A stretch of DNA of 64,000 nucleotides from Halopseudomonas sabulinigri (GTDB lineage Bacteria; Pseudomonadota; Gammaproteobacteria; Pseudomonadales; Pseudomonadaceae), in contig DRHT01000047.1 of assembly GCA_011053055.1 (NCBI GenBank), positions 62,001 through 126,000 of the forward strand, in the 5' to 3' direction. The notes under the pieces are model-generated. The model saw only the letters and a list, made by a program, of their open reading frames with translations. It had not been told where the DNA came from and made no database searches. Below, in pieces: positions 1 to 64,000 of the stretch (positions within the stretch are counted from its first letter, which is position 1; every line of letters begins with the position of its first letter). The position numbers were made by a program, and so were the translations under genes.

Positions 1-104
1 CGTAACCACGTACAGGCTTGGCAAAGCAACCCATAGCACGCAGCCCAGAACCACAGATACATGGCATACTCTGGCTTAGATTTTTACTTTGAGGGAATCT
101 TGCG
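1..104. other. Window-edge stretch upstream of the DUF3301 gene
   Basis: No complete gene fits here. On the plus strand one frame is open from base 1 to a TAG at 34-36 and could be the last 11 codons of an upstream gene. The minus strand has an ATG near 63 that could begin a leftward gene with a hydrophobic N-terminus. Neither can be decided without sequence to the left. The purine-rich GAGGGA at 91-96 is the likely ribosome binding site of the next gene. Confidence 0.3.
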
Positions 105-482
105 GTGTTCAATTTAGGTCATGTAGCCCTGCTGATGTTGCTTACGCTGATCGGTTGGTGGCTATTACGCAATCTGGGACTACGCGACCGAGCCATGCGG
201 CTGGTACGCAATCATTGTCAGCGCAGCGATGTGCAGCTGTTGGATGAAAGCATCGCCCTCACCGGTATGCGGATTGCGCGCAATCGACGTGGGCGGCCCG
301 GCCTGGTGCGCCGTTATGCTTTTGAGTTCACGGTAACTGGCGAACATCGCTACGATGGCTATATCGACCTGCATGGTCAGCAGCAGCTACAGCTAGAAAT
401 GGCGCCACACCCCTTCCCAGGTGAAGCACCAAACCCTGAACCACAGGATCAGCACAGCGCCACCATACACCGAATACACTAA
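105..482 (+). CDS. DUF3301 family membrane-anchored protein
   Basis: This 125-residue protein of unknown function has one hydrophobic segment at residues 6-22, followed by a basic, soluble part with an RRGRPG turn. I recognise the overall pattern as the DUF3301 family of Pseudomonas-type bacteria, which often sits beside a COG0523 GTPase as it does here. The start is GTG, chosen because GAGGGA lies about eight bases upstream. The C-terminus is rich in Pro, Gln and His and looks disordered. The next gene follows after 86 bases that hold a parS site, so the two genes need not share a message. The membrane anchor is visible; any link to metal handling is inferred from the neighbour only. Confidence 0.75.
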   Translation: MFNLGHVALLMLLTLIGWWLLRNLGLRDRAMRLVRNHCQRSDVQLLDESIALTGMRIARNRRGRPGLVRRYAFEFTVTGEHRYDGYIDLHGQQQLQLEMAPHPFPGEAPNPEPQDQHSATIHRIH

Positions 483-524
483 TTCCTTATTTATCAAATA
501 GTTGAACTTACACGAAGCAAAATT

Positions 525-540
525 TGTTCCACGTGGAACC
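525..540. promoter_or_regulatory. parS: parS site 1 (ParB binding site)
   Basis: The 16-base sequence TGTTCCACGTGGAACC is the chromosomal parS palindrome with one deviation at its last base. It lies in the intergenic gap between the DUF3301 and COG0523 genes, about 28 kb left of oriC and 13 kb from parB. ParB loads as a CTP-dependent clamp at such sites and ParA acts on the complex to segregate the origin. Two further copies lie within recF. Confidence 0.92.
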
Positions 541-568
541 CTTTCAATCCGCTCCCTGAATCTTTCCC

Positions 569-1537
569 ATGCTGACACAAATCCCTACACACCTGATCGC
601 CGGCCCCCTTGGCGCAGGCAAAACCTCCACGCTGCAAAGCCTGCTGCGTCAACGGCCTAGCAAGGAGCGTTGGGCGCTACTCATCAACGAATTTGGTCAA
701 GTAGGGTTGGACATGGCGTTGCTGGGCGAGGAAAGATCGGAGGGAGTTAGCCTGAGCGAAATACCGGGTGGCTGTCTGTGCTGCGTTAACGGTCTACCTT
801 TTCAAGTTGGCCTTGGCAGGCTGCTACGCAAGGCCAAGCCAGACCGCCTGTTCATCGAGGCTTCTGGCCTGGGTCATCCAGCAGCACTGTTGGAGCAGTT
901 AACCCAACCGCCTTGGCAGGGCGTTCTGGCACTGCAGCCACTGGTCATGGTGCTGGACGGGGCTGCACTGGCTGCGGGAAAACCTCTGGCAGACAGCCAA
1001 GAGCAAGCACTGCCATTAGCGGGGTTGTTGATCTGTAACAAGGCAGATCAGCTGGACACCCAGGCTAAACAGGCCCTGCAGCAGCGGTTCAGCCAACAAT
1101 CGCTGATATTTACTCAGCATGGTGAGCTGGACTGGCTGGTCCTGCCCCAGTTGAGCGTCGGCCAAACCACAACCAGCTTGCCTGAGCCGACAGGCGCTAA
1201 AGCCTTGCCTGAACTATGGATCAACCCAGCAGACTGGCGCAGGGCTCATCAACTGCAGCAAGCGCCCTTCTCCCTTGGTTGGCGCATGTCGCCTCAGCAA
1301 GTGTTCAGTCTCGTTCAGCTACTACACTGGCTCGAATCTACCGATTGGCTAAGGGCCAAGGGAGTTATGCATACCAAGCAGGGCTGGAAAGCTTTCAATT
1401 TGCTGCCTGACTCCCCACTTACATGGCGAGACAGTGCCTGGCGACAGGACAACCGGGTGGAGCTGATTACCGCTGATGGAACCATGGATGCTGGGGCAAT
1501 AGAACAAGGCTTGCGGGCTACTGTACTGGCCCAGTAA
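569..1537 (+). CDS. COG0523 (CobW/YjiA-like) metal-related GTPase
   Basis: This is a 322-residue P-loop GTPase of the G3E family, which includes CobW, YeiR/YjiA and the ZNG1 zinc chaperones. The Walker A loop is at residues 12-19 (GPLGAGKT). The family-defining metal-binding CxCC motif is at 69-72 inside GGCLCC. The switch-like EASGLGHP is at 97-104 and the guanine-specificity motif NKAD is at 157-160. A degenerate CobW C-terminal domain follows from about residue 215. These proteins are thought to hand metal, often zinc, to client proteins using GTP hydrolysis. The client here is unknown. I saw no clear Zur box upstream, so a zinc-starvation role is possible but not supported by the sequence. 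Confidence 0.9.
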   Translation: MLTQIPTHLIAGPLGAGKTSTLQSLLRQRPSKERWALLINEFGQVGLDMALLGEERSEGVSLSEIPGGCLCCVNGLPFQVGLGRLLRKAKPDRLFIEASGLGHPAALLEQLTQPPWQGVLALQPLVMVLDGAALAAGKPLADSQEQALPLAGLLICNKADQLDTQAKQALQQRFSQQSLIFTQHGELDWLVLPQLSVGQTTTSLPEPTGAKALPELWINPADWRRAHQLQQAPFSLGWRMSPQQVFSLVQLLHWLESTDWLRAKGVMHTKQGWKAFNLLPDSPLTWRDSAWRQDNRVELITADGTMDAGAIEQGLRATVLAQ

Positions 1538-1568
1538 TGTAACCCTTTATTTATTGATTCTGGCTTAC

Positions 1569-1943
1569 ATGATCCGATTTTCTATACCGCTGTTTGGCCT
1601 GCTGCTGCTCGGCAGCTCACACGTTTTGGCGCAAGCCTGCCTGATCGAGTCCACGGATCAACAGGTTCCAATTCGACTATGTCAGAGCAACATAACTATT
1701 CCCAAGCATCTGTTTTCAGAGAACTTTTGCCACCCGCAAATACCTGACCGCACTTTTTCTGTCAGCATGGTCGATGCTTGCCCAGAGGGCGCCTATGGTA
1801 TCTGTGAGGGATCGCACACAGCGGGTGTGGGGTATCAGCAGTCGATTTTCTACTATAGCGACGCGGACGACGCTCCGGTTTTGCAAGCTTATTGCGAGAA
1901 GATCAGCAAGGGCGAGTGGCGAAAACCAACTTCAGCAGAATAG
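1569..1943 (+). CDS. Secreted six-cysteine protein of unknown function
   Basis: The protein begins with a clear Sec signal peptide (MIRFSIPLFGLLLLGSSHVLA, cut before QAC). The mature part is about 103 residues with six cysteines, suggesting three disulfides in the periplasm. I do not recognise the family and no catalytic motif is evident. The frame is also open from a TTG at 1554, but the ATG at 1569 gives the normal signal-peptide length; no strong ribosome binding site is visible for either. It follows the COG0523 gene by about 30 bases and could be co-transcribed. Function unknown. Confidence 0.6.
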   Translation: MIRFSIPLFGLLLLGSSHVLAQACLIESTDQQVPIRLCQSNITIPKHLFSENFCHPQIPDRTFSVSMVDACPEGAYGICEGSHTAGVGYQQSIFYYSDADDAPVLQAYCEKISKGEWRKPTSAE

Positions 1944-1965
1944 GAGTGGGCAGGCCATTAAAGAC

Positions 1966-2415
1966 CTAAAGCTTCGGCGGCGACTTAGGTAGGCCAGTCA
2001 TATCCAACTGGTCACCTACCTTCAGGTCCAGAGCCTGCGCCGTGCCCGCTGGCAGTTCCAACACGTAGCGCAATGGCTGGGTCGCCTGATAGATACTGCA
2101 GGGGGTCTGTTGGCAAGGAGGTACCGCGGCGAAAACATGCTGAATACGGCCATCAGTACTAACAAACAGCAGATCGAGGCTAATCTGCATATTATGCATC
2201 CAGATCGCTGGTCGGGTGCCTGCCGGAAAATCGAACAGCATACCCGTATGCGCAGCCAACTCGCGCCCCATCAGGCCTTCGCGACGGCTGTCTGGGTCGG
2301 CCGCCACGTCAAAACTGAACAGCTGATTGCCGAGCATCAACTGCTGCTGCGGTTGCGCCAATAAGCTCAGCGGCCCGCAGAACACCAGTACCAACAGCAG
2401 CCTGCTTAAGATCAC
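1966..2415 (-). CDS. DUF192 family exported protein
   Basis: This 149-residue protein has an N-terminal signal peptide (hydrophobic residues 2-20) and a DUF192 domain over most of the rest. The family pattern is visible as REGLMGR near residue 46, followed by GMLFDF, the IWMHNMQISLDLLF strand, and a C-terminal VLELPAG. DUF192 proteins are small periplasmic or secreted beta-rich proteins of unknown biochemical role. Its start codon overlaps the stop of the PilZ-type gene upstream (shared ATGA at 2412-2415), so the two are very likely translated from one message. Confidence 0.85.
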   Translation of the reverse strand: MILSRLLLVLVFCGPLSLLAQPQQQLMLGNQLFSFDVAADPDSRREGLMGRELAAHTGMLFDFPAGTRPAIWMHNMQISLDLLFVSTDGRIQHVFAAVPPCQQTPCSIYQATQPLRYVLELPAGTAQALDLKVGDQLDMTGLPKSPPKL

Positions 2416-3272
2416 AGATTTTCCTTCAACAGGTTTTGATAAACCATGTTGGTCAAATACAAGCGGTCCTGCTCGCTCAGATCAACAAACTCAACGCCTG
2501 TTGCAACCTGACTCTGCTGGGTCTCGTCGCTACTTACTGCACGCACCCGCGCATTGATCGTCAGGTAAACATCCAGCCCCGCCGGATTAATACGGAAGGA
2601 CAGCTTAAGTTCTTCTTCTTTCTGAGCAAACGGCTTGGGCGATAACATGCGCGCGCCCCCCACGCTCATATCAGTCATCTTAGCGGCGGCTTGACTACCA
2701 TCGGCGCGATGGACAGCGGTCACCAGATCCACAGAGACTCTCGCAGAGCTACGGATGCGCATAGACTGCACGCTGTCGGGATAAGCGAGGTGCAAATAGG
2801 GATAGGGCGACAGGTTGGACTTCAGGACACGGGTTTTATAGGCCACAGCGTCTTTACCAACAAAGCCGCGCACCAGAAACTGCTGGCCTTCCTTCACAAA
2901 AACCAGCTTGCCCTGCTGCATAGGCGCGCTCACCAGTAAGCTGACAGGCGCATGGAAACCGATCATGCGTACCTGATAACGCTCTGCGTGAGTCGGATGC
3001 AAAGTTTGTAACTGAACAAGATCTCCAGGCGCCAGTTGCACCTGGGCTAAACTGGATATGTGAGCATCCACCGAGGGCGCGGCAGCTGGGGCTTCACGCT
3101 CCGGTTGCGGGGCCGACCGAAAAAGGCCTAGCTTGAGTAGCTGGCCTAATAACGGCTTGTTGTCGATCACATGACCATGCGGGAACAGCACCTTACCGTC
3201 CGCATCCACAACATTCCACGGCAGGGCCTTACCCAGCGGAATATCTTCCTCAACTAAGGCTATCAACGACAC
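2412..3272 (-). CDS. PilZ-domain protein, flagellar brake (YcgR) type
   Basis: About 286 residues. The N-terminal part resembles the YcgR-N/PilZN module and the C-terminal part is a PilZ domain that binds cyclic di-GMP. The PilZ signature RSSAR lies near residues 174-178 and the second motif DMSVGG near 201-206. Such proteins slow the flagellar motor or alter surface behaviour when cyclic di-GMP is high. The frame is open from a TTG at 3311, but I place the start at the GTG at 3272 because GGAG lies seven bases upstream and homologous proteins begin close to the following EEDIPLG segment. It is coupled to the DUF192 gene by a 4-base overlap. The target is unknown. Confidence 0.8.
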   Translation of the reverse strand: MSLIALVEEDIPLGKALPWNVVDADGKVLFPHGHVIDNKPLLGQLLKLGLFRSAPQPEREAPAAAPSVDAHISSLAQVQLAPGDLVQLQTLHPTHAERYQVRMIGFHAPVSLLVSAPMQQGKLVFVKEGQQFLVRGFVGKDAVAYKTRVLKSNLSPYPYLHLAYPDSVQSMRIRSSARVSVDLVTAVHRADGSQAAAKMTDMSVGGARMLSPKPFAQKEEELKLSFRINPAGLDVYLTINARVRAVSSDETQQSQVATGVEFVDLSEQDRLYLTNMVYQNLLKENL

Positions 3273-3340
3273 ACAATCGCTCCGATAAGAGACAAAAAAT
3301 CTGCGTATCAATGTAGCAGTGTTAATGGCCTCAGGCTATC

Positions 3341-4525
3341 TCAACGATAAAGATCAGCGCGCGTCCATGGCAACCCAAGATGACCACTTTCGAACGGCTT
3401 AACCGCCAGTATTTGGTGAATATTCATCCAGTTCTTGGCAAAACCATAAGCGCATCCGGCCAGATAGATTCGCCAGATGCGTAGTGCGCGATCATCCACA
3501 TACTGACTGGCTTTTTCCAAATGCGCTTCCAGATTAGCGCTCCAATACTCCAGCGTGCGTGCATAGTGCAACCGCAGGCTTTCCACATCGACCACCTCAA
3601 AACCTTGTTCACTCATGCTGCCAATGGCCACGGACAAATGCGGCAACTCGCCATGCGGGAATACATAACGTCCGATAAACTCCCCAGCGCCCCGCCCAAC
3701 CTGCCGGCCATCTGTGTACTTGGCGGTGATGCCGTGATTCATTACCAATCCGCCAGGTTTTACCTGCTCGTGCAATATGGCGAAGTATCGATCCAGATTG
3801 GCGTGGCCCACGTGCTCGAACATACCTACACTAACTACCTTGTCGAATTGTTCCCGCCCCTTTAGGTCCCGATAGTCCTGCAACTCCAGCTGTACTTGTT
3901 TACTCAGCCCCTGCACCGCCACACGCTCCCGCGCTAACGACAACTGCGCTTGACTCAGGGTAATTCCATACACGCTAACGCCATATTCACGAGCCGCGTG
4001 TCGCGCCAATCCACCCCAACCGCAGCCCACGTCCAGCAATCGCTCACCCGCCTCAAGTCGCAGTTTACGACACAGATGATCGAGCTTTTGGATTTGCGCT
4101 CTGGCCAAGGAGTCAGTGTCGGTATGGAAGTAGCCACACGAGTAGACCATCTCAGGGTCCAGCCAGAGCGCGTAAAAGTCGTTAGAGAGGTCATAATGGT
4201 ATGCGATTGCCTCCGCATCCATCTGCTTATCATGGGCAGTGCGAGGTCGCGCGTTTTCCGAGGTATCGCCAAGCAGGGATTTGCTTAGGTGATCAGCTAC
4301 CGCGATCACATCCATAATAGCGCCATGAATGTTCATGCGTTGCTGAATAAAAGCCTCACCGAGCTTATCCAACGTTGGGCTGGATAGCTCCTGCAGCAGT
4401 GAAGGATCCTGTATTTCTAGGATGACCTTTGGATCAGGGCCAAGATCATAGGACACGCCGTTAGCGAGACTGATGCGCAGCGGCAGTTTAAGCGAACTCA
4501 GCGATGTAGAGAGTTGTGCAAGCAT
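3341..4525 (-). CDS. cfa: Cyclopropane-fatty-acyl-phospholipid synthase family methyltransferase
   Basis: A 394-residue S-adenosylmethionine-dependent enzyme that adds a methylene bridge to unsaturated acyl chains of membrane phospholipids. The SAM-binding loop LDVGCGWGG is at about residues 164-172. The MVYSCGYF segment near 130 matches the region of the catalytic cysteine of E. coli Cfa. The N-terminal lipid-binding region is present and the length is close to the usual 380-420. A TTG at 4564 is in frame, but the ATG at 4525 has GAGAGG about nine bases upstream and the TTG falls at the predicted -10 box, so 4525 is preferred. The upstream region carries a long inverted repeat. More than one paralogue is common in this order, so the physiological role is not certain. 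Confidence 0.88.
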   Translation of the reverse strand: MLAQLSTSLSSLKLPLRISLANGVSYDLGPDPKVILEIQDPSLLQELSSPTLDKLGEAFIQQRMNIHGAIMDVIAVADHLSKSLLGDTSENARPRTAHDKQMDAEAIAYHYDLSNDFYALWLDPEMVYSCGYFHTDTDSLARAQIQKLDHLCRKLRLEAGERLLDVGCGWGGLARHAAREYGVSVYGITLSQAQLSLARERVAVQGLSKQVQLELQDYRDLKGREQFDKVVSVGMFEHVGHANLDRYFAILHEQVKPGGLVMNHGITAKYTDGRQVGRGAGEFIGRYVFPHGELPHLSVAIGSMSEQGFEVVDVESLRLHYARTLEYWSANLEAHLEKASQYVDDRALRIWRIYLAGCAYGFAKNWMNIHQILAVKPFESGHLGLPWTRADLYR

Positions 4526-4552
4526 GCGTGAGTACCTCTCCGGCCAGGCCAA

Positions 4553-4589
4553 AACATCTATCAATATAGAACAGCTATCGATAGATGTT
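4553..4589 (-). promoter_or_regulatory. Inverted repeat and candidate promoter upstream of cfa
   Basis: AACATCTATC at 4553-4562 and its exact reverse complement GATAGATGTT at 4580-4589 flank 17 bases. On the minus strand a -10-like TATATT, preceded by C, sits at 4568-4563 between the arms, which would start transcription near 4556, some 30 bases before the cfa ATG. The CTATATT form is compatible with sigma-S as well as sigma-70; no good -35 is present. The repeat could be an operator or a hairpin. Confidence 0.45.
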
Positions 4590-4650
4590 GTCTGTGCGCT
4601 GCGAACGATACTTCTATTGCCGGTTTACTGCTGAGCTACACCCGACGGCT

Positions 4651-6012
4651 TTAACTCTTCTGCGGACGTTTCCAGCCGCTAATGTTGCGCTGCCGCGCAC
4701 GGCTCACTGCCAGACTGTCGGCTGGGACATCCGTGGTGATGGTGGAGCCCGCTGCGGTAGTTGCCCTAGCACCCACGGTCACGGGTGCAACTAGTGCAGT
4801 GTTAGTACCGATAAAAGCGCCATCTTCGATGACGGTTTTGTGCTTGTTGGCGCCGTCATAGTTGCAGGTGATGGTGCCAGCGCCGATGTTCGCGTCACTG
4901 CCGACCTCTGCATCCCCAATATACGACAGATGATTGACCTTGGAGCCCTCACCGATAACGGCATTCTTGGTTTCCACAAAATTGCCTATCTTGGCGCCCT
5001 TGGCAAGCCGCGTGCCCGGACGCAGGCGCGCGTAGGGGCCGACATCACAGTCTTCGCCCACAACAGCCTGCTCCAGATGACTGAACGCCTTGATATGGCT
5101 ACCCGCAGCAATAGACGAATCACGGATGACGCAGTTGGCCTCAATGATCACGTTATCGGCAATACTGACCTTGCCCTCAAACACCACGTTGATATCAACG
5201 CTGATATCCCGGCCCACGGTCAATTCACCCCGCACATCGACGCGCTGCGGATCAGCCAGCGTGACGCCTGCGGTCATCAAACGCAGCGCCTGACGCGCCT
5301 GATATTCGCGCTCCAGCACCGCCAGTTGCATACGGTTATTGGCGCCCATGACTTCGTTTTCGGTTTCCGGCTGGGCAACCTCGACTGGCACCGCCTCAGC
5401 AACTGCCAATGCAACCACGTCGGTCAGATAATATTCGCCCTGTGCGTTCTGATTCGACAGACTGCCCAGCCAGTCAGACGCGCGGCTGCCAGGCAGCGCC
5501 ATGATGCCGGTGTTGCCCTCGTTGATCAGCAGTTGCTCTGGGCTGGCGTCCTTCTGCTCAACGATAGCCATCACGCGCTGTGCGGCATCACGCACTATCC
5601 GTCCATAGCCGGTGGGATCCTGCATACTCACTGTCAGCAAGCCCAGCGCCTGCGAACCAGCCTGGCGACTTAGCTGCGCTAGCGTTTCCACCTGCAACAA
5701 AGGTACGTCCCCATAGAGCACCAGGATCTGCTCTGCCCCAGCAGTAGCCGGCAGCGCTTGAGCTACCGCATGACCTGTGCCGAGCTGCTCATGCTGCATA
5801 ACCCAATTAATGTCCGCGGCATCCAGTTGCTGCTGCACTCGCTGCGCACCGTGACCAATCACAACGTGAATACGCTGGGGCGAGAGTGCGCGGGCGCAAT
5901 CAATCACATGTCCCAACATTGGCTTGCCCGCAACCGGGTGCAAGACCTTGGGTAGCGAAGAGCGCATACGGGTGCCTTGGCCGGCGGCGAGAATGACAAC
6001 GTGCAGATTCAT
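4651..6012 (-). CDS. glmU: Bifunctional UDP-N-acetylglucosamine pyrophosphorylase / glucosamine-1-phosphate N-acetyltransferase
   Basis: A cytoplasmic 453-residue enzyme that acetylates glucosamine-1-phosphate and joins it to UTP, giving UDP-GlcNAc for peptidoglycan and lipid A. The N-terminal uridylyltransferase carries LAAGQGTRM at 8-16 and the catalytic Lys in the [12 protein letters not shown] segment. The C-terminal half (from about 250) is a left-handed beta-helix of hexapeptide repeats with the acetyltransferase GNFVETKN and [10 protein letters not shown] segments. The length is normal. It lies downstream of atpC but behind a strong terminator, with its own extended -10 promoter and AGGA seven bases before the ATG. 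The usual partner glmS is not present on the left side, where cfa takes its place. Confidence 0.98.
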
Positions 6013-6047
6013 TGAAACGTCCTGTTATGGAGATAAACGTGCGGAAG

Positions 6048-6056
6048 ATGATAGCA
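6048..6056 (-). promoter_or_regulatory. Extended -10 promoter for glmU
   Basis: On the minus strand TGCTATCAT reads as an extended -10 element (TGn followed by TATCAT, five of six matches). Transcription would start near 6041, leaving about 30 bases of leader before glmU. It lies just after the atp terminator, so glmU probably has independent expression. There is no convincing -35. Confidence 0.5.
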
Positions 6057-6095
6057 AAAGACGCAGCTTCCAGCGTCGGGCGGACAGTTAAAAAC

Positions 6096-6123
6096 AAAAA
6101 AGGCAGCCGAAGCTGCCTTTTTT
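6096..6123 (-). terminator. Terminator of the atp operon
   Basis: GGCAGC-CGAA-GCTGCC stem (6102-6117) flanked by six A on the left and six T on the right. It works as an intrinsic terminator in both directions. It sits 13 bases after the atpC stop codon and ends the ATP synthase message. Confidence 0.92.
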
Positions 6124-6136
6124 GTTGCCGGAAAAA

Positions 6137-6580
6137 TCAGCGATTATTGCTCGCAGATCCACCGTATCTCTTGCGAAGTTCCTGCACGGTACGCAGTTGC
6201 GCTGCCGCCTCAGCAAGACGGACAGAAGCCGAACCGTAATCGAACTCGGCGCCTTTCTCGTTGAGAGCCGCTTCCGCGGCTTTCTTTGCTTCCAGAGCAG
6301 CTGCTTCGTCAATGTCACCGGCACGCACAGCTGTGTCGGCAAGCACTTTGACCACGTTGGGTTGCACTTCCAGGAAGCCGCCAGAGATGTAAAACACCTC
6401 TTCACTGCCATCCTGTTTGATCACCCGAACGGGACCCGGCTTGAGGTCGGTCAGCAACGGTGCGTGACCAGGCATGATACCTAGGTCACCTAAGTTACCG
6501 TGTGCTATCACGCGCTCAACCAAGCCTGAAAACAGCTCTTCTTCCGCGCTTACGATATCGCAATGCACTGTCATAGCCAT
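6137..6580 (-). CDS. atpC: F1Fo ATP synthase epsilon subunit
   Basis: The epsilon subunit, about 147 residues, belongs to the rotating central stalk of the F1 sector and inhibits ATP hydrolysis through its C-terminal helices. The N-terminal beta-sandwich ([29 protein letters not shown]) and the helical C-terminus with AEAALNEK are evident. The frame extends further upstream, but the ATG at 6580 is chosen because GAGG lies seven bases before it and the length then matches the family. Last gene of the atp operon, 42 bases after atpD, followed by the terminator. Confidence 0.96.
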
Positions 6581-6622
6581 TATTTTGCCTCGGTTTTGCG
6601 TCCCCTTACGGGGACGCACCCA

Positions 6623-8011
<1,389 letters not shown>

Positions 8012-8049
8012 CTAAATGGTTGAAACCGTTCCCGTGTTACCGGGTCGCG

Positions 8050-8913
8050 TCAAACCGCGGCGGCGCCGCCGACGATTTCCGAAATTTCCTGTGTGATCGC
8101 TGACTGACGAGCTTTGTTATAAATAAGCTGCAGACTGTCAATGATGTCACCGGCGTTGTCGGTCGCACTTTTCATTGCGATCATCCGCGCGGCTTGCTCA
8201 CAGGCGTTGTTTTCGACCACTGCCTGGTAAGTCTGGGATTCGATATACCGAACCAGCAGGCCATCCAGCAGTTCCCGGGCATCGGGCTCGTACAGATAGT
8301 CCCAGGTCCCCTTTTGCGTACCTTCGTCATCGGAAGGCACCAGCGGAATCATCTGTTCCACCTTGGGTTGCTGAACCATCGTGTTAACGAAGCCGTTGGA
8401 GACCAGGTAAAGACGGTCGATGCGACCTTCGTTGTAGCCATCCAGCATTACTTTGACGCTACCAATCAGATCATTCAACGCAGGTCTTTCACCCAGGTTA
8501 CTGATGGCTGCGACAACGTTTCCGCCGTAGCTACGAAAGAAGGAAGCGCCCTTGCTACCGATCACACACAACTCGGTTTCAACGTTGCGGTCACGCCACT
8601 CTCTCATGCTATTAACCAAGGCCTTGAACAGGTTAGTGTTCAGACCACCGCAGAGACCACGATCCGTGCTCACCACGATGTAACCCACCCGTTTTACTTC
8701 ACGCTCTTGCATGAAAGGATGGCGATACTCCGGGTTGGCGTTGGCCAAATGACCAATCACTTGCTGGATACGCTCCGCATAGGGACGGCTGGCAGCCATG
8801 CGCTGTTGAGCTCTGCGCATTTTGCTGACCGCCACCTTCTCCATGGCGCTGGTAATCTTCTGCGTACTTTTAATGCTCGCGATTTTACCGCGAATCTCTT
8901 TTGCGCCTGCCAT
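8050..8913 (-). CDS. atpG: F1Fo ATP synthase gamma subunit
   Basis: The central rotor shaft, 287 residues, which couples proton flow through the c-ring to the catalytic beta subunits. The conserved N-terminal helix ([19 protein letters not shown]) and the C-terminal helix ([21 protein letters not shown]) that form the coiled coil are both present, as is the [11 protein letters not shown] core. The start is the ATG at 8913. It follows atpA after a 75-base gap that holds an inverted repeat, and precedes atpD by 50 bases. Confidence 0.98.
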
Positions 8914-8954
8914 GTCACACCTTTCCAGGTTTGCCCTTGGCCGGATCGCACGAT

Positions 8955-8981
8955 GCGGGATGCAGCATCGCTACATCCCGC
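8955..8981 (-). repeat. Inverted repeat between atpA and atpG
   Basis: GCGGGATG (8955-8962) and CATCCCGC (8974-8981) form a perfect 8-bp stem with an 11-base loop in the transcribed gap. There is no T-run, so it is not a standard terminator. It may be an mRNA stability or processing hairpin that helps set the unequal alpha and gamma levels; that role is inference. Confidence 0.5.
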
Positions 8982-8988
8982 CTTCGGC

Positions 8989-10533
8989 TTACCAGCTTTG
9001 GGTTGCCTTGAACTTCTCGATGCCAGATTTGATGCTGGCTTCGATATCGTCGTTGTAATCGCCTTTCTCATTAATCTTGGCAAGCAGTTCTGCGTGCTCA
9101 GATTTGAAGTAGGCGATCATGGCTTTCTCGAAAGCACCGATCTTGGCCTGCTCTACATCGGCCAGGAAGCCCTTCTCGGCAGCGAACAGGCTGACGCCCA
9201 TCTCTGCGACGGACATAGGCGCATACTGGTCCTGCTTCATCAGTTCGGTAACACGCTGACCGTGCTCAAGCTGCTTACGGGTCGCTTCGTCCAGATCAGA
9301 TGCAAACTGGGCGAAAGCCGCCAGCTCGCGGAACTGAGCCAGCGCAGTACGAATGCCGCCAGACAGTTTCTTGATGATCTTGGTCTGTGCTGCACCACCT
9401 ACCCGGGATACCGATACACCTGCGTTAACCGCCGGGCGAACGCCGGAGTTGAACAGGTTGGATTCCAGGAAGATCTGACCATCGGTGATCGAGATCACGT
9501 TGGTCGGTACGAACGCAGAAACGTCACCAGCTTGGGTTTCAATGATCGGCAGAGCCGTCAAAGAACCGGTCTTGCCTGTTACTGCACCGTTGGTGAACTT
9601 CTCAACCCAATCTTCGGATACGCGGGAAGCGCGCTCCAGCAGACGGCTGTGGAGATAGAACACGTCACCAGGATAGGCTTCACGGCCTGGTGGACGACGC
9701 AGCAGCAGGGAGATCTGGCGGTAGGCAACAGCCTGCTTGGACAGATCGTCATAAATGATCAGAGCGTCTTCGCCGCGATCACGGAAGTACTCACCCATGG
9801 TGCAGCCGGCGTAAGGGGCCAGGAACTGCAGGGAAGCCGGGTCGGAAGCGGAAGCGGCAACGATGATGGTGTGACCCATAGCGTCGTGCTCTTCCAGCTT
9901 GCGTACCACGTTGGCAATAGTCGACTGCTTCTGACCAACTGCGACGTAGACACACTTAACGCCAGAATTTTTCTGGTTGATGATCGCGTCAATAGCCATC
10001 GCGGTCTTACCAGTCTGACGGTCACCGATGATCAGCTCGCGCTGACCACGTCCAACCGGCACCATGGCGTCAACCGCCTTGTAGCCAGTCTGGATGGGCT
10101 GGTCAACTGACTTACGCCAGATCACGCCCGGAGCAACCTTCTCAACTGCGTCGGTGACTTTGGCGTTGACGTCGCCCTTACCATCGATAGGAGCGCCCAG
10201 TGTGTTGACCACACGACCCAGCAGTTCCGGACCTACCGGTACTTCCAGGATGCGACCGGTACACTTGACGGTCATACCTTCGGCCAGATTCAGGTAATCA
10301 CCCAGAATCACAGCACCTACGGAGTCTTGCTCCAGGTTAAGTGCCATACCGTAAACGCCTTCAGGGAATTCAAGCATTTCCCCGTACATAACATCGGCGA
10401 GACCGTGAATCCGCACAATACCGTCAGATACGGAAAGAATCGTACCTTCGTTACGTGCTTGAGAAGAGATATCGAGCTGCTCGATACGCTTCTTGATGAT
10501 GTCACTGATCTCTGATGGATTCAGTTGTTGCAT
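8989..10533 (-). CDS. atpA: F1Fo ATP synthase alpha subunit
   Basis: The non-catalytic nucleotide-binding subunit of F1, 514 residues, alternating with beta in the hexamer. The P-loop GDRQTGKT is at 170-177. The arginine-finger region near [10 protein letters not shown] and the [29 protein letters not shown] segment are intact. The N-terminal helix that binds delta is present ([20 protein letters not shown]). Length and position in the operon are normal, 29 bases after atpH. Confidence 0.99.
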
Positions 10534-10562
10534 GCCTTTATCCTCAAAACCTTATGCTGAAA

Positions 10563-11099
10563 TCAGGAGCCCAATGTCTCGGCCAGTTTGGTCAGCTTTC
10601 CGCGTACAGAGGCGTCGATAACCAAGTCGCCGGTGCGAACAACCAATCCACCAATCAATGATGTATCCAGGGTCGTTTCGATCTGAACGTTACGATCGAG
10701 TTTTTTCGACAGCGCCTGGGTGAGCTTCTGCTGCTGTTCTTCAGTCAGCTCAAACGGCGAGCTCACATTGATGTCGATGGTGCGCTCAAGATCAGCTCGG
10801 AAGCTGTTGAAAAGCGTTGCAATCTCGGGAAACAGGCCAAGCCTGTTATTTTCCGCCAGAATCATCAGAAAGTTGTGTTGCTCCTCGTTTGCCGTTTTAC
10901 CGGTGCACTCAAGGATAAACTCAGCCTTCTGCTGCTCCGTGATACCCGGATTGGTCAGCAGCTGTCGAGTTGCCGCATCAGCCACTACTTGACCGGCGAC
11001 GGTAAGCAACTCATCCCACTCAGCCAGCGCTTGTTGGGCTTTCGCCCGCTCAAACGCCGCTTTTGCGTAGGGACGTGCCAGCGTAATCAGTTCTGCCAT
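10563..11099 (-). CDS. atpH: F1Fo ATP synthase delta subunit
   Basis: The delta subunit (178 residues) caps F1 and joins it to the b-subunit stator. It shows the typical start (ITLARPYAKAAFERA) and the conserved C-terminal segment with DTSLIGGLVVRTGDLVIDASVRGKL. The length is normal. It lies 29 bases before atpA and 11 bases after atpF in the operon. Confidence 0.97.
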   Translation of the reverse strand: MAELITLARPYAKAAFERAKAQQALAEWDELLTVAGQVVADAATRQLLTNPGITEQQKAEFILECTGKTANEEQHNFLMILAENNRLGLFPEIATLFNSFRADLERTIDINVSSPFELTEEQQQKLTQALSKKLDRNVQIETTLDTSLIGGLVVRTGDLVIDASVRGKLTKLAETLGS

Positions 11100-11110
11100 G
11101 ATGACCTCGC

Positions 11111-11581
11111 TTAGAGTTCGGCTACCAGCTTGTTCAGCATGTCGCCGTGCTTGTCAGCATCGACAGAAGATTCCAGAATTTTCTCGGCACCGGCGATAGC
11201 GATAGCAGCGATTTCAGTGCGCAGAGAGTCTCTGGCCTTGACGCGCTGCTGCTCGATTTCTGCCTGAGCCTGAACCAGAATCTTCTGACCTTCTTTGCGA
11301 GCATCCTCTTTGGAGGCTTCAACAATCTGGTTGGCGCGCTTATTAGCTTGCTCAATCAGTGCCGCTGCCTGCTCTTTGGCGTGACGCAGTTCCTTGGCTG
11401 ACCTTTCTTGAGTCAGTTCCAGATCCTTGGCCGCCCGATCAGAGGCTGCAAGACCATCCGCGATCTTCTTCTGGCGTTCCTGCAAAGCAGTGATGACCGG
11501 AGGCCATACGTACTTCATACAGAACACCACGAAGATGAAGAACGCGATAGCTTGACCTAGTATCGTCAAATTAATGTTCAC
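11111..11581 (-). CDS. atpF: F1Fo ATP synthase b subunit
   Basis: The membrane-anchored stator stalk, 156 residues. An N-terminal membrane helix (about residues 5-26, LGQAIAFFIFVVFCMKYVWPP) is followed by a long charged helix rich in Ala, Glu, Lys and Gln that dimerises as a right-handed coiled coil. It starts with GTG at 11581. It lies 65 bases after atpE and 11 bases before atpH. Confidence 0.97.
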   Translation of the reverse strand: MNINLTILGQAIAFFIFVVFCMKYVWPPVITALQERQKKIADGLAASDRAAKDLELTQERSAKELRHAKEQAAALIEQANKRANQIVEASKEDARKEGQKILVQAQAEIEQQRVKARDSLRTEIAAIAIAGAEKILESSVDADKHGDMLNKLVAEL

Positions 11582-11646
11582 GTCTTCACCTCTTGCCTAT
11601 CGTATTCAATACCATCAAGTCGGAGTCGCCGTTACCGGCGACCACC

Positions 11647-11901
<255 letters not shown>

Positions 11902-11970
11902 TTAAAGCTCCCAGTTTCAGTTAATTTCAAGTTGTGGGTTTTCGGTTAAAGCTAAATCGTTTGCGCCAAC

Positions 11971-12852
<882 letters not shown>

Positions 12853-12861
12853 TCAGGTCCT

Positions 12862-13260
12862 TTAGCTTTGCTGCGTTTTACCACCGAAAACTACCGGTGT
12901 TAGCCAGTTGGTAACCAGCATGATCGCAAATGTAAGAAACAGTGCCGATACGTCTAACGGCTTAATACTTTTAAACACCACCGTAAAAAGGATGGCGCAA
13001 AGAATGAGCTTGCCTGTCTCACCCTTATAAAATGATCCCATTATCTGCTTGGCAGCACGCGCACCGCTGTAACGAAAAGCCTTGAGCGCGAAATACACAT
13101 TTGGGAGGAAAAAAATGATGCCTCCCAGCAAGGCGGAATAAGCCGCCACGGGGCTTTTAATCCAAAAAACCAGCCCCATTAAAAGAATTACGCCAGCCTG
13201 GAACGCAAACCACTTTGCCAGCGGGGGACGACGAATGGCATTTGTCTTCATTGTCGTCAT
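12862..13260 (-). CDS. atpI: ATP synthase assembly protein I
   Basis: A small membrane protein, about 132 residues with four predicted helices, that heads the atp operon. Known members help c-ring assembly but are not part of the finished enzyme. The hydrophobic segments and the FLPNVYFALKAFRYSGARAAKQIMGSFYKGE stretch are typical of Pseudomonas AtpI, cited here by its FRYSGARAAKQIM core. The frame continues far upstream to 13398, beyond the operon promoter, so that start is wrong. ATG codons at 13275, 13260 and 13251 are all possible; 13260 gives the usual length and has AGAG five bases upstream, but the choice is uncertain. Confidence 0.88.
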   Translation of the reverse strand: MTTMKTNAIRRPPLAKWFAFQAGVILLMGLVFWIKSPVAAYSALLGGIIFFLPNVYFALKAFRYSGARAAKQIMGSFYKGETGKLILCAILFTVVFKSIKPLDVSALFLTFAIMLVTNWLTPVVFGGKTQQS

Positions 13261-13332
13261 AACTGCTCTGTTCATCCCGCCGGTCGTTGCGTGTCTGTAT
13301 CGAATTACCGGGCTACCCGTAAAGCGCCGGTG

Positions 13333-13361
13333 ATTATATGTGTTCGCCTGCCCTGAATCAA
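13333..13361 (-). promoter_or_regulatory. Promoter of the atp operon
   Basis: On the minus strand TTGATT (13361-13356), a 17-base spacer and a perfect TATAAT (13338-13333) make a strong sigma-70 promoter. Transcription would begin near 13326, about 65 bases before atpI. It drives atpIBEFHAGDC. The rest of the 302-base gap between atpI and parB (13261-13562) holds no gene that I can support, and no clear parB terminator. Confidence 0.8.
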
Positions 13362-13562
13362 CAAAACGCTGGCCACGCTCACCCCCGCGAAGGCGCATGA
13401 TGACTGAAGTTCGCGGGAGTTTTAGCTCACTTGGTGGTACTTGCGGCTATGCCACTACATCTTGTGGTTGCGGGTGCTGATTCCCCATTCTACGGTCATG
13501 TTTTGTAATAATTATTGACCCAAGGCAAGGCCTCGGGCGAACGGCGACCAGATCAACGGAGC

Positions 13563-14429
13563 TTAGCGGATATGTCCAAGAATGCCATCGAGCTCATCCA
13601 GTGAGCTGTAACTGATTACCAATTTACCCTTACCTTTGGCACCGTGCTGCAGTTTGACCTCGGCACCCAGACGCTCACCTAAATCCTGTTGTAGACGCTC
13701 GACATCAGGATTTAGGCGCTGTTGGCCCGGATCACGGCGCGGATTCAGCCATTGACGAACCAGGGCTTCGGTCTGACGAACGGTCAGCCCCTTGGCGACT
13801 ACCTGGCGTGCGGCGGTCGTTTGTTGCTCTGCCGGCAGGCCCAACAGCGCACGGGCATGGCCCATTTCCAGATCACCACGTTCGAGCATGAGCTTGACGT
13901 CTTCCGGCAAGCTGGTCAGGCGCAACAGATTGGTAATGCTGACGCGACTTTTGCCAACCGCATCCGCTACCTGTTGTTGGGTGAGTTCAAATTCCTGCTG
14001 CAAACGTTGCAGCGCGATGGCTTCTTCGATCGGATTGAGGTCTTCACGCTGGATGTTCTCAATCAAGGCCATGGCGATGGCGGCTTCATCGGGCACATCA
14101 CGAATGACCGTCGGGATGGTATCCAAGCCCGCCAACTGGGTAGCGCGCCAGCGGCGCTCACCGGCGATTATTTCGTAACGCTCGCCACCGATTGAACGGA
14201 CGACAATAGGCTGCATGACGCCTTGGGCGCGAATTGATTCGGCCAACTCTTCGAGCGCTTGCGGGTCCATATCACGGCGTGGCTGATACTTGCCGCGCTG
14301 AATCAGATCGACGGGCAACTCTTTGAGTTGCTGGTCCTGACTGTAAGTATGGCCGTCACTGTCGGTGGTACTGCTCTGTCCGAGCAATGCATCCAACCCT
14401 CGCCCCAAGCCGCGTTTCTTAGCCGCCAT
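13563..14429 (-). CDS. parB: Chromosome partitioning protein ParB
   Basis: The 288-residue CTPase and parS-binding protein that marks the origin region for segregation. The N-terminal ParA-contact segment RGLGRGLDALLG is at 6-17. The CTP-binding ParB/Srx fold carries GERRWRA at 90-96 and ENIQREDLNP at 124-133. A helix-turn-helix follows near 155-175 and the C-terminal dimer domain ends the protein. It follows parA by 19 bases on the same strand and its target sites are visible at 525, 31957 and 32590. Confidence 0.98.
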   Translation of the reverse strand: MAAKKRGLGRGLDALLGQSSTTDSDGHTYSQDQQLKELPVDLIQRGKYQPRRDMDPQALEELAESIRAQGVMQPIVVRSIGGERYEIIAGERRWRATQLAGLDTIPTVIRDVPDEAAIAMALIENIQREDLNPIEEAIALQRLQQEFELTQQQVADAVGKSRVSITNLLRLTSLPEDVKLMLERGDLEMGHARALLGLPAEQQTTAARQVVAKGLTVRQTEALVRQWLNPRRDPGQQRLNPDVERLQQDLGERLGAEVKLQHGAKGKGKLVISYSSLDELDGILGHIR

Positions 14430-14448
14430 GCCGCTGTTGTCCTTTTAA

Positions 14449-15252
14449 TTATTCGGTTGAATCAGTCACGGCAGCCGCTTTGGCTGCCTGTCGGGTGCGG
14501 CGCACCAGTTCGCCGGCTAGCGCCAGATAGGCGACGGCGCCACGCGACTGCTTGTCGTAAGTCAGCGCCGGCATGCCAAAGCTGGGGGCTTCCGCCAAAC
14601 GCACATTGCGCGGTATCACCGTCTGATACAGCTTATCGCCAAAATGGGTGGTCAATTGCGCAGACACATCGAGTGTCAGACTGTTGCGCGGGTCATACAT
14701 GGTGCGCAGCAGACCTTCAATCTGCAGTGAAGGATTAAACACTGAGCTAATCCGGCTGATGGTGTTAACCAGCGCCGAGAGCCCTTCGAGTGCGTAATAC
14801 TCACATTGCATGGGGATGATCACCCCATCCGCCGCGACCAAACCGTTAACGGTCAGCATATTCAGCGACGGCGGGCAGTCAATAAGAATGAAGTCGTACT
14901 CGGTACGCGCCTTGACCAGTGCGTAGCGCAACCGACTCTCCTTCATCTTGATATTCATCAATTCAACTTCAGCGGCGGTCAGGTCGCCGTTCGCAGGCAG
15001 CAAATCATACTTGCCATGCTCAGAGGTCAGTAACGCATCGGCAAATTCGCAGCGCCCGGTCAGTAGCTCATAAACAGAGTTGTCGAGCTCAGCCTTGTTG
15101 ATGCCGCTGCCCATGGTGGCGTTGCCCTGAGGATCCAGGTCAATCAACAGCACTTTGCGCTTGGTCGCGGCCAAAGAGGCGGCAAGATTGATGGTGGTGG
15201 TGGTTTTACCCACTCCGCCTTTCTGGTTGGCGACTGCCAAAACCTTGCCCAC
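14449..15252 (-). CDS. parA: Chromosome partitioning ATPase ParA (Soj)
   Basis: A 267-residue deviant-Walker ATPase. The KGGVGKTT loop is at 11-18 and the second Walker-type strand appears as FILIDCPPSL. ATP-bound ParA dimers bind DNA non-specifically, and ParB at parS triggers hydrolysis, pulling the origins apart. There is no N-terminal HTH, as expected for the chromosomal type. It starts with GTG at 15252 behind GGGGG and sits between rsmG and parB, the standard arrangement near gammaproteobacterial origins. Confidence 0.98.
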   Translation of the reverse strand: MGKVLAVANQKGGVGKTTTTINLAASLAATKRKVLLIDLDPQGNATMGSGINKAELDNSVYELLTGRCEFADALLTSEHGKYDLLPANGDLTAAEVELMNIKMKESRLRYALVKARTEYDFILIDCPPSLNMLTVNGLVAADGVIIPMQCEYYALEGLSALVNTISRISSVFNPSLQIEGLLRTMYDPRNSLTLDVSAQLTTHFGDKLYQTVIPRNVRLAEAPSFGMPALTYDKQSRGAVAYLALAGELVRRTRQAAKAAAVTDSTE

Positions 15253-15281
15253 GTAAACCCCCTATCAAGCTGCTATGCGAA

Positions 15282-15917
15282 TTAACCCTGATCCGTGCGT
15301 CGCAGTATCAGCAGATGTCGACTGCCCACGCAACCGGGAACCGACAATTCTGCACTACGCTCGAGCTTGAAGTCGACCGGCATGGCCGCCAACTCGTCCT
15401 CAGGATACACACCTTTCATCGCTAGCCAGCGAGTTTCTGCATTGCCTAGCTGCCGGGTTTTATCAACAAAATCACCGAGCGCGCTGAACGCCCGCGAGGT
15501 AATACCGGCAAAAGGCTCGTCCAGCTCCAGGGCTTCTACGCGGCAGTTCACGACTTTCAGGTTATCCAGCTCGAGCTCAAGCTTCACCTGGGTGAGAAAA
15601 CGCGTCTTCTTGCCATTGCTGTCGAGCAAAGTGAAATGCTGCTTGGGGCACATGATGGCCAGAATCACACCGGGCATGCCGCCGCCACTGCCAACATCCA
15701 GCCAGGTTTCGCCTTGGATGTAAGACAGAATGCTCAGGCTGTCGAGCAAATGCCGACTCACCATTTCTTCCGGATCACGCACGGCAGTCAGGTTATACGC
15801 CTTGTTCCACTTGTTCAGCAGGCCAAGGTAAGCGAGCAATTTATCACTTTGCTGCGGTTGCAGGTCGATGTCTAACTGTTTGGCTCCGCTGGCCAGTTGA
15901 GCTGCGTGGTCCGCCAT
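15282..15917 (-). CDS. rsmG: 16S rRNA (guanine527-N7)-methyltransferase
   Basis: Formerly GidB. A 211-residue enzyme that methylates N7 of G527 in 16S rRNA near the streptomycin site, using S-adenosylmethionine. The SAM loop [11 protein letters not shown] is at 73-83, and the [20 protein letters not shown] segment of the family is present in full around residues 42-61. It lies five bases after mnmG and 29 before parA, so it belongs to the mnmG-rsmG-parAB transcript. Confidence 0.97.
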
Positions 15918-15922
15918 CGGTG

Positions 15923-17821
15923 TTATGCCTCCTGGGCTAATTTGCTGCCGCCCAGGGCGTTGCGTTTTTTAAGGTGAATCAGCAGCAGGCTGACTGCTGC
16001 AGGAGTCACACCCGGAATGCGCGATGCTTGACCCAGCGTTTGCGGACGCACATCAGTCAGCTTGTGGCGAATTTCGTTGGAGAGGCCACTCAGGCTGCTG
16101 TAATCCAGATCCAACGGCAGAGCGGTTTGTTCGTGCTGCCGCAGACGATCGATCTCTTCCTGCTGCCGCTCGATATAACCCGCGTATTTGGTCTGAATTT
16201 CAACCTGCTCGGCGGCATCAGCAGCGATATCGACCTTACCGGTAATCTCGGTCAGTGCCTGGTAATCCACTTCCGGACGACGCAGCAAATCCAGCAAATT
16301 GTATTCGTGGGTCAATGGCGTGCTGTAACGCGCGCTGTAGGCCTTGCCAATCTCACTATTCGGTTGCACCCAGGTGCTGCGCAAACGCTGATTTTCCTGA
16401 TCGATGGCCTCACGCTTGATGTTGAACGCAGCCCAACGGGCGTCATCCACCAAGCCGAGTTCACGGCCCTTGGCGGTGAGTCGCAGGTCGGCGTTATCTT
16501 CGCGCAACACCAGCCGATATTCAGCTCGCGAAGTAAACATGCGGTAAGGCTCGCGTGTACCCATGGTGATCAGGTCGTCCACGAGTACGCCGATGTAAGC
16601 TTCATCGCGGCGCGGGCACCAGGATTCCAGACCCTGAGCACGGCGAGCAGCGTTTAAACCAGCCAACAGGCCTTGGGCTGCCGCTTCTTCATAACCGGTG
16701 GTGCCGTTGATCTGGCCAGCAAAGAAAAGCCCGTCGATCACCTTGGTTTCCAGCGAGTACTTCAGATCCTGCGGGTTGAAGTAATCGTATTCGATGGCGT
16801 AACCAGGACGCAGAATATGCGCGTTTTCCATGCCCACGATGGATTGCACCAACTGCAGTTGCACATCGAAGGGCAGCGACGTAGATATGCCGTTGGGATA
16901 CAGCTCGTGGGTGGTCAAACCTTCAGGTTCGATAAACACCTGATGCTGGTTCTTATCGGCAAAGCGATGAATTTTATCTTCAATCGACGGGCAGTAACGT
17001 GGCCCCACGCCTTCGATCACACCGGTGTACATCGGTGAGCGATCCAGGTTGTTACGAATGATCTCGTGAGTGCGTTCGTTGGTGTAGGTAATCCAGCAAT
17101 TCACCTGCTCGGGATGCTGCGCGGCGTTACCCATGAACGACATGACCGGTATCGGCGTGTCGCCAGGCTGCGCGGTCATCTTGCTGAAATCTACACTGCG
17201 ACCATCGATGCGTGGCGGTGTACCGGTTTTCAAGCGATCAACCCGTAACGGTAATTCGCGTAATCGCTGAGCCAACGCAGTGGCTGGCGGATCACCCGCG
17301 CGACCACCGGAGAAGTTATCCAGGCCAATGTGAATTAAGCCACCGAGGAAGGTACCGGTAGTGAGCACCACGTTGTCAGCGTGAAAACGCATGCCCATCT
17401 GGGTAACCACACCACAGGCCTTGCCCTGCTCAACCAACAAATCATCGCAAGCCTGCTGAAAAATCCACAGATTGGGTTGGTTTTCCAAGATTTCACGGAT
17501 AGCGGCTTTGTACAGCACGCGGTCAGCTTGTGCCCGAGTCGCCCGCACTGCGGGGCCCTTGCGGCTGTTGAGCACCCGGAACTGGATACCTGCCTTGTCG
17601 GTAGCGATTGCCATGGCACCGCCGAGGGCGTCGATTTCCTTGACCAAATGACTCTTGCCAATGCCGCCAATGGCGGGGTTGCAACTCATCTGGCCCAGTG
17701 TTTCAACGTTGTGACTCAGCAGCAGAGTTTTCACGCCCATACGGGCCGCCGCCAAGGCAGCCTCGGTACCGGCATGTCCACCACCTACGACGATGACGTC
17801 AAAACGACTGGGGAAATCCAC
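15923..17821 (-). CDS. mnmG: tRNA uridine-34 5-carboxymethylaminomethyl modification enzyme, FAD subunit
   Basis: Formerly GidA. A 632-residue FAD protein that, with MnmE, puts the aminomethyl group on U34 of several tRNAs. The FAD-binding [10 protein letters not shown] motif is at 13-22. The two family signatures, [11 protein letters not shown] and the later [13 protein letters not shown], are present. The start is GTG at 17821 with GAGG six bases upstream. A TATAAT on the minus strand at 17876-17871 gives the likely promoter. Its partner mnmE lies 6.5 kb away behind the inserted cod-acr3 block rather than next door. Confidence 0.98.
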
Positions 17822-17870
17822 GTAACACCTCGTTGCTCAGGTTTTGCCTGGCTTCGGAAAAAGGGGGCTG

Positions 17871-17876
17871 ATTATA
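17871..17876 (-). promoter_or_regulatory. -10 element of the mnmG operon promoter
   Basis: A perfect TATAAT on the minus strand about 50 bases upstream of the mnmG GTG. The -35 at the right distance is poor (CTGCAA), so the promoter may need an activator or depend on local structure. It sits at the edge of the AT-rich, DnaA-box-containing stretch. Confidence 0.55.
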
Positions 17877-17940
17877 GGGTCTGGCGGAGAAAATTGCAGC
17901 TGCTGTTGGACATTTTTTGTACAGAGCTCTGGGCGAGATC

Positions 17941-18240
17941 AGGCAAGCGCATAAATATAGAATAAAAGATAAAGAATTATATAAAGCTTAATATAGTTAC
18001 TACTAATGAGTAGCGGTTTTTCTGTGGGCAAGCAAATAAACTTAATATTATTCAATTAGTTGGCGAAAGCATAAGTGTGTGTGAAAGCAGTACGGCGCAG
18101 GTGGGTAAGCGGTGCGGGGGCTGTGCATAAAGTGGCTACTTATCCACAGGTGAGTTATACCCCCGTCTATCCACAGGGTTATGGACCGGGCTTAGGGGCG
18201 GTTTTCCACAGACCTTAGAGCGCAATTTTTTTGTTTTTTA
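17941..18240. other. Origin-like non-coding region beside mnmG: AT-rich tract and DnaA boxes
   Basis: The 684-base gap between mnmG and codB has no gene I can support. An AT-rich tract spans about 17950-18060. It is followed by DnaA boxes: TTATGCACA on the minus strand (18130-18122), TTATCCACA (18140-18148, perfect), CTATCCACA (18167-18175, one mismatch) and TTTTCCACA (18202-18210, fits the relaxed consensus). A second AT-rich run lies at 18225-18241. This resembles the E. coli situation, where oriC adjoins mnmG. The main oriC here is at 28.3-28.9 kb, so this may be a second origin-like element, a DnaA titration site or a DnaA-controlled promoter region for mnmG. Confidence 0.7.
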
Positions 18241-18407
18241 TAGCTCTTCAAGTGCCGATTTAGATGATCAGATTGGTGCGACCTGCATGAGGTTGGTTGT
18301 TCATTGTTCTCTTTTAGCGCACAGCTGCTCTCTTCTGCTGGCGAATTTGTTCAATTTGCACAAAGCTGTATTGGCTCGATTGACCCTATTGGCATTAAAC
18401 CAAGCTC

Positions 18408-18423
18408 TGGCATAAGCATTGCA
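18408..18423 (+). promoter_or_regulatory. Sigma-54 (-24/-12) promoter of the cod operon
   Basis: TGGCATAAGCATTGCA matches the RpoN consensus TGGCAYRnnnnTTGCW at every defined position, with GG and GC spaced correctly. It lies about 80 bases upstream of the codB ATG. This implies activation by an enhancer-binding protein, most likely NtrC under nitrogen limitation. Upstream GGTGC-type half sites exist (near 18275), but no full NtrC palindrome was found. Confidence 0.75.
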
Positions 18424-18505
18424 AAAACCACTCTGATTCACGAAACCGACAGCACGCCGCGATTATCGCTGCGTTGCAGATGCATTCGATGACAGGAGAG
18501 CAACC

Positions 18506-19789
18506 ATGACGACTAACACCACCGCACAGGAGCAGGATTACCCGCTCAGCGCGGTACCTGCCTCGGCCAGAAAGAGCCTCTGGTCCATGGGTTTGGTATT
18601 GCTTGGCTTTACCTTTTTTACGGCAACCATGTGGGCCGGCGGGACCCTAGGCACTGCCTTCGATTTTTCGACTTTGCTGTGGGTACTACTGGCGGGTAAT
18701 TTGCTGCTGGGTATCTATGCGGCCATTCTCGGCTATATCGCAGCCCGTTCAGGGATGAATACCGCCTTGATGAGCCGCTATGCCTTCGGCGACATCGGTA
18801 GCAAATTATCGGATTTTATTCTCGGTTTTACCCAGATCGGTTGGTACGCATGGGGCACCGCGACCATGGCGCTGTTGCTGGTCAAGATGACGGGTCTGCC
18901 GGAAGGTGCGACGCTGCCCTTGATGGTGTTGTTTGGTTTTGGTTTTTGTGTGACAGCTTTTATTGGTTATCGCGGGCTGGAGTTATTGTCGCGTGTTGCC
19001 GTGCCAGCGATGATTGTGCTGATCGCGGTGAGTCTGTTTATTACTGCATCCGATGCCGGTGGCTTCGCAGGCCTCACCAGTATCACGCCGACCAGTGATT
19101 TGAGTGTGGCTGCGGCTATTACGCTGGTGTTTGGCACTTTTGTCAGCGGCGGCACTCAGGCGACTAACTGGACGCGCTTTGCCCGTTCGGGCAAAACCGC
19201 AGTATTGGCTACGCTGGCCGCGTTCTTTCTGGGCAACGGTTTGATGACTCTGGTGGGCGCGCTGGGTGCATTGGTTTATCAGCAGGCAGATATCGTCGAC
19301 ATCATGGTGGCGCAGGGTCTGGCGACGCTGGGTATTCTGATGCTATTTCTTAACCTTTGGACTACCCAGGACAACACCGTTTACAACTTTGCGGTGGCTG
19401 GCTGCAACATGCTGCGTACTCGCCGCCGCAAGACAGTTACCTTGGTTGGCGCGGCCATAGGGACGCTGCTGGCAGTACTGGGTATGTATGAATGGCTGAT
19501 TCCCTTCCTGATTTTGCTCGGCACTTTCATCCCACCTGTGGGCGGGGTGATCATGGCCAATTTCTTTGTGCGCTATCGCGGCGAGTATCCAGATATTGCC
19601 ACCGCTCAGTTGCCCTCCTTTAATCTGGTGGGTCTCAGTGCCTATGCCATCGGCTCCTTTGTGGCCTATAGCTCCACGTGGGTCGCGCCTTTGGTTGGTG
19701 TGCTGGTAGCGGCCTTCAGTTATGCGGTGTTGGAAACGGTGGTAGCGGGCGTGAAGGCACGCCGCGCAGGCGCCGTGGGTAGTGTGTAA
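18506..19789 (+). CDS. codB: Cytosine permease (NCS1 family)
   Basis: A 427-residue inner-membrane transporter with about 12 hydrophobic helices. It belongs to the nucleobase:cation symporter-1 family; the N-terminal PLSAVPASARKSLWSMGLVL and the ATMWAGGTLG, SRYAFGDIGSK and WTTQDNTVYNF segments match CodB. The start is the ATG at 18506, with AGGAG about seven bases upstream. It heads a plus-strand operon with a PucR-type regulator (3-base gap) and codA, behind a sigma-54 promoter. Substrate is inferred from the adjacent deaminase; because that deaminase may prefer 5-methylcytosine, the permease could carry that base too. Confidence 0.92.
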   Translation: MTTNTTAQEQDYPLSAVPASARKSLWSMGLVLLGFTFFTATMWAGGTLGTAFDFSTLLWVLLAGNLLLGIYAAILGYIAARSGMNTALMSRYAFGDIGSKLSDFILGFTQIGWYAWGTATMALLLVKMTGLPEGATLPLMVLFGFGFCVTAFIGYRGLELLSRVAVPAMIVLIAVSLFITASDAGGFAGLTSITPTSDLSVAAAITLVFGTFVSGGTQATNWTRFARSGKTAVLATLAAFFLGNGLMTLVGALGALVYQQADIVDIMVAQGLATLGILMLFLNLWTTQDNTVYNFAVAGCNMLRTRRRKTVTLVGAAIGTLLAVLGMYEWLIPFLILLGTFIPPVGGVIMANFFVRYRGEYPDIATAQLPSFNLVGLSAYAIGSFVAYSSTWVAPLVGVLVAAFSYAVLETVVAGVKARRAGAVGSV

Positions 19790-19792
19790 AAA

Positions 19793-20557
19793 ATGCCTTT
19801 GCGCTGTGCTGACATTCCTACCCTGCCTGGCCTAGGCGAGATCGCCTTGCGCGCTGGATTGGCTGGGGGTGATCGGCCGGTGCGCTGGCCTTATGTGGCT
19901 GAGAACCGTTCCTTTAGCCCCTGGATTAAGGGCGGTGAACTGGTTTTTATCACTGGCATAGGACGACACCACACTCAGAACAGTTTGTTTGAGCGGCTGT
20001 ATGAAGCGGTGGAGACGGGGGTTGCTGGTTTGGTGATTCTCACTGGCGAGGCTTACATAGGTCAGTTGCCTAATGGGCTATTACGTCTGGCAGATCAACT
20101 GGGGTTGCCGCTACTGGAGCAACCTTATTCGCTGCCGATGGTGCAGGTGACTGAGACGATCAGCCGCGCGATTGTGCAACGCGAACAGACGCAAACGAGG
20201 AAGGCTGAGCAGCAGGCCAACTCTCTGGCAGAGCGTTTACAGCAACGCTTGGGGTCGACGGCAGAGATTGCTGAGTTTGTACGGCCATTTATACGCTGCG
20301 CGCCAGCAGCCCTCAGCGAGTTGCAACCCACTTTGGGCGCCTGGCTCGCACATCAGGGCAACTTATCTGCTGCTGCAGTAGCGCTGGGCTGCCATCGTAA
20401 TTCGCTACGCTACCGTTTGAACAAAGTATGTCGCATGACGGGCCTGGATCCGCAATGTGCTGCGGATATGCAAACATTGATTTTGCTGCACGCGTTGCTG
20501 TCTGAGACAGCAGAGCAAGCAGGTAATTTGGAGATACAAGATGATTCAACACCCTGA
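19793..20557 (+). CDS. Short PucR-family transcriptional regulator
   Basis: 254 residues. The N-terminal half (about 8-130) is the PucR ligand-sensing domain, with GGELVFITG and AGLVILTG segments. The C-terminus (about 184-225) is the PucR HTH_30 domain with GNLSAAAVALGCHRNSLRYR. The central GGDEF-like domain found in many PucR/CdaR proteins is missing, which explains the short length. PucR-type proteins activate purine or pyrimidine catabolism genes in response to the base or a breakdown product. It lies between codB and codA and overlaps the codA start by 17 bases, so it probably regulates its own operon. No good ribosome binding site is seen before the ATG. Confidence 0.85.
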   Translation: MPLRCADIPTLPGLGEIALRAGLAGGDRPVRWPYVAENRSFSPWIKGGELVFITGIGRHHTQNSLFERLYEAVETGVAGLVILTGEAYIGQLPNGLLRLADQLGLPLLEQPYSLPMVQVTETISRAIVQREQTQTRKAEQQANSLAERLQQRLGSTAEIAEFVRPFIRCAPAALSELQPTLGAWLAHQGNLSAAAVALGCHRNSLRYRLNKVCRMTGLDPQCAADMQTLILLHALLSETAEQAGNLEIQDDSTP

Positions 20558-21797
20558 GGCCATCATCAACGCGCGTCTTGTGGGCAAGGATGGGCTGCAC
20601 ACGCTGACCATCAGTGATGGCCGCTTTGTTAGCCTGGTTGCACAACAGCAGACGCTGGCGGCTGGTGATCAGCAACTGGACGCGGGTGGCAATCTGGTGT
20701 CGCCGCCGTTTGTTGAGCCGCACATTCACCTGGACGCTGCGATGACCGCGGGCGAGCCGCGCTGGAATCGTAGCGGCACTCTGTTTGAGGGTATCGAGTG
20801 CTGGGCTGAACGCAAGGCCACACTGACCCGCGAAGACGTAATCGCTCGGGCTGAGCAAACACTCAAGCTGTTTGCCGCGCACGGCATTCAATACGTACGC
20901 ACGCATATTGATGTGACCGATCCGTCGCTGGTTGCGCTTGAAGCCATGGTCGAGGTGCGCGAGCGCGTACGCGAACATATTGACCTGCAGATTGTGGCTT
21001 TTCCGCAGGAAGGCATTCTTTCCTATCCCGGTGGGCAGGATCTGATGCGCCGCGCTGTGGAAATGGGTGCAGACGTAATCGGCGGTATTCCGCACTTCGA
21101 GTTCACCCGTGACTATGGCGTGGAGTCGGTAAAATTATTAATGCAGTTGGCTGAAGACAACGACTGTCTGGTTGATGTGCACTGTGATGAGATTGATGAC
21201 CCCAATTCACGTTTTCTTGAGGTATTGGCCGCCGAGGCGCTGAGCCGGGATTACGGCACCCGCGTGACCGCTAGCCACACCTGCGCCATGCATTCCTATG
21301 AAGATGCGTACTGCAGCAAGTTATTCCGTTTATTGCAAAAAGCGGATTTGCGGTTTGTTGCGCTGCCGACCGAGAACCTGCATCTGCAAGGCCGTTTTGA
21401 TGGCTACCCGAAGCGTCGTGGTATCACGCGCGTGCCCGAGTTGCTGGATGCCGGCCTGAAGGTTTGCATGGGGCAGGATTCGATTCGTGATCCCTGGTAT
21501 CCAATGGGTAATGGTAATTTGCTACGCACCCTGGATGTGGGACTTCACGCCTGCCACATGCTTGGCATTGAGCGAATCGATACGGCGCTGGAGATTGTCA
21601 CAAGCAATGGTGCAGCAGCGCTGAATCTAAGTGATTACGGTATAGCGCCGGGCTTACCAGCGCGCTGCATGATACTCAACGGTGCAACGCCCTATGAGGT
21701 ATTACTGAATCAGTCGCCGGTATTGGCGTCGGTCCGCGATGGCCGGTGTTTGTTGCAGCGCGCAACAACGGTTAATACGGTAGCCGGCTGGGCATAG
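20541..21797 (+). CDS. codA: Cytosine deaminase family enzyme with Ser at position 314 (possible 5-methylcytosine deaminase)
   Basis: A 418-residue amidohydrolase that aligns with E. coli CodA over its whole length with the same residue numbering. Metal ligands are present: His61 and His63 (HIHLD), His214 (VDVHCDEIDD) and Asp313; Glu217, His246 and the substrate-binding Gln156 (FPQEG) are also intact. The notable change is the 311-314 loop, GQDS here against GHDD in E. coli, so Asp314 is Ser. In CodA, Asp314 crowds the pyrimidine C5 position, and natural homologues that lost it were shown to deaminate 5-methylcytosine to thymine. The ATG at 20541 has GGAG seven bases upstream. Cytosine itself remains a possible substrate, releasing ammonia in line with the sigma-54 promoter. 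Confidence 0.93.
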   Translation: MIQHPEAIINARLVGKDGLHTLTISDGRFVSLVAQQQTLAAGDQQLDAGGNLVSPPFVEPHIHLDAAMTAGEPRWNRSGTLFEGIECWAERKATLTREDVIARAEQTLKLFAAHGIQYVRTHIDVTDPSLVALEAMVEVRERVREHIDLQIVAFPQEGILSYPGGQDLMRRAVEMGADVIGGIPHFEFTRDYGVESVKLLMQLAEDNDCLVDVHCDEIDDPNSRFLEVLAAEALSRDYGTRVTASHTCAMHSYEDAYCSKLFRLLQKADLRFVALPTENLHLQGRFDGYPKRRGITRVPELLDAGLKVCMGQDSIRDPWYPMGNGNLLRTLDVGLHACHMLGIERIDTALEIVTSNGAAALNLSDYGIAPGLPARCMILNGATPYEVLLNQSPVLASVRDGRCLLQRATTVNTVAGWA

Positions 21798-21884
21798 AGG
21801 CAAGGCGAGAGAGCAGGTGGCAAGCAGAGATATGCTATTTTGAGTAGCTAACTGACCCTTTTCTCCCGTTGTAAGGACGCCTGA

Positions 21885-23255
21885 TTGCGCATGAAAGACC
21901 CCGACGGTTTGCCGATGCCCCAGCGCCTCGGCGCCATTATGGCGATAGCGCTCGGGGTTACCATGGCGGTACTGGATGGCATGATTGCCAACGTCGCCCT
22001 GCCGACCATCGCTGATGACTTAGGTACCAGCGCTGCCAATTCAATCTGGATAATCAACGCCTACCAGTTGGTCATCACCATGAGCCTGTTATCACTGGCC
22101 TCATTCGGTGATCTGTGGAGTTATCGCAAGGTTTACCTGATTGGACTTTGCGTATTTGTCAGTATGTCGGTGCTCTGCGCGCTGAGTGATTCGTTGCTTA
22201 CCCTGACCATTGCCCGGATGTTACAGGGGTTGGGTGCGGCGGCAGTGATGAGCGTGAACGGTGCATTAACGCGGTTGATTTATCCCAGCCGCATCTTGGC
22301 GCGCGGTATTGCCATCAATACGTTGATCGTGGCGGTATCCGCAGCGGCCGGCCCTACGGTCGCGGCTGGCGTGCTCTCGTTTGCCAGCTGGCCCTGGCTG
22401 TTCGCTATCAATGTGCCTATTGGCATACTGGCGTTGGTGATGGGCTATCGATTTTTGCCAGCTAACGCGGGCGTTCGTGAGCAACGCTTCGACAAACTCA
22501 GCGGCCTGCTTAACGCGATAACCTTCGGCTTGTTCTTTGCGGCTTTGACCGGCTTTGCCCAAGGCCATGCGGGCTGGATGATCGGCTTGCCGCTAATACT
22601 TACGCTGGTGGTTGGCTGGTTCTTTGTGCGCCGACAGCTGGATCAACCCTTTCCGTTATTGCCGATTGATCTGCTGCGTATCCCGATCTTCTCCCTATCC
22701 ATCGGCACCTCAATCTGCTCCTTCGCCGCACAGATGCTGGCCATGGTGTCGATCCCCTTCTATTTTCAGAAGACGCTCGGGTTGAGCGAAATAGAAACGG
22801 GTCTATTAATGACGCCCTGGCCCTTGGCAACCATGGTGATGGCGCCGATTGCCGGGCGCTTGCTGGATCGGGTTCACGCTGGCTTGTTGGGTGGCATAGG
22901 CTTAGCGCTTTTTTCAGCGGGCTTGTTCGCTCTGGCAGCCTTGCCAGAACAGGCAACGCATATGGATATCATCCTACGCATGCTGCTCTGCGGCGCGGGT
23001 TTTGGTTTGTTCCAGTCACCCAATAATCACACCATACTGACAGCAGCACCTCTGGAGCGAAGCGGCGGCGCCAGTGGCATGCTGAGCACTGCGCGTTTAG
23101 TAGGACAGACCACCGGCGCTGCTTTGGTGGCCTTGGCGTTCAACCTGTTCAGTGACAACGGCACCCACGCCTCGTTGATTGCGGCCGGGAGCTTTGCTTG
23201 CCTGGCTGCGATAGTAAGCTGTCTGCGCTTGAGTCAGACGCCGATACGTCAATAG
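21885..23255 (+). CDS. MFS efflux transporter, DHA2 (14-helix) type
   Basis: A 456-residue membrane protein with about 14 hydrophobic helices. Motif A is seen as GDLWSYRK after helix 2, and the antiporter motif C region as ARMLQGLGAAAVMSVNGA. It resembles the EmrB/SmvA/QacA drug:proton antiporters, which export cationic or lipophilic compounds. The substrate cannot be told. A TTG at 21885 is preferred over the ATG at 21891 because AAGGA stands seven bases before the TTG; the difference is two residues. It follows codA by 87 bases on the same strand and is followed by acr3. No regulator of its own is adjacent. Confidence 0.85.
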   Translation: MRMKDPDGLPMPQRLGAIMAIALGVTMAVLDGMIANVALPTIADDLGTSAANSIWIINAYQLVITMSLLSLASFGDLWSYRKVYLIGLCVFVSMSVLCALSDSLLTLTIARMLQGLGAAAVMSVNGALTRLIYPSRILARGIAINTLIVAVSAAAGPTVAAGVLSFASWPWLFAINVPIGILALVMGYRFLPANAGVREQRFDKLSGLLNAITFGLFFAALTGFAQGHAGWMIGLPLILTLVVGWFFVRRQLDQPFPLLPIDLLRIPIFSLSIGTSICSFAAQMLAMVSIPFYFQKTLGLSEIETGLLMTPWPLATMVMAPIAGRLLDRVHAGLLGGIGLALFSAGLFALAALPEQATHMDIILRMLLCGAGFGLFQSPNNHTILTAAPLERSGGASGMLSTARLVGQTTGAALVALAFNLFSDNGTHASLIAAGSFACLAAIVSCLRLSQTPIRQ

Positions 23256-23325
23256 GTTCAACAGCGATTTATGTCGGTCAAAGCTGCTGCTTTTCAATAA
23301 CACCTGAATTTAAGGTCTGATCAAT

Positions 23326-24342
23326 ATGGGCAAATTCGAACGTTATCTTTCACTGTGGATTGCTTTAGGTATAGGCGCTGGAGTGCTGCTCGGGAGTATC
23401 GTTCCCGGCGTCTTTTCCAGGCTGGCAGCGATTGAATACGCGCACGTTAATCTGATTGTGGCGGTGCTGATCTGGTTGATGATTTACCCGATGATGATCC
23501 AGATCGACTTTCGTTCCTTGAAGGATGTCGGCAGCAAACCCAAAGGCCTGGTATTAACGCTGGTGGTTAACTGGTTGATCAAACCTTTCAGTATGGCGTT
23601 GCTGGGCTGGCTATTTTTTCATTGGGTATTTGTCGATTGGGTCGATCCGCAGTCGGCTAATGAATATATTGCCGGGATGATTTTGCTGGGTGCTGCACCC
23701 TGTACTGCGATGGTATTTATCTGGAGCCAGTTGACCAAAGGCGACCCAAATTACACTTTGGTTCAGGTATCAATCAACGACATCATCATGGTTTTTGCCT
23801 TTGCTCCCATCACTGCTTTGCTGTTGGGCGTTAGCAATATTCAGGTGCCATGGGAAACCCTATTGCTGTCGGTAGGCCTATATGTGCTGCTGCCCCTGGT
23901 TGCCGGGATGATCACCAGACAAAAGCTCGACCGGGCTGATGATCATCAGCGCCTAGACGCTTTTGTTGCTAGTTTGAAGCCCTGGTCGATCATTGGCCTG
24001 CTGGCGACTGTGGTGTTGCTCTTTGGCTTTCAAGCCGAGACTATCTTGCAACAGCCGTCAGTCATTGTGCTGATAGCTATCCCTTTGTTGATACAAACCT
24101 ACGGTATTTTTGCGCTCACCTATATTGCCGCCAAGCGTTTGAAACTGTCACATTCCATCGCAGCGCCCGCCTGCATGATCGCCACCTCTAATTTCTTTGA
24201 GCTAGCGGTTGCAGTGGCGATCTCTTTGTTCGGTTTACACTCAGGTGCGGCCTTGGCCACGGTAGTCGGCGTGCTGGTTGAGGTGCCTGTGATGCTGTCG
24301 CTGGTCTGGCTGTTGAATCGCAACAGAGACAGCTTCAGCTGA
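23326..24342 (+). CDS. acr3: Arsenite efflux permease of the ACR3 family
   Basis: A 338-residue membrane protein with ten predicted helices, of the bile acid/arsenite/riboflavin transporter superfamily. The ACR3 hallmarks are [15 protein letters not shown] around the conserved Cys126 and [17 protein letters not shown] near residue 285. ACR3 exports arsenite using the proton gradient. Unusually, no arsR, arsC or arsH is adjacent; an MFS gene precedes it. Its stop is only six bases from the stop of the convergent mnmE gene, and the perfect palindrome GCTTCAGCTGAAGC (24332-24345) spans the stop codon. Related permeases for other oxyanions cannot be excluded. Confidence 0.85.
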
Positions 24343-24348
24343 AGCGCA

Positions 24349-25719
24349 TTACTTGCCGATACAAAAGCTGGAAAAGATACGCCCGAGCAAATCATCGGCA
24401 CTAAAGGCGCCGGTAATGCTACCCAGCGATTGCTGAGCCATGCGCAGGTCTTCCGCTAGTAGCTCGCCGGCGCCCATCAGAGTCAGCTGTTGATAACCGT
24501 GACCAAGATGCGTGGCGGCGTCTTCCAGGGCGTCCAGGTGACGACGACGGGCGCTGAATAGGCTCTCGCCGGTTTGCTCAAAGCCCATGCAGGCTTTCAA
24601 GTGTTCACGCAGCAACTCAATACCTTCGCCTTGGCTGGCTGATACGCGCAGGCTCACCGAGCCGTCGTCTGCGGTTGCAATGCCTACCGAATCGCCGGTG
24701 AGATCCACCTTGTTGTAGATCAGCGTGACCTTCGCGGCGTCGGGCTTTACCGTGAGAAATTCGGGCCATAGCTGATCTGGATCATTGGCTTCAGGCTGGC
24801 TGGCGTCGACCATCAACAGAATACGATCGGCTTCACCGATGGCGGCCATGGCGCGTTCCACACCAATGCGTTCCACCTGATCATCGGTATCGCGCAGCCC
24901 CGCAGTATCGATGATGTGCAATGGCATACCATCAATATGAATATGCTCGCGCAAAATATCTCGAGTAGTACCGGCGATGTCGGTGACGATGGCGCTGTCA
25001 CGCCCGGCCAGCGCGTTCAGCAAGCTGGATTTACCCGCGTTGGGTCGCCCTGCAATCACCACCGTCATGCCATCGCGTAACAATGCGCCCTGGCCTGCCT
25101 GCCGTTGTACCTGAGTTAATTCGGCCTGTACTGCTTCCAGTTGCGTCAGCACGTGGCCGTCGGCCAGAAAGTCGATCTCTTCCTCGGGAAAGTCGATTGC
25201 GGCTTCAACGTAAATACGCAGCGCAATCAGTGATTCAGTCAGTGCGTTAACACGATCCGAGAAAACGCCCTGCAACGAGTTCAACGCATTACGTGCCGCC
25301 TGCTCGGAACTCGCCTCGATCAGATCGGCAATCGCCTCGGCCTGAGCCAGATCCAGTTTGTCATTCAAGAATGCACGTTCACTGAATTCGCCCGGCCGTG
25401 CCTGACGTGCGCCGGCAGCCAGGCAAGCCTTGAGTAGCAGGTCCATCACCACTGGCCCGCCGTGACCTTGAAGTTCGAGCACGTCTTCGCCGGTGAATGA
25501 ATGAGGACCGGGGAAGAACAGTGTCAGACCTTGATCGAGTGCCTGTTCGCCAGACCAGAAGGGGCCGTAGTGCGCGTACCGTGGCCGTGGCTCGCGGCGG
25601 GCAATCTGCTGGGCAATCACCAGTGCTGCTGGGCCAGACACGCGAATGATGCCAACGCCGCCCTGCCCTGGCGCGGTGGCGAGCGCGGCTATAGTTTCAG
25701 CGTGGTAAGGCTGGTTCAT
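24349..25719 (-). CDS. mnmE: tRNA uridine-34 modification GTPase
   Basis: Formerly TrmE. A 456-residue protein that acts with MnmG. It has an N-terminal tetrahydrofolate-binding domain ([21 protein letters not shown]), a helical domain and an inserted G domain with P-loop GRPNAGKS at about 224-231, NKVD later, and the catalytic C-terminal CIGK. The frame extends upstream, but the ATG at 25719 is preferred because AGGAG lies five bases before it. It is separated from yidC by a terminator, so it may have its own promoter, and it faces the inserted acr3 gene tail to tail. Confidence 0.97.
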
Positions 25720-25760
25720 GGTCACTCCTGGTCGTTCACTGGCATGGCAGGCAGAAAGCA

Positions 25761-25784
25761 AAACGCCCCGAAAACGGGGCGTTT
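25761..25784 (-). terminator. Terminator between yidC and mnmE
   Basis: AAACGCCCCG-AAAA-CGGGGCGTTT makes a 10-bp stem with a tetraloop 17 bases after the yidC stop. On the minus strand it is followed by T-rich sequence. It probably ends most of the rpmH-rnpA-yidD-yidC message before mnmE. Confidence 0.85.
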
Positions 25785-25800
25785 GACTGGCAGAATCGGA

Positions 25801-27495
25801 TCAGCTCTTGGCGGCTGCGCCCTTCTCGATCTGGCGGGTAATGTACCACTGTTGCGCAATAGACAGACAGTTGTTGACCACCCAGTACAACACCAGACCA
25901 GCCGGGAACCACAGGAAGAAGAAGGTGAAGACAATAGGCAGCATCTTCATTACCTTGGCCTGCATTGGGTCCGGTGGAGTTGGGTTCAATTGCTGCTGAA
26001 GGAACATGGTGGTGCCCATGATGATCGGCAGAATGAAGAAGGGATCCTTCAGCGATAGGTCAGTGATCCAGCCCAGCCATTCAGCCTGGCGAATCTCGAC
26101 GCTTTCCATCAGCACCCAGTACAGCGAGATAAAGACCGGCATCTGCACCAGAATCGGCAGACAGCCACCCAGCGGGTTGATCTTCTCTTTCTTGTACAGC
26201 TCCATCATGCCCTGCGACATCTTCTGACGATCATCGCCATGCTGCTCACGCAGCGCCTGCAGCTTGGGAGCAACACGGCGCATGTTGGCCATGGAACGAT
26301 AGCTGGTGGCGGACAGTGGGAAGAAGATCAGCTTGATCAGACAGGTCAGCAGAATAATGCTCCAGCCCCAGTTGCCAACAAAGCTGTGGATGAAGCTCAG
26401 TACCACAAACAGCGGCTGGGCGATCCACCATAGAAAGCCGTAGTCGATGGTCAGATCCAGGCCTGGCGAGATCGCTTTGAGGTCATCCTGGATTTTTGGG
26501 CCAGCGTAGAACTGCGATGTGATCGTGGTTTGTTCACCGGGGGCAACGCTCACCGAGGGGCTAGTGAAGCGCACGATGTAGTTGCCTTGGCTATCTTTTA
26601 GCGTGCTGAAGGTATGCTGGGTGTCAGCATCGGGTACCCAAGCACTAACGAAGTAATGCTGCAGCCAGGCAATCCAACCACCGTTGACCTTCTCGTTCAG
26701 CTTTTCGTCATCCAGGTCGCCCATCTTCATCTTGCTGTATGAGCTGTCGGCACTCCAGTAAGCGGCACCCAAAAAGGTCGCCATACCGGTCGCAGTGGAG
26801 CTGGAAGGATCACCGGCGTCGTCACGTTTGAGCTGACCAAAAGCGCTACCAGACCATGCCTCGCTGCTTTGGTTGTCGATCAGATAATCAACCTCAACCA
26901 GGTAGGTATCGCGAGTAAATGTATAGCGCTTGATGAAGTTGACGCCAGCGTTGCTGGTTTTCAAATCAACCACCAAGGTGCTCTGGTCATCGCTCAAGCT
27001 GTAACTGCTTTGCTCACTGCTGTATTGCGCGCGACCTTTGCTACTGTCTGGGCCTTGGCGACCAGTCAGGCCACTTTGCGCTACGTACAGGCGGTTGCTG
27101 GATTGTTCGAGCAGCTGGAATGGTAAATCGGGACGATCCTTACGAGCTGGATATTTAGGCAGAGACAGCGAAACGATATCGCCACCAATCGGATTGATGG
27201 TGACGTTCAGCGTGTCGGTAGCAACCTGAATCAGGTTGTCGTTCTGTTTGGCGGGCATGTCGCCTGCGCCAACAGTAGGCTCGCCGTTAGCATCGATTGG
27301 TTGAGGTACATCGCTGCTGTCCCCATTGGCCAAAGGAGCAGTTTCGGTCGGCAAATCAGAGTTGTTGATTGGCGCGACGCTGGTTTCAGCAACAGGCGGC
27401 AAATCCTGTTGCATGAAATCCGTGTTCCACTGCAAAACCATGAGATAGGTAATCACAAGCAAAGCAGCTATGAGGATATTTCGTTGCATGTTCAT
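25801..27495 (-). CDS. yidC: Membrane protein insertase YidC
   Basis: A 564-residue inner-membrane insertase and chaperone that works alone or with SecYEG. It has an N-terminal anchor ([19 protein letters not shown]), a large periplasmic beta domain (about 60-350) and the conserved five-helix core from about 360, with [20 protein letters not shown] and the [16 protein letters not shown] segment. The length is typical of gram-negative YidC. Its ATG overlaps the end of yidD by four bases (27492-27495). Confidence 0.98.
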
Positions 27496-27743
27496 GGTTT
27501 GTTGGCCATCTGGGAAGGTCGGTTGTCAGAATGAGTTGGTACGGGATCATACCCGCCGGGATTCCACGGGTGACAGCGCCCCAGGCGCCGGGCACTCAAC
27601 GCAACACCCTTGAGCAAACCATATTCTTCAATGGCTTCTTGGGCATAGCAGGAACAGGAGGGATAGAAACGGCAATGGCTGGCCATCAGTGGGCTGATAG
27701 CGTAGCGGTAAACTTTGATCAGTCCGAGTGCGAGATTACGCAT
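27492..27743 (-). CDS. yidD: Membrane protein insertion efficiency factor YidD
   Basis: A small membrane-associated protein, about 83 residues, that aids YidC-dependent insertion. The family core, [21 protein letters not shown], has the conserved cysteines, and the [15 protein letters not shown] motif follows. The ATG at 27743 is chosen because the conserved part begins there ([18 protein letters not shown]); upstream codons lie within rnpA. It overlaps the rnpA end by eight bases (ATGCGTAA) and the yidC start by four, showing tight translational coupling. Confidence 0.95.
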
Positions 27744-28131
27744 TGGATGATGGGGGTCCAGAAGTGCGTGAGCGATTCTTTGCAGCGGTCTTAATAAGCC
27801 TGCGCCACATGCCTTCGTAGAGAACATGTAGTGCAGTATTGTCCAAGTCGCCTACGCCCTTGCGGGCCAACACGACAATGTCCAAATTGCCCAACTCAGC
27901 ACAGTGCTGGCGGAACGACTCACGGCCGATACGTTTGACCTTGTTACGATCAACTGCTCGGCGGACATTTTTCTTGGCAATAACCAGACCCAGCCGACCG
28001 TGTGCCAGGTCGTTCTCTCTGGCAAGCAACAGTAGACTGGGTCCTGAGACTTTACAGGTGGCTCCATCGAATACGTTCTTGAATTGAGCAGGCGTTAATA
28101 ACCTGAATTCAGGAGCGAAGCCGAGACCCAC
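27736..28131 (-). CDS. rnpA: Ribonuclease P protein component
   Basis: The basic protein subunit (131 residues) that helps the RNase P RNA cut 5' leaders from pre-tRNAs. Visible features are [15 protein letters not shown] at the start, the [22 protein letters not shown] region with its RNR-type signature, and a basic C-terminus. It starts with GTG at 28131; no strong Shine-Dalgarno is apparent, and coupling to rpmH, which ends 14 bases upstream, is likely. Confidence 0.96.
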
Positions 28132-28145
28132 CTGGCAGCCGGTTC

Positions 28146-28280
28146 TTAAGCTGACAGGCGCTGACGGCCTTTGGCACGACGACGGGCCAAAACCGCACGA
28201 CCGTTTTTGGTGGCCATACGAGCACGGAAACCATGGTTACGCTTGCGCTTCAGTACGCTGGGTTGGAAAGTTCTTTTCAT
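28146..28280 (-). CDS. rpmH: 50S ribosomal protein L34
   Basis: A 44-residue, very basic ribosomal protein. The frame gives the complete classical sequence from MKRTFQPS through [13 protein letters not shown] and [11 protein letters not shown] to a C-terminal RLSA, with a TAA stop at 28146. Its size is exactly that of proteobacterial L34. It is the first gene of rpmH-rnpA-yidD-yidC, transcribed away from oriC from a strong promoter. Confidence 0.99.
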
Positions 28281-28336
28281 CGTCAAATACCTGAGTAATT
28301 CAAATCAGAGCAAAGTGCCCTTTCAAGGGATCGGCA

Positions 28337-28365
28337 ATTCTAGAGAATAAGATCGCCTAGGTCAA
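28337..28365 (-). promoter_or_regulatory. Promoter of rpmH-rnpA-yidD-yidC
   Basis: On the minus strand TTGACC (28365-28360), a 17-base spacer and TAGAAT (28342-28337) form a strong sigma-70 promoter, five of six matches in each box. Transcription would begin near 28330, about 50 bases before the rpmH ATG. Confidence 0.85.
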
Positions 28366-28790
28366 TTTGATTTACAGCCGAATAGATAACTAAAAATAAA
28401 ATAATAAGATTTTTAAATAGATAAATGATGTTGTTATAAATGAGTAAGCTGTTTTCGGTGGATAAGCCTTTAAAAGACTTAAAAATCAGCGAATTGCAGC
28501 AAGTATAAAGCTGTGGGGGAGCTGTTGACCATAGGGGGTCTAAGATGTGTGCGTTCTGTGGATAAATTGCCTACATATCCACAGGGTGATTTATCCACTG
28601 CTTTCATACTGATTTGCCAACAAGGCTCATGTTTGTTTTTCCACAGGGTCTACAGGGCGCTATTTATAAGGCTTTGTCAGAAATAGTGAGATTCTATGAT
28701 GCTTAGGTTGCTACAGGCCGACCTAGCGGTGACGATGGAATTGGTTGTATCCAGTGTGGATAAGTCGGGGTTGAAAGGATAGAATAGACG
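28366..28790. other. oriC: Chromosomal replication origin oriC
   Basis: The rpmH-dnaA gap is the established oriC location in Pseudomonas. An AT-rich unwinding-type tract spans about 28377-28440. DnaA boxes follow: GGTGGATAA (28457-28465, one mismatch), TGTGGATAA (28557-28565, perfect, minus orientation), ATATCCACA (28575-28583, one mismatch), TTATCCACT (28591-28599, one mismatch), TTTTCCACA (28637-28645, relaxed consensus) and TGTGGATAA (28755-28763, perfect, minus orientation). The 599-base gap contains no gene. Confidence 0.93.
28757..28785 (+). promoter_or_regulatory. Candidate dnaA promoter overlapping a DnaA box
   Basis: TGGATA (28757-28762), a 17-base spacer and TAGAAT (28780-28785) make a plausible promoter with a start near 28792, about 88 bases before the dnaA GTG. 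The -35 lies inside the perfect DnaA box at 28755-28763, so DnaA binding should occlude it, the classical autorepression design. A weaker alternative, TTGAAA at 28771 with TATGTT at 28793, exists. Confidence 0.55.
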
Positions 28791-28879
28791 GCTATGTTGT
28801 ACCGTCGGAAACCGAGGTTTTTGCGGTATCCATTCGTTTTCAATAAGAACCGTCAGATGTCGGCGGACCGGGGGATTTA

Positions 28880-30379
28880 GTGTCTGTTGCACTTTGGCAG
28901 CAATGCATCGATTTTTTGCAAGATGAGCTCCCCTCCCAACAATTTAATACGTGGATTCGTCCATTGCAGGCGGATGGTGATCAGAGTGAGATTCGCCTGT
29001 ACGCGCCTAATCGATTTGTCCTTGATTGGGTTAATGACAAATATCTGAACCGTATTCAGGAACTGCTGGATGACCTTTCTCACGGGCAGGCGCCAATGGT
29101 TTCCCTCCTTATAGGGAGTCGTCGCGCTACCTCCGCTGCTGCGGTAGGTCCACGCGCTAGCAATACAGCCTCTGCTCCTACGTCAGCCACCCGAAAATCT
29201 CCCCCGACACCACGTCAGAGCGTGCCTGCTGCGCCACGGGCGCAAGTTAGCGCACAGGGCTTTCAGCCAGATCCGGGTAAAGCCTCGGTCGAATCGGATG
29301 AAGAGAACCGGACTGCGCCTGAACGCAACGACCAGCCCAACAACAATCTGGTCAAGCACACCAGTTATCTCAATCGCAGCTTTACCTTTGAGAACTTCGT
29401 TGAAGGTAAGTCCAACCAGCTGGCTCGCGCGGCTGCGTGGCAAGTAGCAGACAATCTTAAGCACGGTTATAACCCGCTGTTCCTTTATGGTGGCGTTGGT
29501 TTGGGTAAAACTCACTTGATGCATGCTGTGGGCAATCATCTGCTAAAAAAGAACCCGGCCGCAAAAATTGTCTATCTGCATTCCGAACGATTTGTAGCTG
29601 ACATGGTTAAGGCATTGCAGATGAACGCCATCAATGATTTTAAGCGCTACTACCGCTCGGTGGATGCGCTGCTGATTGATGATATTCAGTTCTTTGCAAA
29701 AAAAGAGCGCTCCCAAGAGGAGTTTTTCCACACCTTTAATGCATTGCTCGAAGGTGGCCAGCAGGTGATTCTCACCAGTGACCGCTATCCGCGTGAGATC
29801 GATGGGCTGGAAGAACGGCTTAAGTCGCGTTTTGGTTGGGGTCTTACTGTCGCGGTTGAACCACCTGAATTGGAAACGCGTGTCGCTATTCTGATGAAGA
29901 AAGCCGAGCAGTCGCGGGTAGATTTGCCGCACGATGCGGCCTTCTTTATAGCTCAGCGCATTCGCTCCAATGTGCGAGAACTCGAAGGTGCACTGAAACG
30001 CGTAATTGCCAGCTCGCACTTTATGGGCCGAGATATCACCATCGAGTTGATCCGTGAGTCATTGAAAGATTTGCTGGCCTTGCAAGACAAGTTGGTCAGT
30101 ATTGATAATATTCAGCGCACCGTTGCTGAGTACTACAAAATCAAGCTCTCTGATATCTTGTCCAAGCGCCGCTCGCGCTCTGTGGCACGGCCGCGTCAGG
30201 TGGCCATGGCGATGTCCAAGGAGCTGACCAATCATAGTTTGCCGGAGATCGGTGACGCCTTTGGTGGTCGAGATCACACAACTGTGTTGCATGCCACGCG
30301 TAAAATTGCGGAACTGCGTGAAATTGACGCGGATATCCGCGAAGATTACAAGAATCTGTTAAGGACTCTGACTACCTGA
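28880..30379 (+). CDS. dnaA: Chromosomal replication initiator protein DnaA
   Basis: A 499-residue AAA+ initiator that binds DnaA boxes and opens oriC. Domain I (about 1-80) starts [20 protein letters not shown]; domain II (about 85-160) is a Pro/Ala/Ser-rich linker; domain III has the Walker A GGVGLGKT at 204-211 and the [10 protein letters not shown] Walker B. Domain IV carries the DnaA signature with RDHTTVLHA. The GTG start at 28880 has GGGG five bases upstream. First gene of the dnaA-dnaN-recF-gyrB cluster, reading away from oriC. Confidence 0.99.
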
Positions 30380-30425
30380 TAGTCAAATAACCATCTGCCA
30401 ACCTGCACGAGGTTTGAGGAACACA

Positions 30426-31529
30426 ATGCAATTCACCATTCAGCGCGAAGCCCTGTTGAAGCCCCTGCAATTGGTAGCTGGGGTTGTTGAACGTCGCCAG
30501 ACACTCCCGGTGTTGTCCAACGTGTTGCTGGTCGTGGACGGCAACACCCTGGCCATGACCGGTACTGATCTGGAAGTTGAATTGGTTGGCCGCATCAACC
30601 TGGACGAAGCCGCTGAGGCAGGTGAGATAACAGTACCTGCTCGTAAGCTGATGGATATCTGCAAATCCTTACCAGACGATGCCACGCTGACCTTTAAGGT
30701 TGAAGAGAACAAAGCGATTATTAAGGCTGGCCGCAGCCGATTCACTTTGGCGACTTTGCCGGCCAATGATTTCCCTAACGTAGAAGATGGCCCTGGCGCA
30801 ATGAGCTTCTCTATTAATCAGGCGAAACTGCGCCGGTTGATCGAACGCACCAGCTTTGCGATGGCGCAGCAGGATGTGCGTTATTACCTCAATGGTCTGT
30901 TGCTCGAGATCAATAAGGGTCAACTCCGTGCAGTTGCTACAGACGGCCATCGCATGGCGATGTGTACTGTCGATGCCGATATCGACTATCAAGAGCGCTA
31001 TCAACTGATCGTGCCGCGCAAAGGTATTCTTGAGCTATCGCGTCTATTGGGTGAAGCGGATAACAGCGTCAACATCGTATTGGGCACTCACCACATTCGC
31101 GCCACCACGGGTGACTTTACCTTTACCTCCAAGCTGGTTGACGGCAAGTTTCCGGACTACGAGCGAGTGCTACCGCGTGGCGGCGACAAGATCGTGTTAG
31201 CGGACCGTCAAACGCTGCGAGATGCTTTCGCTCGTACTTCCATTCTTTCAAACGAAAAGTACCGTGGTATTCGTTTGATGCTGCAAGCTGGCCAGTTGAA
31301 AATTCAGGCCAACAATCCTGAGCAAGAGGAAGCAGAAGAAGAGGTGATGGTTGATTACGAAGGCGCGTCTTTAGAAATTGGCTTTAACGTGAGTTACTTA
31401 CTGGATGTTATGAACGTGTTAGGCCATGAGCAGGCAAAACTAATTCTCTCTGATTCCAATAGTAGTGCGCTGGTGCAGGAAGCAGAGTCTGAAGACAGTC
31501 TTTACGTTGTAATGCCGATGCGCCTCTAA
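30426..31529 (+). CDS. dnaN: DNA polymerase III beta sliding clamp
   Basis: A 367-residue ring-forming clamp that tethers polymerase III and other factors to DNA. The three repeated clamp domains are visible, from MQFTIQREALLKPLQLVAGVVERRQTLP to the C-terminal YVVMPMRL; only the VMPMRL terminus is diagnostic at a glance. A TTG at 30414 is in frame, but the ATG at 30426 is right: GAGGA lies five bases upstream and homologues begin MxFTI. It follows dnaA by 46 bases and precedes recF by six. Confidence 0.98.
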   Translation: MQFTIQREALLKPLQLVAGVVERRQTLPVLSNVLLVVDGNTLAMTGTDLEVELVGRINLDEAAEAGEITVPARKLMDICKSLPDDATLTFKVEENKAIIKAGRSRFTLATLPANDFPNVEDGPGAMSFSINQAKLRRLIERTSFAMAQQDVRYYLNGLLLEINKGQLRAVATDGHRMAMCTVDADIDYQERYQLIVPRKGILELSRLLGEADNSVNIVLGTHHIRATTGDFTFTSKLVDGKFPDYERVLPRGGDKIVLADRQTLRDAFARTSILSNEKYRGIRLMLQAGQLKIQANNPEQEEAEEEVMVDYEGASLEIGFNVSYLLDVMNVLGHEQAKLILSDSNSSALVQEAESEDSLYVVMPMRL

Positions 31530-31535
31530 CGCGCA

Positions 31536-32630
31536 ATGCCCCTCAAACGCCTCTCTGTCACCGCGGTGCGTAATCTGCACCCGGTGACGATCTTCCCCTC
31601 CCCGCGTATCAATCTTTTGTCCGGCGCTAACGGCAGCGGTAAGACTAGCCTGCTGGAAGCGGTGCACATTCTGGGTTTAGCCCGCTCGTTCCGCAGTACT
31701 CGTTTGCAACCCGTTATCCAGTACGAACAAAATGCTTGTACGGTGTTTGCCGAGATCGAACGCCCTGCTGTTCCGTTGTGCTCTATGGGTATTACTCGAA
31801 ACCGACAAGCGGAATACGAAATACGCCTCAACGGTCAGAATGTTAAAAGTACTGCGCAGTTAGCCGAGACATTGCCTCTTCAGTTGATCAACCCCGACAG
31901 CTTTCGTTTGCTCGAAGGTGCTCCTAAACAGCGAAGGCAGTACTTGGATTGGGGAGTGTTCCACGTGGAACATCGGTTTTTGCCCACTTGGCAGCGCCTG
32001 CAAAAGAGTTTGAAACAACGGAATTCATTGCTCCGACGTGGTAGAATTGAACGTTCTATGTTGTCTCCTTGGGAGGCTGAGTTAGTGGCCGCTGGCGAGC
32101 AGATAGACATGTTTCGCAGGCAGTATATAAGCCAACTCAAACCCGTATTTGAAGAGGTCCTTGGCGAGCTATTGCAGCTCGATGGCTTGTCCCTCAGTTA
32201 CTACAGAGGGTGGGATAAGGAGCGATCTTTAGCTGAGGTGTTAGATTCTCAGTTCGACCGAGACCTCTCCATAGGCCACACCCAATCAGGGCCTCAACGT
32301 GCCGATTTACGGCTCAGGATTCAAGGTTTGAACGCGGCTGAGGTACTGTCGCGGGGGCAGCAGAAGTTAGTAGTGTGTGCGCTCAAGTTGGCGCAAGGCC
32401 GCTTGCTCAAGGAGTTCGGTAGGCAACAGGACTGCGTTTTTCTCGTTGACGACCTTCCTTCTGAGCTCGACCAACAACATCGCCAAGCGCTCTGCAGCTT
32501 GCTGGAATCGCTGGACTGCCAGGTATTTATAACCTGCGTTGAAGCTGAGCCGCTGCTGAATTGCTGGAAGAAAGAGACACCTTTATCTATGTTCCACGTG
32601 GAACATGGACACATTGTGCAGACCGAATGA
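31536..32630 (+). CDS. recF: DNA replication and repair ATPase RecF
   Basis: A 364-residue SMC/ABC-type ATPase that helps load RecA at gaps. Walker [10 protein letters not shown] is at 30-38; the ABC signature region appears as [13 protein letters not shown] and Walker B as [11 protein letters not shown]. Two perfect parS sites are embedded in its codons: one encodes the conserved WGVFHVE segment (residues about 141-147) and the other encodes MFHVEH near the C-terminus. The second lies in a tail that extends past the usual end of the protein. Six bases follow dnaN and 18 precede gyrB. Confidence 0.97.
31957..31972. promoter_or_regulatory. parS: parS site 2, inside recF
   Basis: Perfect 16-base palindrome TGTTCCACGTGGAACA. 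It is read in frame as part of codons for VFHVEH in the conserved RecF motif; E. coli RecF has Pro where this protein has the final His. It is about 3.2 kb from oriC. Confidence 0.96.
32590..32605. promoter_or_regulatory. parS: parS site 3, at the 3' end of recF
   Basis: Perfect 16-base palindrome TGTTCCACGTGGAACA, 633 bases after parS site 2 and read in frame as MFHVEH within the last 15 codons of recF. The pair of sites near oriC probably forms the main ParB loading centre. Confidence 0.96.
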
Positions 32631-32642
32631 AGTCTGGAGTGA

Positions 32643-35063
<2,421 letters not shown>

Positions 35064-35081
35064 CACCTAGGTTGCGATACT

Positions 35082-35118
35082 AAAAACCCCTTAAACCGTG
35101 AGGTTTAAGGGGTTTTTT
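35082..35118. terminator. Bidirectional terminator between gyrB and the PilU-like gene
   Basis: A 16-bp perfect stem (AAAAACCCCTTAAACC with its complement) around a GTGA loop, ending in seven T. It lies 19 bases after the gyrB stop and, read on the minus strand, 20 bases after the stop of the convergent PilU-like gene. Confidence 0.97.
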
Positions 35119-35138
35119 GCGCCATTCACTAGTTCAAA

Positions 35139-36314
35139 TCAGCGAAAATCATCAGTCAGATCAGAGTCCGAAAAGCCGGATGAAGGGGTTTTCAGATCCA
35201 GCTCGGTTTCTGACGGTTTTTCCGGTTCGGTCATGGGTAGCGGCGATTCGCGGCGAGTGTCATTGAACTTGGTTTTGAGCTTCAAATCCGTTGGCGAGTC
35301 GGCATACCGCATGGCCATATCCAGGGTAACGGTGCCCGCGTCGACCAATTCGTGCAGGTGTTGATCAAAGCTCTGCAGGCCGGGCTCTTGGCCGCGGTTC
35401 ATCGACTCTTTGATCTCGCTCAGCTCATCGCGGGCGATCAGGTTGCGGATGTAGGGCGTGCGCAGTAGGACTTCTACCGCGGCAACACGCTTTTTTTCCT
35501 TACCCGGCACCAGGCGCTGCGCAACGATGCCAGCCAAGTTCATGGAAATATCGCCCAGTGTTTGTTTACGCTCCCCTTCCGGGAACAGGTTAACGATACG
35601 ATCAACTGCCTGCACGCTGTTGGTTGCATGCAACGTTGCGATGACCAAATGCCCTGTTTCGCTGTAATGCAGGGCGTGTTGCATGGTTTGTTTGTCGCGA
35701 ATCTCGCCGATCATAATCACGTCTGGCGATTCGCGCAGTACGTTGCGCAGTGCGTGGCCAAAACTTTTGGTATCCAGGCCGACTTCGCGCTGATCGATAA
35801 TGGCTTTCTTGTGCTTGTGCAGAAACTCGATTGGGTCTTCGATACAGACGATATGACCGGCGCGATGGGTATTGCGGTAGTCGAGCATAGAGGCCAGCGT
35901 GGTGGACTTGCCCGAGCCGGTTGCACCCACTACCAGCACCAGACCGCGATCCTTCAGGGCCAGCTTCTCTAGCTGCTTGGGTAAACCCAGCTCAGCGAAC
36001 GGAGGTATTTTGTGGCTTATATGGCGAATAACCATACCCACTTCACCGCGCTGGTAATACACGTTAACGCGGAAGCGCCCTACTTGCGGTAAGCCGACGG
36101 CAAGGTTCATCTCTTGTTCAGCTTCAAACTCGGCGATCTGCTTCTCGCTCATCAGCTGATAGGCCAGTTCTTTCACCCCGCCGTTGGCCAGGGGACTATT
36201 GCCAAAGGCAAAGAACTCGCCTTCACGTTTGAGCGTCACTGGGGCGCCAACACTGAAAAACAGGTCGGATCCTTCCTTTTCTACCAGAGCTTTCAGGTAG
36301 CGATGAATATCCAT
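35139..36314 (-). CDS. PilT/PilU-family type IV pilus retraction ATPase, PilU-like
   Basis: A 391-residue hexameric secretion ATPase of the PilT/PilU group. Walker A GATGSGKST is at 130-138. The Asp box (HIVCIEDPIEF), Walker B (DVIMIGEIRD) and His box (GHLVIATLHATN) follow in order. The sequence start MDIHRYLKALVEKEGSDLF and the long acidic C-terminal tail (EPEKPSETELDLKTPSS) resemble PilU rather than PilT. PilU assists PilT in pulling in pili for twitching or DNA uptake. No pilT or other pilus gene is adjacent, so this may be an extra paralogue. Its function is therefore inferred from the family alone. Confidence 0.9.
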   Translation of the reverse strand: MDIHRYLKALVEKEGSDLFFSVGAPVTLKREGEFFAFGNSPLANGGVKELAYQLMSEKQIAEFEAEQEMNLAVGLPQVGRFRVNVYYQRGEVGMVIRHISHKIPPFAELGLPKQLEKLALKDRGLVLVVGATGSGKSTTLASMLDYRNTHRAGHIVCIEDPIEFLHKHKKAIIDQREVGLDTKSFGHALRNVLRESPDVIMIGEIRDKQTMQHALHYSETGHLVIATLHATNSVQAVDRIVNLFPEGERKQTLGDISMNLAGIVAQRLVPGKEKKRVAAVEVLLRTPYIRNLIARDELSEIKESMNRGQEPGLQSFDQHLHELVDAGTVTLDMAMRYADSPTDLKLKTKFNDTRRESPLPMTEPEKPSETELDLKTPSSGFSDSDLTDDFR

Positions 36315-36386
36315 GTTGATTACCGGTCACGCGTGAATGGGGTGGGCCCATAAGAGCTTGATCGCTCAGTATGGACCATTCTGGGC

Positions 36387-37121
36387 TCAAGCGTCTCTGG
36401 CGCTTTGCAGGGCCTGATTAATCCAGGCCTCTGCCTGCTTGTTGGCAGCGACAATAGAACGTGGATCGCTACCGGCAGGGTAGATGGCCGGTCCAATCAT
36501 GACTTTGATGGTGCCCGGCTTTTTGCCCCACCCGCGTTTGGGCCAGTGCTCACCGGCGTTGTGTGCGATCGGGATGATAGGTGCATTGTTGGCGCAGGCC
36601 AGCGCCGCACCGCCACGGGAGAACTTGACCTGCTCGCCCGGCAGGTTACGGGTGCCCTCAGGAAAGACCAGAATCCAGATGCCCTCAGCCAAGCGCTGGC
36701 CTCCCATACGCGTTAGCTGCTGCAATGAGTCGCGTACGTTGCTACGGTCAATCGCGATGGGTTTGGCCAAAGCAAAAGCCCAGCCAAAGAACGGCACGTA
36801 AAGCAGCTCTTTCTTGATTAGCTGGGTTTGCGGCCGAATCAGCTGGGGCAGAAAGAAGGTTTCCCAAGTACTTTGATGGTTGGCCAGAATCACACCTGGC
36901 TGCTCAGGAATGTTCTCGCGACCTATCACCTCATAATCAATACCAACGATGGTTTTGGTTAGCCAGACTGCGGCACGAGTCCACCATTCAATAATGACCT
37001 TGATGCGCCAGCGGGTGCTGAGAAATGGCGCAATAAAGACGATCAGCACGCACCAGATGCCAGCGCTGGAAGACAGCAAAAGATAAAAGAATATGACGCG
37101 TAGGCGCATCAGCAATGACAT
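36387..37121 (-). CDS. plsC: 1-acyl-sn-glycerol-3-phosphate acyltransferase (PlsC family)
   Basis: A 244-residue membrane acyltransferase that makes phosphatidic acid from lysophosphatidic acid. The catalytic HX4E motif NHQSTWE has His82 and Glu87; the substrate-binding FPEGTRN is at 153-159. One or two N-terminal hydrophobic segments anchor it. It is three bases after gmhB in the same direction. This position right of gyrB is where Pseudomonas carries an acyltransferase gene (often called lptA), so it is probably one of several PlsC paralogues. Confidence 0.92.
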   Translation of the reverse strand: MSLLMRLRVIFFYLLLSSSAGIWCVLIVFIAPFLSTRWRIKVIIEWWTRAAVWLTKTIVGIDYEVIGRENIPEQPGVILANHQSTWETFFLPQLIRPQTQLIKKELLYVPFFGWAFALAKPIAIDRSNVRDSLQQLTRMGGQRLAEGIWILVFPEGTRNLPGEQVKFSRGGAALACANNAPIIPIAHNAGEHWPKRGWGKKPGTIKVMIGPAIYPAGSDPRSIVAANKQAEAWINQALQSARDA

Positions 37122-37124
37122 GGC

Positions 37125-37658
37125 TCAGGCTTCCAGAAGGTGGTCGACAACGGCGGCTAGATTATCAAAAACCCGAGTGCCCTCGGGCAGTAGTTTGTGC
37201 TGGCTGCTATGGCCTTTACCAGTGCGCACCAGATAAGGCACGCAACCGACGGCAACGCCTGCCTCCAGGTCTCGGAGGCTATCACCCACAGTAGGTACGC
37301 CTGCCAGCTCTGTTTGCAGCGTGTGGGCAACCTGCCGGAACAAACCAGGCGCTGGTTTGCGGCAATCGCAACCTGCGTCTGGACTGTGTGGGCAGTGACG
37401 AATCAGATCAACTTTGCCGCCCTGCTCCGCCACCAGTTCACGCAAGCGTTCATGCATGCGTTCAAGCGTTGCTTCGGTGTAATAACCACGCCCAATACCG
37501 GATTGGTTGGTCGCTACGGCGATGGTCCAGCCAGCTTTGCTCAGACGCGCTACTGCATCGATGGAACCCGGTATGGGAATCCACTCATCCAGTGTCTTGA
37601 TGTAGGCGTCGGAGTCCTGATTGATGACGCCGTCGCGGTCGAGAATGATCAGTTTCAT
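37125..37658 (-). CDS. gmhB: D-glycero-beta-D-manno-heptose-1,7-bisphosphate 7-phosphatase
   Basis: A 177-residue HAD-type phosphatase in the ADP-heptose pathway for the lipopolysaccharide inner core. The nucleophile motif LDRDGVIN has Asp7 and Asp9 of the protein. The zinc-binding loop CPHSPDAGCDCRKP is complete and GDSLRDLEAG gives the acidic motif. The frame runs upstream, but the ATG at 37658 begins the conserved MKLIILDRDG start. It sits between glyS and plsC. Confidence 0.95.
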   Translation of the reverse strand: MKLIILDRDGVINQDSDAYIKTLDEWIPIPGSIDAVARLSKAGWTIAVATNQSGIGRGYYTEATLERMHERLRELVAEQGGKVDLIRHCPHSPDAGCDCRKPAPGLFRQVAHTLQTELAGVPTVGDSLRDLEAGVAVGCVPYLVRTGKGHSSQHKLLPEGTRVFDNLAAVVDHLLEA

Positions 37659-37663
37659 AAAAG

Positions 37664-37735
37664 CCCAGCTGCAAGCTTTAAGCTGCGAGCGGCAAGTCGG
37701 CCGGTGTTGCACCGGCTTGCTTGCCCCAACTCGCT
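37664..37735 (-). repeat. Repeat-like spacer between glyS and gmhB
   Basis: The spacer has the phrase AGCTGCAAGCTTTAAGCTGC, resembling the dispersed AGCTGCAAGCTT-type intergenic phrases common in Pseudomonas genomes, and a perfect hairpin GCCGGTG-TTG-CACCGGC at 37700-37716. It may reduce transcription from glyS into gmhB. Copies elsewhere in the genome cannot be seen from here. Confidence 0.35.
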
Positions 37736-37742
37736 GCCTGGT

Positions 37743-39797
37743 TTATCCCAACAGGGAAATATCGGCGACACCGAGGAAAAGCCCGCGCAGACGTGCCAAC
37801 AGAGCATAACGGTTGGCTTTTATCGCCGGGTCGTCGGCGTTAACCAGCACCTGATCAAAGAAGGCATCTACCGGCTCGCGCAATGCCGCTAAACGTTCCA
37901 GTGCGTCTTTGTACTGCCGGTCCGCAGCAAGTGGCGCTACGCTCTTCTCTGCCGCTTCAATAGCGCTTGCCAGGGACTGTTCGGCAGCTTCTTGCAACAG
38001 ATTGCTGTCGATTGCCGCAGACACTTCGCCTTCCGCCTTGGAGAGGATATTGGATACCCGCTTGTTGGCGGCAGCCAGCGTCTCGGCCTCGGGTAAGCGA
38101 CGGAAAGCCTGAACGGCCTGGACACGCTGATCAAAGTCTAGTGGCGAAACCGGACTGACAGCACGCACTGACTGGTAGACCGCGACCTCGATACCTTCGT
38201 CTTCATAGCGCGCGCGTAAACGGTCAAAGATGAAGTCTTGTACCAGAGCGATCAGACCATCGGCTTTTACCCGCGCACCATACTGCTGAATGGCAACCTG
38301 CAATGCAGCGTTAAGATCCAGCTCCAACTGCTTTTCGATCAGAATGCGCAGCACGCCTAGCGCTGCGCGACGCAGTGCGTAAGGGTCTTTGCTGCCGGTA
38401 GGTAGCATGCCAATGCCGAAGATGCCGACCAAGGTGTCGATCTTGTCGGCCAGCGCAACTGCCGCGCCGGTCAGGGTGGTGGGTAATTCTGCGCCCGCAC
38501 CACGCGGCATATACTGCTCGTTCAGCGCCAGTGCAACGTCTTCGGCTTCACCGTCGTGCTTGGCGTAGTAGTAACCGGCGATGCCTTGCAGCTCGGGGAA
38601 TTCGCCAACCATCTCGGTCGACAAATCACACTTGCTCAACAGGCCGGCGCGTTGCGCATTGGCGTTGTCGCCGCCGATCTGTTCGGCGATAAAGCCGGCG
38701 AGGGTGGAGACACGAGTAGCCTTGTCGAACACGCTGCCCAACTCGGCCTGAAACACCACATTGGCGAGACGCGTGTTGTGGCTTTCCAGCGGCTGCTTTT
38801 TATCCTGCTTGAAGAAGAACTCGGCATCAGTCAGGCGAGGACGAACGACTTTTTCGTTACCTTCGATGATCTGGCGCGGGTCTTTGCTTTCCAGGTTGGA
38901 CACGGTAATAAAGCGCGGCAGTAACTTACCCTTGGCATCCAGCAGGCAGAAGTATTTCTGGTTGTCCTGCATGGTGGAAATCAAGGCTTCCTGAGGCACA
39001 TCGAGGAAGCGCTCTTCAAAGCTGCAAACCAGCGGCACGGGCCACTCAACCAGTGAGGTCACTTCGTCCAACAGATCAGACGGTACTATGGCCGTGCCCT
39101 GCTGTTCCGCAGCCAACTCGGCTACGCGCTGGCTGATCAGCTCGCGGCGCTCGGCAAAGTCGGCAACCACGTAAGCCTTGCGCAGCGTTTTAGCGTAGGC
39201 AGCCGGCGAGCTGATGGTCACGGTGTCGGGATGATGGAAGCGATGGCCGCGTGACTGGTTGCCAGCGGTCTGTGCCAAAATTTCACAGGGGATAACCTGC
39301 TCGCCCAGCAGCATCACCAGCCACTGGGTAGGCCGTACGAATTCTATCTTGCGATCAGCCCAGCGCATGCGCTTGGGGATCGGCAGTGCGGCCAGCGCGG
39401 CGTCAACGATGCCGGGCAGTAGCTCGGTAGCGGGCTGTCCAGGAATGCTCTGCACGAAGCGCAATTTGGGGCCGGTCTGATCCAGCTCGGCGACGCTGAC
39501 GCCGCACTTGCGGGCAAAGCCTTCGGCTGCTTTGGTCGGGTTGCCGTCGGCATCAAAGGCGGCCTGAACTGGCGGGCCATCCATTTGATTGCTGCGGTCG
39601 GGCTGCTGAGTGGCGAGCTGATCAACCTGAATCGCTAGACGACGTGGCGCGGCGAAGTAGCGCGCCGCACTGTAGCTTAGGCCTGCCTCTTTTAGCCCTT
39701 TTTCAACACCCGTAAGAAACGCCCCTGCGAGCTTTTTCAGCGCTTTGGGTGGCAGCTCTTCGGTACCCAGTTCAACCAGAAAATCCTGAGCCTGCAT
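37743..39797 (-). CDS. glyS: Glycyl-tRNA synthetase beta subunit
   Basis: A 684-residue tRNA-binding subunit of the heterotetrameric alpha2-beta2 enzyme. The beginning, [23 protein letters not shown], and the HD-like and anticodon-binding C-terminal regions match the family. Two ATG codons are adjacent; the second (39797) is chosen because AGGAGG is then seven bases upstream and the length equals the usual 684. Its ATG overlaps the glyQ TGA (TGATG), giving coupled synthesis of both subunits. Confidence 0.98.
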
Positions 39798-40744
39798 CAT
39801 TCGGCCTCCTTCAGCTTGGCCAGTACTTCATCACGCAATTCGGGGGTGGCCATCGGAAAGCCGAGGCGGGCGCGAGCCTGTAGGTAGCTCTGAGCAATCG
39901 CGCGAGACAATGAGCGCACACGCAAAATATACCGCTGACGTTCGGTTACCGAAATGGCGCGCCGAGCGTCAAGCAAGTTGAAGGTGTGTGAGGCCTTGAT
40001 GACCATTTCATACGCCGGCAACGGCAGGTCCAGCTCGATCAGACGGTTGGCTTCGCCTTCATAGAAATCGAACAGCTCAAACTGCTTGTCGACATTGGCG
40101 TGTTCAAAGTTGTAGGTGGATTGCTCGACTTCGTTTTGATGGAACACGTCGCCGTAGGTCACCTTGCCGAATGGGCCGTCGGAGTAAACCAGATCGTAGA
40201 CCGAGTCGACGCCCTGCAGATACATCGCCAGACGCTCCAGTCCGTAGGTGATCTCGCCCGTTACCGGGTAGCACTCGACACCACCCACCTGCTGGAAATA
40301 GGTGAACTGGGTCACTTCCATACCGTTCAGCCAGACTTCCCAACCCAGACCCCAGGCGCCCAGCGTAGGCGACTCCCAGTTGTCTTCCACAAAGCGAATA
40401 TCGTGCACCAGCGGATCGACGCCAATATGGCGCAGCGAGTCCAGATACAGCTCTTGAATGTTCTCCGGATTCGGCTTGAGAACCACTTGAAACTGGTAGT
40501 AGTGCTGCAAACGGTTGGGGTTCTCGCCGTAGCGGCCGTCAGCCGGGCGGCGGCTGGGCTGCACATAGGCGGCGTTCCACTTTTCCGGGCCGATTGCACG
40601 CAGGAAGGTCGCGGTATGGAAGGTGCCGGCGCCCATTTCCATGTCGTAGGGCTGCATCACCACGCAACCCCGCTCTGCCCAGTAGGTCTGCAGGGCAAGG
40701 ATCAGTCCTTGGAAGGTGTGGACGGCTGGATTGGTCTGAGTCAC
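39797..40744 (-). CDS. glyQ: Glycyl-tRNA synthetase alpha subunit
   Basis: A 315-residue catalytic subunit that activates glycine and charges tRNA-Gly. It begins [18 protein letters not shown] and has the class II motifs in the [29 protein letters not shown] and [11 protein letters not shown] regions. The frame extends to 40849, but the GTG at 40744 with AGGTG six bases upstream gives the normal 315-residue length. It is co-transcribed with glyS. Confidence 0.98.
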
Positions 40745-40963
40745 GTTTTTCACCTGGGTAGGCTGCGAAATAAAGAAAGGCCGAAGTATACATTCAGATA
40801 GGGGGCAACATACAGGAAAGCGGCGGATTTGCTGGGGCGGGCGCAGCATTTGCCGATGCGAATGCTGGTTTTACGGTCGTGACTGATATTACACACGCAA
40901 CAACGCCGGTCCGGCTGCAGTGGCGTTTCTGTTGGGCGTTTTAGCGGCTGGCGAGGACGGCTG

Positions 40964-42040
40964 CTACCCCACCACCCCTGCCCGCTCAATCACATAGCGT
41001 AGATTATCGAAATCGATGTTGGCGCCAGAGTTGATGGCAACCAGTACCTGATTGCGACATTGCTCGCGCTTTACATATTGCTTCAGGCCCGCAACGGCCA
41101 ATGCGCCGGAAGGCTCGGTGATAGAGCGGGTGTCGTCGTAGATGTCGCGTACGGCGGCGCAGATATCGTCGTTGCTGACGGTGAGCACTTCGTCCACGTA
41201 GTGGCGGCATAGCTCAAAATTGTGCTGCCCTACCTGCGCCACGGCTACGCCGTCGGCGAAGCGACCGACTTTCGGAAGGGTTACCCGCTCGCCTGCCTGT
41301 AGGGCGGCTTGCAGACAGGCAGACTCTTCCGACTCGACGCCGATGATGCGGATGTCCGGGCGCAGGTATTTTACGTAGGCCGAGATGCCGGCAATAAGAC
41401 TGCCGCCACCGACTGGTACGAAGATGGCGTCCAGTTGGCCGCCCTGCTGACGCAGCACTTCCACCGCGACTGTGCCTTGCCCGGCAATCACATCGGGATC
41501 ATCAAACGGTGGCACAAAGGTGTAGCCGTGCTGCTCTGCCAACTGCAACGCAAGAACCAGTGCCTGTGGAAAGGCTTCCCCGTGCAATAGTGCGGTAGCG
41601 CCGCGTGAGCGCACGCCCTCAATCTTCAGCGCTGGCGTGGTGGTGGGCATTACGATCAGGGCCTTGATGCCTAAGTGCTGCGCCGCCAGCGCGACGCCCT
41701 GTGCGTGATTACCGGCGGATGCGGTGATTACACCACGAGCGCGAGCGGCCTGGCTCAGGCGCGCGATCTTGGTGTAAGCGCCGCGAATCTTGAAAGAGAA
41801 CACTGGTTGCAAGTCTTCGCGTTTGAGTAGTACCTGATTGCCAAGGCGTGATGACAGGGCTTTGGCGGTTTGCAGAGGGGTTTCTATGGCAAGGTCGTAG
41901 ACCGGCGCAGAGAGGATACTGGCGACTTGCTGTTTGAGCCGCGCACGCTGTAGCGCGAAACTGCTTTGCTGTTCGACGAGCGCTGGTGGCTTGTCTAACA
42001 ATGGCGGTGTGAGGGCAAGTGCTGCTGACGCGGTATTCAT
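40964..42040 (-). CDS. ilvA: Threonine deaminase (threonine ammonia-lyase), short form without regulatory domain
   Basis: A PLP enzyme of 358 residues that turns threonine into 2-oxobutyrate and ammonia, the first step to isoleucine. The PLP lysine lies in FSFKIRGAY (about residue 84), with SAGNHAQG and GGGSLIAG as further cofactor contacts. It stops right after NSGANIDFDNLRYV, where long IlvA proteins continue into an ACT-like allosteric domain of about 150 residues. No remnant of that domain is seen downstream, so it is not an obvious recent truncation. The ATG at 42040 has AGGAG five bases upstream. A candidate leader-peptide attenuator precedes it, suggesting control by charged tRNA rather than by feedback on the protein. 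Confidence 0.9.
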   Translation of the reverse strand: MNTASAALALTPPLLDKPPALVEQQSSFALQRARLKQQVASILSAPVYDLAIETPLQTAKALSSRLGNQVLLKREDLQPVFSFKIRGAYTKIARLSQAARARGVITASAGNHAQGVALAAQHLGIKALIVMPTTTPALKIEGVRSRGATALLHGEAFPQALVLALQLAEQHGYTFVPPFDDPDVIAGQGTVAVEVLRQQGGQLDAIFVPVGGGSLIAGISAYVKYLRPDIRIIGVESEESACLQAALQAGERVTLPKVGRFADGVAVAQVGQHNFELCRHYVDEVLTVSNDDICAAVRDIYDDTRSITEPSGALAVAGLKQYVKREQCRNQVLVAINSGANIDFDNLRYVIERAGVVG

Positions 42041-42078
42041 GGTGTCTCCTGGAATCACTTTGGCCTAGGAGACGTTAT

Positions 42079-42104
42079 AAAAAACCCGCCTCGAAGGCGG
42101 GTTT
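42079..42104 (-). terminator. Attenuator terminator upstream of the threonine deaminase gene
   Basis: On the minus strand AAACCCGCC-TTCGA-GGCGGGTTT followed by a run of T (six at 42084-42079) is a strong intrinsic terminator. It lies after the leader-peptide stop and 39 bases before the ilvA ATG, so it should stop transcription before the gene. The left arm CCCGCC (42101-42096) can instead pair with GGCGGG at 42128-42123 in the last leader codons, which would prevent terminator formation. Confidence 0.8.
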
Positions 42105-42118
42105 GGGTGCGCACAAAG

Positions 42119-42184
42119 CTAGCCCGCCGATATTGGAATCGCGGCCATAATCATCTGTGCGTGGAACTGTGCGCGGTTATTCAT
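42119..42184 (-). CDS. Candidate leader peptide of the threonine deaminase attenuator
   Basis: A 21-codon open frame, beginning MNNRAQFHAQ and ending AGly-TAG, with isoleucine at positions 12 (ATT), 16 (ATT) and 18 (ATA, a rare codon in this group). The segment GCGCACA in codons 4-6 can pair with TGTGCGC (42115-42109), and GGCGGG in codons 20-21 can pair with the terminator left arm. This is the 1:2, 2:3, 3:4 layout of a classical amino-acid attenuator. The predicted transcription start (42184-42185) falls on the ATG, so the peptide may be read from a leaderless mRNA. No Shine-Dalgarno is seen. Confidence 0.6.
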   Translation of the reverse strand: MNNRAQFHAQMIMAAIPISAG

Positions 42185-42191
42185 AAGTTCG

Positions 42192-42221
42192 AATGTAGCC
42201 GTTAGGCTGAGTGCGGGTCAA
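42192..42221 (-). promoter_or_regulatory. Promoter of the leader-ilvA transcript
   Basis: On the minus strand TTGACC (42221-42216, five of six), an 18-base spacer and TACATT (42197-42192, four of six) form a moderate sigma-70 promoter in the gap after the MscS gene. Transcription would start at about 42185, at the ATG of the leader peptide. Confidence 0.6.
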
Positions 42222-42259
42222 GCGGCATCTTGCTCGACCCATTGGCACAACGCTGCAAG

Positions 42260-43291
42260 TTACTCACGTGGCGCACTCGGGTCGAGCAGATCCTCGGCGC
42301 CGCGCTTGCTCTGATCCTGTGCGATCTGCGCGTCCAGATCGCCTTGCACCCGCATGTCTACTGCAGATTCGCTACTGGGCTGCAGCTTGGGCTTGGCTGC
42401 TGGCGATTCGGGTGCCCCGGCAGTGGGCGTCAAGACTGCACTGCGTTCGGTAAGCTGCACTCGGTAGATAGGTTCGGGCATGTCCATTTCGGCCTCTTCC
42501 AGCGCCAATTTAACCTGACGGATGGCCTCACTCTTGACGCTGATGAAGTCATGGCTGCGTTGATCGACCCAAGCGTGATAACGCACTTGCACATTGGAAT
42601 CACCGAGTGCAGTGATATAGGCGCGTGGCGGCGGTGTATCCATTACGCCGTCAAGGCTATCCAGCTTGCTGGTGCCGATACGCTGTGCGAGTACCAGATC
42701 CTCATTGACGCCAATACCCACATCAAAGGAAAAGCGCCGGCTGGGGTTGCGTGTGTAATTGAGCATGACGCTGCTGAACACCAATGCATTGGGCACCCGC
42801 AAGTGGTTGCCGTCGAGGGTCATCAGGACGGTGGCGCGTGATGTGAGGGCAACGACGACGCCTTCATTACCGTCTATGACGACATGGTCTTTGGGGGCAA
42901 AAGGCTGACGCAGGCTCATCAAGATACCGGCCAGGTAGTTTTCCATGGTGTTTTTGAAGGCAAAACCCAAAGCGACGCCGAGCACCCCGGCGGTCCCGAG
43001 CACAGCGCCGACCAAGGCCGTCGCGTTCATGATCTCGAGTGCGATGAGGATACCGATCACGGTGGCGCTCCATCGCACTGTGGTGCGCGTCAGATCGCGC
43101 ATAAAGGGGTTGCGCGAGGTAAACCGCTCCAGCACTGCGCGGCGTGATAACCAGCCACCCGCAGCCCAGCATAGGCTGATCACTAGCAATGCCAGCAAGA
43201 GCATGGGCAGGGCCGCCAATAGGCGATACGCCTCTTCCAGCAGACGTTGCATTACCGGTTCCAGATCAAAGTGCAGTTGCTCTGCGTCCAT
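42260..43291 (-). CDS. Small-conductance mechanosensitive channel (MscS family)
   Basis: A 343-residue membrane channel that opens under osmotic downshock. There are three N-terminal hydrophobic segments. The pore helix is seen as ALVGAVLGTAGVLGVALGFAFKNTMENYLAGI, with the alternating Gly/Ala pattern (core GTAGVLGVALGFAF); the beta-domain LRQPFAPKDHVVIDGNEG follows. The C-terminal 55 residues are rich in Pro, Ala, Ser and charged residues and look disordered, an addition to the basic MscS fold. It is followed by the ilvA leader promoter. Confidence 0.92.
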   Translation of the reverse strand: MDAEQLHFDLEPVMQRLLEEAYRLLAALPMLLLALLVISLCWAAGGWLSRRAVLERFTSRNPFMRDLTRTTVRWSATVIGILIALEIMNATALVGAVLGTAGVLGVALGFAFKNTMENYLAGILMSLRQPFAPKDHVVIDGNEGVVVALTSRATVLMTLDGNHLRVPNALVFSSVMLNYTRNPSRRFSFDVGIGVNEDLVLAQRIGTSKLDSLDGVMDTPPPRAYITALGDSNVQVRYHAWVDQRSHDFISVKSEAIRQVKLALEEAEMDMPEPIYRVQLTERSAVLTPTAGAPESPAAKPKLQPSSESAVDMRVQGDLDAQIAQDQSKRGAEDLLDPSAPRE

Positions 43292-43330
43292 CTATGTCTC
43301 CGTGTTCTTGAAATCCGGGATGCCCGGCGG

Positions 43331-43528
43331 TCACTCTTTGGCTGGGGTGAAGATGCTTTCTATCGGTAAGGAAAATACCCTCGCCAATTTAAATGCCAAG
43401 GGTAAGCTTGGATCGTATTTTTCCTGCTCAATGGCGTTGATGGTCTGGCGCGAAACGCCGATACGGTTGGCCAGCTCGCCCTGTGACCAGCCCGCTACGT
43501 TGCGCATTTCCCTGAGTCGACTTTTCAA
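43331..43528 (-). CDS. Small XRE-family helix-turn-helix regulator
   Basis: A 65-residue DNA-binding protein made of one helix-turn-helix domain: SRLREMRNVAGWSQGELAN then RIGVSRQTINAIEQEKYDPS and a C-terminal IFTPAKE. This compact type is common as a free-standing regulator. The start is set at TTG 43528, where GAGG stands eight bases upstream and homologues begin MKxRL; the frame extends further but without family similarity. Target unknown. It lies 39 bases before the MscS gene on the same strand. Confidence 0.8.
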   Translation of the reverse strand: MKSRLREMRNVAGWSQGELANRIGVSRQTINAIEQEKYDPSLPLAFKLARVFSLPIESIFTPAKE

Positions 43529-43710
43529 GGGTAGCGCCTCACGGCAAAGGTATAGCACCTTGCTACGAGACCGCTCCTGGTAGTGGCGAGTGCGGCTGAA
43601 CCGGACTCGTAAAAATAGTGTCGCTCGTTCATCAGCCGCCTCTCTGCAAAGCAAGCTTTGCCCTTCGATGTCTGTGTGTCAGCTCTACTTTACAGCAGTA
43701 GCGGGGGATG

Positions 43711-44049
43711 TCAGTCGTCGCGGGTGAGGACTTCCAACAATTCAATTTCGAACTCTAGATTAGAGTTGGCCTTAATCAGGCCCATAGAGCGCTCGCCGTA
43801 GGCGAGGTGGGCGGGTACATAGAGTGTGCGCTTGCCGCCGACCTGCATGCCCATCATGCCCTGATCCCAACCTTTAATGACGCGGCCGGTTCCGATCACG
43901 CACTGGAAGGGTTTACCGCGCTGGTGCGAGGAGTCAAACACGCTGCCGTCGTCCAGTCGTCCGGTGTAGTGGACGGTAATGAGGGCGCCTTTAACGCACT
44001 CTTTACCCTCGCCTTGTTGTGAGTCGGTGATCTTCAGTTCGTTGCTCAT
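43711..44049 (-). CDS. FKBP-type peptidyl-prolyl cis-trans isomerase
   Basis: A 112-residue cytoplasmic proline isomerase with a single FKBP domain. Diagnostic segments are ITVHYTGRLDDGSVFDSS, the VIKGWDQGMMGMQVGGKR loop, and PAHLAYGERS; the aromatic active-site residues of the family are present. There is no signal peptide. The ATG at 44049 is used since the conserved domain begins soon after; upstream codons of the open frame overlap the tag promoter region. It is divergent from tag. Confidence 0.9.
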   Translation of the reverse strand: MSNELKITDSQQGEGKECVKGALITVHYTGRLDDGSVFDSSHQRGKPFQCVIGTGRVIKGWDQGMMGMQVGGKRTLYVPAHLAYGERSMGLIKANSNLEFEIELLEVLTRDD

Positions 44050-44159
44050 AGGTAACACCCGCGGTAGCAATTGAAGAGGGAGGCTTTTTGGCAAATGGCC
44101 GTGCGCAGAGTATAAACACCTCTGAGCTTTGCAACCGATTCTCTCAGGAGCCAACAACC

Positions 44160-44750
44160 GTGACCGCCACAGACCATTTATCCGTCGTTCGCTGTCAGTG
44201 GTGCTCGGCTGATCCGCTATACCAGCAGTATCACGATCAGGAGTGGGGCGTGCCCTGCTACGAGGCAGATAATTTGTTTGAAATGCTTATGCTGGAAGGC
44301 TTTCAGGCGGGTTTGTCTTGGATTACCGTGCTGCGTAAGCGGGCTCACTACCGCACCCTGTATCGCAATTTTGATGTGCAGTTTATGGCCACCCAGAGCG
44401 ATGAGCAGCTGCAAGCGCTGTTGCTGGATACGGGCATCATCCGCAATCGCCTCAAGGTGTATGGCGCGCGGCGCAACGCGCAGGCCTGGTTGAAGCTGAG
44501 TGAGCAGCATGATCCTGTCACCTGGCTGTGGCAGTTTGTGGGTGGCCAGACACAGATCAATCATTTTGCCGGTTTGCGCGATATTCCAGCAAAAACCGCA
44601 GAAGCTGAAGCCATGAGTAAAGCCTTGAAGAAAGCCGGATTCACCTTTGTAGGGCCGACCATTTGTTACGCCTTTATGCAGGCTACCGGCATGGTGATGG
44701 ACCACACACAGGACTGTTTTCGTTACCCGGCGCTGGCTAAAGAAAGCTAG
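44160..44750 (+). CDS. tag: DNA-3-methyladenine glycosylase I
   Basis: A 196-residue base-excision repair enzyme that removes 3-methyladenine from alkylated DNA. The N-terminal zinc-site segment RCQWCSADPLYQQYHDQEWGVP and the LMLEGFQAGLSWITVLRKR helix-hairpin region match Tag; the C-terminal GPTICYAFMQATGMVMDH supplies the remaining conserved residues. The GTG at 44160 is preferred, with AGGAG nine bases upstream. This gene adjoins glyQ in the usual Pseudomonas order; here four genes have come between. Confidence 0.95.
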   Translation: MTATDHLSVVRCQWCSADPLYQQYHDQEWGVPCYEADNLFEMLMLEGFQAGLSWITVLRKRAHYRTLYRNFDVQFMATQSDEQLQALLLDTGIIRNRLKVYGARRNAQAWLKLSEQHDPVTWLWQFVGGQTQINHFAGLRDIPAKTAEAEAMSKALKKAGFTFVGPTICYAFMQATGMVMDHTQDCFRYPALAKES

Positions 44751-44816
44751 TGGTGCTCGCCCAATGCGCTATCGCAACTTACAATGGGTTTTTGATCTGA
44801 TGCTGAGGTGTGTGCA

Positions 44817-45704
44817 GTGGAGCGGTTGAAAGGCGCGTTCATAATTGGGTTTCTGAAACTCTTTTCATTACTGCCGTTCTCGGTGGCGCAAGGTTTGGGG
44901 GCTTTTGTTGGCTGGTTGATGTGGAAGTTGCCCAACCGCTCACGTGATGTGACGCGCATCAATCTCAGCCATTGCATGCCGGAGTTGAACGAGGCGGAGC
45001 TGGATGATCTGGTGCATCGTACCCTGCTCGATACGGGGCGCAGCATGGCGGAAAGCGCCTGCGCCTGGATGTGGTCGCCAAGTAAAACCGTTGGACTGAT
45101 CAAAGAGGTCGAAGGGGCTCACTTGCTAGCTGAAGCGCTCGCTGCGGGCAAAGGTGTGGTGGGTATCACCAGCCATTTGGGTAACTGGGAAGTGCTTAAC
45201 CACTGGTATTGTTCGCACGCCAAACCGATCATTTTTTATCGTCCGCCAAAGCAGAAAGCGGTGGATGAGTTGCTGCAACGCCAACGTACCCAGATGGGCA
45301 ACAAGGTCGCGGCTTCTACCCGTGAGGGTATTATCAGTGTGATGCGTGAGGTGCGTCGTGGCGGTGCTGTAGGTATCCCCGCTGATCCTGAGCCGGCTTT
45401 GAAGAGCGGCCTGTTCGTACCCTTTTTTGCAACTCAAGCACTGACCAGCAAGTTTGTTCCCAACCTGCTCAAGGGCAATGATGCTAAAGCATTGTTTTTC
45501 CATTGCTTACGCTTGCCTGACAATAGCGGCTTCAAGGTGATTCTTGAGGAGGCGCCGGAGGCACTCTACAGCGCTGATGAGTTTACAGCCGTAGCCTGCA
45601 TGAGCGCGGTGATTGAGGGCTATGTGCGGCGCTGGCCCAGCCAGTACATGTGGAGTATGAAACGCTTCAAAAAACGCCCAGAGGGCGAAAAAAGATGGTA
45701 TTAA
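44817..45704 (+). CDS. lpxL: Lipid A late acyltransferase (LpxL/HtrB family)
   Basis: A 295-residue inner-membrane acyltransferase that adds a secondary acyl chain, usually laurate or hydroxylaurate, to lipid A. It has an N-terminal membrane anchor (GAFIIGFLKLFSLLPF) and the catalytic HX4E motif HLGNWE (His120, Glu125). GIPADPEPA and PFFATQALT follow as in LpxL. The GTG at 44817 has GAGG eight bases upstream and gives the family start MERLKGA; the GTG at 44808 lacks a site. Which acyl position it modifies cannot be told. Confidence 0.9.
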   Translation: MERLKGAFIIGFLKLFSLLPFSVAQGLGAFVGWLMWKLPNRSRDVTRINLSHCMPELNEAELDDLVHRTLLDTGRSMAESACAWMWSPSKTVGLIKEVEGAHLLAEALAAGKGVVGITSHLGNWEVLNHWYCSHAKPIIFYRPPKQKAVDELLQRQRTQMGNKVAASTREGIISVMREVRRGGAVGIPADPEPALKSGLFVPFFATQALTSKFVPNLLKGNDAKALFFHCLRLPDNSGFKVILEEAPEALYSADEFTAVACMSAVIEGYVRRWPSQYMWSMKRFKKRPEGEKRWY

Positions 45705-45812
45705 AGCGGTAGTTTTAGCTCAGACTTCACTCGAGCCAATGGCAGTGATGTACGGAACGACTCCGTCACGGACCCGGTTTAGAAGGTCCGAACGTGTACA
45801 GGGGGACTTTAA

Positions 45813-46082
45813 ATGAGTAACCAACGTCAGCACCCACGTACGCCCATGCGGGCGCAAATCAAGATATGGCACGCTAGCTTTGGCGAGCTATTGGCGCATA
45901 CCAAAGACCTGTCTGATGGTGGGGTCTTCGTTGAGCACCCTGACATGGCGACCCTGGAAGTAGGTGAAGAAGTCACCGGTCAGGTCCAGGGTATGCCGTT
46001 TGAGGCGCCAGTATTGCGCATGATAGTTCAGCGGATCATCGCCGGCGAAGGTGCCGGCATGCAGTTTCTCGACGAAGACTGA
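45813..46082 (+). CDS. Single-domain PilZ protein
   Basis: An 89-residue PilZ domain. The motifs are RQHPRTPMR at the start (RxxxR-like: Arg5 to Arg9) and the second motif DLSDGGVF around residue 32-39. Single-domain PilZ proteins bind cyclic di-GMP or act as adaptors. The start has GGGGG about eight bases upstream. It ends five bases before the convergent trkH. Role unknown; its place after lpxL is conserved in Pseudomonas. Confidence 0.88.
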   Translation: MSNQRQHPRTPMRAQIKIWHASFGELLAHTKDLSDGGVFVEHPDMATLEVGEEVTGQVQGMPFEAPVLRMIVQRIIAGEGAGMQFLDED

Positions 46083-46087
46083 ACCGC

Positions 46088-47536
46088 TCAGCGGCGCCAG
46101 AACATCGGCGTCAGCAGTACCAGCAGGGTGAATACTTCAAGACGACCCAGCAGCATGGCGAACGCCAAAATCCACTTCACCGACGCATCGAGATTGCCAT
46201 AGTGAACCGACACTTCGCCCAGCCCTGGACCGAGGTTGTTGATACAGGCTGTCAGCGCTGAGAAGGCGGTAACGAAGTCCAGCCCGCTGCCCAGCAGAAT
46301 CAGAAACAGCATTGCGAAGGTGAACACGTACACCGCGCAGAATCCCCAGACGGCCTCAACCACTCGATCAGGTACCGGCTTGTTGCCCAGCTTGACCGGA
46401 AACACCCCGTGCGGATGCAACAGCCGCTTGGTCTCACGGGTGCCCTGCTTGTATAGCAGCAGCACGCGAATCACCTTCATGCCGCCACCCGTTGAACCTG
46501 CGCAGGCGCCGATAAAGCTAGCGTACAGTAGTAGGTATGGCAGCAGGGTTGGCCAGGTCGAGAAATCGGTGACGCCAAAGCCAGTGGTAGTGGCGATCGA
46601 AACGGTTTCAAAAGCGGCGTAACGAATCGACGTCCACACATCGTGGTGCTGGAAGTGAATCAGCACGGCGGTGCAGACCACAAATAGCGCGCAGAGGATC
46701 AGCACATAGGCACGGCACTCTGGGTCAAGCCAATAGTTTTTTAGGGAACGAAAGCGCCAGGCGAGAAAGTGCAGCGCGAAGTTGATGCCGGAAATCAGCA
46801 TGAACAAAATGCAGATACCTTCGATCAACGGGCTGTTGTAATAGCCGATGCTGGCATCGTGGGTGGAGAAACCACCGATGGCGACGGTCGAGAAGCTGTG
46901 GCCAATGGCGTCGAACAGCTCCATGCCTGCCGCCCAATAAGCCAACGCGCAAGCCAACGTCAAACCGGCGTAAATGTACCAAAGTACTTTGGCGGTTTCG
47001 GCGATGCGCGGAGTCAGTTTGTTTTCTTTGAGTGGCCCCGGCATCTCGGCCCGATACAGCTGCATACCCCCCACACCCAGCATCGGTAGGATCGCCACCG
47101 CCAGTACGATGATCCCCATACCGCCAAACCACTGCAGTTGCTGGCGGTAGTAGAGCAAGGCACGCGGCAGCGTATCCAGCCCGGTAATCACCGTGGCCCC
47201 GGTGGTTGTGAGGCCGGAGAAAGACTCGAATACCGCATCCGCCACACTGAGGTCGGGCATGTCCAACAGCCACAGCGGCACTGCACCGAACAGCCCCAGT
47301 ACCAGCCAGAACAATACCGTAATCAGGTAGCCGTCCCGGGTTCTCAGCTCATTCCGCTGCCCATGCATCGGATACCAGATCAGTGCGCCAGCCACCATGG
47401 TGATTGCGAAGCCGCTGAGAAAAGCGTTCATTGCCGGTTCGTTATAGTAGAACCCAACGCCCGCCGCCGGCAGCATGCTGGTAGAAAACAGCATCAATAG
47501 AATGCCGATGATGCGTTGTATCTGGGGGTACTGCAT
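46088..47536 (-). CDS. trkH: Trk potassium uptake membrane subunit
   Basis: A 482-residue potassium channel-like transporter with four pore repeats. Pore-loop segments such as GLTTTGATVITGLD, GGFSTHD and ATTTGFGVTDFSTWP are visible, together with the late TACINNLGPGLGEV loop. It works with the TrkA ring encoded 13 bases upstream in the same operon. The length matches TrkH. Confidence 0.96.
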   Translation of the reverse strand: MQYPQIQRIIGILLMLFSTSMLPAAGVGFYYNEPAMNAFLSGFAITMVAGALIWYPMHGQRNELRTRDGYLITVLFWLVLGLFGAVPLWLLDMPDLSVADAVFESFSGLTTTGATVITGLDTLPRALLYYRQQLQWFGGMGIIVLAVAILPMLGVGGMQLYRAEMPGPLKENKLTPRIAETAKVLWYIYAGLTLACALAYWAAGMELFDAIGHSFSTVAIGGFSTHDASIGYYNSPLIEGICILFMLISGINFALHFLAWRFRSLKNYWLDPECRAYVLILCALFVVCTAVLIHFQHHDVWTSIRYAAFETVSIATTTGFGVTDFSTWPTLLPYLLLYASFIGACAGSTGGGMKVIRVLLLYKQGTRETKRLLHPHGVFPVKLGNKPVPDRVVEAVWGFCAVYVFTFAMLFLILLGSGLDFVTAFSALTACINNLGPGLGEVSVHYGNLDASVKWILAFAMLLGRLEVFTLLVLLTPMFWRR

Positions 47537-47549
47537 GCAGCTGCTTACC

Positions 47550-48923
47550 TCAGAAGAATGTCAGGCCGACCTGAAACAGGCGCTCGACATCGCGAATATG
47601 TTTTTTATCAATCACGAAGAGAATCACGTGGTCATCCGACTCAATGACAGTTGAGTCGTGAGCGATTAATACCTCTTCATCGCGCACGATAGCGCCGATG
47701 GTGGTGCCGGGTGGCAGGTCGATCTGGCCGATCGCCTTACCGACGACCTTGGAAGAGCGTGCGTCGCCGTGCGCCACAGCTTCAATCGCTTCTGCTGCCC
47801 CGCGGCGCAGTGAGTAGACGTTGACGATGTCGCCTCTGCGCACGTGGGTGAGTAGCGTACCAATGGTGGTTTGCGAGGGTGAAATGGCAATGTCGATCTC
47901 GCCGCCCTGCACCAGGTCAACATAAGCCGGGTTGTTGATCAACGTCATGACCTTACGTGCGCCTAACCGTTTGGCCAGCATTGAGGACATGATGTTGGCT
48001 TCGTCATCGTTGGTCACGGCGCAGAAAATATCGACTTCTTCGATGTTCTCTTCAATCAGCAACTCGCGGTCCGAAGCACTGCCGTGCAGTACCACTGCGC
48101 GGTCGAGATTTTGCGAGAGGTAATCGGCGCGGGCCTTGCTGGCTTCGATGATTTTCACTTGGTAACGGCTTTCGATCGCTTCCGCCAGTCGCTCACCGAT
48201 ATTGCCGCCGCCAGCAATGATCACGCGTTTGTGGGTTTTCTCTACCCTGCGCAGCTCACTCATTACCGCGCGAATGTCCCGCGTGGCGGCGATGAAAAAC
48301 ACCTCATCATCGGCCTCAATAATGGTGTCGCCCTTGGGAATGATCGGTCTGTCTTTGCGGAAGATGGCCGCCACGCGCGTGTCGACGCCAGGCATATGCT
48401 GGCGTAGGAAACGTAGCTCCTGACCGACCAGCGGGCCACCATAGTAGGCGCGTACTGCTACCAGCTGCGCCTTGCCTTCGGCAAAATCCAGTACCTGCAA
48501 GGCACCGGGGTGCTCGATTAAGCGTTTGATGTAGTTGGTGACCACCTGCTCAGGGCTGATCAGTACGTCAATCGGCACTGCTTCGTTGTGAAACAGGCCG
48601 CCACGGGTTAGATAAGCTGATTCGCGCACTCGAGCTATCTTGGTCGGCGTGCGGAACAAGGTGTACGCGACTTGGCAGGCGATCATGTTGGTTTCATCAC
48701 TGCTGGTCACTGCGATCAGCATGTCGGCATCGTCGGCACCGGCTTGGCGTAAAACAGTCGGGAACGAGCCTTTGCCTTGTACGGTTCGAATATCCAGGCG
48801 ATCGCCAAGCTCACGCAAGCGCACCGCATCGGTGTCGATCACGGTAATGTCGTTGGCTTCGCTGGCCAGTTGTGCCGCCAGACTGCCGCCGACCTGACCG
48901 GCGCCAAGTATGATGATTTTCAT
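47550..48923 (-). CDS. trkA: Trk potassium uptake regulator TrkA
   Basis: A 457-residue cytoplasmic protein with two RCK-type Rossmann units that bind NAD(H) and nucleotides and gate TrkH. The first loop is [12 protein letters not shown] at the start and the second is [12 protein letters not shown] near residue 236. Each half ends in a TrkA-C domain. Its ATG overlaps the rsmB stop by one base, and trkH follows after 13 bases, so rsmB, trkA and trkH are one transcript. Confidence 0.97.
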
Positions 48924-50269
48924 TACACAGCGTCCTTCTGGGCCGCAACCGGTTGAACCAAAGCCGGGCTGACGGAGAGCTTGACCAGCTTGGCCAGATA
49001 AAACCCATCATGACCTTCCGCCTGCGGTAGCAACTGACGGCCGCAAGGCTGAGCAATGCCATACGCGGGGGCAATATCCAGTGCGCGTGCGCCGGGTTGG
49101 CGTGCCAGAAAAGCCTCTATCACCTGGGTGTTCTCCTCGGGTAGTACTGAGCAGGTGGCATATACCAATATTCCGCCGACCGCCAATGTTTGCCACAGCT
49201 GGTCCAGCATTTCGCCTTGTAGCTTGGCTAATGCACTGATATCGGCCGCCTTACGCGTTAGCTTGATATCCGGATGCCGGCGAATGACGCCAGTAGCGGA
49301 ACAAGGAGCGTCCAGCAGGATACGCTGGAATGGCTTGCCATCCCACCAATCAGCCAAAGCGCGGGCATCGGCTGCCTTAAGCGTAGCCTGTAATTGCAGG
49401 CGCTCGAGGTTCTCGGTCACGCGTTTGAGGCGCTGTGGCTCCAGATCCAGCGCAACTACTTCAGCCAGCGCTGTCTGCTGCTCGAGAATCTGACAGGTCT
49501 TGCCGCCGGGTGCGCAGCAGGCATCCAGTACTCGCTGGCCCGGTTGCAAATCCAGCAGAGGTGCGGCGAGTTGCGCGGCCTCATCCTGCACACTAACGAG
49601 TCCGTCGGCAAAGCCGGGCAACTGATGCACGTCACAGGCTTGTGCGAGCTGAATACCCACGGTGCTGAACTCACAGGCGCTAGCGGCAATCCCGGCGGCC
49701 TGTAGTGTCTGCAAATAATCATCGCGGCTGACTTGGCGTTGATTGACGCGCAAGGTCATCGGCGGATGCAGGTTATTGGCATGGGCGATGGCGTCGAGCT
49801 GCTCTGGCCAAGCGCGTTGCAGTCGCTTGAACAACCAACCGGGATGCGATACCCGCTGCGACGGAGACTGATCAACGATAGCCAAGAGTTCATCGCCTTC
49901 GCGCTGGACCCGGCGTAACACCGCGTTGAGCATGCCTTTGGCCCACGGCTTGCCCATCTCGCTGGCGACATCCACGGTAGCGCCAATGGCGGCATGCGCG
50001 GGCACCCGCAAATACAGCAATTGATAGAGTCCTACTAACAACAGCGCCTGGAGGTCGAGATCGGCCGCTTTCATCGGCTTTTTCAATAGTTCGCGCGCGA
50101 GTGCGTCAAGCCGGGTGTACCAGCGTGCCGTGCCAAAGGCTAACTCCTGCACGAGCGCTTGGTCGCGCGGCGCAACCTCTTGCATCTGTTTGGGCAGACT
50201 GCCGCCGAGTGACGCCTTTTCGGCCATTACCGCAGTCAGTGCGCGGGCAGCAGCGAGGCGTGGGCTCAC
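48923..50269 (-). CDS. rsmB: 16S rRNA (cytosine967-C5)-methyltransferase
   Basis: A 448-residue enzyme with an N-terminal NusB-like RNA-binding domain (about 1-140) and a C-terminal SAM methyltransferase domain. SAM loop [21 protein letters not shown] and the catalytic-cysteine motif [11 protein letters not shown] are all intact. It overlaps fmt by four bases upstream (ATGA) and trkA by one downstream. The def-fmt-rsmB-trkA order is conserved in gammaproteobacteria. Confidence 0.97.
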
Positions 50270-51219
50270 TGTCCGTTCCCCAGCAGTAGGCCGGGAGCAA
50301 ACTGTTCACGACGCGCGTTGTACAGATCGCTGAAGGCCAGCGGCTTACCGCCCGGCAATTGCAGGCGGGTTAGCAGTAGCGCGCCTTGACCGCAGGCAAT
50401 CAACAGCCCTTCCTTATTGCACACCAGTACTTCACCCGGTGTGCCTGCGCCTTCGGCAGTTTGCGCGGCCCAGACTTTAAGCGGCTTGCCATCCAGACTC
50501 GCGTGCGCCAGCGGCCAGGGATTGAAGGCGCGAATCAGGCAGTCCAGCTCGGCCGCGGGGCGCTGCCAATCGAGTGCGGCTGCCTGCTTGTTCAACTTAT
50601 GGGCATAGGTGGCAAGTGTGTCGTCCTGAGCTTCCGCTGACAGGCTGCCTGCGGCTAATCCTTCAATCGCTTGCAATACGGCGGGTGGGCCAAGCTCGGC
50701 CAAGCGATCATGCAGGCTGCCACCGGTGTCGGCTGGGCTGATGGGTGTGCCGACTTTTAGCAGCATGGGACCGGTATCCAGCCCAGCCTCCATCTGCATC
50801 ACGGTCACTCCTGATTCCCGGTCGCCGGCTTCGATTGCGCGTTGAATTGGCGCCGCGCCGCGCCAGCGAGGTAACAGTGAGGCGTGGCTATTAATGCAGC
50901 CTAGGCGCGGTACATCCAGCACGGCCTGGGGCAGAATTAATCCATACGCGACCACCACCATCAGATCAGGCTTCACTGCGGCCAGCTCTTGTTGTGCTTC
51001 CACGCTACGCAGCTTTTCTGGTTGATAAACCGTCAAACCTTGCTGCAACGCTAGTTGCTTGACCGCGCTCATCGCAACTTTGTGGCCGCGACCGGCAGGT
51101 CGATCGGGCTGGGTATAGACGCCGACGATACTCAGCCCGGCGTCGATCAGGGCTTGCAGATGGGCTGCAGCGAACTCAGGCGTACCGGCAAACAGGATGC
51201 GCAGATCAGTCGACTTCAT
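50266..51219 (-). CDS. fmt: Methionyl-tRNA formyltransferase
   Basis: A 317-residue enzyme that formylates initiator Met-tRNA using 10-formyltetrahydrofolate. The formyl-transferase core has [13 protein letters not shown], the catalytic [16 protein letters not shown] segment (with its Asn-His-Asp set nearby in [12 protein letters not shown] and [14 protein letters not shown]), and a C-terminal OB-like domain. The ATG at 51219 is used since the conserved [10 protein letters not shown] start begins there. It lies 54 bases after def. Confidence 0.97.
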
Positions 51220-51273
51220 GTGGTTCCGTAAAGAAAAGGCTTGCCGAAGCAAGCCTTGATGATCAGGTCCGAA

Positions 51274-51786
51274 TCAGGCGTTGGCCTGGGTCCGGTGAAT
51301 TTTTTCCAGTTTCTTGCGAATCCGGTCGCGCTTAAGATTGGATAGGTAATCGACAAACAACTTGCCGTTAAGGTGGTCGCATTCGTGCTGGATACACACG
51401 GCTAACAGGCCTTCATACACCTCGTCAAAAGCATTGCCGTCGCGGTCCAGCGCCTTGACGCGTACACGCTCTGGCCGGTTCACACTTTCGTAGAAACCGG
51501 GTACCGACAAGCAACCTTCTTGCATCTCTTCCAGCTCGTCGGTCAACGGCTCTAACTCGGGGTTTATAAACACCCGTGGCGCGCTGCGATCCTCGGACAG
51601 ATCGATCACCACTACGCGCTCGTGGACGTTGACCTGAGATGCTGCCAGGCCAATACCTGGAGCGTCGTACATGGTCTCGAACATGTCGTCGACGAGCTGC
51701 TTGATGCGGTTATCCACGGCGGCTACCGGTTTGGCGATAGTACGCAATCGTGGGTCGGGAAATTCAAGTATGTTTAGTATGGCCAT
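51274..51786 (-). CDS. def: Peptide deformylase
   Basis: A 170-residue metallo-hydrolase that removes the formyl group from new proteins. The three conserved motifs are [18 protein letters not shown] and QHECDHLNG, holding the metal ligands Cys and the two His plus the catalytic Glu. The length is normal for type I enzymes. First gene of def-fmt-rsmB-trkA-trkH, divergent from the LysM gene. Confidence 0.98.
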
Positions 51787-51925
51787 ATCGGTTTGTGATG
51801 CTTTATGTGGAACAAATCTAAATTGTGCTGCTAAGATGATGAGCAGCTTGGAATAAAGCGGGTCTAGCGTGTGGGAGCACGTGCCAGACCTAAGTGCTGA
51901 CCTCTATAATAAAGGGATTCGTGTC

Positions 51926-52951
51926 ATGAGGAAAACATTACTCGGCCTCCTGTTGCTAGCAGCGAGTGTTTGGGTACAGGCTCAAGAGCCTGTTATTAAG
52001 GAAAATCACCCAGATACGTACACGGTGGTTAGGGGAGATACTCTTTGGGACATTTCAGGACGGTTCCTCAATTTGCCATGGAAGTGGCCGGAAATTTGGC
52101 ACGCCAACCCGCAAATCGATAACCCTCACTTGATCTATCCCGGTGATTTGATCTCATTGGTCTACATCGATGGTCAGCCGCGTCTGATGGTTAACCGTGG
52201 CAATGGCGGCAAAATCAAGTTGTCACCCCAAGCGCGTGTGCGCCCAATTGCCGAAGCCATCCCGACTATTCCGCTGGAAGCTATCAACGCCTTCCTGCGT
52301 GCAGGCCGGGTTATCAATGATCCATCCGAGATCGAGAGTGCGCCCTATGTTATCGGTGGCGCTGCGGAAAGCGTGGTAGCGGGTGCTGGCAGCAAGATTT
52401 ATGCGCGTGGCGACTTCTCTGCCAACGTGCCTGCCTATGAAATCTATCGTCGCGGCAAAGCCTACACCAACCCGGAAACCGGCGAACTGCTGGGTATCCA
52501 CCTGCAAGAAGTGGGTAACGGCAGTGTGTCGGCAGTCAACGATGATATCGCTACGCTGAATGTGACGCGCAGCCGTCAGGAAGTTCTGGTAGAGGATCGC
52601 CTGCTGGAGTCGGAAGAGCGCGCCGTCGCTTCTACCTTCTTCCCTAGCGAGCCGACTCAGAAGATCGATGGCTTGATCATGGATGTACCTAACGGCGTCA
52701 CCCAGATCGGCCAATACGATGTTGTGCTGCTCGACAAGGGCGCCCGCGAAGGACTGATCGAAGGCAACGTGCTGGCCATCTACAAGACCGGCGAAGTGGT
52801 ACGTGACCGAGTGCAGAACGAGCGTATTCAGTTGCCTGCCGAGCGTGCTGGCTTGCTGATGATATTCCGTGTGTACGATAAGATGAGCTACGGCATCGTG
52901 TTGAACGCGACTCGCCAAATGGCGATTCTCGATCAGGTACGCAACCCCTGA
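51926..52951 (+). CDS. LysM-domain exported protein
   Basis: A 341-residue protein with a signal peptide (MRKTLLGLLLLAASVWVQAQ) and one LysM peptidoglycan-binding domain near residues 32-82, with YTVVRGDTLWDIS and IYPGDLISL. The remaining 250 residues form a conserved but uncharacterised domain. The frame extends upstream to 51869, but the ATG at 51926 with AAGGGA about 11 bases before it gives a correct signal peptide. This gene sits between def and dprA throughout Pseudomonas. A role in envelope biogenesis is inferred. Confidence 0.9.
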   Translation: MRKTLLGLLLLAASVWVQAQEPVIKENHPDTYTVVRGDTLWDISGRFLNLPWKWPEIWHANPQIDNPHLIYPGDLISLVYIDGQPRLMVNRGNGGKIKLSPQARVRPIAEAIPTIPLEAINAFLRAGRVINDPSEIESAPYVIGGAAESVVAGAGSKIYARGDFSANVPAYEIYRRGKAYTNPETGELLGIHLQEVGNGSVSAVNDDIATLNVTRSRQEVLVEDRLLESEERAVASTFFPSEPTQKIDGLIMDVPNGVTQIGQYDVVLLDKGAREGLIEGNVLAIYKTGEVVRDRVQNERIQLPAERAGLLMIFRVYDKMSYGIVLNATRQMAILDQVRNP

Positions 52952-52965
52952 GTTGAACGCTGTTC

Positions 52966-52987
52966 AAGGCCGCCGCAAGGCGGCCTT
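52966..52987 (+). terminator. Terminator-like hairpin after the LysM gene
   Basis: AAGGCCGCC-GCAA-GGCGGCCTT is a perfect 9-bp stem with a tetraloop 14 bases after the LysM stop. The following sequence is only moderately T-rich (GTTGTTTC), so termination may be partial and dprA could receive read-through. Confidence 0.65.
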
Positions 52988-53014
52988 GTTGTTTCTGTAG
53001 ATCAAGGATGATCC

Positions 53015-54124
53015 ATGTTTCCCGACCTGTCCGATACGCGGCAGGCCTGGTTGGCGTTGATGCTGATTGATGGTGTCGGCCCCCGCTTTATCCAGCGTCT
53101 GTTGCAAGAATTTGATTCCCCCCAAGCTTTCCTCACTACTGAGCCAGGCAAGCTGCGCGCTATGGGCGTAGTGCCCCGCGTGCTCAATAGCCTCGCCCTG
53201 CTGCATCGAAACGACAGCGCGCTGCTGGCTCGCCTGGCGTTGGCGCTGGAGTGGCAGACACAGCCCGGCCAGCAGATTATTTGCCTGGATGAGCCCTCCT
53301 ACCCGGCCCAGTTGCGGCAAATTGCCGATCCTCCGGTGGTACTTTTTGTGCGCGGCAATTCAAGCCTGTTAGTTGACCCACAGATCGCCATGGTAGGCAC
53401 TCGGCACCCCAGCGCCCTAGGCGCAGAAACCGCCCGCGCCTTTGCCAATAGCTTTAGTCGTAGCGGTTTAACGGTGACCAGTGGTATGGCGCTGGGTATT
53501 GATGCGGCCTGTCACCAAGGCGCGTTGGATGCGAACGGGCAGACGCTGGCCGTTTGGGGCACGGGGCTGGACCGCTGCTACCCGGCGCGTCATCGTAAGC
53601 TGGCTGAGCAGATTGTTGCGCAAGGCGGCACTCTGGTTTCTGAAATGTGGCCCGACATGGGGCCTCAGCCCGGCCAGTTTCCGCGCCGGAATCGGATCAT
53701 CAGTGGCCTGTCGCTGGGCACCCTGGTGGTGGAGGCTAGTCTCAACAGTGGCTCCCTGATTACCGCTCGGTTGGCGCTGGAGCAAGACCGCGAGGTGTTC
53801 GCCATGCCCGGTTCTATCCATAACGTGCAGGCGCGTGGCTGCCACCGGTTATTGCGTGAAGGTGCCTGTTTGGTGGAGAGCGTGCAGGACGTGTTCGATG
53901 TGCTGAAACTGCCGCTGCAAGCTGCACTGCAAGTTGATAACCGTGACGTGCCTGAGCCGGATTCCCCTTTGTGGCGCTGGCTTGGTTTTGAACCAGTCAG
54001 CCCTGATTGGCTGGCGCAACGCAGCGGCTTGTTGGTGCAGGAGGTGATGCAGGGTCTGTTGGAACTGGAGCTGGATGGGCAGGTGCTGAACACCGCGCAG
54101 GGATTTTGCCGTGCTCGGCCTTGA
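53015..54124 (+). CDS. dprA: DNA processing protein DprA
   Basis: A 369-residue protein that binds incoming single-stranded DNA during transformation and loads RecA. The Rossmann-type core contains IAMVGTRHPSALG and SGMALGIDAACHQGAL, and later LVVEASLNSGSLITARLA. An N-terminal SAM-like domain and a C-terminal winged-helix domain (about 300-365) complete the usual layout. Fits with the origin-side dprA-tsaC-hemF-aroE order of Pseudomonas. Confidence 0.96.
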   Translation: MFPDLSDTRQAWLALMLIDGVGPRFIQRLLQEFDSPQAFLTTEPGKLRAMGVVPRVLNSLALLHRNDSALLARLALALEWQTQPGQQIICLDEPSYPAQLRQIADPPVVLFVRGNSSLLVDPQIAMVGTRHPSALGAETARAFANSFSRSGLTVTSGMALGIDAACHQGALDANGQTLAVWGTGLDRCYPARHRKLAEQIVAQGGTLVSEMWPDMGPQPGQFPRRNRIISGLSLGTLVVEASLNSGSLITARLALEQDREVFAMPGSIHNVQARGCHRLLREGACLVESVQDVFDVLKLPLQAALQVDNRDVPEPDSPLWRWLGFEPVSPDWLAQRSGLLVQEVMQGLLELELDGQVLNTAQGFCRARP

Positions 54125-54178
54125 GCCTTGGGCCGCGCTCCGCTACTGTCGCAGGCATTGATCCGTTGAGGAGTTTCC

Positions 54179-54736
54179 ATGCTGGCACATTGGCGCACTA
54201 CTCGTCTTAACTCGTTGCTGCAGGCTGGCGGTGTGATTGCTTATCCCACCGAAGCGGTATGGGGGCTGGGCTGCAATCCTTGGGTTGGCTCAGCGGTAGA
54301 ACGCCTACTATTGATCAAGCAGCGTCCGGTGGCCAAAGGCTTGATTCTGGTGGCGGGTGATATTGAGCAGTTTGATTTTCTGCTCTGGGATTTACACGAT
54401 GGCCAGCTCGCCAAGCTGCGCTTATCCTGGCCGGGGGCCAATACCTGGCTGGTGCCGCATCAAGGCCGCCTGCCCGCCTGGATCACGGGGCAGCACGAGA
54501 CGGTTGCTCTGCGGGTGAGTACTCATCCGGTCATTCGTCAGTTATCTGCTGTGGCTGGCCCCCTGGTGTCCACCTCGGCCAATCCGGCAGGCCACGCGCC
54601 AGCTCGCTCGCGCCTGCAAGTAGAGCGATATTTTCATGGTGTATTGGACACAGTAGTGCCCGGCGCATTGGGTGATCAACGCAATCCCAGTATCATTCGC
54701 GATCTGCGTACTGAAAAAGTCATCCGGGCGTCCTGA
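54179..54736 (+). CDS. tsaC: Threonylcarbamoyl-AMP synthase
   Basis: A 185-residue YrdC-family enzyme that makes threonylcarbamoyl-AMP for the t6A modification of ANN-reading tRNAs. The N-terminal [12 protein letters not shown] motif, [12 protein letters not shown] and the STSANPAG segment are diagnostic. It is the short TsaC form without the Sua5 extension. GAGG lies seven bases before the ATG. Followed directly by hemF; the qor gene I recall at this position in P. aeruginosa is absent. Confidence 0.96.
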
Positions 54737-55710
<974 letters not shown>

Positions 55711-55711
<1 letters not shown>

Positions 55712-56523
55712 TGGACCATTATGCGGTAGTCGGCAATCCGATTGAGCACAGCAAATCACCGCTGATTCATGCCATGTTTGCCGAGCAGACCGGCCAGCAA
55801 TTGGAATACGACAAGCTGCTGGCTCCGCTGGACGGGTTTGAAGCCAGCGTGCGCGACTTTTTGCGTAACGGTCGCGGCGTGAATGTCACCGTACCCTTCA
55901 AGGAGCAGGCTTGGGCGCTGGTCGATGAGCACACTGCGGCCGCTGAGCGGGCGGGTGCGGTGAATACTATCTTGCGCCGTGAGGATGGCAGTTTGCTGGG
56001 CGACAACACCGATGGCAAAGGGCTGGTGCGCGATCTACAGGTAAACGCCGGCTTGTCGTTGCAGGGGCTGAGTATTTTGCTGGTGGGCGCCGGTGGCGCC
56101 GCGCGTGGCGTGATTCAGCCGTTGTTGGCTGCCGGGCCGGCGCATCTGTGCGTGATCAATCGTACCGTCAGCAAAGCGGAAGAATTGGCTTCCCTTTTTG
56201 TTGATCAGGGGCCTATCGCCGCTGCTGGCCTGCAATGGCTGGTCGAGCCGGTCGACCTGATTATCAATGCCACCTCGGCCAGTTTGGCTGGTGACGTTCC
56301 GCCGATCCCCGAGAGCTTGATAGAACCGGGCCGTACCTGGTGTTACGACATGATGTACAGCAACGGCGAAACGGCGTTTAACCAATGGGCCCGTGAAAAC
56401 GGCGCCGCGCGATGCATTGATGGCTTGGGCATGCTGGTTGAACAGGCCGCCGAAGCTTTTGCCCTGTGGCGCGGCGTGCGACCCGATACGGCGCCGGTGT
56501 TGGCGAAGCTGCGTAACGGCTGA
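55711..56523 (+). CDS. aroE: Shikimate dehydrogenase
   Basis: A 270-residue NADPH-dependent enzyme of aromatic amino acid synthesis. The substrate site [12 protein letters not shown] is at the start, [11 protein letters not shown] holds the catalytic Lys, and the nucleotide loop is [11 protein letters not shown] with INRT following for NADPH. A GTG at 55708 is in frame; ATG at 55711 (sharing the A of the hemF TGA) is the likelier start, with GGGGAAG upstream. It ends one base before the convergent pirin stop. Confidence 0.97.
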
Positions 56524-56524
56524 A

Positions 56525-57460
56525 TCAGCCGCGCCACGGCAAGGCAGGTGCCGCGAGAGGTTGCCCGGTATAACCCGGCACGCGACCAAAGCGCGCGTCA
56601 CCGGCCTGCCAGTCACGCCACGCCTGGGCTATCTGCGCTTTGTTGTAACCGACGAAATTCCAGAACATCAGAATCTCATCGGCAAAGGGTTCGCCGCCTA
56701 GCAATATGGCATGACAACCGGGTGCTAGATGGACTTTCAGTTCTTCGTGGCCGCAGCCGATGTAGCCCAGCTGGTTTTCGCTAAACACCTCAGTGCCGAT
56801 GCTTAACTCCCCGTCCAGCAGCAGAATGCCGTGTTCAAATTGCGGGTTAAGCTGCAGCGCCAATGGGCCGCCCTGCGCCGACACCAGATCAATCGCCAAT
56901 AGAGGCGAATACACCTGCACGGCCGAGCTGCGGCTGGCGTAGTCGCCCACCAACAGGCAGTGCTCCACGCCATCAGCAGTCCAGCGTGGTAAATCCGGAT
57001 AATGCGCAAAGGCGGGCGGGCAATCGCCCTGAGCCTTCGGTAGGGCAATCCAGAGTTGTGCGGCATGCAGGGCGCTGGCGTCTGGTAGCGAGTCCTCGGT
57101 GTGGCTGATGCCGCGTCCGGCAGTCATCAGATTGACCTCGCCGGGGCGAATGACCTGCTCGTTGCCGAGGCTATCGCGGTGCAGTACTTCGCCCTCAATC
57201 ATCCAGGTAAACGTCTGCAAGCAGGTATGCGGATGAGCACCCACATGCATGCCTTCGCCTGCGGCAAAACGTGCAGGGCCAGCGTGATCCAAAAAGCACC
57301 AAGCGCCGATCAAACGGCGTTGGCGCGTGGGCAATACGCGGTTTACCGGCAGAGTGCCGCCGATTTCGGCGCTACGCGCTGTAATACGTTGAACGCTGGG
57401 GACGCTGTTTAGGCAATCAGCAGACGAAGAAAGCTGGCTTTGGGTTTCCTGATTGCTCAT
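56525..57460 (-). CDS. Pirin family protein
   Basis: A 311-residue bicupin. The N-terminal cupin carries the metal-ligand pattern GMHVGAHPHTCLQTFTWMIEGEVLHRDS and GRGISHTED; the histidines and Glu of that run match the iron site of pirins. Members include quercetin 2,3-dioxygenases and oxidative-stress sensors; the function here is unknown. It is convergent with aroE with no space for a terminator between them. Confidence 0.9.
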   Translation of the reverse strand: MSNQETQSQLSSSADCLNSVPSVQRITARSAEIGGTLPVNRVLPTRQRRLIGAWCFLDHAGPARFAAGEGMHVGAHPHTCLQTFTWMIEGEVLHRDSLGNEQVIRPGEVNLMTAGRGISHTEDSLPDASALHAAQLWIALPKAQGDCPPAFAHYPDLPRWTADGVEHCLLVGDYASRSSAVQVYSPLLAIDLVSAQGGPLALQLNPQFEHGILLLDGELSIGTEVFSENQLGYIGCGHEELKVHLAPGCHAILLGGEPFADEILMFWNFVGYNKAQIAQAWRDWQAGDARFGRVPGYTGQPLAAPALPWRG

Positions 57461-57541
57461 CTTGCGCTCCTAGCTGACCGAATGAGTTCAAGTATGGCTG
57501 ACGTGGAGCGCGCTGCCAGCCATACCTGAAATCTGCTCAGC

Positions 57542-60500
57542 TCAAACCGCACCCTCACGGGGTGCGCCAATCCGATAGGTCATGCTGTACAGAAGCGGCA
57601 GTACCACTAGCGTCAGCACAGTCGCGAAGCCGAGACCGAACATGATCACCACGGCCATGCTCTGGAAGAAGGCATCGGTCAGTAACGGGGCCATGCCGAG
57701 AATAGTGGTCAGCGCTGCCATGGCGACTGGGCGCACGCGGCTTATGGACGCATCGACCAGCGCCGAGTAAGCCTCTTTGCCACCGTCAATCTGCAGGCCT
57801 ATCTCATCGACCAGAACGATGCCGTTCTTTACCAACATGCCGCTAAGGCTAAGGAAGCCCAGCAGCGCCATAAAGCCGAACGGAATCCCGGTTACCAGAA
57901 AGCCTAAGGTAACGCCGATTACCGCCAGCGGCACCGTGGCCCAGATGATGGCGGCGCGCTTGATCGAGTCGAACAGCAATACGGTGATCAGAAACATCGC
58001 CAGATAGCCGAGCGGCAAGCTGCCGAATACGGCCTTCTGTGCGTCTCGCGAGCTTTCGTACTCGCCGCCCCACTCCAGGCTGTAACCACGTGGCAGCTCA
58101 ATGGTTTCAATTTCGGGTCGCAGTCGGCTGAACAGTTCGGTAGCCGTTTGTTCGCTGATAATGCTCGGGTCGGCCTGCACGGTGAGGGTGCGTTTGCGGT
58201 CCTCACGCATGATCATCGGATCTTCCCACAGGGTCACGAAGCTACTGACGACCTGTTCGACTGGAATGTAGGTGCTGCGTGCGCTACTCCAGACCAGCAG
58301 ATCATTCAGGGTGCTGGCATCCAGGCGCTCATCGTCGGGAGTGCGCGCGACAATCGGCAGCATGCGCGTACCGTCGCGGTAGAGGCCTACATTTAATCCA
58401 CTGAAGTTCATCTTCAGCAGGGTATCCAGGTCACGCTTATCCACCCCCAGCTCACGGGCTTGCGACTCGACAAACTGTGGGCGTACCAGTTTGGTTCGTT
58501 CGCGCCAGTCGTGCATCACCGCGTCGGCTACGGGGTCAGCGCGCATGATGGCGATGGTTTCGGCGCCCAGCTGGCGCAGCACTTCGGGATCAGGCCCGGT
58601 GAAACGAGCTTCGATCTTGCTATCGCTGCCAGGCCCGAGCATCAGCTGCTTGAGCTTTACTTGCGCAGTCGGATGCTGCTGCTTGAAGTAGCCATCCAGC
58701 TGGGCAATCAAGGGCTCGATCTGCTCGCGTTCTTCAGTACGCACCAGCAACTGAGCGTAGTTGGCGTGGATGCGCTGCGGGAAGTAGGTGAGGATAAAAC
58801 GCAGTGCGCCTTGGCCGATGGTCGAGGTAACTGAGGTCACGCCCGGCTGTTCCAGCACGTAGCGGTCCACCTCGGCGGTGACCTGTTCGGTATAGCGAAT
58901 ATCGCTACCTTTAGGCAGCCAGACGTCGATAAAAAACATCGGTGTGTTGGATGCGGGAAAGAAGCTCTGGCGCACAGTACTAAAACCGTAGACCGAGGCT
59001 CCCAGCATCACCACCAGCATGATCATGGTAACTACCCGGTGACGTAGCGCGCTGCCAAGCAGGCGGCGGTACAGAGTAAAAATCAGACCTTTGTACGGAT
59101 CCTGCTGCTCACTGGTTTCGTCGCCCTCGCCCGGCTGATCGCGAAAGAACAGGCTGGCAAAAAAAGGCGTCAGTGTGATGGCGGTGATCCAGCTCAACAG
59201 TAAAGAGATCAACAACACCTGGAACAACGAAATGCAGTATTCGCCGGTGGAGTCGTCCGATAATCCAATAGGCGCAAAGGCGATGATGGCGATGACGGTG
59301 GCGCCAAGCAGCGGCAGCTTGGTTTGCTTCACGATGTCGCGGGCCGACTGCAGGGTTGTTTGGCCGCGCTGACGACCCACCAAGATGCCCTCGACAATGA
59401 CGATGGCGTTATCGACCAGCATACCCAGGGCGATGACCAGAGCACCGAGCGAGATGCGTTGCAGTTCAATATCCAGCAAACGCATGAAGATGAAGGTGCC
59501 AAGCACCGTGAGTGCCAGTACCAAGCCAATCAACAGGCCGCTGCGCAGACCCATGAAGACCAGCAGTACACCGATCACGATGGCAACCGAAATGATGAAG
59601 TTGAGCACAAAGCCGCTAACCGACTCTTCCACCTCATGCGCCTGGTTATAGAAAACGTTCACGTGCATACCCGCAGGCCGATCAGAGTCCAGCTCCGCTA
59701 GCCGTGCCGCCACCGCATTGCCGACATCCACCACATTGACGTGCTTGGCGAAGGATACGCCCAAGCCCAATGCCGGGCGACCCTGTGCGCGGTACAGATT
59801 GCTAGGCTCCTCGGCAAAGCCACGGCTAACGCTGGCGATATCGCCTAGATAAACGCGGCGCGAGCTGCCAGGCGCGCTGATGATCAGGCGCTCCAGCTCG
59901 CTGACATCCTGAAACTCGCCGGTAGGATGCAAGCGGATAGATTCGCTCCCGACTAACATCTTGCCGGCATCCGAGACCACGTTCTGACGGCTTAGCAGAT
60001 CGTACAGGCGCTGCGGCGCTATACCCTGCGCGGACATGCTGGCGCGGGATATTTCCACATGAACCTGTTCTTGCGGCACACCGGCCAAAGTGACCTTGCC
60101 GACGCCATCCACCAGCACCAGCTCGCGGCGCAGGTAATCAGAAAAATCGCGCAATTCACGGTATTTGTAGCCATCTCCGCTGACCATGAGGAAGGTGCCA
60201 TAGACGTCGGCAAAGTCATCCTTGATCTGCGGTTCTTCTACACCGGGTGGCAGGTTGGGGCGCAGATCATTGATGCGCCGTCGTAGCTCGTCCCAGATCT
60301 GGGGCAATTGGTCCGGACCGTAGTTGCTCTGTACCTCAACGGTGATTTGCGACAACCCGGCGCTGCTAATCGAGGTGACCTTGTCGATGTAAGCCAGCTG
60401 CTGGATGGCGTTCTCCAGCGGATAGGTCAACTCCTCTTCCACTTGTTCCGGGGAGGCACCGGGATAAGGGGTTATCACCATGGCCATCTTCAGGGTGAAG

Positions 60501-60616
60501 GCCGGATCTTCCAACCGGCCCAGTTCGAGAAAGGCGATGGCGCCGCCAATACCCATGATCAAGGCCACCAGCCAGCTGGTGACCTTGTGCTTGATGAAGT
60601 AACCGGCGATATCCAT
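57542..60616 (-). CDS. RND multidrug efflux permease
   Basis: A 1024-residue proton-driven inner-membrane pump with the usual 12 helices and two large periplasmic domains. Helix 4 has GMLVDNAIVIVEG, with Asp402 but Asn at 403 where AcrB has a second Asp; helix 10 has GMLVKNGIVLVDE with the relay Lys. The sequence is closer to the TriC/MexK-type or YP-type subgroup than to AcrB. Its ATG overlaps the stop of the adaptor gene (TAATG). No outer-membrane channel gene or TetR regulator is adjacent. Substrate unknown. Confidence 0.92.
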   Translation of the reverse strand: MDIAGYFIKHKVTSWLVALIMGIGGAIAFLELGRLEDPAFTLKMAMVITPYPGASPEQVEEELTYPLENAIQQLAYIDKVTSISSAGLSQITVEVQSNYGPDQLPQIWDELRRRINDLRPNLPPGVEEPQIKDDFADVYGTFLMVSGDGYKYRELRDFSDYLRRELVLVDGVGKVTLAGVPQEQVHVEISRASMSAQGIAPQRLYDLLSRQNVVSDAGKMLVGSESIRLHPTGEFQDVSELERLIISAPGSSRRVYLGDIASVSRGFAEEPSNLYRAQGRPALGLGVSFAKHVNVVDVGNAVAARLAELDSDRPAGMHVNVFYNQAHEVEESVSGFVLNFIISVAIVIGVLLVFMGLRSGLLIGLVLALTVLGTFIFMRLLDIELQRISLGALVIALGMLVDNAIVIVEGILVGRQRGQTTLQSARDIVKQTKLPLLGATVIAIIAFAPIGLSDDSTGEYCISLFQVLLISLLLSWITAITLTPFFASLFFRDQPGEGDETSEQQDPYKGLIFTLYRRLLGSALRHRVVTMIMLVVMLGASVYGFSTVRQSFFPASNTPMFFIDVWLPKGSDIRYTEQVTAEVDRYVLEQPGVTSVTSTIGQGALRFILTYFPQRIHANYAQLLVRTEEREQIEPLIAQLDGYFKQQHPTAQVKLKQLMLGPGSDSKIEARFTGPDPEVLRQLGAETIAIMRADPVADAVMHDWRERTKLVRPQFVESQARELGVDKRDLDTLLKMNFSGLNVGLYRDGTRMLPIVARTPDDERLDASTLNDLLVWSSARSTYIPVEQVVSSFVTLWEDPMIMREDRKRTLTVQADPSIISEQTATELFSRLRPEIETIELPRGYSLEWGGEYESSRDAQKAVFGSLPLGYLAMFLITVLLFDSIKRAAIIWATVPLAVIGVTLGFLVTGIPFGFMALLGFLSLSGMLVKNGIVLVDEIGLQIDGGKEAYSALVDASISRVRPVAMAALTTILGMAPLLTDAFFQSMAVVIMFGLGFATVLTLVVLPLLYSMTYRIGAPREGAV

Positions 60617-61722
60617 TACAGGCCCCGCTCACGCACCCAGGGCCGCACAGGCTGTTCTGCCTGCAACTCGGCGCCGCCAGCAGCAACGACCTGCTCACCG
60701 GGCTTGAGGCCCGAGGTAATTTCGATGCCATCGTGGGTTAACTGGCCAACCTCTACAGCACGAGCGATCACTCGCAAGCCACCTTCCGTTTCTTCTGTCA
60801 CCCAAACCTGCTGCTGACTGCGCTCGCCGGTATCCGGGCTAAAAACCGCTTCAACCGGCACGACGATGGGCAAGCTGCCACCGCGGCTGAGCAAGGCAAA
60901 GTCGATGATCACGGTGGCACTCATACCCGGCAGCAACACTGCGCCCTCGGGCATTGGCATGCTCAGGGTCACGTCATAGGTCAGGGTCGCAGGGTCAGGC
61001 TGGCTGGCGTGTTCTTTGTAAATCGCTTCCACCAGTTCGCCGTGCATGTTGTCGAGCCGCACACGGGGATGTATGTCGGCGGGTATCAGGTCACGGCGCA
61101 AGCTGGACAGCAGACCTTCGGGTACTTGAAACACCACATCCATGCTCTCGCGGGCATACAGGGTGGCAATCGGTTGGTTCGGCTGCACCACCTGATACTG
61201 CTCAACATGGGTGCGGGCGATAATGCCTGGGAAGGGAGCGCTCAGTTTGGTATACGCCAGCTCCTGCTTGGCCAGATTCAGGGCGGCCTCGGCGGAGTTG
61301 AATTGCGCCTTGCGCTGATCGTACTCGGCGCGCGAGACCATCTGCTTTTCAAGCAGCTGCTCCATGCGCGTGAACTGGCTGTGAGTCAGATCATAGCTGG
61401 CCTGGCGGTCGCTGACCTTGAGTCGATAATCGGTATCGTCGAGCAGTGCAATCAGCTCGCCTTTCTTTACTTCCTGACCTTCGAGCACCTTCAGGGACTG
61501 CAACTGGCCACCCAGCCGGAAAGACAGCTCTGCCTGTTCTGGTGCCTGTAATCGTGCCGGAAACTCGCGAATACGCTGGCTGCTTGGATCGGCCACGGTG
61601 AACAGTTTCACGGGGCGCGCTTCAGTTGCAGCGGGCGGCTGCTCGTCCGCGCAGCCACTGATGACGGCGAGGCAAAAGATAGCAAGCACGGTAATACGAG
61701 TGAGATGAGCGACGCGATCCAT
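60616..61722 (-). CDS. RND efflux periplasmic adaptor (membrane fusion lipoprotein)
   Basis: A 368-residue adaptor with a lipoprotein signal peptide ending VISGC (Cys24), a barrel-sandwich hybrid half from about 65 (QAELSFRLGGQLQSL), an alpha hairpin (about 105-165), the second lipoyl half (LSAPFPGIIARTHVEQYQVV) and beta-barrel and proximal domains. It links the RND pump to an outer-membrane channel. It shares one base with the pump gene, and its promoter lies in the 200-base gap shared with the divergent persulfide dioxygenase gene. Confidence 0.93.
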   Translation of the reverse strand: MDRVAHLTRITVLAIFCLAVISGCADEQPPAATEARPVKLFTVADPSSQRIREFPARLQAPEQAELSFRLGGQLQSLKVLEGQEVKKGELIALLDDTDYRLKVSDRQASYDLTHSQFTRMEQLLEKQMVSRAEYDQRKAQFNSAEAALNLAKQELAYTKLSAPFPGIIARTHVEQYQVVQPNQPIATLYARESMDVVFQVPEGLLSSLRRDLIPADIHPRVRLDNMHGELVEAIYKEHASQPDPATLTYDVTLSMPMPEGAVLLPGMSATVIIDFALLSRGGSLPIVVPVEAVFSPDTGERSQQQVWVTEETEGGLRVIARAVEVGQLTHDGIEITSGLKPGEQVVAAGGAELQAEQPVRPWVRERGL

Positions 61723-61869
61723 AGATGACCTATGTTGTTATGGCAGAAGACAGCAGCGCAGATTATAGATAAATCGGTAATAAATGGCAGAAATGCTGAC
61801 CAAAATCGCCGATATGCTGAAAATACTGCTGACTTTTGGATTGTTGGCTATTGCTCGCTGCAGCAAAAC

Positions 61870-61889
61870 AATATACATTTTTATATATT
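61870..61889. promoter_or_regulatory. AATATA-N8-TATATT inverted repeat, candidate sulfide-responsive operator
   Basis: AATATA (61870-61875), eight bases, then its exact complement TATATT (61884-61889), in a long AT-rich stretch 33 bases before the persulfide dioxygenase-rhodanese ATG. ArsR-type persulfide sensors of the BigR/SqrR group bind AT-rich palindromes with a spacer of this size in front of such genes. No regulator gene is present in the window. Confidence 0.5.
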
Positions 61890-61922
61890 ATATTATTAAT
61901 AACTTGCTGGAGGTGTTCTGCC

Positions 61923-62972
61923 ATGATTTTTCGCCAGTTGTTCGATGCGGCATCCTCAACCTACACCTATTTGCTCGGTGATACCTCCAGCGGAGAAGCG
62001 CTGTTGATAGATCCGGTTTTTGAGCAAGCCCAGCGCGATCTGTCGCTTCTTCGCGAACTGGGCCTGCAACTAAAATTGGTGGTCGACACCCACGCCCACG
62101 CTGACCACATCACCGCAGCCTGGCTACTCAAACAGAAAACCGGCTGTTTGATCGCATCGGCTGCGGTTATCAATGCAGAACATCTGGATATCCCCTTGCG
62201 TCACGGTCAGGCTTTCGGCGTGGCGGGAGTGAGCCTGGAAGCGCGTGCTACGCCCGGCCATACCGGTGGCTGCATGAGCTACGTGTTGGCCGATCAGTCG
62301 ATGGTGTTCACCGGCGATGCGTTGCTGATTCGCGGTTGTGGGCGCAGCGATTTTCAGGAAGGTGACGCTGCAACGCTTTACCACTCGATAACCGAGCAGT
62401 TGTTCAGCCTGCCAGATGCTTGCGAGGTTTATCCCGCGCACGACTACAACGGCCGTACGCAGAGCAGTATTGGCGAAGAGCGGCAGTACAACGCCAGAGT
62501 CGGCGGCAGCGCTAACGAGGCGGATTTTGTAGGTTACATGCAAGCGATGAATCTGCCGCACCCCAAGAAAATCGATGAAGCTGTGCCAGCCAATTTGCGC
62601 AGTGGCCGCCCGGAAAACGGCAAGTTGCCGCCCGAACCAGACTGGGCAGACGATCTGCGCGTCACCTATGCTGGTGTGCCGGAGGTAGGCTCTGAGTGGC
62701 TACTCCAGCATGCAGCTCAAGTCACTTTGCTGGATGTGCGCCAGGCTGGCGAAGTGATTCCGGGTGAGCTGCCGGAGGTGCTTAAGCAGGCGCTGCAGAT
62801 CCCCCTGGATCAACTGCGTCAGCGTGTCTGCGAAGTACCCAACGGGCAGCCAGTGGTTACCCTATGCCGTTCCGGTCGACGCTCGGCTATGGCTGTTGCG
62901 ATACTGCGCGAACAAGGTATGGAGCAGGTTGCTAGTCTGCGTGGGGGGTTGCTGCCGCTGGGGCATGGCTAG
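61923..62972 (+). CDS. Persulfide dioxygenase fused to a rhodanese domain
   Basis: 349 residues. The N-terminal metallo-beta-lactamase domain has THAHADH (His57, His59, Asp61, His62), His113 (TPGHTGGC), Asp132 (FTGDALLIRGCGRSDF) and His173 (YPAHDY), the iron-site and signature set of ETHE1-type persulfide dioxygenases. The C-terminal rhodanese domain (about 253-345) has the active loop CRSGRRS with Cys315 intact. The fusion would oxidise glutathione persulfide to sulfite and transfer sulfane sulfur, detoxifying sulfide. The ATG at 61923 has GGAGG nine bases upstream. It resembles BigR-operon (Blh) and CstB-like proteins. Confidence 0.93.
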   Translation: MIFRQLFDAASSTYTYLLGDTSSGEALLIDPVFEQAQRDLSLLRELGLQLKLVVDTHAHADHITAAWLLKQKTGCLIASAAVINAEHLDIPLRHGQAFGVAGVSLEARATPGHTGGCMSYVLADQSMVFTGDALLIRGCGRSDFQEGDAATLYHSITEQLFSLPDACEVYPAHDYNGRTQSSIGEERQYNARVGGSANEADFVGYMQAMNLPHPKKIDEAVPANLRSGRPENGKLPPEPDWADDLRVTYAGVPEVGSEWLLQHAAQVTLLDVRQAGEVIPGELPEVLKQALQIPLDQLRQRVCEVPNGQPVVTLCRSGRRSAMAVAILREQGMEQVASLRGGLLPLGHG

Positions 62973-63210
62973 CCGCGGCAGTGCATGCCTTCGTTTGTCG
63001 CACTACAATGGTGCAAGCGTGTGGCGACGATCACAGCAGCATTACCGTCAGTGCGCCGCATAACGGCGGTTAATTGCAGGTTCTCAGGGATGAGTAATTT
63101 ATTTTTTCATTTCCTGAACAAATGGCCAGCTTTTTGCTGCAAGCTTTGCATCCGCCGTTCTCAACGCAAGCATGGCGGTCGCCGATAACTAGATTCCAGG
63201 AGAAGTATCC
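62973..63210. other. Gap before the BMP-family gene
   Basis: A 238-base stretch with no gene I can support. Short open frames here have no recognisable features. An AT-rich patch near 63100-63115 could hold a promoter for the next gene; I see no riboswitch or terminator that I can defend. Confidence 0.4.
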
Positions 63211-64000
63211 ATGAGTTTGAAACGCACTCTCGCACTGGCAGCCGCTCTGGTGTTGCCCATGCAGGTAATGGCAGCGGAAGATCCATTGAAGGTGGGTTTT
63301 GTTTACGTTGGCCCTATTGGTGACCACGGTTGGAGCTATCAGCACGATCAGGGCCGCAAGGAGCTGGAAGCGCATTTTGGCGACAAGGTTCAGACCACCT
63401 ACGTTGAAAACGTCAACGAAGGCGCTGATGCCGAGCGTACCATTCGCCGTCTGGCGCAGGCCGGTAACGACGTGATCTTCACCACCTCCTTCGGCTTCAT
63501 GAACGCCACCGCGCGGGTAGCCGCTGATTACCCAGACAAGACCTTCATGCACGCTACTGGCTACAAGCAAGCGGACAACCTGGGCACCTATCTGTCGGTC
63601 ACTTATGAAGGCCGTTATGTCACCGGTACTGCTGCTGGCATGGTGACCAAGAGCAACACTATCGGCTACATCGCTTCTTTCCCGATTCCAGAAGTGATCC
63701 GCGACATCAATGCGACGTTCATGGGCGCTCGTGCGGTCAATCCTGATGTTGAAATGAAGGTTATCTGGGTTAATACCTGGTTTGACCCCGCCAAGGAAGC
63801 TGACGCAGCCAACACCCTGATCGACCAGGGCGTGGATGTCATAGTGCAGCACACCGACAGCCCAGCACCTTTGCTGGCAGCGCAGAAACGCGGCGTATGG
63901 GGTGTGGGTCAGGCGTCAGATATGAGCCACTTTGCTCCTGAAGCGCACCTGTTGTCCGTGGTCAACGATTGGGGCCCTTACTACATCAAGAGTGTTCAGG
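63211..64000 (+). CDS. BMP-family ABC transporter substrate-binding protein (partial, runs off the window)
   Basis: The first 263 codons of a periplasmic binding protein. A signal peptide (MSLKRTLALAAALVLPMQVMA, cut before AED) is followed by the BMP/PnrA domain with KVGFVYVGPIGDHGWSYQHDQGRKE and later FTTSFGFMNATARVAADYPDKTF; the core VGPIGDHGWSYQHDQG is diagnostic. BMP proteins mostly bind nucleosides or nucleobases for ABC uptake. The start has AGGAGAAG about five bases upstream. The permease and ATPase genes would be expected to the right of the window. Confidence 0.9.
   Translation, partial: MSLKRTLALAAALVLPMQVMAAEDPLKVGFVYVGPIGDHGWSYQHDQGRKELEAHFGDKVQTTYVENVNEGADAERTIRRLAQAGNDVIFTTSFGFMNATARVAADYPDKTFMHATGYKQADNLGTYLSVTYEGRYVTGTAAGMVTKSNTIGYIASFPIPEVIRDINATFMGARAVNPDVEMKVIWVNTWFDPAKEADAANTLIDQGVDVIVQHTDSPAPLLAAQKRGVWGVGQASDMSHFAPEAHLLSVVNDWGPYYIKSVQ

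Follow-up and report, generated by a model that had tools for sequence, protein, structure and literature searches.

A predicted isoleucine-sensing attenuator matching Rfam P9 ahead of a short threonine deaminase gene in Halopseudomonas sabulinigri

Features of the ilvA locus

The window analyzed in this study is a stretch of 64,000 nucleotides from Halopseudomonas sabulinigri. On its minus strand, ilvA, encoding a short threonine deaminase, is preceded by a short leader ORF with a sigma-70-like promoter of its own, and an MscS ORF lies further upstream (Table 1). The intrinsic terminator is located between the leader and ilvA, as an attenuator requires, and is defined by the sequence and by the 3:4 helix. 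The original prediction had listed the promoter, the 21-codon frame with three Ile codons, the terminator, and the ilvA start, and a letter-by-letter check found all of these elements at the positions given in Table 1.

Table 1. Elements found around the leader, with positions in the window
Element	Position	Strand	Basis
MscS ORF, upstream of the leader, on the same strand as the leader and ilvA	end at 42260	minus	
Sigma-70-like promoter: TTGACC, 18-nt spacer, TACATT; 7 nt between TACATT and the leader ATG	42221-42216 (TTGACC); 42197-42192 (TACATT)	minus	sequence
Leader peptide ORF, 21 codons, MNNRAQFHAQMIMAAIPISAG	42184-42119 (ATG to TAG end)	minus	sequence; conserved peptide and codon columns
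Ile codons 12 (ATT), 16 (ATT), and 18 (ATA) of the leader ORF	within 42184-42119	minus	sequence
Rfam RF00624 (P9) match	42081..42154	minus	52.4 bits
Arm 1, CCGCGAT, within the leader ORF	42138..42144	minus	1:2 helix
Arm 2, GGCGGG, final codons of the leader ORF	42128-42123	minus	pairs with arm 1 or arm 3
Arm 3, CCCGCC	42101-42096	minus	2:3 antiterminator and 3:4 terminator
Intrinsic terminator: arm 4, GGCGGG, and T6	42090-42085 (arm 4); 42084-42079 (T6)	minus	sequence; 3:4 helix
AGGAGAC ahead of ilvA	42050-42044	minus	sequence
ilvA, short threonine deaminase, 358 aa	40964..42040 (ATG 42040)	minus	Pfam

When the window was compared with 4227 Rfam families, RF00624 ("Pseudomonas sRNA P9") was the sole match at the gathering thresholds, with an E-value of 2.6e-8 and a gathering score of 43. 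No T-box or riboswitch was matched in the window at the same thresholds, nor in the region 42000-42300 up to an E-value of 1. In the genome of the window, no P9 match other than this locus reached E ≤ 0.001, and R1, a model built from 33 hand-picked leaders, gave 70 bits for the locus, the next best score being 26. Read in the leader frame, the P9 consensus corresponds to I-I-I-T-A-I-P-V-M-A-G-stop and the window to M-I-M-A-A-I-P-I-S-A-G-stop. The element is similar to P9 in sequence and structure, as the match covers all 74 model positions, whereas the Rfam entry is typed as a gene and the match here is the 3′ portion of a leader carrying an open frame. In relatives as well, P9 corresponds to the 3′ part of an open-frame leader with a conserved frame and conserved 1:2, 2:3, and 3:4 helices, and elements of the P9 type were also found outside the Pseudomonadaceae-like group of the window. 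The position and coding frame of the P9 match point to a cis leader.

The folding energy of the leader was unremarkable (z-score of -1.74; 14/200 shuffles folded equally well). Given a folding energy that is ordinary for this base composition, conservation has to decide. A promoter scan was uninformative, with 3 matches in 4 kb compared to 1.3 expected, and the minus-strand terminator was absent from the output of the same scan.

Conservation of the leader, its codons, and its helices

Upstream regions of ilvA were compared at 110 loci, consisting of the best 80 of 590 IlvA-similarity candidates and the best-scoring 30 from 198 genomes of the family; a script classified these as 25 short and 85 long ilvA. 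With a criterion combining the frame and the arm 3 motif, which was composed after the first peptides had been viewed and was therefore not blind, the leader was detected at 44/110 loci, namely ahead of 23/25 short ilvA (including L093, which was counted as short with a leader and also ends early) and 21/85 long ilvA, leaving 64/85 long loci without it. The same criterion detected a leader in 1/2180 shuffled upstream regions and 1/110 reverse strands. The two short-class loci without a detected leader were L038, which is truncated at the contig edge but retains a visible terminator, and L058, in which the frame is interrupted and the class is uncertain. The original prediction had proposed a check of conservation across relatives; the frequency of the leader at these loci relative to the shuffles and the double changes in all three helices described below both agree with it.

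Searches with R1 extended this distribution. In the family, 97/198 genomes matched at E ≤ 0.001, and 82/198 genomes reached 56 bits with one match each, the next score being 39; genuine leaders scored as low as 26–39 bits (L213, L024, L025, and L226), which makes the counts above the 56-bit level minimum values. In the genus of the window, 16/33 genomes reached 68 bits. The 30 best-scoring family loci all had ilvA downstream, with a SnoaL-like gene between the leader and ilvA at L206. In a class-wide sample, 35/369 genomes matched at E ≤ 0.001. Among the 29 new loci of this sample, L149–L152 (49–67 bits) precede a recognized target gene. The other 25 (L153–L177) gave no tblastn match to six query proteins, and no Ile-run leader appeared for them in the mechanical list, in which positions are approximate for loci cut by contig ends.

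In Pfam, the IlvA of the window contained the PALP catalytic domain (PF00291) and no PF00585, and the same genome encodes a second IlvA of 514 aa with PF00585 in two stretches. Among R1 matches at E ≤ 1, none was located near the gene for the 514-aa protein. The attenuator is on the extra, short ilvA copy. The original prediction had connected the attenuator with the lack of an allosteric domain in this enzyme. The domain is indeed missing, but the attenuator is not simply its substitute: the leader also precedes long IlvAs elsewhere, so that "attenuation instead of allostery" is no general rule.

The leader peptides of relatives share a conserved C-terminus (..IITAIPxxAG-stop), and their N-terminal half and the spacer are variable. 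In 45 distinct leaders ending in AG or VG, codons -10 and -6 were both Ile in 45/45, and codon -9 was Ile in 39 and Met in the remaining 6; the leader sequences are related, and neither these codon counts nor the covariation counts represent independent events. Because codons -10 and -9 precede arm 1, the named helices do not account for their conservation. Ile made up 18.6% of the post-start leader residues (201 in 56 leaders), compared to 80 among roughly 1740 codons of four window genes. The Ile codons of 53 distinct leaders were mainly ATT (150 ATT, 34 ATC, and 8 ATA), and the four window genes favored ATC (51 ATC, 23 ATT, and 6 ATA). The leader ORF of the ilvA type spans arms 1 and 2, with its stop codon directly after arm 2. 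In kinase-type leaders, found ahead of a P-loop kinase gene, the Ile run differs in codon number and in synonymous codon. At L135, the leader frame ends inside the 1:2 hairpin (IITAIT-stop) in the kinase-type fashion, yet it precedes a long ilvA.

TTGAC was located 34–38 nt upstream of the leader start in 55/59 leaders (not de-duplicated); the motif was absent from three SnoaL leaders belonging to a single genus. Over the 17 nt preceding the start, the best Shine-Dalgarno match was 2–4 nt long in every one of the 59 leaders. The distance from the -10 box to the ATG was 6–8 nt in 53/56 leaders, which is largely set by the allowed spacers of 16–19 nt once TTGAC is placed, the independent fact being the constant position of TTGAC. 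As transcription starting 6–8 nt past the -10 box would place the RNA 5′ end at or beside the ATG, the promoter spacing suggests that the RNA is probably leaderless.

Covariation was analyzed in alignment A1, consisting of 33 leader sequences, by comparing doubly changed cells with those of 500 shuffles. In the 1:2, 2:3, and 3:4 helices, 95.5%, 89.2%, and 99.6% of cells were paired, with 8, 3, and 4 double changes that were reached by 0/500, 5/500, and 0/500 shuffles, respectively. The three helices are mutually exclusive, and RNAalifold recovered 1:2 and 3:4 unprompted. In eight sequences, a single position is changed jointly in arms 1 and 2, and three of these eight carry the change in all four arms, from G-C-G-C to A-U-A-U. 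In the predicted 2:3 helix, five of the seven pairs are invariant and hence uninformative, and the outermost pair is unpaired in 25/33 sequences; judged from the alignment, support for 2:3 is the thinnest of the three, with one position showing double changes.

The 1:2 helix of the window consists of CCGC/GCGG and GAT/ATC around one bulged G, and the common-register columns 36-51 and 37-50 are unpaired in it. The original prediction had assigned 1:2 to the pairing of GCGCACA (42174-42168) with TGTGCGC (42115-42109). Both motifs were confirmed letter by letter on the minus strand, and the pairing was rejected as the conserved 1:2 helix, which is CCGC.GAT/ATC.GCGG within the ORF; it is at best an outer extension of the latter. 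The proposed 2:3 and 3:4 pairings were retained. At least 6 outer pairs around 1:2 were predicted in 23/23 cluster representatives, slightly exceeding shuffles (Fisher p of 0.02 over the 23 representatives, with none below 0.05 singly). The longest outer helix was reached by at most 5/100 shuffles in 21/56 leaders, many of which are near-duplicates.

Proposed mechanism and alternative explanations

The original prediction of an Ile-responsive attenuator with competing pairings before ilvA is supported by the conservation of the frame, the Ile codons, and the pairings in relatives. We consider it highly probable that the element controls ilvA through ribosome-mediated transcription attenuation, with charged tRNA-Ile as the signal sensed. 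The elements, their conservation and covariation, and the placement of the Ile codons are observed; the RNA start site, stalling, switching, and the response to Ile are inferred. Transcription would begin at or beside the ATG of the 21-codon leader. When Ile-tRNA is scarce, the ribosome would stall at codon 12 (or 16) and cover arm 1, leaving arm 2 free to pair with arm 3 while arm 4 has yet to be synthesized, so that no terminator forms and ilvA is transcribed. When Ile-tRNA is plentiful, the ribosome would reach the stop codon and cover arm 2, and 3:4 would form; transcription would then stop after about 105 nt, and the product would be a short RNA of the Rfam P9 kind. In the case of no translation, 1:2 would form, and termination would again be the default.

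The effect of ribosome position was modeled with one assumed footprint, in which the ribosome edge lies 12 nt past the first base of the A-site codon, on RNA up to arm 4. In 53 related leaders, Ile accounted for 174 of the 503 codons at stall positions leaving 2:3 formed and for 18 of the 623 codons at other positions. In the model without a ribosome, 49/53 leaders lacked 2:3 and 4/53 formed it. For the window leader, stalls at codons 6 to 16 permitted 2:3, and stalls at codon 18 (ATA) and at the stop codon did not. The original prediction had counted three Ile codons, including the rare ATA; the model suggests that codon 12 and probably codon 16 are the sensors, while codon 18 is predicted not to be one, because it lies too far 3′ and a ribosome stalled at ATA would cover arm 2. 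At all stall positions tried, equilibrium folding of the full-length window leader yielded the terminator, so the switch would need co-transcriptional timing.

In favor of Ile attenuation, ilvA and the two cimA-like targets represent entry steps of Ile synthesis; against it, the three Ile codons of the window leader are non-consecutive (I-M-A-A-I-P-I). The attenuator might instead, or in addition, sense threonine, the substrate, as codon -8 was Thr (ACC) in 44/45 of the related leaders ending in AG or VG. This codon overlaps arm 1, which can account for its conservation, it is Ala in the window, and Thr is absent from the Ile run of kinase leaders such as ARIIIIP; we regard threonine sensing as quite improbable. 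The hairpin could also be merely the terminator of the upstream MscS gene, given that readthrough from this ORF would meet it. The original prediction had named RNA 5′ ends placing the hairpin only at the end of the MscS transcript as grounds for its refutation. Against a mere MscS terminator, an MscS homolog was found in the flanks of only 6/110 ilvA loci, some flanks being short, and the leader in 44. A promoter between MscS and the leader, the position of which is kept in relatives, also argues against this explanation, to which we assign the smallest chance of those weighed here.

That RF00624 is typed as a gene in Rfam would suit an independent trans-acting sRNA gene lying before ilvA by chance; a distinct terminated transcript of about 105 nt would be expected in any case. 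Such a gene would leave unexplained both the place of P9 just before a few gene families, kept across families and orders, and the maintenance of Ile codons outside any helix, and an sRNA gene of this kind appears very unlikely. A cis attenuator whose terminated leaderless RNA or peptide additionally acts in trans has a better, still small, chance. A precedent with the same layout as proposed here is rnTrpL/peTrpL of Sinorhizobium meliloti (PMC7298713). The variable N-terminal half of the peptide and the variable spacer speak against such a dual function.

The proposed attenuator can be compared with those of the enterobacterial ilvGMEDA, ilvBN, and leuABCD operons, which follow the 1:2/2:3/3:4 scheme. 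It is similar to them in its leader codons, alternative hairpins, and terminator before the first structural gene. It differs in its targets, which are ilvA or other individual genes and not complete ilv operons, in that the leaders of the set have 15–30 codons with 2–7 Ile and the ilvA-type ORF covers arms 1 and 2, and in that it has no Shine-Dalgarno sequence and is probably leaderless. The putative RNA start at the leader ATG is a likeness to the trpL attenuator of S. meliloti, an alphaproteobacterium, which differs in responding to Trp instead of Ile. The trpL attenuator RNA has been described as beginning directly with the start codon of a 14-aa leader ORF, with the peptide acting in trans (PMC7298713). 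In general, such attenuators combine alternative hairpins and a terminator with a leader peptide containing codons of the amino acid under regulation, and putative leader peptides have been noted before branched-chain genes in various Gram-negative species (PMC6123439, the latter point citing Vitreschak 2004).

Among the literature matches listed, no description of P9 or of a Pseudomonas ilvA attenuator was recognized, and an earlier prediction by Vitreschak et al. (2004) is possible; the portions of PMC5542712, PMC8395346, PMC3349714, PMC6123439, PMC7298713, PMC2965389, and PMC5150637 consulted describe neither. The kind of attenuation is known, and the members reported here are new. The results offer a testable function for P9, whose Rfam description is limited to Pseudomonas sRNA, and suggest that single ilvA genes in the family of the window are subject to amino-acid attenuation.

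Genes downstream of the leader in other genomes

A P9 search of the order gave matches in 34/293 genomes at E ≤ 0.001 (10 above the Rfam cut-off), at 36 places corresponding to 30 loci. An Ile-containing leader was recognized by eye in 23 of the 30 loci, including L010, L011, L013, L017, L024, and L025, which had failed the scripted pattern or the start-codon rule. The leader preceded short ilvA (L001–L003), more distant threonine-deaminase-like genes (L024 and L025), SnoaL-like genes (L004, L005, and L007), a P-loop kinase gene at thirteen loci (L006, L008–L017, L023, and L029), and cimA-like genes (L018 and L021). L019, L020, L022, L026, L027, L028, and L030 have terminators without an Ile leader and were set aside.

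When the search was started from the kinase, 15/254 genomes of the order matched at E ≤ 1e-20 (loci L208–L222), and an R1 match was found upstream in 13/15, these genomes largely overlapping those of the P9 search. The copies without an upstream R1 match were L215 and the broken copy L220. The kinase leaders are Ile-rich (e.g., ..ARIIIIP-stop) and have the same hairpins. The PEGWP motif was invariant in 11 aligned kinase copies. The best NCBIfam model was "DNA topology modulation protein," at 82.8 bits compared to a cut-off of 215, and a sequence search of the PDB for its substrate gave only weak matches. The AlphaFold model (mean pLDDT of 82.9) matched shikimate and adenylate kinases with TM-scores of 0.42–0.66 of the query among the 50 matches listed. 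On the basis of this model, the protein is assigned to the adenylate/shikimate-kinase fold, an assignment that covers the predicted fold and not the substrate.

A search starting from the SnoaL-like protein matched 7/254 genomes of the order at E ≤ 1e-12, with an R1 match in 4/7. Outside the order, the leader was found before SnoaL-like/DUF4440 genes at L149, L150, and L152. The proteins of the cimA-like loci are represented by that of L018, on which the assignment rests; its best NCBIfam model was (R)-citramalate synthase CimA, below the cut-off, and the ORF is truncated where the locus ends.

On balance, we lean toward the view that P9 is a widespread gammaproteobacterial Ile attenuator with a leaderless ORF, and that its targets, ilvA and the cimA-like, kinase, and SnoaL-like genes, form an Ile-starvation regulon. 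If this is true, the kinase and the SnoaL-like protein would be encoded by genes with an unrecognized part in supplying Ile or in responding to Ile scarcity. A shared sensor ahead of two uncharacterized protein families provides a handle on their roles.

Several further arrangements were observed. L018 (..GIIIRL-stop) and L021 (..AIAITILAGIIIAGVSARVG-stop), from two genomes of one genus, have Ile leaders and P9-like terminators. The leader also precedes a SnoaL-like/DUF4440 gene at L226, and at L123, L127, L128, and L136 a similar C-terminus is located right before a long ilvA.
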